Positions 1 through 37,766 of a stretch of DNA of 37,766 nt are shown piece by piece. Position 1 is the stretch's first letter; each line of letters begins with the position of its first letter. Below the pieces are notes generated by a model. The model had not been told where the DNA came from, did not search any database, and saw nothing but the letters and a program-made list of their open reading frames with translations. The translations under genes and the position numbers were made by a program. Origin of the DNA: Nitrososphaeraceae archaeon (GTDB taxonomy: Archaea > Thermoproteota > Nitrososphaeria > Nitrososphaerales > Nitrososphaeraceae); NCBI GenBank assembly GCA_016782225.1, contig JADDOW010000095.1:1-37766 (forward strand), in the 5' to 3' direction.

Positions 1-123
1 ACAATAAAAAATAGCATGACCTAAATTATCTTTTGCTTTTAAAAGATGCAAAAAATGGGTTCAACTGCTTGTTTTCCTTTTATAATTTATTAAACAAACC
101 GCAAAAATAGGGCATATATTCTG

Positions 124-570
124 ATGAGCACCAAGAACAAATACAGAATACCCGTGCCACAAAACCTGCTGCATCGAATCGACAGAACATCTCCGGCGCA
201 TATTGGCAAGCTACGAAACGCAGTTGACTTTATTGTTCCGCAAAACACACCAGTCCTTGCCGCGGCGGATGGCACGGTCACATATGTCAAGGATGACTCC
301 AATGTTGGAGGTCCTGATCCGTCATATTGGAACTATACCAATTTTATCTCAATCATGCACCAAAACGGGGAACATACCAGGTATGACCACTTAAGGCGTA
401 ACAGCGCAAAGGTAAGGGCAGGCCAACAGGTTCGAGCGGGACATGAGATATCTATAGTTGGCATGACGGGCTATACCTATATCCCACACCTTCACTTTCA
501 GGTGTTTGTGTTTACAGGGTATAACATATGGACCGATTTTGACACTGTGGAAATTAATGATTTTATTTAA
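124..570 (+). CDS. M23 family (LytM-like) zinc metallopeptidase domain protein
   Basis: A single-domain peptidase of 148 residues. The zinc-site signature is visible: a His at residue 26 ahead of the AVDF segment with Asp35, the turn LAAADGTV (residues 45-52), YDHL with His89, and the HLHF motif with His122 and His124. The family hydrolyses glycine-containing peptide bonds. Archaea lack murein, so the substrate here is unknown; S-layer or cell-surface peptides are possible. I see no signal peptide or membrane segment, so export is uncertain. The first His is spaced further from the Asp than in the classic HxGxD form, as in other M23 branches with a short insert. ATG start; an AT-rich TATA-like stretch lies 30-45 bases upstream. 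It stands alone in its orientation. The family is confident, the biological role is not. Confidence 0.85.
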   Translation: MSTKNKYRIPVPQNLLHRIDRTSPAHIGKLRNAVDFIVPQNTPVLAAADGTVTYVKDDSNVGGPDPSYWNYTNFISIMHQNGEHTRYDHLRRNSAKVRAGQQVRAGHEISIVGMTGYTYIPHLHFQVFVFTGYNIWTDFDTVEINDFI

Positions 571-861
571 CCTTCAAACTGGATGGTGTCTATTGACTGG
601 CGTTTCTAGATGAACTAAAAATATATGCCAACCATCAGGTTTGTTAACCCTCTATTTTATAAGTATTTGGTTGCGGAGGCCAAGTTTACGCATAAGCAAC
701 AAGTCGCAAACAGATGAGAGACAATGTTTGTTCATTCGTCATACAATTGGTGGTTAAATAGCATGTCGGTTGAAGGATGTGTGTTTGGGTTTGGCCCATA
801 TTTTGAGCGGTTAGAATCAATGCAAGCAAACAACGTTCATAATCCATTGTCATCACAACAG

Positions 862-885
862 GTTAGCGGCGCTACCACCGCTAAA
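862..885. repeat. GC-rich hairpin repeat, copy 1
   Basis: A 24-base element that begins GTTAGCGGCGCTACC and ends CCGCTAAA, so the ends TTAGCGG and CCGCTAA form a perfect 7-bp stem. The same 24 bases, with one mismatch, occur at 30474-30497 inside a coding gene. Shorter GTTAGCGG relatives are at 6019 and 36100. It stands out against the AT-rich surroundings. The 571-957 stretch that holds it has no gene I can support; a 62-codon frame at 724-912 has no recognisable features. Confidence 0.6.
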
Positions 886-957
886 GCAAGAAAGTATAAA
901 AAAAGTTACTGATGGTTAAAGTTGGTGTTAGCCACGCATATTTAGGAATACTCGATG

Positions 958-1203
958 TTACGATATTTTCTTGGAAACATCGCCCATAAACTCTATAAAA
1001 GCATGATCGGTATCAGCACCCTCTGCCTTTATTTGTTCCAACAGCTTAATTGGGTTGGCATCATGGTAGACCTTTAGGTTCTTTACGGCAACAAGCTCGT
1101 TTTTATGTTTACTGTAAAGCTCATCATAGTTGGCATGAAAGTGTTCATAATCCTTCCTGTATTTTTCCATCCATTCTATATAGTCATCCAACGGTGTACC
1201 CAA
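958..1203 (-). CDS. DUF5678-like small protein, copy 1
   Basis: An 81-residue soluble protein resembling the DUF5678 family: an N-terminal helix with WMEKY, then FHANYDELYSKHKN, and the core VAVKNLKVYHDANP that reads as two short strands. It is close to the protein at 34467-34688. About 55-60 residues align with few changes and the DNA is also very similar, which points to fairly recent duplication. Function of the family is not known. It stands alone here, whereas copy 2 heads an aldo/keto reductase gene. ATG start. The C-terminal eight residues or so are not shared with copy 2. Confidence 0.7.
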   Translation of the reverse strand: MGTPLDDYIEWMEKYRKDYEHFHANYDELYSKHKNELVAVKNLKVYHDANPIKLLEQIKAEGADTDHAFIEFMGDVSKKIS

Positions 1204-1386
1204 GGCATTATTATGATATTTTGTAAATTAAATAGTTTTTGACTGATTAGGTAGAGATACAACATCTTAACAAATGAATTCTAACAGATAGTATACATCA
1301 AATGAATCAGTGCCCAAAGCCATAGTTAGCGTGAAAGTTTGGGGTTATGGTCATGTTAGGCGGATATTATCTGTTCTTGGGTTTAC

Positions 1387-1700
1387 TTACTCTATAATGA
1401 ATTTAGGATACACTGAATTTTGAGTTGGCATTATTATTGACCAAACCGCTGATACGTAGGTGGTCCCTATTGCAGCCAACAGAAAGAACGCATGTTTGAA
1501 ACAATGTCCATAATCCAAAGCCATGTCAATTCAGCGGTGCTTCAGAGCGCCACCAAATAAACAGCTTACAACGGTCCTGTTAACTTGTTTAGGATAAAGT
1601 AGTATGCCTATAGCAATAGCGATATTTATAAACCATATTGGGTAATAGGTGTCAATGAGCGATATAATAGATGATGCAACAAAGAAGATGAAAAACAGTC
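1387..1700 (-). pseudogene. Remnant of a small integral membrane protein
   Basis: Two minus-strand reading frames, neither a full gene, each encode hydrophobic segments. The upstream one (about 1700-1536) has no ATG and reads through a stretch such as YYPIWFINIAIAIGILLYPK before a TGA. The downstream one begins at an ATG at 1524 and reads FFLLAAIGTTYVSAVWSIIM, ending at 1387. Read in order they look like one membrane protein of about 100 residues with at least two spans, broken by a frameshift or stop near 1530. I do not recognise the family. Its 5' part overlaps the small plus-strand gene at 1655, so one of the two calls could be chance. Confidence 0.35.
1625..1632 (+). promoter_or_regulatory. 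TATA box of the 51-residue gene
   Basis: TTTATAAA centred about 27 bases upstream of the ATG at 1655. This would place transcription initiation at or next to the start codon, as for leaderless archaeal mRNAs. Confidence 0.5.
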
Positions 1701-1810
1701 AACAAGATTTTAACGCTAAAGCCGAAACCACAGCAGACCATGCCGAGGGGAAGCCAAGTTCTGAAACATTGAACAAGGCAAAAAACAAAATAAAGGACGC
1801 ACTCACATAA
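1655..1810 (+). CDS. Small hydrophilic protein, 51 residues
   Basis: An ATG-started frame encoding a highly charged, probably helical peptide beginning MSDIIDDATKKMKNSQQ and ending NKIKDALT. It is rich in Lys, Asp, Asn and Ala, with no Cys and no membrane segment. This resembles small CsbD-like or stress-type proteins in composition only; I cannot assign a family. Support comes from context: a TATA-like TTTATAAA sits at 1625-1632, with its centre about 27 bases before the ATG, the spacing of a leaderless archaeal gene, and a T-rich tract follows the stop. Confidence 0.6.
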   Translation: MSDIIDDATKKMKNSQQDFNAKAETTADHAEGKPSSETLNKAKNKIKDALT

Positions 1811-1817
1811 ATTCATT

Positions 1818-1840
1818 CATTTATTTTTTATCTTTTTTGT
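1818..1840 (+). terminator. T-rich terminator after the 51-residue gene
   Basis: Runs of T (six and six, broken by A and C) begin within ten bases of the stop codon. Archaeal termination commonly uses such U-tracts without a stem. Confidence 0.45.
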
Positions 1841-2091
1841 CAATTATTGTATAATTATAATACAGACTGATACAAAGGATAACTGTACTATTTAATTAAT
1901 CATAGTTATTCATAATTGGATAAAGAAGGGAAAAGGTATTTGTAATTCATGTACAGCATCTGATAGAAAAGAGTATTACTCATACGAAGACATCAATACG
2001 GATGTTGATCATGTAAAGTCTCAAAAAACCTTGCCAACAAAGCAGCAGTAGAATCACATCATGATGATAAAAAAAGAAACAACAAAGATGA

Positions 2092-2487
2092 CCGTCATTA
2101 CCTCGACAGGCCCACGACCGAATTCGGGTTCTTGTTGCAGAATCAAACTATGACTTAAGGTATCTCTATCAGACTTATTTGGATTCGTTTGGTTTGGATA
2201 TGTAGATAGTAGACGGTGGGGAAGCATGCCTAAGCCGCTTATTTAAAAATACAAACAACACCAACTTTGATATTGTCATTATCAACACCCATCTCTTTGA
2301 CATACCCGGTCTTATCATCACAAAAGAAATACACAGAAAAAACCCAAGCCAGAGAATTGTCATTACCACTACCATTTTGAGAGAAAGTTTATCTAAGGAA
2401 CATCTAGACTCTGCAGGCATTGACCATGAATACGTACTGACCATACCTTTTAGATTCTCAGAGATGATGTATTTTTTATCCAAATAG
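2092..2487 (+). pseudogene. Broken CheY-like receiver domain gene
   Basis: One frame reads like a response-regulator receiver: a first strand and acidic pocket (IRVLVAESNYDLRYLYQTYL), then IVDGGEACL, then FDIVIINTHLFDIPG in the place of the usual phospho-Asp strand, then NPSQRIVITTT. An in-frame TAG at 2203-2205 interrupts it, probably a former CAG codon. No start codon exists in this frame, because a TGA lies at 2089-2091. Upstream, frames from about 1900 to 2090 contain a CxxC-like stretch and a Lys/His/Asp-rich linker, so the gene may once have been longer and suffered frameshifts. The usual phosphate-accepting Asp is Asn here, so the domain may have lost activity before the gene decayed. 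Confidence 0.55.
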
Positions 2488-2575
2488 CAAAAACTCTAGA
2501 TCATGTGGAATATGCCGTTGTCTTACACACTGCGTTTTATTGTGATAGTTCATAAATTGAATCAAGCAAAACACG

Positions 2576-3129
2576 CTAAAGTGCCAGTAGCATCCTTACC
2601 TTTTCCTCTATTTCCTTTTCAAGTTTGAGTTTCCGCTCATGCAGACTCCAAATGTGGTTATTGTACAGGTCCACTTTTTTGCCAAGGTCCAAAAGGTGGT
2701 TGGGAATTTTCAAAAGCTCAATTATCTGATGTTTATTCAGCCCCTCTTTTTTATGCGTCCATACAGTTGTAGGAACAACGACAGGTCATCCTTCACATCA
2801 TTATGTATAGACACCAACCTTCGCATATTTACTAATTTTAGATAATCCTCATAGTAGCATATAACGGTTGGACTTTCAATGTCCAGTTCAATTGCGACAT
2901 CTATAAGGGGTCGCCCATCTTGGAACATCTGAAAGGCCTGGGCATAATCAGATTTGGATTGTAGTTTTTGTTTTTCATCCTCTACAACATAGTCGCCAGT
3001 TACTTTATTCAGAATCTGTCCTATGGATCTTAACGATATGCGGACATCTTTAGCTATTTCTCTGGTTGTCTTGCCCTCATTGGCAAGTTTTCTCACCAAC
3101 TTCTCCTTTTCCCTTTTGCTTAGGATCAA
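2576..3129 (-). CDS. HTH DNA-binding protein with a frameshift, paralogue 1
   Basis: The N-terminal 45 residues form a resolvase- or Trp-repressor-type helix-turn-helix (EGKTTREIAKDVRIS, then a recognition helix). A second HTH-like part follows (GRPLIDVAIELDIESPTVI). The frame as written stops at 2737. A shift of -1 at 2746-2752 opens about 56 more codons ending in a charged coiled coil, with stop at 2576-2578. The same C-terminal region is in one frame in paralogue 20661 and recognisable in pseudogene 19144, so the extension is part of the family. The shift site is A AAA AAG in phase. It could be programmed frameshifting, mutation or a sequencing deletion. The start is a TTG that aligns with an internal Met of paralogue 20661. 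Role: probably a sequence-specific DNA-binding protein; target unknown. Confidence 0.6.
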
Positions 3130-3157
3130 TACGGTATATTAATATGATAATAACTTT

Positions 3158-3259
3158 AAAAAACAATGATTCTGTTGATTCCCTGATGTTTTGTATTGCC
3201 ATGTGACGTTGTTTTAGGGTTTTGGGTACCTATAATGCAAGTGTTATGGTGGCCAATTA
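3158..3259. repeat. 102-bp repeat, copy A (HTH-gene leader)
   Basis: About 80 percent identical to copy B at 4382-4484, sharing blocks such as AACAATGATTCTGTTGATT, ATGTGACGTTGTTTTAGGG and GTACCTATAATGCAAG. It is the upstream region of HTH paralogue 1 and contains GTTGTTTTAG, also found in the leaders of the two other HTH paralogues. Confidence 0.75.
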
Positions 3260-3796
3260 ATTATGTTTAAAGCCGCCTTGTTGTGTACGTCCAGCAACTT
3301 GGATGTGTTTCATATCCCAATTTTCAATAAATGATATATAGTAGTGTAATTAGGACATGTGAAACACGATAGAACATTTGGAGATGTTCTACCAAAAAGC
3401 TTAATTCGGATTCTTATTGGAGTGATAAGGATATATCGACCTTATTATTACAAAGAACTTTTGGAACATACAATATATAACATATGTATTAAAAAAAATT
3501 ATTAGTTCTTCATAAGTATTTTTATTGTTAGGGGATATATTATAGACATGTTCTAATGGTTCAAATGTTCTGTAGATAGTTTTAAATGATGGGTGTTATC
3601 TCCTGTTTCCGACCTATCAATTTTCAAAATATCCGTATTGTGTAGATTATTGCTTAATTTACTAAAAACTAACTGAAAATTCTACAATTTATATCCTTTT
3701 TAATTTCTATTATAATTTTTTATGTTTCTTTCAAATAGAAGTTTAACACTATACATATACCAATCCGTTTTATTACATAACCACATCCAATTTTTA
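3260..3796. other. AT-rich intergenic region without a gene
   Basis: Very AT-rich with no convincing reading frame. It holds the AGAACAT/ATGTTCT motif cluster annotated separately and the promoter of the secreted protein that follows. A frame upstream of 3797 (from 3722) is only a run-in to that gene. Confidence 0.6.
3371..3571. promoter_or_regulatory. Cluster of AGAACAT/ATGTTCT motifs
   Basis: A perfect inverted repeat AGAACAT-6-ATGTTCT lies at 3371-3390. Further ATGTTCT copies are at 3548-3554 and 3565-3571, spaced 17 bp apart, and a near copy GGAACAT is at 3463-3469. The cluster ends about 225 bp before the secreted protein gene. It may be an operator array for that gene or for the divergent HTH gene. 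AT-rich composition makes some copies likely by chance. Confidence 0.4.
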
Positions 3797-4129
3797 ATGT
3801 TAAAATATATTAGTATAGTTGCAGTCTTTTTGCTAGCAACCGGAATATTCAGTACAAGTGTTAGCATGTCATATGCACAGAACCAAGCATTGGGTCAAGA
3901 CGGAGGCGGAGAAGCAGAACAGGAAATAGAACAATTACAAGCATCAAAACAAGATTCACAATGTGTATCTGGTGTTGCTACAGAATTGTCTTGCAATAAT
4001 ATTGCACTTCAGCTTCAAGCAAATGGATTAGAAATACCCGCGGTTCCAGAAGAGCCAGTCGCAGAAGAGCCAGTCGCAGAAGAGCCAGTCGCAGAAGAGC
4101 CAGTCGCAGAAGAGCCACTTCCGCTTTAA
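3797..4129 (+). CDS. Secreted protein with C-terminal EEPVA repeats
   Basis: A 110-residue exported protein. The chosen ATG directly precedes a signal peptide (MLKYISIVAVFLLATGIF, then a polar stretch ending SYA before QNQ). An upstream start at 3722 would put 25 unrelated residues before it. The mature part has an acidic Gln/Glu-rich segment, two Cys about 13 residues apart that could form a disulfide, and a tail of four EEPVA units ending EEPLPL. The tail is encoded by exact 15-bp tandem repeats, so its length probably varies between strains. Similar secreted proteins with a SxCVSG...LSCNN core are familiar from this group of archaea, without known function. It lies between the two copies of the 102-bp repeat and is followed by a strong hairpin. 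Confidence 0.7.
   Translation: MLKYISIVAVFLLATGIFSTSVSMSYAQNQALGQDGGGEAEQEIEQLQASKQDSQCVSGVATELSCNNIALQLQANGLEIPAVPEEPVAEEPVAEEPVAEEPVAEEPLPL
4049..4123 (+). repeat. 15-bp coding tandem repeat
   Basis: Four identical copies of GAAGAGCCAGTCGCA followed by one diverged copy, encoding EEPVA units at the C-terminus of the secreted protein. The identity between units suggests recent slippage. Confidence 0.9.
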
Positions 4130-4153
4130 ATCTGTAGCCATATCAAGAAACTC

Positions 4154-4183
4154 CATATGTCACCACCTACATGGTGACATATG
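4154..4183 (+). terminator. Perfect 12-bp hairpin after the secreted protein gene
   Basis: CATATGTCACCA, a six-base loop, and TGGTGACATATG pair perfectly, starting 24 bases after the stop codon. T-runs follow at about 4250-4290. This could end transcription or protect the 3' end of the mRNA; a protein-binding palindrome is the alternative. Confidence 0.5.
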
Positions 4184-4381
4184 ACACATTTGGACCATGT
4201 CCACCAAACATCATATACGGTGAAATTAATTTAATTAAAGGTTAAGACATCAATTTTCTTTTTTTGCTCAAAATCCATATTTTTTTTGTTTAGTTTTAAA
4301 TTGTTTAATGCTTTTACCCATCTATTCACAGTATGTCTCTTCTCCAAGTCATAGAATCAATACCTCGAGAATTCATTTAAA

Positions 4382-4484
4382 AAAAAACAATGATTCTGTT
4401 GATTACTTTGATATTTTGTGTTGTTATGTGACGTTGTTTTAGGGCTTTGTGTACCTATAATGCAAGGCCATAATAATCCAATTA
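4382..4484. repeat. 102-bp repeat, copy B, with relic HTH start
   Basis: The second copy of the repeat at 3158-3259. On the minus strand, just beyond it (about 4371 downward), a TTG ATT CTA triplet series resembles the start of HTH paralogue 1 but meets TGA at codon 4. I read it as the leader of a further, dead HTH paralogue. The rest of 4184-4553 has T-rich runs and nothing I can call. Confidence 0.65.
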
Positions 4485-4553
4485 AAAGCAATCAAATTGT
4501 AGGCATCCTGTTTCCATCTATAATCGAGGGTTTGCTCAAAGTTATCGTATTCC

Positions 4554-5072
4554 TTATTTGTCTATTCCAGGTGGAAAGAACGCGGGATTTGAGTCAAGCT
4601 TGACATTGATTGTCTGCATTAGTCCATTCCTAAGCACATTAACTACCATGGAATCTCCTATCTTTTTTTCATTTTCAATGTATCTGGATATGTCTTGGAT
4701 ATCGTTGACTTCTACATCGTCTACCTTCAGAATAATGTCGCCACCCAGTGTGATGTCGCGACCGTTAATGTTGGTTGTGTTATCACCTCCCAGTATTCCG
4801 GCCTTTTTGGCTGGACTCAAATCGGCAACTGAAATAATCAAGAACCCCATGGATTCGGTGAGGTTGAGGGCCTTTGCTATGTCTGGTGTTACATCTGCGC
4901 CTGCAGCCCCAAGCCATGGATGAAGATAACATCCATTACTCAACAATGAAGGTATTATTTTAATTAATGAGTTAGATGGAATGGCAAAAGAAATGTCCGA
5001 GTCCCTTAAGTTGCTTGGTAAGGAATAGTTCTCAATATTCATTCCCACTACTTGGTCTTCAACATCAAGCAA
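4554..5072 (-). pseudogene. HtrA/DegP-type serine protease, 3' fragment with PDZ domain
   Basis: This encodes the end of the protease domain and the PDZ domain of an HtrA-like protein. Visible are VEDQVVGMN, then SFAIPSN (around residues 28-34), then HPWLGAAGADVTPDIAKALN leading into the PDZ domain with GGDIILKVDDVEV. The catalytic His and Asp parts are absent, and the Ser region is degenerate: reading back in frame gives SCSPLLD where GNSGGPLLD is usual. Only a TTG serves as start. The protein would be a PDZ-only remnant and is probably non-functional. If translated it could still bind peptides, but no signal peptide remains. Confidence 0.7.
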
Positions 5073-5140
5073 CGGACTGCAAGAAAAAGTAATCCAATAT
5101 CTATCTAATTGAAAAAAAATATAAAAAGAATGATAAAGAT

Positions 5141-5341
5141 TTAGTTCTTTCTCAATTCTTTAAAGAGATCTTTAGATTCATCGGATTGGCAAAACTCGCT
5201 GATGCCTGTAAACCTCTTACATTCTCCAACGCTGTATTTGTCTTGGTGACCTTCATCATTGTGGATTGCATATACAGACATTGTGGTTGAAACCATCGCA
5301 CCGAAAAGGCCGAATGTTGCGGTTATGGCAAATAATGCCAA
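5141..5341 (-). CDS. Small secreted or membrane-anchored protein
   Basis: A 66-residue protein with a hydrophobic N-terminus (LFAITATFGLFGAMVS, then a plausible cleavage site after VYA) and a polar mature part with two Cys about 12 residues apart, ending in a charged helix. The start is unclear: the frame has no ATG upstream, and the TTG used lies a short way after a TTTAAATA box on this strand, fitting a leaderless start. I do not recognise the family. It sits just upstream of the HtrA fragment in the same orientation. Confidence 0.45.
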   Translation of the reverse strand: MALFAITATFGLFGAMVSTTMSVYAIHNDEGHQDKYSVGECKRFTGISEFCQSDESKDLFKELRKN

Positions 5342-5860
5342 TAACTTGTAATATGTCGAATTACCTTATGCAAAGATATTTAAAAGTGTATTGAATTATT
5401 AAAGAAGAAATGTAGATAATATTATTAATTGAACATATTTAAATAAAACTTGAAAATATTATATCATATATATATTATATTTATTTTAAGGTTACATTCG
5501 GAGACATTTAGTTACTTTGGGCATATCGTCAAACTTCAATAAATAAATGGGATTATTTATTATCTAAGCCCATATTATAATTGCGGGGGTAAAAATGACA
5601 TACTCTGTCAATTTGTAAAGCTGCTTACTATGAAATATTGTTTGACATAGAACGGAAATAGCACCGATGCAGCGGCCGAAACAACGATCCAAACAGATTT
5701 TCATTCCTATCAGAAAACGTAAACATGCCCATCATCATTCATTTATAAAGGCTCAATCTTGCTCTTAAGAACAATTCACGTCTAACTTTGACCATATCTT
5801 AATAGGAATGGCTAACACTATCAACATATACTGATCAGGTGAAGTTGGCCTCCTATAGAA

Positions 5861-5940
5861 TCGAAGTGGCTGAATAGAATAATACAACCGTTTTTTTATT
5901 GCTGGCGAAGGGATCGCGGGTTCAAATCCCGCATTTCGCA
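5861..5940 (+). pseudogene. Degenerate tRNA-Ser-like remnant
   Basis: The T arm is perfect: GCGGG, loop TTCAAAT, CCCGC. It is followed by an acceptor strand ATTTCGC and A. About 80 bases upstream TCGAAGTGGCTGAA resembles the start of a type II tRNA-Ser (acceptor, U8, D arm) with one base lost. The total length fits a tRNA with a long variable arm. The anticodon stem does not pair and the loop is a run of T, so it is not functional. A 3' tRNA fragment left by integration is an alternative reading. Confidence 0.45.
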
Positions 5941-6018
5941 CTTGTTTTGGTGTTTGAATTAGTTATTTGTTAATAGGTTTGTCAGCAAGAGATAGATTAT
6001 TCTATTATTTTATTATGG

Positions 6019-6047
6019 GTTAGCGGCGGCGGCCACAATGGCCGCCG
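6019..6047. repeat. GC-rich hairpin, relative of the GTTAGCGG element
   Basis: Starts GTTAGCGG like the repeat at 862. CGGCGGCC (6027-6034) and GGCCGCCG (6040-6047) form a perfect 8-bp stem with loop ACAAT in otherwise AT-rich DNA. It lies 80 bases after the tRNA-like remnant. Confidence 0.5.
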
Positions 6048-6253
6048 TATAGGATATTGTTCGGGGACCAATTGCTGTTATTTGTTTAATCATCTTCAAA
6101 TCAAACAATGGGGGCATACACAAAAAATTAGTTGATATATATGTAGTAGCGTAAATTTGTAATTTTTTGGATATTGTGTCCTAATTTCTATATAATTAGC
6201 GAAAGTCGAAATTCTGCAGGTTAATAAGCACAATTATACCCTATCCTAAACCC

Positions 6254-6291
6254 CTGTGAAAATCCCCATGGTTTCCACCGAACCCGCTTAG
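6254..6291. repeat. Dispersed CCACCGAACCC repeat, copy 1
   Basis: CTGTGAAAATCC, a short spacer, then GGTTTCCACCGAACCCGCTTA. The arms GTGAAAA and TTTCCAC pair with one mismatch. The tail GAACCCGCT is shared with the copy at 14478. Confidence 0.6.
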
Positions 6292-6496
6292 AAAATCGCA
6301 CTAATATACTTGAAAAGATAGTTAAAACGCTATGTTTAAGTCAATAGTGACATACCAATAATAAAATTATACATGATTCCATACTAATAGCATCAATTAG
6401 AAAATGAGGATGTGACAAAAAACTATGAAAATTTTGCCTTATCATATTCATCGGCAATCAATTTCTGACATCCATAAATAGCGTTATAACATACTC

Positions 6497-6550
6497 CTGT
6501 GGAAATCCATGATTTCCACCGAACCCTTATACCATAGGGAACTTAATGCC
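6497..6550. repeat. Dispersed CCACCGAACCC repeat, copy 2
   Basis: The best-formed copy: GTGGAAATC and GATTTCCAC are a perfect 9-bp inverted repeat around CAT, followed by CACCGAACCCTTATACCATA. Similarity to the copy at 10052 extends some 25 bases past the hairpin. Confidence 0.65.
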
Positions 6551-6687
6551 ACCGAAATCATGACTACCTCTTTTATTAAGAATGGCTATCTCAAAGTAAA
6601 CTTCATAGAATCAGATCATGAATCCAAAAATGGTATCAATTATCAGACTTAAATTATCCTGAGCAATTATGACAAAATGCATAAGTG

Positions 6688-7409
6688 CTACCTCGTCCCA
6701 CTGTAAAACTCCTCGACTTGGCCGTTTCTATAGGCATTGTGTTCTTTTATCATTTCAAAAATTTTATTTGCAACATCCTCTGGTTGATACAGATTTTCTT
6801 TTTTACTACTTAATTGAAACCCTGCATTCATGATGTCTTCTAACAAATTTGTATTAATTTCGCCAGGACAGAGAACCATAACACGGATATTTGTAGATGC
6901 AACTTCCTTTGAAATACTTTCTGAAAAACCCATTATCCCAAACTTGCACAATAAGCTGAAAGTTTTGGAAACCCCATCTTTCCCGCTCCAGAGCTTATGT
7001 TGATAATTGTACCTGAGTTATTCTTAATCATATATGGAAGCACATATTTACAGAACAAAAAACAGCCAGTCAGGTTTATATTTATTGTATTTGACCAATC
7101 ATCGAAAGTGATATCAATCATTTTTTTGTAAAATGCGATACCAGCATTGTTTATTAGAACATCAATTTTTCCAAATTTATCTATAGCTAGTTTTACAAGA
7201 TTCTCTACATCTGAAGGTTTGCTTGTATCACATTTGTAGCCTATAGCCAAACCTTTGGTGTTTGCAAGTGAATTTATCTCGTTTACTGTTTGTTCTACTT
7301 GCTTTTGATTCCGAGAACAAATCACTACATTAAATCCATTTTTTGCCAATGCTATAGCTGTTGATTTCCCTATACCCTTGGTAGATCCAGTAATAATTGC
7401 TGTAGTCAT
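6688..7409 (-). pseudogene. Short-chain dehydrogenase/reductase broken at its catalytic motif
   Basis: An SDR fold enzyme gene. The cofactor motif TGSTKGIG is at residues 7-14, then CDTSKP, NNAGI, and a catalytic Ser in INISSGAG. The frame breaks exactly at the active site: it reads SAYCAS then runs off to LG and a stop, and resumes in another frame as FGIMGFSES. Restoring GCAAGCAAG (Ala-Ser-Lys) where GCAAG now stands heals the frame, so a 4-bp deletion between short direct repeats removed the catalytic Lys of YxxxK and shifted the frame. The 3' half continues normally to a conserved CPGEINTN segment. ATG start, with a TATA-like box upstream. Substrate unknown. Confidence 0.8.
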
Positions 7410-7717
7410 CTAGATAAATATATGATATAAATGTAGAAGTATTTGGCCTTGTTAACTCGAAATTGATTTAGCTTGGAAAGGTCAATTCTAATATCTTTGG
7501 AAAAGAAACAGAATACTTTCATCAAATATTTGCCATGCTTTGTATTTTTACTTCTTTGGTTTGTCAACCCTAGGTTTTTCCAAAGCAATGTTGCTCATAC
7601 ACAAGGTCATGACAAGCCATGCTGTAATATCAAAATGAAATCAGAAATGAGCATCAAAGAGAATCTCAAATCTTAGTTGATAGAACTGTTCTTATTTTGA
7701 TCTTGAGTTCTAGATTA

Positions 7718-7746
7718 GGGTCAAATTTGTTTCACATACCACCGAA
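7718..7746. repeat. 29-bp exact repeat ending CCACCGAA, copy 1
   Basis: GGGTCAAATTTGTTTCACAT then ACCACCGAA; identical to 14478-14506. The end matches the CCACCGAA part of the dispersed hairpin repeat. The surrounding 7410-7885 stretch holds a 67-codon frame at 7473-7676 with a hydrophobic segment that I do not trust, and otherwise nothing. Confidence 0.75.
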
Positions 7747-7885
7747 GTCATTATGCATAGGTTAGGTCTTGGCTTTATTAGGGAATAACCCAAAGACAAC
7801 CACCATAGCAAGGTGCAGCAAAAAATAAATAAATAATCTATCTGTCTTGGCCATTCCCCTTATTGGTCTTCTGTTCTAGTTTGTC

Positions 7886-8368
7886 CTATTGAGAAGGCAT
7901 TTTCCAAAACAAATGTTCCTCCGTTATTTTACCGTCCTCCCAATGGGCGAGTGCGATCGTAGTGACATTTCCCGACAATGTACCTGTAACAGCAGTCCAA
8001 TTACCAGCGGCGATTTTTATCGGATGAGATATTACCTTGCTATCTGGTTGTAAGGCCGCTGCATTCTTTAACCCCTGAAGGTGTTGATCAAGTCCTTTGG
8101 TCACATTTCCATTAAAGTCATATACTACTACATCTTGACTATACAAGTCACTAAAGAGTGTCCAATTTCTGTTGTTCCATGCTTCAAAGTCCAGTTTGCC
8201 AAATCGTTCAAGGTTGGCTTTTTCTTCTGGAGTCTCTGCAACTATTATTTCCGTCTGGTTCGATGGTTGACCTTGTGCCATTGCTTGTTTTGCTATAATG
8301 CCCGTGCCTGCAAGAAATAACAAGACAAAACAGGACATTAAAAAAAGTTCACATATTTTTTTATCCAT
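7886..8368 (-). CDS. Secreted SnoaL-like (NTF2-fold) protein
   Basis: 160 residues. A signal peptide (LFLMSCFVLLFLAGTGIIA, cleavage probably after QAMA) is followed by an NTF2-fold domain. RFGKLDFEAWNNRNW matches the first helix of SnoaL-like proteins and DLYSQDVVVYDF the first strands; later GNWTAVTGTLSG and the strand with AHWEDGKI and HLFWKM complete the cone. Relatives are annotated as SnoaL-like or ester cyclase proteins. The catalytic role cannot be told from sequence, because this fold serves enzymes and binding proteins alike. Because of the signal peptide it probably acts outside the membrane. ATG start. It sits between two broken dehydrogenase genes and appears intact. Confidence 0.75.
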   Translation of the reverse strand: MDKKICELFLMSCFVLLFLAGTGIIAKQAMAQGQPSNQTEIIVAETPEEKANLERFGKLDFEAWNNRNWTLFSDLYSQDVVVYDFNGNVTKGLDQHLQGLKNAAALQPDSKVISHPIKIAAGNWTAVTGTLSGNVTTIALAHWEDGKITEEHLFWKMPSQ

Positions 8369-8534
8369 TGCAAATTTTGCTTTAAAGTTTTATTTATCCA
8401 TTCAAATAACAAAAAGCAGTCAAATACTTTAGCGTAATAAGATACTGTTGACTCTATTTGAATAGGTGACTAATCACAGCAACTTGGGTTTTTCATTCTC
8501 TAATACCATAGCCCGATCCTCAATTTATTAGGTC

Positions 8535-9314
8535 CTATAATTCTACTGTCCAGATCTGTGCCACACCACCATCGACAAACAATTCTATGCCGGTAATGTA
8601 ACTGCTGTCATCTGATGCAAGAAACAATACGGCTTTTGATACCTCATCAACAGTTCCCATCCTTCCCATAGGAGTGGATTTCACGACGTTATTAAGAAAC
8701 TGTTCACTTTGTTCTTTACTCAGCGTCCGATACACGAATGGAGTGTCGATCGTATCAGGACTGACTGCGTTGACACGTATCTTTCTGTGCTTCAGGTCAA
8801 GAATCCAGCAACGGGCAAACGAGCGTATGGCAGCCTTGGTGACATGGTATATGCTTAACTCTTCAGCTCCTTTGGATGCTCCTATAGAAGAAGTCAAAAT
8901 GATAGAACCACCATCGCTAAAAATTGGGAGTGCTTTTTGAACAGTAAATAATAGCCCTTTTACATTGATGCTAAATAACTTGTCAAAGTGTTCTTCTGAG
9001 ATTTTTCCCAATGGAGCAAATTGTACAATGCCCGCATTTGCAAATAGGATGTCTATATGACCTTTCTGGTCCCTCACTATGTCATACATTTTGTCAAGAT
9101 CTGCCAGATTCGATACATCACCTTGGATACCGCTGCTGGCATTTTGGCCTACATCTAATACAGCTTTATCAAGCCCTTTTTTATCGCTATCTGTTATGAA
9201 AACATATGCTCCCTCTGATACAAACCTCTTTGCAGTAGACAAGCCAATACCGTTAGCACCTCCAGTAATGACGGCAATCTTTCCCTCAAGTTTGTTTGCC
9301 GTTTGTTATTGCAT
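8535..9314 (-). pseudogene. Short-chain dehydrogenase with a stop at codon 3
   Basis: A full SDR frame of about 255 residues. Upstream of the TTG at 9242 the frame stays open and encodes the cofactor motif ITGGANGIG, so that TTG cannot be the real start. The natural ATG is at 9314, but the codons are ATG CAA TAA, a stop at codon 3. The rest is sound: NAGI, the catalytic set TSS...YHVTK, the NAVSPDTIDTP loop, and the usual FLASDDSSYITG...DGG C-terminus. One C-to-T change (CAA to TAA) would explain the stop. Either this is a young pseudogene or translation begins at a non-standard codon after the stop. Substrate unknown. Confidence 0.75.
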
Positions 9315-9365
9315 CCTTTATTGGTTGAACATGTTATTTAACAGCCCTTGTAATCGTCTCTTCCA

Positions 9366-9800
9366 ATGGTAATGGACACTAGTCAATGGCATTTAGGTGT
9401 GGTAAAACCCGAAACCAATATCTCATACATTGGAGTATATACCACCATGTCCAAAGAGGATGTGCACCAGAGACTGGATGGGGCAACCGAGATAACACTT
9501 AGCGTCAAAGGTAGGAATTCAGGCAAAGAAATTCCCAGGCCGGTCTGGTTTGTCCATGAAGGCAACACACTGTATCTGCTTCCAGTCCAGGGTTCTGACA
9601 CCAACTGGTACAAGAACATGCTTGCAGGTTCTGTGTTGAAGGTTTCCTTAGATGGTATGGAAACTTATGCAAAAGGAAAGCCGATAACAGACGGTGATGG
9701 TGTTGAGGGTGTTGTGAGGAAATTCAGGGACAAATACGGCGAAGGGGATGTCAAAAAATATTATTCGAAATTTGACGTGGCTGTTGAAGTTCTACTATGA
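9366..9800 (+). CDS. DUF385-like, deazaflavin-dependent nitroreductase family protein
   Basis: 144 residues, or 117 if translation starts at the ATG at 9447, which has a GGAG about 11 bases upstream. The core RPVWFVHEGNTLYLLPVQG then WYKNMLAG resembles the F420-binding split-barrel family (DUF385 and relatives), where strands with a Trp-Phe and a WxxNL-type segment line the cofactor site. Ammonia-oxidising archaea make F420, so an F420-dependent reductase is plausible. The exact reaction is unknown. The extra N-terminal 27 residues are not needed for the fold. Confidence 0.65.
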   Translation: MVMDTSQWHLGVVKPETNISYIGVYTTMSKEDVHQRLDGATEITLSVKGRNSGKEIPRPVWFVHEGNTLYLLPVQGSDTNWYKNMLAGSVLKVSLDGMETYAKGKPITDGDGVEGVVRKFRDKYGEGDVKKYYSKFDVAVEVLL

Positions 9801-10540
9801 CAGGTATTGCTATGAAAAGTTACCAATCCTTCATTTCTATGGTGTTCTTCTTGCAGCGGTCGAAATAATGACTCTATTTACATCTTGAACATTATTATTA
9901 ATAGTATAATCTACTGCATACCCACGTCATCAAAGAAATAGATTACTTTATTATTACATATGGAATTCATTTTGGTAAACTATGTCGATTTTCCAATAAG
10001 GGCTTAATTTCACTTTGTGGACTTGTCGATGATTACATATGGCATTGACCCATGTGGAAATCCTCATGGTTTCCACCGAACCCTTATACCATAAGGGCCT
10101 TAATCCCAACGAGCCAGATACTTATTCATAGTAACGACTTAAGATACAAAATGATCATAGATTAAATAATATGTTATACAAAGATTAATGCTTTTATCGG
10201 ATAGAACTATAATTTCGCAAGAAAATATAGTCTTATTCAATAAAAGCAAAGAATTATGATCATCTTGAAATCAATTTCCATTTTACTTCTTTTGATTAAA
10301 ATTATGATGTATCTTTAACTAGCGACAAGAATTCGCATCGTTGTTCGCCAATATAATATAAGGTTGATGAAAAATAGTATGATCTAATCTATTCTGGTGG
10401 TATTAGATTCTAATCATACTCTAGTTATCTTATTAAATAATATAAAAAATTGAAATTAAAGTTGAAACCTATCAGGTTATCATTGTAGAGATCATTCGCG
10501 TAGAACGATAATTGGTATTGTCTTATTCCTGTGGATTATA
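9801..10540. other. Intergenic region with one dispersed repeat
   Basis: 740 bases, AT-rich, no reading frame worth calling. The only structure I see is the hairpin repeat annotated at 10052. Confidence 0.6.
10052..10105. repeat. Dispersed CCACCGAACCC repeat, copy 3
   Basis: ATGTGGAAATCCTCATGG then TTTCCACCGAACCC. GTGGAAA and TTTCCAC pair perfectly. The 3' flank CTTATACCATAAGGG continues the match to copy 2 at 6497. Confidence 0.65.
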
Positions 10541-11137
10541 CTAAAAGGAATCAAACCCTCCCGCGTCCATTCCACCTGCATCCATATCACTAAAGCCACC
10601 TGTGTCACCTGTGTCTGAGGCGCCTGTATCAGATGCTGTTCCTGTATCTTCAGTTGCCGATCCTCCTGATTCGTCTACTTGACCTTCAGTTTGAGCGCTT
10701 TCAGCCGGATTCATTGCCATTCCCATAAAAGCCATCATAGATCCAAACATTACCATGCTCATTATTCCAGAAAATAACATCATCGGCATCCAACTTCTAT
10801 TATCGTCCATCATGCTCTGCATTTGACGCCTATCTCCTGTTTCATATAGCTGTTGAAGTCGTTGAGATTTATATGATAATTCTTGTTTTTTTGAATTCAA
10901 CATTTTGAGTCCTGTGTCTGTGATATGAACTTCGGTTTTCTTGTTACCAAAGAACCCTCTCTTTATCTCCATAGAAATTAGTTTTTGATTTTTTAAATCA
11001 TTAACTATTAATTCTACTTCGTCTTTGGATAACTTTGTAACTTTTGATATACTGTCTATCTTTTTCATACCCCGAGAGATCGCATCTAAAACCATGAAAT
11101 GATTTGGACTTTCGTTAAATGCGTTGTTTGAAGACAT
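10541..11137 (-). CDS. Winged-helix protein with membrane segment and acidic tail
   Basis: 198 residues in three parts. Residues 10-80 form a winged helix (AISRGMKKIDSISKVTKLS as helices 1-2, a recognition helix, then the wing with KKTEVHITDTGLKML). After a basic helical linker there is a Met-rich hydrophobic segment around residues 115-145, likely one or two membrane spans. The tail is rich in Asp, Gly, Ser and Thr, repeating DTG and DAGG units. A DNA-binding domain tied to the membrane suggests a one-component regulator that responds to a membrane or extracellular signal; target and ligand are unknown. ATG start, with TTTAAATAA about 25 bases upstream, so probably leaderless. Confidence 0.7.
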   Translation of the reverse strand: MSSNNAFNESPNHFMVLDAISRGMKKIDSISKVTKLSKDEVELIVNDLKNQKLISMEIKRGFFGNKKTEVHITDTGLKMLNSKKQELSYKSQRLQQLYETGDRRQMQSMMDDNRSWMPMMLFSGIMSMVMFGSMMAFMGMAMNPAESAQTEGQVDESGGSATEDTGTASDTGASDTGDTGGFSDMDAGGMDAGGFDSF

Positions 11138-11172
11138 ACTACTATGGGGATGGAAAATTATTTAAAGTGTAG

Positions 11173-11606
11173 GTTGGTGGCCATTTTGCCCCAGCATACC
11201 TTGATTCAGCTATCGGGATTTATAGGGAGAGATTCCAGCCCTCTGAAACCCTGAAGGAGCCCTATGTCATGGCCGCTGTCAATGTGGTTGCGGCTGACAC
11301 AGAGAAAGAAGCAAATCGCTTGTTCGCATCCTTGCAACTAATTGTGCTAAAAATGATTAGAGGTGGCCATTCGCCAATGCAACCACCCGTAAACGATATT
11401 GACACCTTGTGGAGCAATCAAGAAAAATACGCCGTGAGCCAAATGCTCAAATGCTCAAGTATTCATTTGTTGGTGGGCAAGCCACTGTTAAAACGAAACT
11501 AGAGTCATTTTTGGACAAAACCCAAGTGGACGAAATCATGGCTGTCTCGCACATATATGATCATGCTGCAAGGCTGCGCTCCTATGAGATTTTATCTTCC
11601 CTTTGA
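11173..11606 (+). pseudogene. Luciferase-like (LLM) flavin monooxygenase, 3' remnant
   Basis: The C-terminal third of a bacterial-luciferase-like oxidoreductase: HFAPAYLDSAIGIYRERF, QPSETLKEPYVMAAVNVVAA and WSNQEKYAVSQML, then in another frame KYSFVGG, FLDKTQVDEIMAV and YDHAARLRSYEIL. The frame changes at 11441-11456, where AAATGCTC is present twice in tandem; removing one copy restores a continuous protein. The 5' two thirds, including the flavin-binding barrel start, are missing. The break lies next to the promoter of the neighbouring minus-strand gene, so a deletion probably joined the two. Confidence 0.8.
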
Positions 11607-11799
11607 CAATGTATGAGCAACAATAGCATTAGAGGAAAGTTATGGTCAATCAAGATTTGGAAGTTGAAATAAAACAACAATATGGTAACATGTTTTTTAT
11701 GTTACCTTAATATAGAATAGATTTACCCTCTATAAGAATCATAAACACAATGCCGTAAGACAACAGCTATAGCAACTAGAACAAATGACCGATTACAAG

Positions 11800-12194
11800 T
11801 TACCGGCGCCAAAACAATAACCAAAGAATAGGTCAGTATCATGGATTTGAATGTGAAATATGTCTTCTCTCCCAATGTAACCCTTTTGATATACATAAAG
11901 TGCAGCGAAAATCCGTTTCGTATCCATGAGGAAGAGGACATCCCCATTATTATGGCCTACCTTGGAAAGACAGAACAGAGATGCATGATATCCTCTTCGA
12001 CTCAAGTGGAATCATTATGCCCCTGTCAGCAAAAGGACTAACTGGTTGTGATGTAAACAAGGATATAGAAATTGATGGAATGACTCAGTTAACGCTACAT
12101 GCCATGCATATGACATTGCATAAAAAAGCCCTTAGAGTATATGTCAAAGTGAAACATTCAATGAAATTAAATTTTACCAACCGATTGTTATAAC
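11800..12194 (+). pseudogene. Dead copy of the winged-helix paralogue family (C-terminal domain)
   Basis: Matches the C-terminal domain of the intact gene at 31011. One frame reads VKYVFSPNVTLLIYIKCSEN then PFRIHEEEDI and YLGKTEQR. After a frameshift near 12000 another reads GCDVNKDIEIDGMTQLTL and KALRVYV. The intact gene has VKYVISPNGTIMIYISCSNN, PFRLQCEEDI and CDVNKDIEIDGLAQLTL in the same order. Even the GGCGCC-containing DNA at its start is partly kept. The N-terminal winged helix is gone. Confidence 0.8.
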
Positions 12195-12209
12195 CTTAGG
12201 TCCTTTACC

Positions 12210-12375
12210 AAACGGGATTTGACAGAGTTAGACTTCATTATATTTATTGATTTTAGAGATGAGTGACAGGTGGGGTCCTTTCTTATTAACCCAGAAGGAA
12301 TATGAATTACACAACAAAGTCCGCAACCTTGCCCAGTTACACACTGTTATACATGCAAATAAGAAAGAACATTGA
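12210..12375 (+). pseudogene. Possible remnant of an unrecognised gene
   Basis: Two overlapping frames, RDLTELDFIIFIDFRDE ending in TGA and an ATG-started frame at 12259 reading MSDRWGPFLLTQKEYELHNK and a further 18 residues. One frameshift would join them. Composition looks protein-like, with Trp and charged helix, but I cannot name a family. It may also be chance. Confidence 0.25.
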
Positions 12376-12511
12376 ATATAGAGACATAAATCTATAGATT
12401 TTTCCTTAAACTTACAGGGCCAGAAACCTTACAAAGTACCTAAATAGAAAATTTTATCATATTCTTCTACTGAAAGATAAAACTAAAATATTTTATATAC
12501 CTTATTAGTTT

Positions 12512-13465
12512 GTGAAAAAGGCAAAATTAATCACAGCTAGCATAGTGATGACATTGTATCTCTTTACATTTGCTGTCTCAGGTGTTTTGATGGATCTGCA
12601 ACAGGCAAGTGCACAAAATACAGAAAATACAGATACAAATGTTAATGCAAATACAACGGCGCCCACTGATCTTGCCACAGATATTGTTTCAAATAACGGC
12701 ACTTTGAATTTATCAAACAGTTCCTTATCCATACAAAATGAGACTGTTATCTATAACGCTAATTCTCAAGGCTACTTGGTTTACCCTGCAAATGCAACGG
12801 GCAATAATACATCAACAACATCTTCAACAACTAGCAACAAACTCCCTGCAGTAGTCATGGTTCACGAATGGTGGGGATTAAACTATAATATTAAGAATAT
12901 GGCTAATGAATTAGCTAAAGAAGGCTATGTTGTGCTGGCTGTTGACCTTTATAACGGTCAGGTGGCGTCAACACCCGAAAAAGCTATGCAACTGGTAGGG
13001 GCGGCAAGAGAAAATCAAGACGCATCCATTGCCAATCTACAATCCGCAGTCAGATATCTGAGTTCATTGCAGAATGTCGATTCTTCAAAAATAGCATCGA
13101 TGGGATGGTGTTTTGGTGGTGGCCAAGCATTGCAATTAGCTCTCAATACAGAAACCAATAACCCGCTGGCGGCAACTATTATTTACTACGGTAACTTGAT
13201 TGATGACAGGCCGCAATTATCAAAGATAGGATGGCCAATTCTTGGTATTTTCGGAAGTGAAGATCAATCTATTCCTGTAGATCAAGTAAACAAGTTTGAG
13301 GAATCGCTTAATGCTCTTAACATTCCTAATGAGATTTATGTGTATGAAGGCGTAGGGCATGGTTTTGCAAATCCTACCGGTGATGATTTTGCACCTGAAG
13401 AGACCCAAGATGCATGGCAAAAGACCTTGGCGTTTTTAGATAGGCATCTGAAAGACAATGCATAA
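12512..13465 (+). CDS. Secreted dienelactone hydrolase family protein
   Basis: 317 residues: a signal peptide (residues 1 to about 35, ending ASAQ), an Asn/Thr-rich linker, and an alpha/beta hydrolase of the dienelactone hydrolase type. The active site is complete: Glu119 in VHEWWGLN, nucleophile Cys200 in GWCFGGG, Asp251 in GSEDQSIP and His283 in GHGFANP. The natural substrate is unknown; the family cleaves dienelactones and other esters. Export suggests action at the cell surface. The start is a GTG, and an AAAATATTTTA box centred about 24 bases upstream fits a leaderless transcript. A long T-tract follows the stop. Confidence 0.85.
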   Translation: MKKAKLITASIVMTLYLFTFAVSGVLMDLQQASAQNTENTDTNVNANTTAPTDLATDIVSNNGTLNLSNSSLSIQNETVIYNANSQGYLVYPANATGNNTSTTSSTTSNKLPAVVMVHEWWGLNYNIKNMANELAKEGYVVLAVDLYNGQVASTPEKAMQLVGAARENQDASIANLQSAVRYLSSLQNVDSSKIASMGWCFGGGQALQLALNTETNNPLAATIIYYGNLIDDRPQLSKIGWPILGIFGSEDQSIPVDQVNKFEESLNALNIPNEIYVYEGVGHGFANPTGDDFAPEETQDAWQKTLAFLDRHLKDNA

Positions 13466-13480
13466 TTAATTTATGCCATC

Positions 13481-13502
13481 TTTTTTTCTTTTTTTGTTTT
13501 TT
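13481..13502 (+). terminator. Poly-T terminator of the hydrolase gene
   Basis: Three T-runs of 6-7 within 22 bases, starting 15 bases after the stop codon: a typical archaeal U-rich termination signal. Confidence 0.65.
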
Positions 13503-13621
13503 CCAATGCCACTATAACAGTTGTTTTGCCAATTTATCGATTAAAAAGATTTTGAATTTGGTTATTTTGTTTGTATCGATAATCACACCAAAATGATAAA
13601 TGATGATTTTACAGTTAAAAT

Positions 13622-13816
13622 ATGACCTTCATCAACAGTGATTATATCACTTTAGGCCAAGGTCATACTCTTCATTTTGTAACTGTAGATCTCGAAGGAG
13701 CACCATGTATTATTGACGTTGGTTGAAACTCAATTGTCCGAGCCACTCCTGTTTCTTTGATTGCGAGAAGAGTAAAAGAATCTTTTAGATGTATTAAGCT
13801 TAAACAGAAAATATAA
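13622..13816 (+). pseudogene. 64-codon frame interrupted by TGA
   Basis: From an ATG the frame reads MTFINSDYITLGQGHTLHFV and on to PCIIDVG, meets TGA at 13724-13726, then continues openly as NSIVRATPVSLIARRVKESF to a TAA. TGA may replace a Trp or Arg codon. The two halves look like one small basic protein. No family recognised. Confidence 0.35.
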
Positions 13817-13846
13817 TGTAGTTTACATAAGTGATTGGAGATGATG

Positions 13847-14308
13847 ATGAGAATAATAATCGCATTTGTTTTTATTATTGTATCCACGGTAGATGTATTA
13901 GCTAACGATAACTTTGGCAATGCATTAGAACCTCATTTTGCAGATAATAACTTTAAAGGCAAAGTTACTGGTGTAATAGATGGGTATACATTAGAAATAG
14001 ACAATAAGACAGTTAAATTGGCATTAATCGAAGGCATTGAGGGAAATGACACTCAAACTCTAAATGAAGCAACACATTTTACTTCAATGCTGTGTCCAAT
14101 TCGCTCGCCTGCCTTGGTATATCATGACAATTATTATCACGGAGAAAAACTGAATAATGCCTCAATATTATCTGCTGTAGTTTATTGTTTGGCCAGCAAC
14201 AACTATGATGACACGTCAACGATAAAAAGTGTTAATGAATCATTACTTGATGCAAAACTGGCACTAATGGACAGAGATGCCCCCGATAAATCGAGTTTTT
14301 CTAAATAG
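13847..14308 (+). CDS. Secreted protein with a degenerate nuclease-like (SNase) OB fold
   Basis: About 153 residues. A signal peptide (MRIIIAFVFIIVSTVDVLA) precedes a region resembling the start of staphylococcal-nuclease-like domains: KGKVTGVIDGYTLEI then TVKLALIEGI, in place of the usual V.DGDTL and RL.GID.PE. The catalytic Arg and Glu of the family are not at their expected places, and the metal Asp of DGDT is Tyr, so nuclease activity is doubtful. Two Cys in the second half could pair. Three ATG codons lie in series (13841, 13844, 13847); GGAG at 13837-13840 favours the third. Function unknown. Confidence 0.55.
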   Translation: MRIIIAFVFIIVSTVDVLANDNFGNALEPHFADNNFKGKVTGVIDGYTLEIDNKTVKLALIEGIEGNDTQTLNEATHFTSMLCPIRSPALVYHDNYYHGEKLNNASILSAVVYCLASNNYDDTSTIKSVNESLLDAKLALMDRDAPDKSSFSK

Positions 14309-14477
14309 GTTTGATAATAAAGATATGGTTGCTAGGAAATAGCGATCCAATAATTAGACAAAAAATAAAAGAACAACTAAACAACAGACAAGAACTAAAT
14401 TTTAATGATTTTTTTTTACCTACTATAATTAATTAAACCCATACATTAATACTCATTTTAGGTTGGGTTAAAAAAAC

Positions 14478-14512
14478 GGGTCAAATTTGTTTCACATACC
14501 ACCGAACCCGCT
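14478..14512. repeat. 29-bp exact repeat ending CCACCGAA, copy 2
   Basis: The first 29 bases are identical to 7718-7746. It continues as ACCCGCTAAG, matching copy 1 of the dispersed repeat at 6254. It lies about 95 bases before the integrase gene. Confidence 0.75.
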
Positions 14513-14605
14513 AAGTATACGGGTCTATATATCTGAATTTATTTACTATATGTGTCAATTAACAATGGATATCGCTATCTATGACAACAAGGAGCAACAA
14601 GAGAT

Positions 14606-15929
14606 ATGCCAGTGAAACTGTCCACTACCATCAAAAACCTCGAATCACTGGAAAGCCCTGTAAACTCTAAACTAATCCTTGAATTCTATAACTATCTTAG
14701 ATTGAATAATACCTCAGAAAGCTACCAAAACCAAAACATCAAAGCCTTGATTAACTTTGCAAAGTTCTTAGGTCCATCAAGAGATTTCTACCAACTCTCC
14801 AAAAAAGAAGACATACTTGCATTTCTCAACACAAAGATGAAAAGCAAGGAAACAGACCCTGACGGAAAGTGGATGAGGACGTGGAATGACTATCTACAAC
14901 GAATAAAATATTTCATAAGGTGGCTACACAATGAAAAACAGAGGATTGATAAAGATTTAGAACCAATAGAGCCATCTGACTGGAAAACGCCTTCTTTTGC
15001 TATGATTAAAGAAAAGAAAAGCAAAGAATCAGCCCATACCTTGAATCCGAAATATGGAGATGGTAGAGCTTCAGACCATAATCAAATACGAACAGTTCAA
15101 AAGAAATAAGGCTGCATTGGCCTTGCTTTGGGACTTAGATGCAAGACCACAGGAAATTGCGTCTCTAAAGATTAAGCACTTGAGATTAAGGGAGAGATAT
15201 GGTGAAGGCGAAATACCATTTGAATCAAAAACAGGAACTGGTCCTTTCCTACTCACATTCTCCTTTCCGTATGTCAGGGACTGGCTAAATGAACATCCTT
15301 TTAAAAATGAGCTAAATGCAAGTGTAATATGCAATCTAAACACAGGGGCGCCCATAAGAGCCGATGTATTAAATGACATCATGAAGCAGCTTAAAGAGAG
15401 GATAATACGTTTGCTTCATTCAGGGAAAATTACTGAAATAAAGGAATTGGAACTGCTTCAGCACCTAATAAAAACAAAGAAGTGGAACCCATACTGCATA
15501 AGACACTCTGCAATAACATCTGATTCCGACTACCTACCTGAATATGCACTAAAGAAGAAGGTCAGGTGGTCGATGAACTCCAAGCAGGGCTCTCGCTATA
15601 TCAAGAAAAGAATGGGCAACGAACTTAAAAACAAGATTCTTGAATACAATGGAATAATTACCGAAGAAAGGTTGGCTAAAAAACTAACTGCTCAAAGTTG
15701 CCCAAGGTGTGAACTTGTCAATGCAATTGAAAACAAATACTGTTCCAAATGTAGCTATCCTTTGACGCCAAAAGCATATGATGAAATAAAACAATCGGAG
15801 GAAGACCGATTCAAAAAATTAGAAGAAAAGCACCACCAGGATATGAATTCTTTTAGAAAAGAGATGGAAATGAAACTCCAAAGCATTGTAGAAAAGATTG
15901 ACCTAGGGAAATTAAAGGCGATTCAATAG
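14606..15929 (+). pseudogene. Tyrosine integrase with zinc-ribbon tail, frameshifted
   Basis: A site-specific tyrosine recombinase of a type common in Nitrososphaerales. The first frame (14606-15109) is the core-binding domain with SAM-like helices; the second (from 15054) is the catalytic domain. Catalytic features: Arg in LDARPQEI, Lys in ESKTGTGP, YCIRH in place of the HxxR box, and a likely nucleophile Tyr in SRYIKKRMGN. A CxxC...CxxC ribbon (CPRC, CSKC) and a coiled coil follow. Adding one G at each of two G-runs near 15045-15057 gives a continuous PEIWEMVELQTIIKYE junction, so two single-base deletions explain the break. It would integrate or excise a mobile element. Its end overlaps the convergent gene by 18 bases. 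Confidence 0.8.
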
Positions 15930-16790
15930 ATTTTCATAAAATGAAAGCAACCGCTTGTCAATCTCGTCTGAATCGTTTGAACCCAATGATTTTTTTTGTT
16001 CTTCTATTTTTTGTCTCATGTACTCTTTTGGTACTTCCATTGCATCAAAAAGGCATGATAAAATCTTCCTGGTCTCGTTTCCAATAAACCTGTTTCCAAT
16101 CATAAGATACACATAGTTATGGATAATGTCAAAAAAAAGGTTACCGTTCTCTAGATTTAATTCATTTATTTTGTTTCTTCTTAAAATTTGTGAAGACATG
16201 TCATGTCCGCAACATTCACACGATTTAGTGTGGTCTTTTGTGGGTATGATTTTGTCAAATTTCTTTTGGATATAAAAAGCTATTTTGTCCGAGACCAGCT
16301 TTGCTATATACTCTTTTGCATGCAGATTGAGATTGAACCTCAATAAAAAAATGCCATAAATCTTCACCAAGAACTCTAGCAGCAAATTCAATGAGTCGAT
16401 TTCAAAATCCTTAACGTAATCAAAATCACGCTCAAAATCCTCGATTTCATTTATCCTCCATCCATTATTCAATAACACGTTTTTACGGACCTCAGGGCTG
16501 AGGTGGCTTTTTGATTGGAAATTATTCTCTTTGGATTTGGCGTAATTTTTGTAAATCGTTTCAAAATCATCTAGGCTCTTTAGCAGGCCTGCAATCTTTA
16601 ACCCCAAGTCTGTAAGCTCCACAAATATTTTTTGCTTATGCTCTTTTTTGTCCTGAATCCTATTTGCGATATGCGCTTTCGCCAAAAAGTCATTTGCTTC
16701 AAACACCTTTGCTTTGGGCAAACCAGTCCTTTTGATTATGTCATTCACGTGTGCCTTTTTGGGCAAAAGCAATCCCAAAATCTGCTGCAA
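15912..16790 (-). CDS. Winged-helix protein with Cys cluster, unknown function
   Basis: 292 residues. Residues 1-70 look like a MarR-type winged helix (ILGLLLPKKAHVNDIIKRTG, a recognition helix, then KIFVELTDLGLKIAG). The rest is helical and basic-acidic without a known domain. A CECCGHDM cluster near the middle could bind zinc. The frame has no ATG; a TTG is used, and a TGA lies a few codons upstream. It converges on the integrase gene with an 18-base overlap, which suggests the two were mobilised together and that this protein may serve the same element. Function unknown. Confidence 0.55.
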   Translation of the reverse strand: MQQILGLLLPKKAHVNDIIKRTGLPKAKVFEANDFLAKAHIANRIQDKKEHKQKIFVELTDLGLKIAGLLKSLDDFETIYKNYAKSKENNFQSKSHLSPEVRKNVLLNNGWRINEIEDFERDFDYVKDFEIDSLNLLLEFLVKIYGIFLLRFNLNLHAKEYIAKLVSDKIAFYIQKKFDKIIPTKDHTKSCECCGHDMSSQILRRNKINELNLENGNLFFDIIHNYVYLMIGNRFIGNETRKILSCLFDAMEVPKEYMRQKIEEQKKSLGSNDSDEIDKRLLSFYENLLNRL

Positions 16791-16865
16791 TTCTGGACTA
16801 GTCCATCATCCAAGTCGATTTTCCACTGCCTTCTACATTATAATCAAGAGGATTCCAGTGTCTCC

Positions 16866-17033
16866 ATGACCCAGGATATGGCATTGGAAAACTGCGCAGG
16901 AAAAGGGTGTAAAAATGTTGCAACCGAGTTCCTTAAGATAGATTTGATAAACAAAGGTGGTTGGTTTTGCAAACTATGCAAAAAAGAATTGGAAAAAAGC
17001 GGGCTAATTGTTTCAGTAGAACCTAATAGGTGA
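16866..17033 (+). CDS. Small zinc-ribbon protein
   Basis: 55 residues with a CxxxxC pair (CAGKGC) and a CxxC pair (FCKLC) about 30 residues apart, a treble-clef or ribbon arrangement. The ATG at 16866 lies about 28 bases after an ATTATAAT box, fitting a leaderless start; another Met follows at codon 5. Its stop overlaps the Shine-Dalgarno of the next small frame, so the three genes 16866, 17043 and 17126 look like one transcript. Probably nucleic-acid or protein binding; no specific role can be given. Confidence 0.6.
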   Translation: MTQDMALENCAGKGCKNVATEFLKIDLINKGGWFCKLCKKELEKSGLIVSVEPNR

Positions 17034-17042
17034 GGAGTTAGC

Positions 17043-17138
17043 ATGCATAAAGAATACCTTGAGGCAGTATATAGCAATGACACCTTGATGACGCTGACAC
17101 CTACCTCCCCATATAACCTCCAACTATGTCGTCTATAG
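17043..17138 (+). CDS. Short coupled ORF before the winged-helix gene
   Basis: A 31-codon frame (MHKEYLEAVYSNDTLMTL...) with the strongest ribosome-binding site in the area, AGGTGAGGAG ending six bases before the ATG and formed in part by the previous stop codon. It ends inside the next gene: the next ATG is ten bases before its TAG. This suggests translational coupling or a leader peptide. No homology recognised. Confidence 0.4.
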   Translation: MHKEYLEAVYSNDTLMTLTPTSPYNLQLCRL

Positions 17139-17580
17139 ATATTTTTCAAGAAAGAATGGCTGGTTTTGTTTATGTTGACAAAAGGCCATTCTGCTATACG
17201 GATTTCTTGTTCTTTGAGCATGAAGGTAAAGATTACAAATATGGTCATGGGACTATAAGAAACATCTTTTCAGAATTACGGAAAGAAGGAAAAATAGAGC
17301 GTGTCTATAAATCAACTCCAGCATTCTACACCTTGTCAGGAGTCAAAGTGGGAAAATCAATTACACCAAACCATGGGGGGGACCATCTCGGTCCCAAGCA
17401 AAGAGGCTTTCTCCAGTTTCTCCAAAACTTACCGATGGACAAAGACTCTATACTCAACATTAGGCTGAGGTCTATATCAACAGGCCTATGGTCCATGCTT
17501 CCATCGAATTCCGTTCTCCTTGCAATGATTTTGATATTTCAGGTGTTAGACTATGTGTTATGATTCTTATGAAAGAGTAG
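17126..17580 (+). pseudogene. Winged-helix protein, truncated by frameshift
   Basis: The N-terminal 75 residues are a clear winged helix: VYVDKRPFCYTDFLFFEHEG, then HGTIRNIFSELRKEG as recognition helix and AFYTLSG as wing. A linker follows with LPMDKDSILNIRLRS. The frame is lost near 17523, where adding one A (GCAATG to GCAAATG) continues it as NDFDISGVRLCVM to a stop at 17578. The gene would normally go on into a larger C-terminal domain like those of 17742 and 31011, so this copy is also cut short. Probably a regulator or replication-type DNA-binding protein of a mobile element, now defective. Confidence 0.6.
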
Positions 17581-17741
17581 CAGAAAAGTGTAGCAGAAAG
17601 AAATCTACTACTATATGCCCATCGTAATCCCACGGAAATGGACAAGAGCCACACCAATCCTGATTTTTATGGAAAAAATGATGAAAAAGCCGTATTCGAA
17701 GGGGAAAGGAACCATATCGAAGATAATAATAAAATGCCTCA

Positions 17742-18926
17742 TTGCTTGATTGCATTCCCGGGACACAAAGATGTTCTCATAACTCACAAATCTCTGAAGA
17801 TGATGCCAAAACACATAACAATGCAGAAGAAAACGTAGCAGGAAAGGTCGAGGAGGTTACTATTTCTCAAACCCTCAATGACTCACTCAAGTCGAGTGGG
17901 TCTGTCCTTCTCGAAACCACTACAGAACCTGAGGCCGTGGTAAGAGATTTGGAATCTCATCATCTTCTTCGCTTGGGGAAAAAAAAGTTCTCAAAGGGAG
18001 AGAGGGACCTCTTGCTTTTTGCAGCTTCCCTTCACATTCATGAAAGAAGAGGGATTACAGTAGGTGACCTCGTAAAGTTGGATAAGGGAAAAGACAATGC
18101 AGAAAAGATGCTGTACCAAGGTAAAAAACAGGGATTGTTCTTAACTTTGGAAAAAAGAAAGGGCAAGCAAATGCAATATGTCATTTCTAACTACAAGTAT
18201 GTCCTAGACAAAAAGACAGAATTGGACAAGAGAGAAGAGATAATGCCCAACGACATTTCTTTGCTGTTGCTGCAAGAGCTATCTGGAAAAAAGTATGCTT
18301 TTCATCGTATAGTGTTGCAGACAACTCTTTGTCATTTGAAAGATTATGAGTTTTTTAGGGGCGCGGTATTGAGCGACAAAAACAAGCAAAAGAAGGACAC
18401 AGTTAGATTGACCACAAGACGCAGCTGCAGTTATACTGTTGCTCCTAATGGCACAGTCATGATTTTTATAGAGTGTACAGTAGACCCATTTGAATTACAT
18501 ACTCCTGAAGGACTCATTGATTTTTTCTCTTGCTGTGGCCAAACCTACTCATGTCTTCAAAACGCTATTGGCAACAGGCTAGATGTGGTTCCAAAAATTA
18601 ATGAATGGTATCTCAAGGAATTTGACTGCAATAAGGATTTGGTCATAGCAGACCTGAAAGACAAGTATCCGATGATTTATTGGACCGCAAGGGGGCTGAT
18701 TAAGGTAAAGCATTTGGGCACCATTTTTCAGATATATTGCAAACCCCTGCCCGATTCGGGAAAGGTTTTGAGGTTTGAGAGTCAGCATGCATTAAAAGAA
18801 AACAAAACTGTATTAGACATTGTTAACGACGTGACAGCAAACAATACGTTGCCATTTATGACTGCCGAGGACCTGCTTAAGCAACAACAAGAGAAAAAGT
18901 TTTCAATACCACATAACAATCATTAA
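17742..18926 (+). CDS. Winged-helix paralogue family protein, member 2
   Basis: About 394 residues. A hydrophilic N-terminus of uncertain start is followed by a winged-helix region (KFSKGERDLLLFAASLHIHE, ITVGDLVKLDKGK, then a wing with KQMQYVISNYKYVL). The C-terminal domain is shared with 31011: APNGTVMIFIECTVDPFEL, a helix with VVPKINEWYLKEFDCNKDL, and a strand ending LRFESQH. The TTG at 17742 is only formal. An ATG frame from 17638 (MDKSHTNPDFYGKND...) runs in parallel and could be the true start if a frameshift lies near 17760. Four copies of this domain occur in the window. The domain has no function that I know of. Confidence 0.6.
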   Translation: MLDCIPGTQRCSHNSQISEDDAKTHNNAEENVAGKVEEVTISQTLNDSLKSSGSVLLETTTEPEAVVRDLESHHLLRLGKKKFSKGERDLLLFAASLHIHERRGITVGDLVKLDKGKDNAEKMLYQGKKQGLFLTLEKRKGKQMQYVISNYKYVLDKKTELDKREEIMPNDISLLLLQELSGKKYAFHRIVLQTTLCHLKDYEFFRGAVLSDKNKQKKDTVRLTTRRSCSYTVAPNGTVMIFIECTVDPFELHTPEGLIDFFSCCGQTYSCLQNAIGNRLDVVPKINEWYLKEFDCNKDLVIADLKDKYPMIYWTARGLIKVKHLGTIFQIYCKPLPDSGKVLRFESQHALKENKTVLDIVNDVTANNTLPFMTAEDLLKQQQEKKFSIPHNNH

Positions 18927-19143
18927 ACCTTATTGTAGAAGGTATGATAAAACAAAAAAATTTACAGATTTGATTTCCTTCTAAAAGATATCTATTCCAA
19001 CATAAAGCAATCTGAATTGACTTTCACTGCTAAAGTCAAGGCAATATCTTCCTCATCTATTCCTGTTATTGCGTCCTTTATCTTTCACGATTTCAAATTT
19101 GTTATACTGTTTTAATCATATAAAATATCTGCAAAAACAACAA

Positions 19144-19705
19144 TTACATTCGGGCTCTTCCAATATTATAGTATCCAGATTTAATCTCATCAAACCATTC
19201 TAACAGATAGTTTCCTTGGGATTCCAATGATTGTACTTTGTTTTCCAAGGTCTCTTTTTGCGCAAATAGGTGGTTTATGTTATTGACAAACTTTATGGCT
19301 AGAGCAATGTCTTTTTTCTTTGTACCGTTTTGCTTTATGTATTTGAACCATTTCAGTAGGCTTGGTATGGCGCTCCTTTAATCCCTTAGCATTGAGATAA
19401 ACTCCATCTCGTTTCGCAATATCAAAAAGTCTGAATGGGCCTGCAAAGCTTGTTCATGAGTCAAGTCAAGGGAAATGGTCACCTCAACTAATGACTTTCC
19501 TTCCATAAACAACTTGAAGGTTTTCGACGACAGAGGTCCTTTTCATGTTCGTTTCCTTTGTCTTCCTTGCCTTCAACTTTTATTCTTGTTCATGCAATCT
19601 TCCTAATGAGATGCGCGCCATTTTGGAAATTTCTCTCAGAGAATGTCCTCTGGTGAGCAAGTCTACCCCCAAGAACTCCTTTTCCTTGGCAGACATGACC
19701 GTCAT
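19144..19705 (-). pseudogene. HTH DNA-binding protein, dead paralogue 2
   Basis: Same family as 2576 and 20661. It starts MTVMSAKEKEFLGVDLLTRG, HTH helix HSLREISKMARIS, then a TAA. After a frameshift it continues FKLFMEGKSLVEVTISLDLT, RNEMEFISMLRD, another stop, LLKWFKYIKQNGTKKKDIAL and a coiled coil (QKETLENKVQSLESQG). At least one frameshift and two stops make it dead. It is useful because it preserves the full family layout, HTH, second HTH-like motif, helical hairpin and C-terminal coiled coil, and so supports the frameshifted extension of paralogue 1. Confidence 0.8.
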
Positions 19706-19784
19706 AGTATCTATGATTTGGGGTTGCTCTATAAGCAAACAGATATAGACATCAATTGATGCCTTATTTTTCAATTTATTCCTG

Positions 19785-19842
19785 TGTTGTTTCTTATGTT
19801 GTTTCTTATGTTGTTTCTTATGTTGTTTCTTATGTTGTTTTA
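19785..19842. repeat. 12-bp tandem repeat (iteron-like) before HTH paralogue 2
   Basis: Four perfect, contiguous copies of TGTTGTTTCTTA and a partial fifth (TGTTGTTTTA). It lies 80-137 bases upstream of the start of the minus-strand HTH pseudogene. Related 12-bp units precede HTH paralogue 3. Confidence 0.9.
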
Positions 19843-19914
19843 GCCATTGTCAACATACAATCTCTGCAACTTTCAGGGATATGATATAAAATTATTTATG
19901 AAAAACATTCCAAG

Positions 19915-20192
19915 ATGAGAGAAATATTACAAAAGAGGTACTGTGAAGATTTATTATCACTTTGTTGTTCTATCGAACCGGTGAGGTACATGAGATTTAC
20001 AAATTCAATGAATGGGTTCAGCAGTAATACATTGGAAGTAAGGCTAAAGGAACTTGAAAGAGAAGAACATCTCTTGAGGCAGGGTAACCATGGGATTACC
20101 CCTCGGGTAGAATATGGACTGATATACAATTGGAGATAGTAAAATCCGTAATAGGCTTGCTAAAGCGGATGAGAAAATGGTCAAACAGATAA
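19915..20192 (+). pseudogene. HxlR-type regulator, frameshifted copy
   Basis: A shortened relative of the regulator at 23326: LLSLCCSIEPVRYMRF, GFSSNTLEVRLKELE and TPRVEYGL match its LLPLCCSTDSVRYLTF, GFSSKTLSIRLKELE and PPRVEYQL. Near 20130 the frame ends, while one added base continues it as LEIVKSVIGLLKRMRKWSNR to a stop at 20190. It begins at the HxlR domain, without the 55-residue N-terminal part of the other copy. The vicinal Cys pair is kept. Confidence 0.7.
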
Positions 20193-20660
20193 TTATTTGT
20201 CTTTTAAGTATAACTGCAGACTGTTTAAATCAATTCACAAGTTCTGATATTCAAACCTTTAGAAGATTAAAATTTAATATAATTACCATTTAGAATCAAT
20301 AATCTTTTTACAACACTTATGCCTTAGAATCTAAAGATAGGCAACCACATTAACAAACTTAGGATGGCTGGCCAATACCATGATTTGTGTTTTAAGGTCC
20401 GCCTACTATCTTGCTGGAGTTAATGGTGTTTCCGTCATCCCAAAATAATTGTGTCCATATGGTAACAACAGGTATAGCTACATTTGTCAAATATTTATGT
20501 TAGGGTTTGCTTCCGCACAGAACATATTTTGTTAACATCTTATTTATGTATACAAGCATCCTGCGCTGTTTTTTTGTTTTTTGTAGTATTGAATACCGCG
20601 ATACCGTCTATTAGGGAATCTCAATCTGCCTCAAGGCATTACCGTCAAATTTCAATTCCC
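20193..20660. other. Intergenic region, nothing recognised
   Basis: 468 bases, AT-rich. A 64-codon frame at 20484-20678 overlaps the end of the HTH gene on the other strand and has no protein-like features. No repeat or RNA seen. Confidence 0.5.
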
Positions 20661-21122
20661 TTACTGTTGGTGGAATGATTGCATGTCTTTTATGTAATCG
20701 ATTGCGTTTTTAATGTCTTTTACTTTGACATTGTTTTTCTCAATATACTCAAACCATGTCATAAAAGCTGGTATGCTTCCACTATGCTTGTTTAATATGG
20801 ATACAATCTTTGACATTCTCTGAAGAGTCAAATAGTCTTTGTATATGCTGATGACTTGCTCTGTTGGGATATCCAGGGCTATGGCCACGTCAACCAAGGA
20901 TTTGTTTTCTAAAAACATCCTAAAGCATTGAGATGCCATTGACTTTGTTTTTTCTTTATTATCTTCAACATATTCTCCCGTTACCTTTCTTTTTATTTTT
21001 GTAATGTCTGTAAATGATATGTGCACTTGTTTTGCAATCTGTCTTGCCGTGTGTCCTCTGTTTAGCAAATCAATAACTAGCGCTTCTTTATCCTGTTCAT
21101 TCAAAATCATGACAGCCAACAT
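20661..21122 (-). CDS. HTH DNA-binding protein, intact paralogue 3
   Basis: 153 residues, or 149 from the Met at codon 5 that aligns with the starts of the other copies. HTH: LLNRGHTARQIAKQVHISFT, then a KRKVTGEYVEDN linker shared with paralogue 1, a second HTH-like motif KSLVDVAIALDIPTEQVI, and a helical segment FEYIEKNNVKVKDIKNAIDY. It ends there and lacks the C-terminal coiled coil found in the other two. It is the only uninterrupted copy in the window. ATG start. Two 12-bp units like those before paralogue 2 lie 72-95 bases upstream, which suggests the family binds its own leader. Target otherwise unknown. Confidence 0.7.
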   Translation of the reverse strand: MLAVMILNEQDKEALVIDLLNRGHTARQIAKQVHISFTDITKIKRKVTGEYVEDNKEKTKSMASQCFRMFLENKSLVDVAIALDIPTEQVISIYKDYLTLQRMSKIVSILNKHSGSIPAFMTWFEYIEKNNVKVKDIKNAIDYIKDMQSFHQQ

Positions 21123-21193
21123 TGTTGTCGGGTTGGCTTATAAAGAAATGGCATCCGTTATCCCTGTTACAATCATTTCTCAATTGCTACTTA

Positions 21194-21217
21194 TGTTGTT
21201 TTCTATGTTGTTTTGAA
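21194..21217. repeat. 12-bp tandem repeat before HTH paralogue 3
   Basis: TGTTGTTTTCTA followed directly by TGTTGTTTTGAA. It has the same period and core as the array at 19785, and a similar position relative to the HTH gene. Confidence 0.75.
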
Positions 21218-21247
21218 GGTTAACATAATGAGAATAAAAATAAATTG

Positions 21248-21943
21248 CTATAGGAATTTTTTTCTATATGGGGCCGCGATTATAGCTGTGCCAACAAATG
21301 TGGCTGTCCAATAGAGCCACAGGTTCGCCAACACTCCAGACAATAAAGCAGGTGCCAACGAGCGTACAGGGTTCATTGACGCTCCAGATATGAATGCCAA
21401 AAAGAATATGTCCAGGCCAACAATTCCTTCAATAGCGATTCCGCCAAAACCTCTCAAGCCTTTTTTATGCACCACAACCAAGATTACGGCCATAAGAAGA
21501 GCGGAAGCCAATATCTCGACACCAAATATCAAAGGCAGAGGATAAGCATAGTCTGGGGAATTGGCTCCGAGAAAAGCCTCACTCCCTATTACATACTTTA
21601 CAAAAATGCTTCCAAGTATAGCACCTATTATCTCTGCTGCAATGTAAAGAACTACAAGCCTTTTTGTGATATGCTTTGTAATCAGAAAGCCCAATGTTAC
21701 TGCGGGGTTAAAGTGAGCCATAGAGACTTTGCCAAACAAATAGACACCAATTGCAACACCCACAAAAGGTGTAAATGCAACAAAAGGAATGCCCAATTTA
21801 CCATCTAGTTTGGCGTCTATGACCACTGAACCTGTGGCTAACACTACCACAATAAAGGTGCCAATTACCTCGGCAAAAAACTTCTTTTGATTAGGGGATA
21901 TGTTATCTCTTATTGCTGTGACCAGACTTGTCCATTTAATCAT
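21248..21943 (-). CDS. Aquaporin/MIP channel in the arsenic cluster
   Basis: 231 residues, six membrane spans and two half-helices. The first pore motif is NPA (residues 79-81, HFNPAVT); the second is NPV (191-193, GASMNPVRS), with the selectivity Arg kept. Spans are visible from FAEVIGTFIVVVLATGSV onward. MIP channels pass water, glycerol or metalloid hydroxides. Its position downstream of arsM and arsC, with no ArsB or Acr3 in the window, parallels bacterial ars operons in which an AqpS channel lets arsenite out. That role is inferred from context. ATG start. It may have its own promoter: a TATTTAAA box lies about 21 bases upstream, with a palindrome above it. Confidence 0.85.
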   Translation of the reverse strand: MIKWTSLVTAIRDNISPNQKKFFAEVIGTFIVVVLATGSVVIDAKLDGKLGIPFVAFTPFVGVAIGVYLFGKVSMAHFNPAVTLGFLITKHITKRLVVLYIAAEIIGAILGSIFVKYVIGSEAFLGANSPDYAYPLPLIFGVEILASALLMAVILVVVHKKGLRGFGGIAIEGIVGLDIFFLAFISGASMNPVRSLAPALLSGVLANLWLYWTATFVGTAIIAAPYRKKFL

Positions 21944-21973
21944 GCTTTCGCTCTTTTTGTTTTAAATACTCGT

Positions 21974-21987
21974 ATCTGAAGTCAGAT
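21974..21987. promoter_or_regulatory. Palindrome upstream of the aquaporin TATA box
   Basis: ATCTGA-AG-TCAGAT, perfect 6-bp arms, about six bases upstream of the TATTTAAA box (21961-21968) of the aquaporin gene and just after the arsC stop. It differs from the arsM palindrome, so a different factor may act here. Confidence 0.4.
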
Positions 21988-21996
21988 TTAAATTCT

Positions 21997-22413
21997 TTAG
22001 TTATTCATATTTTCTTTACCAATCTCTTCAACCATTTCCTTTATTTTTCTCTCAATTTCATCTCTTATCTCCCTTACCTTTTCTATTGGCTTTCCTTTTG
22101 GGTCCTCTATTCCCCAATCCAGGACTTTGGGAACAAACAATGTAGGGCAGAAATTCTTATCCATACATCCCATGTTGATGACTTTGTCGGCATTTTTTAT
22201 CATCTCCTCGCTGAGCTCCTTTGGTTTTTGATTGCCAATGTCAATGCCAATTTCCCTCATTACTTCTGCAGCAAGAGGATTGATTTGAGACTTGGGAACG
22301 GTTCCTGCGCTTATGGGTTCATAGTCTTTAGGTGCATATTTCCTAAACAATCCCTCTGCCATTTGGCTACGTCCAGCATTCTCAACACACACAAACAGAA
22401 TGTTCTTTTTTAT
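21997..22413 (-). CDS. arsC: Arsenate reductase, thioredoxin-coupled low-MW phosphatase type
   Basis: About 138 residues. The phosphatase loop CVENAGRS carries the nucleophile Cys and Arg. The resolving pair is in MGCMDKNFCP, followed by the catalytic Asp region VLDWGIEDP. This is the ArsC class that reduces arsenate to arsenite through a Cys relay ending at thioredoxin. The first strand (KKNILFV) lies upstream of the GTG at 22392, so that GTG is not the natural start. At the expected start position stands ATA (22411-22413) in place of ATG, and a TAA three codons before it rules out a longer form. It lies 56 bases after arsM and 53 before the aquaporin gene, same strand, so probably co-transcribed. 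Confidence 0.85.
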   Translation of the reverse strand: MKKNILFVCVENAGRSQMAEGLFRKYAPKDYEPISAGTVPKSQINPLAAEVMREIGIDIGNQKPKELSEEMIKNADKVINMGCMDKNFCPTLFVPKVLDWGIEDPKGKPIEKVREIRDEIERKIKEMVEEIGKENMNN

Positions 22414-22469
22414 GCTGCCTTAGGTTTGTTGTTGAAAGAGAGTCTCATTTTTAAATGACTGATTTGTTT

Positions 22470-23270
22470 TTACTTGATTGCCTTTACCACTAGACTCGAA
22501 ATTTTCCTACCGCCATCCTCATCACTATTTTCCATCTCAATGTATGGCTTTTCATCCAAAACCTCGATATTGGTAAATCCCGCTTCCCTTATGCTGTTGA
22601 GATAGTTTTCCTTTGTCAATGCGCCATCAATGCAGCTGCACCAATCCTCTGCATTTACTGAGTGCTCGTCCATTTCTTTAGATGTAACCAAATCAGATAT
22701 CACCATCCTTCCAGCGCCGTTTGGCTTTAGGATTCTGTGAATCTCTTTGAAGGTGTTCACCTTGTTGGATGTGAGGTTGATTACACAGTTGCTTATAACC
22801 ATATCTGCAGAGTTGTCCTCAACAGGTATCCTTTTTTCAATGTCCCCCTGTCTAAACTCCACGTTTTTGTAGCCGTGTTTTTCGGCGTTATGTCTTGCCT
22901 TTTCAAGCATCTTGTCTGTCATGTCGATTCCAATGACCTTTCCAGCATCTTTCACGATGTTGGCGGCCAGGAACGCATCAATGCCGGCACCAGAACCCAA
23001 GTCAACCACAACGTGGCCTTCCTTTATGTGTGCAAATTTTGTAGGGTTTCCGCATCCCACACCAAGGATGGATGACTGAGGGATGGATGCCAATTCCGTT
23101 TGATTATATCCTATTGCCTCTGTCGATTGTATTGTCGACGCTCCAGAACTTTCCTCTCCGCTACAGCATTCTGAAGTAGGCATGCAGCATGAATCCGAAT
23201 TGCCAAATAAGGCTATCTTTCCATATCTTTCCTTGATTTTTTCTTTGATGTTGATATCATTGTTGTCCAT
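22470..23270 (-). CDS. arsM: Arsenite S-adenosylmethionine methyltransferase
   Basis: 266 residues. The SAM-binding motif VVDLGSGAGIDAF (residues 88-100) and motif post-I VIGIDMT are clear. The arsenite-binding Cys are in place: Cys73 in GVGCGNP, Cys162 in ISNCVINL and Cys211 or Cys213 in DWCSC. An N-terminal Cys-rich segment (SCCMPTSECC) may also bind arsenic. It methylates arsenite to mono- and dimethylated forms in the cytoplasm. First gene of the minus-strand arsenic cluster. The ATG lies about 25 bases from a TTTAAATA box, so leaderless, and a perfect palindrome sits between the box and the start, where a repressor would block initiation. Confidence 0.93.
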   Translation of the reverse strand: MDNNDINIKEKIKERYGKIALFGNSDSCCMPTSECCSGEESSGASTIQSTEAIGYNQTELASIPQSSILGVGCGNPTKFAHIKEGHVVVDLGSGAGIDAFLAANIVKDAGKVIGIDMTDKMLEKARHNAEKHGYKNVEFRQGDIEKRIPVEDNSADMVISNCVINLTSNKVNTFKEIHRILKPNGAGRMVISDLVTSKEMDEHSVNAEDWCSCIDGALTKENYLNSIREAGFTNIEVLDEKPYIEMENSDEDGGRKISSLVVKAIK

Positions 23271-23276
23271 ACATAA

Positions 23277-23291
23277 GTTTACAATGTAAAC
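23277..23291. promoter_or_regulatory. Perfect 15-bp palindrome, likely operator of arsM
   Basis: GTTTACAATGTAAAC, 7-bp arms around one base, lying 7-21 bases upstream of the arsM ATG and touching its TATA box. The divergent HxlR regulator gene starts 34 bases to the other side. This is the layout of an autoregulated repressor site. Confidence 0.65.
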
Positions 23292-23299
23292 TATTTAAA
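23292..23299. promoter_or_regulatory. Shared TATA box of the divergent arsM/HxlR promoter
   Basis: TATTTAAA reads TTTAAATA on the other strand. Its centre is about 25 bases from the arsM ATG and about 30 from the GTG of the regulator, so one box may serve both directions. A bidirectional TATA box with a B-recognition element on one side only would still favour one gene. Confidence 0.5.
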
Positions 23300-23325
23300 G
23301 TGGTAAGAGAAAAATAGTAAAGCAA

Positions 23326-23766
23326 GTGAAATCAGGTAAACAAAAGGACTCTAAAGCCGTTAGCGGAATTGATGGACCCAAGAATATGGCCACCACCAAG
23401 TTACCAATAGTTCAATCTGATAGTGAGTCTTGCAATTTCAAGGGATACGATGTAGATATCCTAATGAGGGAGACATCCTCATTAAGAGCGTTAATTACAA
23501 AAAGGGGAACACTTGAGATTCTGTTGCCTTTGTGCTGCTCTACCGATTCGGTAAGATACCTAACGTTCAAAAAAACAATGAAAGGCTTTAGCAGCAAAAC
23601 CCTTTCAATAAGGCTAAAGGAACTGGAAAGATACGGAATTTTGCAACGGCAGGCCTTTAGTGAAATTCCACCAAGAGTGGAGTATCAATTGACAACCAAG
23701 GGACAGGAACTAACAGACTCAATAGTGGAATTGTTGCAGTGGATGATAAAATGGTCATCAAAATAA
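23326..23766 (+). CDS. HxlR-type winged-helix regulator, candidate arsenic sensor
   Basis: 146 residues. After a polar N-terminus of about 55 residues comes an HxlR domain: LEILLPLCCSTDSVRYLTF, the recognition helix in GFSSKTLSIRLKELE, and the wing ending IPPRVEYQLTTKGQEL. A vicinal pair Cys70-Cys71 lies in the first helix, and Cys36 in the N-terminal part. HxlR proteins are dimeric repressors or activators, some redox- or metal-responsive. Divergent placement from arsM across a palindrome suggests it controls the arsenic genes, and the Cys pair could be the arsenite site. Start by GTG at 23326; an ATG at 23386 is the alternative and would shorten the tail. A frameshifted relative is at 19915. 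Confidence 0.8.
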   Translation: MKSGKQKDSKAVSGIDGPKNMATTKLPIVQSDSESCNFKGYDVDILMRETSSLRALITKRGTLEILLPLCCSTDSVRYLTFKKTMKGFSSKTLSIRLKELERYGILQRQAFSEIPPRVEYQLTTKGQELTDSIVELLQWMIKWSSK

Positions 23767-23811
23767 ATGGCTATATCAATTTATATTTTACTCGTACAAT
23801 AAAACAAGGTC

Positions 23812-24804
23812 ATGGATAATGCATATATCCATAACCTGCAAGGAGTTGAATCAATCCAAAACGAAAACCTGGATTGGGTACATGTTGAGAAACCTAGTAG
23901 AGGAAAGTTGGATACTATCGCAAAAATGTTCCCAATTCACGAATTAAATATTGAGGACTGCTTGTCAAAAAACAATTTGCCAAAAATTGACAGGTATGAC
24001 GATCATATTTTTATAATTCTTCAGTTTCCAACTACCCATAAAGACAAAACATCACCAAGGTTTAGCCAGTTGTCTCTGTTTGTAGGCAAGAACTACCTTA
24101 TAACCATACACCAGGGTGACCTAAAGTCGTTGTCCGAGCTTTTCCAGTCATGCAAGTCAGACGATACCAAAAACAAACGTGAAATCATGGGAAGAACATC
24201 TGGTTATCTGCTGCACAGTGTTGTAGATGTTTTGGTGGATGATTTACTTCACATATCCATGAAAGTGATAGGAAACTTAGACGATGTTGAAGACGATGTA
24301 TTTGACGATAAGATATCCAATGCTAAGGAGGTATCGACTCTAAGAAGAGAGATAACAACACTTAGGAGAATAGTGATTCCATTAAAAAAGATAATGTTAG
24401 AACTAACCTCTAGGGATGTAAAGAGGTTTTCAAGCATAAGTGATAAGGAAGATGAGGAAGATTTGATATCCTATTTTGATGACGTAAATGACCATATTTC
24501 AAAAGTTTTGGAAGCCTTGGATGAGTCAAAGGAGACTATTGAGATTTACAAGGACACTGATTTTATGCTAAGCAGTGAGAAGACTAACAAGATTTTGAGT
24601 TTTTTGACCATTTTGTTTACATTGTCAATTCCAGTAACAGTGTTGGGCACATTCTATGGGATGAATATCTATATTCCAGGCAGTGTAAATGTCGACAAAT
24701 CAATTTACAATCATTTGCCCCTTTTTCTTATAGTATTGGTATCGATAGTATTGACAATTGTAATGATATGGTATTTTAGAAAGTTGGGGTGGATAAATAT
24801 TTGA
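23812..24804 (+). CDS. corA: CorA-type magnesium/cobalt transporter
   Basis: 330 residues. A large cytoplasmic N-terminal domain with long charged helices precedes two membrane spans at the C-terminus. The family signature GMN is at residues 283-285 (FYGMNIYIPG), just after the first span. The second span is LFLIVLVSIVLTIVMIWYF, followed by a basic tail. CorA pentamers conduct Mg2+ and sometimes Co2+ or Ni2+. Length is normal. ATG start, 45 bases after the HxlR gene; an AT-rich box about 30 bases upstream suggests its own promoter. No evident functional link to the arsenic genes. Confidence 0.9.
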   Translation: MDNAYIHNLQGVESIQNENLDWVHVEKPSRGKLDTIAKMFPIHELNIEDCLSKNNLPKIDRYDDHIFIILQFPTTHKDKTSPRFSQLSLFVGKNYLITIHQGDLKSLSELFQSCKSDDTKNKREIMGRTSGYLLHSVVDVLVDDLLHISMKVIGNLDDVEDDVFDDKISNAKEVSTLRREITTLRRIVIPLKKIMLELTSRDVKRFSSISDKEDEEDLISYFDDVNDHISKVLEALDESKETIEIYKDTDFMLSSEKTNKILSFLTILFTLSIPVTVLGTFYGMNIYIPGSVNVDKSIYNHLPLFLIVLVSIVLTIVMIWYFRKLGWINI

Positions 24805-24904
24805 CAAAATGAAAATAAAACATTTTCAAGTGACAAAAATTCCAGAAATGGGGTGGAATGAAATAAATTGATACATTGATATTTGAAGGTCAATTGGCTC
24901 TATA

Positions 24905-26479
24905 TCAACGAATTTTATAGGTTGAGAATAAGGCATTTGAATATACATTATCCAACCAAAGAGTATTGTCTTGGCTCTTTGCAATATCTATAACATAAGT
25001 TGATGAAGAGAATTTGTCTTCTCTTATCAAATTTTTGATAAAGTCTGCAACCGGTATGTCTGAATACCTGTAGCTGCGGTTATCCTGCAAATGCATTTCC
25101 ATCAAGCCACGCCAATGTTTGTCTCCAACTATTGTTGAATCTTTTTCGGTATTGTGATTTATCCAAGATATGGCATTTAATAGGTGAACGTTATCTTTGA
25201 TGTCCATAGAATTAAACTGCATTGTTACAGGAACAAAGTGTTCTGTATAATTCCTTGAAACATCAAATAAAACAAATGGTGTATCGTATGGCATTACTTC
25301 AAAAGACAAGCCCATCGTAACAGGTATAATCAATATCAACGAATAGATAGCAAATGATACAACTCTATGCCTGTTTTTTATTGATAAGTTTACTACTATC
25401 AATGTTTTAATTCTGGCCTCTATCGTGATTAATCCATAAGCGGAAAAAAAAGAGACAAAAATACCGCTTAAGATTGTCCACCTGTCTGCAACTAATGCTT
25501 CCTTTTCTGGGAATAATATCCAGGTAAACGATAATGCAGTAGTTATTAATAGCGGAATTTTCAACAACCAATTGTTTTTCATAGATAGATATCCAAAAAT
25601 TCCTGTGGAGATGTTCAGACCATTGATAAGAATGAACAAAGCAAACAGGTTTGTAGAATTATAGTATGACTTGTCATTTGATTGTGTAATTGTTGGCGTA
25701 TTTACAACACTATTGATTGCAGGGGCTATAGAATTGCCAATCACCATAATTTCAACCGCAAATACCATCGAGATTAGCAAAGCAGCGATAATGACGATTC
25801 TTCTTTTTCTCAGTAAACCATAAATGAAAAGTGATATGCATAGCAATCCCCCAATCATCCTATCGGATGATACTGTAACCAATGAAAAAACAATAACAAG
25901 CGACAAGTCTTTCCACATAAAATTATTTTTTGATTCTATTTTGGAGAGAAAAAAGAAAGAAAACAGCATTGTTGAAAGGGCAAATATATCTCTATGTAAA
26001 TCCCATGCCGTTCGCAATACTGAAATTTGGAAGAGGACAAAAACTGTAAGAAATATGCATTGGATTAAATTCAATTTAAACACATACTTTGATAGAACAA
26101 ACAAACTCACCGCAAAAATACCAAAAAAAGAAACAGCAAATATCAAAACAGTGTGATGGGGAGATAACCCGGATAATTCACTTACCAAATACAACATGCT
26201 GACATAAAGCGGGAATTGAGAGGACACAATTGACCAGTGATTGTCAAAGTTATGTACAACCGGAATATAGTAATTGACCACATCATACCCTATTGGATAA
26301 GGATAAGCAAATATCTCTGGAATTATTCGTATTATGCACCCTATGGCAAATGTGCATAGGATTAAGCATTTATTGCTAAAATCGGTTAAATGAACATTAT
26401 GTAATTTGTAACTTATAGTCCAATGGAATTTTTGCAGAGTTAAAGATGTTGTGTTGGTAATGATTTTCCTTTTCGTTAT
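24905..26479 (-). CDS. Multi-span membrane protein, possibly GT-C glycosyltransferase-like
   Basis: About 524 residues with some ten hydrophobic segments and a soluble C-terminal part of about 120 residues. The frame is open well upstream of the GTG at 26281, encoding a first span (KCLILCTFAIGCIIRIIPEI) and the loop AYPYPIGYDVVNYYIP. That early Tyr/Asp-rich loop after span 1 recalls GT-C membrane glycosyltransferases, where an acidic residue there is catalytic, but I would not go beyond resemblance. No ATG occurs before the upstream stop; ATA at 26477-26479 stands near where a start is expected. The tail has WINHNTEKDSTIVGDKHWRG, a motif type seen in surface-glycan enzymes. Function uncertain. 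Confidence 0.5.
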   Translation of the reverse strand: MTKRKIITNTTSLTLQKFHWTISYKLHNVHLTDFSNKCLILCTFAIGCIIRIIPEIFAYPYPIGYDVVNYYIPVVHNFDNHWSIVSSQFPLYVSMLYLVSELSGLSPHHTVLIFAVSFFGIFAVSLFVLSKYVFKLNLIQCIFLTVFVLFQISVLRTAWDLHRDIFALSTMLFSFFFLSKIESKNNFMWKDLSLVIVFSLVTVSSDRMIGGLLCISLFIYGLLRKRRIVIIAALLISMVFAVEIMVIGNSIAPAINSVVNTPTITQSNDKSYYNSTNLFALFILINGLNISTGIFGYLSMKNNWLLKIPLLITTALSFTWILFPEKEALVADRWTILSGIFVSFFSAYGLITIEARIKTLIVVNLSIKNRHRVVSFAIYSLILIIPVTMGLSFEVMPYDTPFVLFDVSRNYTEHFVPVTMQFNSMDIKDNVHLLNAISWINHNTEKDSTIVGDKHWRGLMEMHLQDNRSYRYSDIPVADFIKNLIREDKFSSSTYVIDIAKSQDNTLWLDNVYSNALFSTYKIR

Positions 26480-26636
26480 GACTGTTTAAACTTACTTAAT
26501 TTATGACACCATATAAAATAAACCACACTATTGAATTTGAACCAGCAAATATTTATGATTATTATACAATATATTTTTGTGTATTTTTTTGTTTTAGGCA
26601 TAATATTGCTTTTGAACAAAAACCCATCTTATCAAC

Positions 26637-26768
26637 ATGTCAATAAGCAATTACAATATTGCAATAATCTCACACTTTCCAAATGTTATATTCATTGACT
26701 ATACCAATTTGGATGTGCCATCCAAATCCATGGTTCCTTTTCCAAGAGTAATCCTGCATTTAAAATGA
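26637..26768 (+). CDS. Small ORF, first of a coupled pair
   Basis: A 43-codon ATG frame (MSISNYNIAIISHFPNVIFI...) whose stop overlaps the next ATG as ATGA. No family recognised. A frame shifted by one base across its 3' half runs directly into the next ORF, so the two may be one decayed gene. Confidence 0.25.
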   Translation: MSISNYNIAIISHFPNVIFIDYTNLDVPSKSMVPFPRVILHLK

Positions 26769-26914
26769 TGGAAGCTGATTCAAATTGCGCAATCATAAAA
26801 CATCTGTTATCAAGAAAGCAAATAGTTAGAGTGGATGCAAAAGACACTGCAATAATTAAATCTATTACAGGAAAGCCTCTCTCAGAGATTTTTACTTGGA
26901 CAGGAGTTGACTAA
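26765..26914 (+). CDS. Small ORF, second of a coupled pair
   Basis: 49 codons, MMEADSNCAIIKHLLSRKQI then VRVDAKDTAIIKSITGKPL, ending in TWTGVD. Composition is protein-like and soluble. The open frame continues about 20 codons upstream of the ATG, as in a fragment of something longer. Not recognised. Confidence 0.3.
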   Translation: MMEADSNCAIIKHLLSRKQIVRVDAKDTAIIKSITGKPLSEIFTWTGVD

Positions 26915-27382
26915 AGATAGGTCATCGAGGAAAACGGTTTTGATGGTGTTTTCTTTAAATCTTTATCTTCCCTTTAATTATTTTTACTATCGACTCTTTT
27001 ATGTACCAATTCAGTTTCCCTTCGAAATTGACTGGGAGAATATGAACTGGAAGCAGAAGTATCTGTCAAGGATAAGGACTTTCTCTTTTTGATTTAAAGA
27101 TGGTAATCAATCTTGCAATTTTAATTCCACCATCTGTAGAGAACGATGTTCACTCCAACTAGCATAATAACAATCAATACAATTTTGCCTTGCATTGATA
27201 AATCAGACAAATCAATAAACCTAAATCATGTAACTGGAGATGTGTTGATTACATGAAACGCTGAAAGAATATGCACAGTTGAAGGTTTTTTCTTCTTCAT
27301 TGGATAAGTCACATAATAGTGGTATTACTGCTTGATAATACAGATTAACATTTTGATTATTGCCGAGTTATAGTTACATCAA
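26915..27382. other. Intergenic region, nothing recognised
   Basis: 468 bases. Short hydrophobic frames only. No repeat, RNA or terminator that I can support. Confidence 0.5.
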
Positions 27383-27811
27383 TTAACTATTGGGTACATA
27401 CAACAAATACATAAAAACAATCATGCTTAAAATGACAATTGTTGCTGTGGTGGTGTAAATAATTTTATGATTTGGCATATATGTATGGGATTGTATAGAT
27501 TTGTGTGTGTTGAGGTAGTTTTTTAATGCAAACAATATCAACATAATAGCCAAAAGTACTATTCCTGTGCCAATCAAATAAGACATTTGGTCTATCCAGG
27601 ATTGTGTTTGTTGTATCGGTAACCTATTAGATTCATCAAAATATCTTTGTATTATTAGTCTGAACTCTATTATAAAGAAACTAAACTTTGCAACGATAAA
27701 ACCAAGTCCAATTAATGCGATACAGGTCCTTACCCATGCCAAGAATGTTCTCTCATTTGCAAGATACTGCTGCGAACGGTCAGGTATTGATGAACCCTCT
27801 TTATCAACCAT
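27383..27811 (-). CDS. DUF202 family membrane protein
   Basis: 142 residues with the family signature at the N-terminus: YLANERTFLAWVRTCIALIG then GFIVAKFSF. Three membrane spans follow that pattern (residues about 30-50, 75-100 and 115-137), with a longer outside loop between spans 1 and 2 than in the minimal YidH form. Function of the family is unknown. ATG start. It is divergent from the CBS-TrkH gene, and the 138-base gap holds both promoters. Confidence 0.85.
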   Translation of the reverse strand: MVDKEGSSIPDRSQQYLANERTFLAWVRTCIALIGLGFIVAKFSFFIIEFRLIIQRYFDESNRLPIQQTQSWIDQMSYLIGTGIVLLAIMLILFALKNYLNTHKSIQSHTYMPNHKIIYTTTATIVILSMIVFMYLLYVPNS

Positions 27812-27949
27812 ACTGTAATTTCAGACAAACTATATTAAAATTTGATATTGGAAAGTCATTCCTTTCACTTTATCCTGGCAAATTACAATTCAGTATCAGC
27901 AAACTTTAAACATAATACTATAATTGAATGATAGCATTCTGATAACACC

Positions 27950-28810
27950 ATGGTGGCTGAACCTCTTGAGCGCTCCGTCCTGTCATACCTGCCTCACGGT
28001 TTCATTGTTTTGGATGAGGATACCAACGCAGCCAGTGCAGTTCGGCAAATGCATGCTAAAAAGGCTGAGATAATCATTGTCAAGCAACAGAAGGAGGATG
28101 GCAAGTTTGTTGGTATCTTGACTGACACCGACATTTTGGACAAGGTTGTGGTAAGGGGAGACGATTCAGACCAGGTGCTGCTAAGGGACATTATGTCATC
28201 CCCAGTCATAACGATTTCGGCAAAGGCAAACGCAAGACAGGCACTTGACCTCATGAGGCTAAATTCGATAAAGCGAATTCCAGTCACCGACAACATCAGC
28301 ATTTTGGGAATCGTGACACGAGATGGATTGGCCCACGCAATCCAGACATCCGTCTTGGAAAGGACATTTAGGCCCTATAGGTCCGTAATAAGGGAGCACT
28401 ACAAGCCCATATGGGGAAACTTGGGATTTATTCTGCAGTTTGCTGGAGTGTTGATTATAGCACCGGGTCTTTTGGCTTCGGCGTTGGGTGAGGTTGTTGC
28501 AGCCACCGGGATATTCCTTGGAATCATTTTCATGTTTTTGACCGGTTTTGCGCTAAACGTCTATGGCGAGAAAACACCCCTAAACCTAAGGCAGGCGTCG
28601 GTTCTCATGGTGTCAAGTTTTGTGCTGCTGAGTTTCTTTGGGAGCATTCCTTACATGTATGTTAACCCATTCTACAAGGGCATTGACCCTATCGCAAAAT
28701 TCTTTATTACCTCCAAGCCAGACCGATGTACCCATATTAACGTAAAACGCTTTGGCATACAGCAAGAAATCAAAGTTACTGTAAAAAAAAGAGCCCAACT
28801 CTTTTTTTAA
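27950..28810 (+). pseudogene. CBS-TrkH potassium transporter, 3'-truncated
   Basis: Residues 15-70 and 80-135 are two CBS domains (FVGILTDTDILDKV; RDIMSSPVITISAKANARQA; IKRIPVTDN; GIVTRDGLAHA). Then come a basic linker and membrane spans, LGFILQFAGVLIIAPGLLAS and a second pair. NVYGEKTPLNLRQASVLMVS, then FGSIPYMYVNPFYKGIDP, is typical of the first repeat of TrkH/KtrB potassium channels, just before the selectivity loop. The homology ends near 28700, before the filter, and the last 34 codons are antisense to the opposing gene. So the transporter has lost about three of its four pore repeats. CBS domains usually bind adenine nucleotides and gate such channels. The domain order suggests a natural fusion, now broken. 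Confidence 0.75.
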
Positions 28811-29797
28811 AAGACTCCATTTTCCAAAGATTAGAGAGATCTTATCGTTGTAGTTTGATGCTATTCTATCAAAATAATCATTTAGTGGAACACTATCAAA
28901 GAATAAATTCACTTTGTTGACATGTACATTAGGGATATGTAAGCGGGCATTTTTTAAGCCGACGTGATGATATCTGACAAGAGCAATTGTCAACATTACT
29001 CCAAATAACTATAACTCATACGTGCTGTCGTGGCTATCAGTTTCTTTTTTAGTCTTTATTAGCATATGACCCAAATCCGAATGCTTGCTTTCAGAATGCG
29101 CATAGATACTAACATCCTGTTGTTGCCCTTTGCATATGTAACTGTCAACATTCACAGTAATCTTATCAAGAGCTTTTCTTACTTTGCCTTCTGACTCTCC
29201 AATTGTTTGACATAATTGCAGTAGAGTTATGTTACGAGTTAGAGAAATACTTTCTAAAATTTTTTGCGAGATTGATATGGTATTATCAGCTGCACCATCG
29301 TTATTCTCAACTACCCAATTATTTACTAATTTGTCAAAGAAATGAGATTGGAAAAGATAGCTGTTTATTGCGGGGTGACCTAAATATGTGGATTCAAAGT
29401 AAGAAAAATGATCTTCTAGATCCTTAATATTAATCTGTTTTGGATTCAAAATACAGTACCATATAATAGCTTTCCAGAACTTTTCAGAAGAGTGGGATTT
29501 GGAGGTAGAAGAATAACTTTCAGATATAAAGGCATTTATCCTTTTTTTGTTAGAGCAAAGTATCGCTTGCCCCTTATTCCAGACATTGATAAGGACGATA
29601 TGCGTATAAATCCTCTTTTTTTTTCTGAGACTATCTATAGCATTAGAAACATCAGAATAATCAGACTTTGTCATGTCTTCAGCCATTTTTTTTGATAACT
29701 GTCCTTCTAATCCAATATGTCTTAGGATTTTTATCTGCAGCAGAGGTTTCTTTATTCCGGCCTCCTGATACCATTTTTTTTCTCCCAATATGGGCAT
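28700..29797 (-). pseudogene. Unknown protein with winged-helix parts, nonsense and 3'-truncated
   Basis: From the ATG at 29797 (MPILGEKKWYQEAGIKKPLL, 30 bases after a TATATATA box) the protein has a winged helix (QIKILRHIGLEGQLSKKMAE, then DYSDVSNAIDSLRKKK). A second helical DNA-binding-like part around RNITLLQLCQTIGESEGKVR follows, then DSTYEL and a TAG at 29009-29011. The same frame stays open beyond the stop: LFGVMLTIALVRYHHVG, then NYNDKISLIFGKWSLLKKEL. The continuation looks like the same protein, so the TAG is a nonsense mutation. The frame then runs into the TrkH gene near 28700, where both lose their 3' ends. A longer start at 29851 is possible. Function unknown. Confidence 0.6.
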
Positions 29798-29857
29798 TCT
29801 ATTATAATGGCCATAAAATGCCCCTATATATACACATGAATATCGCATCATATGCTG

Positions 29858-30028
29858 ATGGAAACATCATTAAAAATTATTGAAAATCTGAACATAGGGG
29901 TTAAAGGTGCCACTGCAAAAGTTATTTCTTTAAATATAGGAGTGGGACTTCTACTACTTCTGCTGTCATTCATTGCATTAGATGGTCACAACTATCATGC
30001 CAAAAAAATGGGGGAGATGAAAAGTTGA
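29858..30028 (+). CDS. Small single-span membrane protein
   Basis: 56 residues: a short amphipathic start, one membrane span (VISLNIGVGLLLLLLSFIAL) and a polar tail DGHNYHAKKMGEMKS. ATG start about 30 bases after a TATATATA box that it shares with the divergent minus-strand gene. Family not recognised. A single-span peptide like this could be a subunit or regulator of a membrane complex, but nothing in the context says which. Confidence 0.45.
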   Translation: METSLKIIENLNIGVKGATAKVISLNIGVGLLLLLLSFIALDGHNYHAKKMGEMKS

Positions 30029-30132
30029 GATATGAATTATTTATCCAATGTAAAGCATGTCGCGAAAATATCACCATGATTGCTATGGCATAAAGAGTGT
30101 AGACGATGATATAGTTTCGATAGCATGTACAT

Positions 30133-31005
30133 GTGCATATTGCAAGGAAACAAGGGGTACAAACAACTTTGGCGCAATTTAAAGACGTTTACAAACACGA
30201 AATTTCCTTGTTGGTTGAAGACGCGATAGGCAAACTCGAAAAGGTGGATGCACAAGCGGAAGGGCAGAAAAAGCAAATTGTTGTTGATTTGGCCAAAAGC
30301 CTTGAGGGCAAAATTCCAACAGACACAATATTCATGGAGATTGTTGACAAACTGCATGGTAGGGTATCTCCGCGTTTTATACGTGAATGCCTCGAAGAGA
30401 AATACAAGCAAAAGGCTCGTGTAGACAATGCAAGAAAACAAAATCGACAACCACAATGCAAGATCGACAATAAGTTAGCGGCGCTACCGCCGCTAAATGC
30501 AGTAGTTGGAACCGAGGGGATCACCATACTTGATGCGGATAATCTAATGCCGCTTTCAGGAAATAACGCAGATAACAAGTCATCTGCAACTGTCATAGAT
30601 GCCTCAGCTGCGGATATAACTATAGCCGAATTACCTTATGAACAACAAGAAGAGCAAGAGCAACAAATAGTGAAGCAGATTAATCCTAAAGATAAAGAAG
30701 AGTGCCAAAATTGCAAAGACCTTTACACTAAAAACCTGGAACTAGAAGAGGCTCTTGCAAAATCAAACCAGATGATTACTGCGGATAAGATGGTATCTAC
30801 ATCTACAGATGACCATGATAAAGAGAACAATAATGAGATCTTGAATTTTGAATTTTTTATGCCATATGGGGAATTACAGAAGCACATGGCTTCCTTGTAT
30901 CAAAAGGCATCTAGTGTAGAGGTGTGGTTTTGTGGCAAAATACATAAAAATACAAGAAAGGTTCTTTCTCCAAAACTTGGAAAATTGAGTCAGTATCAGC
31001 AATAG
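30133..31005 (+). CDS. Coiled-coil protein of unknown function
   Basis: 290 residues, soluble and charged. The N-terminal half has a helical region (LVEDAIGKLEKVDAQAEGQK, then VVDLAKSLEGKIPTDTIFME and IVDKLHGRVSPRFIRECLEE) that may be a small HTH-like bundle. A low-complexity linker follows, then a CxxC (EECQNCKD) leading into a coiled coil, and a C-terminal part with FEFFMPYGELQKHMASLY and EVWFCGKIHKNTRKVL. The linker carries the 24-base hairpin repeat in coding form (AALPPL). Start by GTG at 30133 is uncertain. The stop is five bases before the next gene, so it is co-transcribed with the winged-helix paralogue. It probably belongs to a mobile element; no function assigned. Confidence 0.55.
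   Translation: MHIARKQGVQTTLAQFKDVYKHEISLLVEDAIGKLEKVDAQAEGQKKQIVVDLAKSLEGKIPTDTIFMEIVDKLHGRVSPRFIRECLEEKYKQKARVDNARKQNRQPQCKIDNKLAALPPLNAVVGTEGITILDADNLMPLSGNNADNKSSATVIDASAADITIAELPYEQQEEQEQQIVKQINPKDKEECQNCKDLYTKNLELEEALAKSNQMITADKMVSTSTDDHDKENNNEILNFEFFMPYGELQKHMASLYQKASSVEVWFCGKIHKNTRKVLSPKLGKLSQYQQ
30474..30497. repeat. GC-rich hairpin repeat, copy 2, inside a gene
   Basis: GTTAGCGGCGCTACC followed by GCCGCTAAA. TTAGCGGCG and CGCCGCTAA form a perfect 9-bp stem around CTAC. One mismatch to the copy at 862. It lies in frame in the linker of the coiled-coil protein. Confidence 0.75.
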
Positions 31006-31010
31006 GATGA

Positions 31011-32063
31011 ATGTGTGGATGGGTTTTATATTTGACTTCTGTTAATGTTGTACACAGGAACAATGAAAAGAATGTACCATTAGATTCAAAGAAAAGTGTA
31101 CATAATGATGAATTAGTCCATAGTAATAGACAAAGAAGATATACAAAAAGACAACAAGTAAAGGAACTGGCAAAAAAGAAATACGATGAAAATGGTAGTG
31201 CCATCACCATTTTGGACTTGCAGGTTGGTTTTAAGATAAATAAAGTACAAGCACAACGGCAAATCAAACATCTTCATACGGAAAAATTCCTATATACTGT
31301 TGATGACCTAAAGAAACAAGGCATAGTCTTCAATGGCAAGAAAAGGGAAAGGCCACAAAAATACTATCTGACAGAGATGAAGGCCCGGATAATTGAGGAC
31401 AACAAAAACAATGTCCAAAATGATACCACGGGGATAAACCCAATTGACAACCAAAAAATCCAAAATCTCCATGACTGGCTTCGCCAGGTTTCCCAGGTAA
31501 TGCTATACGTACACAAACTTCAGATTAGGACTTGTGTGAGTAAGGAGTGCTATGATGATTTAAAAGATATCATGCCGGCGCCGATAAACGGCGCCAAAAC
31601 CTATGATCAAAGGATAGGCCAGGTTCAGCACACCCCCAATGTAAAGTACGTTATATCGCCCAATGGCACCATTATGATTTACATATCCTGCAGCAATAAT
31701 CCTTTCCGGCTTCAATGTGAGGAAGACATCACCGCTATCATGGTATATCTTGGCAGGGTGGAAGATAGGCTAAGGCTGCTTTTTGCGGACACAAGGGATG
31801 AAATTGTACAGCCTGTAAACAAGTGGATCCTAAAAGCCTGTGACGTCAACAAAGACATAGAGATAGATGGATTGGCTCAGTTAACATTACTTGACATTCA
31901 GATTCCATTGTTTGAGAAAGCACTAAGGGCTTATGTAAAACCCATAGGGGACAGAGTTTTTTATAGAGTTGAATTGGGCATTACACCTAACAAACCAGTA
32001 GAAGAGGCTTTGGAGAAACTAAGAACAAAAGTTGTAATAGACCAAGATGCTTTCAGACTGTAG
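31011..32063 (+). CDS. Winged-helix paralogue family protein, intact member 1
   Basis: 350 residues. A basic N-terminus (SNRQRRYTKRQQVKELAKKK) leads into a winged helix (GSAITILDLQVGFKINKVQA, recognition helix AQRQIKHLHTEKF, wing with KRERPQKYYLTE). The C-terminal 160 residues are the shared domain: SPNGTIMIYISCSNNPFRL, YLGRVEDRLRLLF, VNKWILKACDVNKDIEIDG, then ALRAYVKPIGDRVFYRVELG and ITPNKPVEEALEKLR. It is the most complete copy. Sequence relatives in the window are 17742 (diverged), 11800 and 33122 (dead). A GGCGCC inverted repeat lies in its coding DNA. The start could be ATG 31011 or a later TTG. Likely a DNA-binding protein of a mobile element, possibly for replication or partition; this is inference. 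Confidence 0.65.
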   Translation: MCGWVLYLTSVNVVHRNNEKNVPLDSKKSVHNDELVHSNRQRRYTKRQQVKELAKKKYDENGSAITILDLQVGFKINKVQAQRQIKHLHTEKFLYTVDDLKKQGIVFNGKKRERPQKYYLTEMKARIIEDNKNNVQNDTTGINPIDNQKIQNLHDWLRQVSQVMLYVHKLQIRTCVSKECYDDLKDIMPAPINGAKTYDQRIGQVQHTPNVKYVISPNGTIMIYISCSNNPFRLQCEEDITAIMVYLGRVEDRLRLLFADTRDEIVQPVNKWILKACDVNKDIEIDGLAQLTLLDIQIPLFEKALRAYVKPIGDRVFYRVELGITPNKPVEEALEKLRTKVVIDQDAFRL

Positions 32064-32254
32064 TCATATTATCAGGTGACTGATGCCCGCCCCTAAAGCA
32101 GGCCGATAGTTCGATTTAGGAATACCAAGTCCTATGATTTGATCACCTTTCTAATACATTTTTATTGCAAAACACTTGTTTTCAAAATATTTTGTCTGAA
32201 TTTGTATTGTTGTTGTTGTTGCGTCGTATAGTATAACTACCGAATTGAATTATA

Positions 32255-32884
32255 GTGGCATTGTTGTCAAAAATTCCTTTAGCTACAATATCGCTGATTG
32301 TAATTAATGCTGCTATTTTTGCAATGGGTTTACTTACTGATTCACAATCTCAAATTATCCGAAACTATGGATTCATCCCTGACTCTTTGTTTAATGCTGA
32401 TGGCTTAGCCTATCTTAACAATCAACAAAATGGCGATAATGGTTTTCTTTCCTCATTATTGCGAATGTTCACCTCTATGTTTATTCATGCGAATATAGCT
32501 CACATTGCTTTCAATCTTGTTTCTCTTGCATATATGGGTGGGTTTGCTGAAAAAGCCATTGGAATTCCACGGTATCTCTCTGTATATTTTCTGTCCGGAT
32601 TGTTTGCCGCGTTCTTTCATGGAATAATTGCGTCTTACCTATTAAACAATGGTCAAGTGTTACTAGTTGGAGCGTCTGGAGCAATTTCTGGCATATTGGG
32701 GATGTCTGCAGCTCTTGGCAACAGGCAAGCATACTACTGGCTAGTATTTCAAATAGTTTTTGCATTTCTGGGATCAGTATCATCAATCCCCATAGCGTTT
32801 ACTGCTCATGTTGGTGGATTTATAGCTGGATTGCTGTTGACGAAAATTCTTGTTATGATGCAGCGTAACAAAATGACAATATAG
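32255..32884 (+). CDS. Rhomboid family intramembrane serine protease
   Basis: 209 residues, six membrane spans. The catalytic dyad is present: Ser141 in GASGAISG and His185 in AHVGGFIAG. The oxyanion and fold residues are in HANIAHIAFN (His78, His83, Asn87). These proteases cut transmembrane segments of other proteins within the bilayer; the substrate is unknown. Residues 30-65 form an extracellular loop rich in Asn and Gln. The start is a GTG, about 27 bases after an AT-rich box, fitting a leaderless transcript. It is intact and alone on its transcript. Confidence 0.9.
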   Translation: MALLSKIPLATISLIVINAAIFAMGLLTDSQSQIIRNYGFIPDSLFNADGLAYLNNQQNGDNGFLSSLLRMFTSMFIHANIAHIAFNLVSLAYMGGFAEKAIGIPRYLSVYFLSGLFAAFFHGIIASYLLNNGQVLLVGASGAISGILGMSAALGNRQAYYWLVFQIVFAFLGSVSSIPIAFTAHVGGFIAGLLLTKILVMMQRNKMTI

Positions 32885-33121
32885 GAAAAAGATAATCACA
32901 GCTTTTTTAGAAGATTATAGATCTCCAATCCATTTTTTAGTTTTAATTTTGGTGAATTAATTGTGTTGGATTACCATGCCATTACCATATGCATTGTCAA
33001 AGACATCATCATCAGAAGATATATCGCATAATCTTTCTTACCCGATGAGCAGAAAAAAGGGGGAAGGAAAAGGTTAATTTCATTGTATGATAACACCATG
33101 TGTTGCTTGATTTAGGTATAG

Positions 33122-33283
33122 AAAATCGATTTGAGAACTGAAAAATTCCTCACACCAAATCAGCACATTGGAGAAGCTTTGGAGAATATAAGGACCAATG
33201 TGGATTTGGACAAAGATTTCTTATTGTTTGATGGTGATGCTGATGGTTGCGGTAGTGAAAAAGAAGAGAATAATGTTACATAA
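33122..33283 (+). pseudogene. C-terminal tail of another winged-helix paralogue
   Basis: The frame reads KIDLRTEKFLTPNQHIGEAL then ENIRTNVDLDKDFLL and an acidic end. It corresponds to FYRVELGITPNKPVEEAL and EKLRTKVVIDQDAF at the end of the gene at 31011. Everything upstream of this tail is missing. It lies 1.06 kb after the intact copy, on the other side of the rhomboid gene, as if a tandem duplication had been mostly deleted. Confidence 0.65.
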
Positions 33284-33529
33284 CCACTATTTGTTTCCAA
33301 TCTACCAAGGAGAGTTGGTTGTCGGCTTGTGGTTAATTCAAAAGCGAATGTGGGTTATGGTTGTGCTTATAGTGGTTCTCATGTCTTGTGGTTGAGAATT
33401 AATTTATTATATAAAAATATGATAATAGGTGGTAATAGCAAATAGATGTGTTTGACTCTGAAGAACAAGTTTCAGCTGCTGTTAAAGAACAGGTTTTTTG
33501 CAGCCAACATTTTGGATGTTTAAAGCAGT

Positions 33530-33555
33530 ATGGGTTGCTCTTAATTGCAACCCAT
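33530..33555 (-). terminator. Perfect 9-bp hairpin after the aldo/keto reductase gene
   Basis: ATGGGTTGC and GCAACCCAT around an 8-base loop, three bases past the reductase stop on the minus strand. It could end or protect the transcript. A bidirectional role is possible, since the stem reads the same on both strands. Confidence 0.5.
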
Positions 33556-33557
33556 TT

Positions 33558-34454
33558 CTAAATCATCTCCAATGGACCATCATGAACTGGCAATGGAAAG
33601 GCCTTGTTGATGGATGCCACCTCATCCTCCGCTAAACTCCAACCCACACTCTCGCTGTTTTCTCTAACATGGTTTGGATTTGATGTCTTTGGAATAGTGA
33701 ATATGTTAGGATGGCGACTTGTGAGAAAGTTAAGGGCAACCTGCCTTGGTGTTTTTCCATGGCGAATTGCAATCCCTTCAAGCAGTCGCCGTTTATTATT
33801 ACTTTGTAAAGAAGAGGAAAATAAACTGCCATTATGCCCAAAAGGTGAGTATCCAACCACAGCTATTTCCTGCTTTGCACAGTATGGAAGTATGCTTTTT
33901 TCCATTCCGCGATAGCCCAAATGATGCAACACCTGATTGCATGCAATTCTCTCATTGTGGAGAGCCTTTTCAGCCTCCTTCAGTTCTTCAACTCCAAAGT
34001 TGCTGACTCCAATGTATCTTACCATGCCCTCTGACACAAGCTTTTCCATTGCCTTCATGGTTTCGCTAATCGGATAGGAGCTACTTGGCCAGTGAAGCAG
34101 GTACAGGTCAAGGTATTCTGTCTTTAGGCGCTTTAGGCTTTGCCTGCAAGACCTTATCGTGCGCTCATAAGAGGCATTCGAAGGTAGGACCTTGCTAGCC
34201 AAAAATACATCCTCTCGCTTACCTGCTGCAATGGCTTCCCCAACCAACTGCTCTGCTCTCCCATTTCCATACATCTCCGCAGTGTCAATGTGGGTCATTC
34301 CCAATTCAAGGCCTATCCGGAGGGTATTGATTGGAAGTTGGTTGTTGTTGTTGTTGTCGCGGAGATGGCCGCTGCTGCCATCCTCAATCAACCAAGTGCC
34401 TTGACCGACGATTGGAACTTTGACATCAGTCCAGCCAAACTTTCGCCTAATCAT
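33558..34454 (-). CDS. Aldo/keto reductase
   Basis: 298 residues, a TIM-barrel NADPH-dependent reductase. The catalytic tetrad is complete: Asp57 and Tyr62 in HIDTAEMYGNG, Lys88 in LASKV and His121 in LLHWP. The cofactor motif near the end includes IPKTSNPNHVREN. A run of Asn (residues 34-38), from a CAA/AAC-type triplet repeat, sits in a surface loop near the N-terminus. The GC content is higher than in neighbouring genes, so it may be a transfer. It starts 12 bases after the DUF5678-like gene on the same strand, so they are probably one operon. Substrate unknown: small aldehydes or ketones. Confidence 0.92.
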   Translation of the reverse strand: MIRRKFGWTDVKVPIVGQGTWLIEDGSSGHLRDNNNNNQLPINTLRIGLELGMTHIDTAEMYGNGRAEQLVGEAIAAGKREDVFLASKVLPSNASYERTIRSCRQSLKRLKTEYLDLYLLHWPSSSYPISETMKAMEKLVSEGMVRYIGVSNFGVEELKEAEKALHNERIACNQVLHHLGYRGMEKSILPYCAKQEIAVVGYSPFGHNGSLFSSSLQSNNKRRLLEGIAIRHGKTPRQVALNFLTSRHPNIFTIPKTSNPNHVRENSESVGWSLAEDEVASINKAFPLPVHDGPLEMI

Positions 34455-34466
34455 CCTGTTAAACCA

Positions 34467-34688
34467 TCACTTTAAGAAATCTATAAAAGTATGGTCGGTG
34501 TCAACAACACCATCCGCTCTTAAAAGTTCCAACAGCTTAAGTGGGTTGGCATCATGGTAAACCTTAAGATTTTTTACAGCAACAAACTCATTCTTGTGTT
34601 TGCTGTAAAGGTCATCATAGTTAGCATGGAAGTGATCATAATCCTTCCCGTATTTTTCCATCCACTTTATATCGTCATCTATTGTCAT
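34467..34688 (-). CDS. DUF5678-like small protein, copy 2
   Basis: 73 residues, aligning through KWMEKYGKDYDHFHANYDDL, YSKHKNEFVAVKNLKVYHDA and NPLKLLELL with the protein at 958-1203. The 3' part of both ends in an acidic FI-containing helix. ATG start. It is the first gene of a likely two-gene operon with the aldo/keto reductase, which hints at a linked role only by position. Confidence 0.75.
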   Translation of the reverse strand: MTIDDDIKWMEKYGKDYDHFHANYDDLYSKHKNEFVAVKNLKVYHDANPLKLLELLRADGVVDTDHTFIDFLK

Positions 34689-34864
34689 GAAGGATATTAG
34701 TGGTAGTTATTTTTTATTTAAAAAATTTTTCTGGTATGAAGTATGATTGTTTAAACCATAAAAAAATGATTTTGACAGGTTCCTTATTGAATGATGATTG
34801 GGATATGGATGTGCTGACTCCTCCAATGCTGTCCTGGACCCAAACACACACTAGTAGAAAAAAA

Positions 34865-35313
34865 TCAGTGTTTGATGTTGAGTGTCTGTACCGAACCGCC
34901 TTCTATTCTGACATTGTCTAAAGATGTGCTTGACCCATCGGGAAATGCCGCCATTATTATGTAGTTTCCTAGCGGAAAATCGCTAAACACATATTTTCCA
35001 TCAACTGAGACAAATGAACTTTTGTTACACCTGTGCCTCCCTGCTCCGCTGCAATGACGGTTGAGCCCACAGCTGGCAAACCTAATGGCCCGGCTACATA
35101 CCCATTAATAGCTCCCAAGCCTGACTTGTAGGTGGGCATGGGTTCAAATATAGAGCCAATGCCCCTGTTGTTTGGCGTTGTTCCGCCGCTAAATAAATAA
35201 CCAACAATTAGGATGACACCTATAACTGAGACCACCAGAATTATTCCCCATTGGTGTTTTTTGACAAATCTTTGTGGCTGTTCTGTTGTGTTTATATCAA
35301 ATTGACGATGCAT
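34865..35313 (-). pseudogene. Membrane-anchored carboxypeptidase-regulatory-like domain protein, frameshifted
   Basis: From the ATG at 35313: a short cytoplasmic start (MHRQFDINTTEQPQRF), one span (WGIILVVSVIGVILIVGYLF), a Gly/Asn linker, and a beta-sandwich like CarboxypepD_reg or Cna-B domains, AINGYVAGPLGLPAVGSTVI. The frame fails at 35020-35023. With one more A in that run it continues SSFVSVDGKYVFSDFPLGNY, IMAAFPDGSSTSL and VRIEGGSVQTLNIKH to a TGA at 34865, which is the normal ending of the domain (KYVFSDFPLGNY is typical). The protein would face outward. The single missing A may be a sequencing error. Confidence 0.7.
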
Positions 35314-35471
35314 ATGATTAATATGGGCTGTACAGTATTTAGCAACTAGGAATTGTTTGTAACAAAGTAAGTAAAACAAATCATTTGTGTTACAAATTGC
35401 AAATCAAAGCAGTTATTGGGCGTTTCAATTGCAACAAACCTTAAATTAAATACATCTTTTAGAAAATAACA

Positions 35472-36022
35472 ATGCCAAGGCCAAATGGCAACGAAAAGTC
35501 CACTAGAAAAACGGAGAGCATCACATTAAGGGTTGAGAAAAACATTATGGATGAATTGAGAAAGGAGGCTGAGCAGAAGATGGAAAGCCTGAACACTTTA
35601 GCAAACCAGGTGAAGTCCTATGTCACATGGTACAAACCGGCATCTAAGGCTGGCAATTGCAATGTGCCAAAAACGCTATTGACAGACATGTTTGAGGCCC
35701 TGACAGAAGAACAAATAGCAAAAATCACAGAAAACTGGGTGAAAAAATACTCCAAAGATGTTATATTAATGATAACAAAGAGCACAATTTGGAATCTTTT
35801 TTAGATGGTTTTAGGGTTTGGCTAGATTTGTCTGGTTTTCAATACACCCATCATCAGGATAGCGGTTTTGAATCCTATGTGATAAGATTTGACATGGGAA
35901 AAAAGTTTAACTACCATGTGGGAAAATATCTTCAGTTTTTGGTTGTTGAGGATCTAAGAGCGAAAGATGTGCATATTGAGATAACGGATTTCACAGTAAT
36001 GTTTCGTTTTAAAAGAGAATAA
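35472..36022 (+). pseudogene. CopG/RHH-like regulator with C-terminal domain, frameshifted
   Basis: The N-terminal 50 residues look like a ribbon-helix-helix: TRKTESITLRVEKNIMDELR, then KMESLNTLANQVKSYVTWY. A larger C-terminal domain follows and is split over two frames. The first ends at 35804; the second reads NKEHNLESFLDGFRVWLDLS, then SYVIRFDMGKKFNYHVGKYL and VHIEITDFTVMFRF to 36022. One base inserted near 35770 joins them. The family is common in ammonia-oxidising archaea and probably regulates transcription. ATG start, preceded by an AT-rich region. Confidence 0.7.
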
Positions 36023-36275
36023 GCATCGAGACATATTCCATAGTAAGTAATTGGGAGACAATGTAAGATTACAAAATCCAAATTCCAAAGTCAGGACAAG
36101 TTAGCGGATCTATGGAGCGCCGCAAAATACAATAGTTGAAAATCAATCACCACTGATGATCATAACAATTATTTCAACAACAACATCAATGGCATTTGGT
36201 TGCTGCTCTTGAATAGGTCATTTAATAAAGCAAATTATGGGGGTTGCGCCCTAAAACCACTAATATGTTGGTTGG

Positions 36276-36592
36276 TCAAACTCTATATTTGTCAATACCA
36301 GCAAAAGCGCTAACATCATTGATTTGAAACATCTCCACCTTTGGCTCGGGTATTTTGTTGTTTATCATGTATGGCATTAACCTGCTGCTCACAAAACTGT
36401 TCAGGTCCTCCTCTGACTCCCAGACATTGGCCACATGAACGGTATTGCCCGTCTCATCAAATGCTGCTGCATGGACTATTGCTCCTTGGGAGGATTGCGC
36501 TCCCAGTCAATCTCCTTTCTTAAACTTTCGTACATCTGTTTGGTTATGTTATTTCCGGTAAAAATAACCAGTATTGGCAATACCGTATTCAT
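36276..36592 (-). pseudogene. ABM-like (antibiotic biosynthesis monooxygenase fold) protein, frameshifted
   Basis: The first frame reads MNTVLPILVIFTGNNITKQM then YESLRKEIDWERNPP and stops. The second continues GAIVHAAAFDETGNTVHVAN, VWESEEDLNSFVSSRLMPYM and VEMFQIND to a TGA at 36276. One added A in an A-run near 36490 gives NPPKGAIVHAAAFDE without a break. The pattern of strands and the VWESEEDLNSF helix match small dimeric alpha/beta-barrel proteins. Function unclear. Confidence 0.65.
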
Positions 36593-36751
36593 AATTTTTT
36601 AAATATTTAAGATTTAAAATTGGCTTTTACTCTGATAATTTAGCAGCTGATGATATGGTGCAATTCAGCACTAACGTAAGATGTGAACCATTAAGTGACA
36701 GCATTAATGAATTTCAAAAGGTTTTAGAGTTGACTGCAATATGCATTTATA

Positions 36752-37084
36752 TCATTCAATAGGGCTTCCAATGTTATCATTTTTGTTATCATTAAGGTTC
36801 TTGGGATTAGAATCCGTCTTGATATTGTTGCTTCCTGCTACTTTTTTGTTGTCTTCTGCTTTAATGTGGTCACGGGTGTTTTTAGATGCATTTTTCTTTC
36901 TGTGAGTAATGTATTTGGACACAAAAAACATCTCATCCTTAAACCCTGTGTATTTCCAATAGTATTTGTTAACAACAGTTGATATGACAAACCAGGCAAC
37001 ACTGTTAACTATGATGGAAAACAAAAACCCATAGTAATATGTAATGATTATTCCAGTTATTATTCCCCCTATTATATAGGGCAA
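36752..37084 (-). CDS. Membrane protein with basic, Asn-rich tail
   Basis: About 110 residues: two membrane spans (YIIGGIITGIIITYYYGFLF; IVNSVAWFVISTVVNKYYW), then a basic polar tail rich in Lys and Asn. The frame is open upstream of the TTG at 37084, reading NRSLTEPSLKHTVRRHL, a plausible cytoplasmic start. No ATG is found there before a stop, so the start is unresolved. Family not recognised. Confidence 0.45.
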   Translation of the reverse strand: MPYIIGGIITGIIITYYYGFLFSIIVNSVAWFVISTVVNKYYWKYTGFKDEMFFVSKYITHRKKNASKNTRDHIKAEDNKKVAGSNNIKTDSNPKNLNDNKNDNIGSPIE

Positions 37085-37533
37085 ATGGCGCCTTACCGTG
37101 TGTTTTAGTGATGGTTCCGTAAGACTTCTGTTTCTATATGTATAACAAATTTAATTAACATTATGTAGTTAGGGTTTGTCTTCATTGTCCAGTTGTTTTA
37201 CTATATGTCACCTATTTAATAAAAAGAATATTGTGATTCTTATTCGATGTCAGATGTGTTTACTTTTTCAGACATACTTCTTCTGAAACTTGTTTTGTTT
37301 CTGTGACCGGTTTCTTTTTTACTATTACTTATTCTTTAACATAAGGTGTCTTTTTTAATTTCGATACTTCTAATTTTTTGAATTTAATTAAAATAAGGCT
37401 GCAAATATTAAGACAATTAAACGTTAAGAATATTATTTTATGGGAAAAATCCAAATAAGCCTTGAAGGATTTTAATGGTTGTAAATTCCATAAATAACCA
37501 ATACTTATATAGCATGTTAACCAATAGATAGTG
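37085..37533. other. Intergenic region with one promoter
   Basis: AT-rich. Holds the possible 5' part of the membrane protein gene (to about 37140) and a CTTATATAG box at about 37504-37512, whose centre is 26 bases before the final gene's ATG. An 86-codon minus-strand frame here is not convincing. Confidence 0.5.
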
Positions 37534-37766
37534 ATGTCATTTAAATCAAATAATTCAACAACTTCAACAAGCAGCAAAAACGACAACAATTCAGAAGTAA
37601 AATATTCCTATGAAACTAATACCAATACTAACAACAACCAAAACAACCAAAACTCCAATGATTTGAGTGAGTCAATAAACAGTTCACTTGACCAAACCAA
37701 AGACCAAATCAACAGGTCAATAGAGGAGTCAAGAAACCAAATCCCACGTTACAACAACATTGTCAA
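37534..37766 (+). CDS. Asn/Ser-rich protein, 5' part (runs off the window)
   Basis: 77 complete codons from an ATG to the window end. The first 45 residues are low complexity (Asn, Ser, Thr, Gln). A helical region follows, LSESINSSLDQTKDQINRSI then EESRNQIPRYNN. The pattern of an unordered start leading to a heptad-like helix resembles phasin- or coiled-coil-like proteins that I associate with this group of archaea. No function can be given from this part. A GTG directly before the ATG is in frame too. The TATA box is well placed for a leaderless transcript. Confidence 0.65.
   Translation, partial: MSFKSNNSTTSTSSKNDNNSEVKYSYETNTNTNNNQNNQNSNDLSESINSSLDQTKDQINRSIEESRNQIPRYNNIV

Follow-up and report, generated by a model that had tools for sequence, protein, structure and literature searches.

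An HxlR-family regulator gene and a conserved candidate operator at the divergent TATA promoter of an arsenic gene cluster in Nitrososphaeraceae

Most known switches that respond to As(III) belong to the ArsR family. The window, i.e. the whole stretch of 37,766 nucleotides of Nitrososphaeraceae DNA analysed here, features an arsenic gene cluster that adjoins a divergent gene of the HxlR family, and the locus raises the question of which regulator controls these genes and through which element of the 55 bases separating them. The enzyme functions below are predicted by homology. The genes are:

22470 to 23270, minus strand: arsM, arsenite S-adenosylmethionine methyltransferase, 266 aa, predicted to be leaderless (NCBIfam NF008823, 280 bits versus a cut-off of 263)
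21997 to 22448, minus strand: arsC-like low-molecular-weight arsenate reductase (LMWPc domain match; frameshifted, called frame only 21997–22392)
21248 to 21943, minus strand: aquaporin/aquaglyceroporin (aqp) of the MIP family, last in arsM–arsC–aqp (Pfam PF00230, E 1.6e-35)
23326 to 23766, plus strand: HxlR-family regulator, 146 aa, with C36 and a vicinal pair C70–C71 (Pfam PF01638, E 2.4e-18)
19852 to 20139, plus strand: remnant of a second ars-type HxlR gene, with CNFQGYD and LCC legible in different frames

The order arsM–arsC–aqp is common to most related loci. Because the arsC-like protein has an LMWPc match and misses the NCBIfam equivalog cut-off (TIGR02691, 78.6 bits versus 174.3), it is regarded as a divergent ArsC-like protein with a presumed function in arsenate reduction. 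In the window, this gene bears a one-base frameshift near 22420 relative to its relatives: translation from the ATG at 22448 is in the wrong frame and meets a stop, and the remaining frame lacks a normal start. The frameshift is either real decay or an assembly base error. Acr3 scores above the cut-off only in G019 among 23 Nitrososphaeraceae genomes (G and L numbers are the handles of genomes and loci in this analysis), G012 carries a weak fragment and the other 21 have none. The pairing of an aquaglyceroporin with an arsenate reductase for passive arsenite release resembles the ars operon of Sinorhizobium meliloti, in which AqpS and ArsC have been proposed to act in arsenite release (PMC6205960); unlike that operon, the window cluster is archaeal, has arsM first, carries HxlR in the place of ArsR and features a divergent promoter predicted to be leaderless. 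Operons of the arsR–arsM type also exist, with a regulator gene adjoining arsM (PMC6205960), whereas the regulator in the window belongs to another family and the bidirectional TATA box is shared.

No ArsR-type gene was identified in the arsenic cluster. The notion that these genomes are devoid of ArsR proteins was rejected, since several ArsR-type HTH proteins are encoded elsewhere in them; such proteins could act on the cluster. A further small HTH protein family is present in the window in several copies (2740–3135, 19258–19533 and 20661–21122, minus strand), bears weak similarity to Cbp1 or resolvase-type HTH proteins and has one copy directly downstream of the aquaporin gene.

The region between arsM and the HxlR gene, together with the first bases of the latter, holds the following elements:

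23277 to 23291, no strand: candidate palindromic operator GTTTACAATGTAAAC, family-wide form GTTTACnnnGnAAAC (kept in 63 elements of Nitrososphaeraceae and 19 of a second family)
23292 to 23299, no strand: shared TATA box, TATTTAAA on the plus strand and TTTAAATA on the minus strand
23277 to 23341, plus strand: conserved promoter block of 65 bases with constant spacing (ungapped alignment of 53 rows)

The palindrome is a perfect 15-mer built of two 7-base arms around one central base and is adjoined directly by the TATA box. The original prediction had described this arrangement as a palindrome abutting a TATA box usable on both strands, about 25 bases from the arsM ATG and about 30 bases from the GTG of the regulator; sequence, coordinates and distances all check out, with 25 nt measured from the TATA centre to the arsM ATG and about 30 nt to the HxlR GTG. 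Taken by itself, the window sequence makes a chance origin of the palindrome only moderately unlikely: when the 55-base intergenic region was dinucleotide-shuffled 5000 times, arms of at least 7 bases occurred in 58 shuffles with a spacer of up to 1 base (1.2%) and in 205 with a spacer of up to 8 bases (4%), and the 37.8 kb window holds six comparable palindromes. It is the conservation in relatives, rather than the window statistics, that places the element far beyond chance, and a chance palindrome was rejected on this ground.

A search for the same palindrome before arsM in related genomes found it in two families of the same order: the Nitrososphaeraceae and a second one that is probably the Nitrosopumilaceae. 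In the fetched regions of Nitrososphaeraceae, 46 loci have HxlR and arsM in divergent orientation with the element between them and usually arsC and aqp next, and six further loci feature the element with arsM decayed or missing. In the second family, 19 fetched loci carry the same HxlR and element, facing arsM in 17 cases and arsC–aqp directly in two. Relatives of the HxlR protein above 55% identity, as well as window-type arsM, are found throughout the Nitrososphaeraceae. The spacing of the element is invariant in most loci of both families. In the ungapped alignment, TTTA (columns 2–5) and AAACTA (columns 12–17) occur without exception, and the TATA box, AAGAG and GTAAAGTAAGTG also stand at fixed spacing. 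The block runs in the order palindrome, TATA box, AAGAG, GTAAAG(T/C)AAGTG and a (G/A)GAAAC/GTAAAC stretch resembling a half-site (23336–23341). This last GAAAC/GTAAAC is kept in two reading frames and could be a matter of shared descent rather than a second operator; inspection by eye found no correlation between GTAAAC at the first and at the second site.

The two families conserve the dyad to a different depth. TTTA....AAA(C) and the TATA-like box next to it are present in all 63 elements of Nitrososphaeraceae, and positions 1–4 are complementary to positions 12–15 in 58–63 of them; of the inner pairs, 5:11 is paired in 15 elements and unpaired in 48, and 6:10 is paired in 32. Most have the form GTTTACnnnGnAAAC and are, with pair 5:11 unpaired, imperfect dyads, the fully perfect palindrome being limited to the closest relatives of the window. 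The elements of the second family feature five-base arms, GTTTA-N5-TAAAC, in 19/19 cases, with pairs 1–5 formed throughout, pair 6:10 in 16/19, variable central bases, and the form GTTTACNNNGTAAAC in 16/19. From these pair counts, the dyad reads GTTTAC-NNN-GTAAAC in the second family and the closest relatives of the window, and GTTTAC-NNN-GnAAAC in most Nitrososphaeraceae. Part of the conservation within Nitrososphaeraceae is due to descent, since these sequences have a common ancestry. This shared descent with the gene pair, the imperfect dyads and the inclusion of the TATA box in the block would also suit a conserved core promoter—BRE, TATA box and start region—in which the palindrome is no operator and control is exerted otherwise or not at all. 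Such a reading is very unlikely: neither the TATA box nor its flank includes the GTTTA half, in which TTTA is nevertheless invariant, and the five paired positions of the second family hold in all 19 elements while the intervening bases vary.

The distribution of the motif points in the same direction. In 62 genomes of the second family within the phylum sample, window-type arsM occurs in 17, HxlR in 21 and both in 16. HxlR is present in 16 of the 17 genomes bearing arsM versus 5 of the 45 without it (Fisher 1e-9), and the motif in 18 of the 21 genomes with HxlR versus none of the 41 without it (7e-13); these values are descriptive, since genomes of one family are not independent. In G126 of this family, arsM stands without HxlR, arsC or aqp beside it, a rhodanese gene adjoins and the motif is missing. 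The loss of the motif together with HxlR argues against a mere core promoter and suggests that the motif is linked to HxlR rather than to arsM alone. Across 61 relatives, the 21-base motif occurs 68 times, nearly always at ars loci; matches such as G005:C1:906691, G007:C1:1122755 and G024:C20:120199 lie inside genes or are deviant and were taken as chance. HxlR matches in the plasmid collection were all distant, below 60% identity, and thus gave no sign of plasmid spread.

In archaeal leaderless promoters, the TATA box lies about 25–27 bases before the start codon. The TATA centre precedes the arsM start by 25–29 nt in nearly all loci, and because this matches the usual spacing, the arsM transcript is likely leaderless. 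At most loci, HxlR begins with an ATG located 8 nt beyond the position that matches the window GTG, and in a different frame; only in the close group of the window is the HxlR gene therefore likely to be nearly leaderless, and the (G)GTG preceding the ATG in the relatives is a possible ribosome-binding site. The expectation that both genes are leaderless or nearly so therefore stands for arsM and, within the close group, for HxlR, which beyond this group is probably not strictly leaderless. At L077, L089, L073 and their relatives, near-identical nucleotides after the promoter, GGAAACTAAAG, are read in two frames (METK... or MKSQK...).

Seen from arsM, the dyad follows the TATA box, and in most loci it stops 6–8 nt short of the start codon, a placement in which a bound protein would cover the stretch between the TATA box and the arsM start. 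That a repressor on the palindrome covers the initiation region of arsM, with HxlR in the place of ArsR, had been predicted, and the parts of this claim that can be tested on sequence agree: the motif tracks HxlR, and no gene of the ArsR type was identified in the cluster. The same placement bears on the possibility that HxlR is an activator, which sits next to the TATA box and, with arsenic bound, recruits TBP/TFB to one or both promoters. Activation is conceivable because HxlR of Bacillus subtilis is an activator (PMC7835342), and on the HxlR side the dyad is upstream of the TATA box, a position open to archaeal activators. The arsM-side position is, however, that of a repressor, and it recurs at arsM-type genes from which the HxlR side has been lost, so that activation appears quite improbable.

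The regulator itself belongs to the HxlR family, with 66.2 bits for PF01638 against a gathering score of 20.8; this was the sole match at E ≤ 0.001, and the ArsR-type HTH_5 (PF01022) gave none. Its structural model (pLDDT 78) finds 1yyv, 1z7u, 2fsw, YodB and HxlR as best Foldseek matches (E 1e-6), with YtfH, HypR and QsrR also close. An alignment was made of 97 HxlR proteins from these genomes: 72 linked to ars genes, two truncated fragments of the ars type and 23 others. The 72 ars-linked proteins and the two fragments form one clade. Within it, C36 is conserved in 71/71 proteins covering the position and C70–C71 in 72/72; with the two fragments set aside, the CC pair occurs in 0/23 of the other HxlR proteins. 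A conserved N-terminal Cys at helix 1 that serves in sensing, Cys11 in B. subtilis HxlR, is a trait of the sensing subtype and is not needed for membership in HxlR/DUF24. In the ars clade, this position is not Cys, and a Cys further upstream, C36, is present instead. In the model, C36 precedes helix 1 in a region of low confidence and C70–C71 stand at the end of helix 2, and the helix topology can bring C36 near the pair. Three conserved cysteines with the potential to bind As(III) are thus present at positions unlike those of ArsR.

As(III)-responsive ArsR proteins bind As(III) by three cysteines, in sets including C95–C96–C102 and C15–C16 plus C55′; convergent evolution has placed these sets on winged-helix repressors, with a vicinal pair in two types (PMC11868830). 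The window protein shares with the ArsR/SmtB repressors of the R773, AfArsR and CgArsR types the small winged-helix dimer beside ars genes, a palindromic operator (here a candidate) at the promoter and the three conserved cysteines with the vicinal pair of two ArsR types (PMC11868830); it differs from them in being an HxlR protein (PF01638), with its cysteines modelled at new positions, one ahead of helix 1 and two where helix 2 ends. The likeness of the three-Cys set is hence one of functional analogy and not of ArsR/SmtB membership. With HxlR/DUF24 proteins (B. subtilis HxlR, YodB and HypR; Staphylococcus aureus QsrR), it shares the fold, the Pfam family, short dyad operators and, presumably, thiol-based sensing. 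Other members of the HxlR family sense quinones or oxidants, and the known members of the group also include a formaldehyde sensor; the ars clade departs from them by the added CC pair, the shifted N-terminal Cys and the arsenic gene neighbourhood.

A general thiol or redox sensor, for which arsenic is one of several inducers beside electrophiles, oxidants, Sb, Cd or Hg, would fit the nearest solved folds, as YodB, HypR and QsrR sense oxidants or quinones via cysteines, and CC pairs also bind soft metals (PMC11212059). This broader role is unlikely given that the neighbours are all arsenic genes (arsM, arsC and aqp), that the motif hardly occurs elsewhere in the genomes, and that a three-Cys set exclusive to the ars clade stands in for the Cys that redox-type HxlR proteins have immediately ahead of helix 1.

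The locus is best, and probably correctly, explained by an autorepressor of the HxlR fold that responds to As(III) through thiols and has its operator in the interval from TATA box to arsM start. By analogy with ArsR, this HxlR is proposed to sense As(III) or methylarsenite and to repress both promoters. A single TATA box would serve the two divergent promoters, and an HxlR dimer would sit on the dyad GTTTAC-NNN-G(T/A)AAAC. For arsM, HxlR bound to the dyad would occupy the interval from TATA box to leaderless start and so block polymerase loading; on the HxlR side, where the dyad falls at the contact of TFB with DNA, HxlR would limit its own synthesis. The repressor would come off the DNA once arsenite (or methylarsenite) is bound by its invariant cysteines C36, C70 and C71, and arsM–arsC–aqp would be expressed. 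Arsenate would then be reduced by ArsC, arsenite let out by the aquaporin and the remainder methylated by ArsM. The evolutionary extension of this scheme is favoured somewhat over its negation: HxlR would have independently evolved a three-Cys As(III)/methylarsenite site and replaced ArsR in two ammonia-oxidising families, and it would act via one operator overlapping a TATA promoter that works in both directions and serves a leaderless arsM.

Further copies of the motif lie before second arsM genes and singly before a methyltransferase gene, a SnoaL-like gene and an aquaporin gene, at the same distance to the start where measured. At L074, L075, L078 and L084, tandem arsM genes have an operator copy each, the inner copies being a distinct variant, GTTTACTAGAAAAAC. 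Operator–promoter copies precede a second SAM methyltransferase (L162:1089–1949) and a SnoaL-like protein (L161:3417–3851), whose starts (MSKQ...) resemble that of arsM; both are possible new members of an arsenic regulon. L122 (G019:C180) features two inverted operator copies whose flanks are identical; one precedes arsM and the other an aquaporin gene, a clear Acr3 is on the same contig and no HxlR was found nearby. The inverted pair may have arisen by inversion or by faulty assembly. The genome of the window carries other ars loci, L064 (G000:C91), L066 (G000:C90) and L065 (G000:C95): a second arsM/HxlR cluster that is intact, a third in which arsM and HxlR are both broken, and a fourth HxlR gene cut by the contig end, a picture of repeated duplication and decay. 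Within the window, the decayed HxlR gene (region 19785–20139) is preceded by 4.7 perfect copies of the 12-base tandem repeat TGTTGTTTCTTA.

No earlier description of an HxlR regulator of arsenic genes was found in the open-access literature searched. What sets the locus apart is that its ars genes adjoin a regulator from a family other than ArsR, which brings a candidate new As(III) site. If true, an invariant three-Cys set particular to a second family of winged-helix proteins would represent an independent solution to arsenic sensing and a possible new biosensor scaffold. Its wide occurrence among ammonia-oxidising archaea of soils makes the cluster relevant to how arsenic is methylated there. 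The genome paper of N. evergladensis mentions arsenic efflux proteins and attributes aquaporins to osmoadaptation (PMC4084955); the cluster suggests that some aquaporins of ammonia-oxidising archaea serve arsenite release rather than osmoadaptation.
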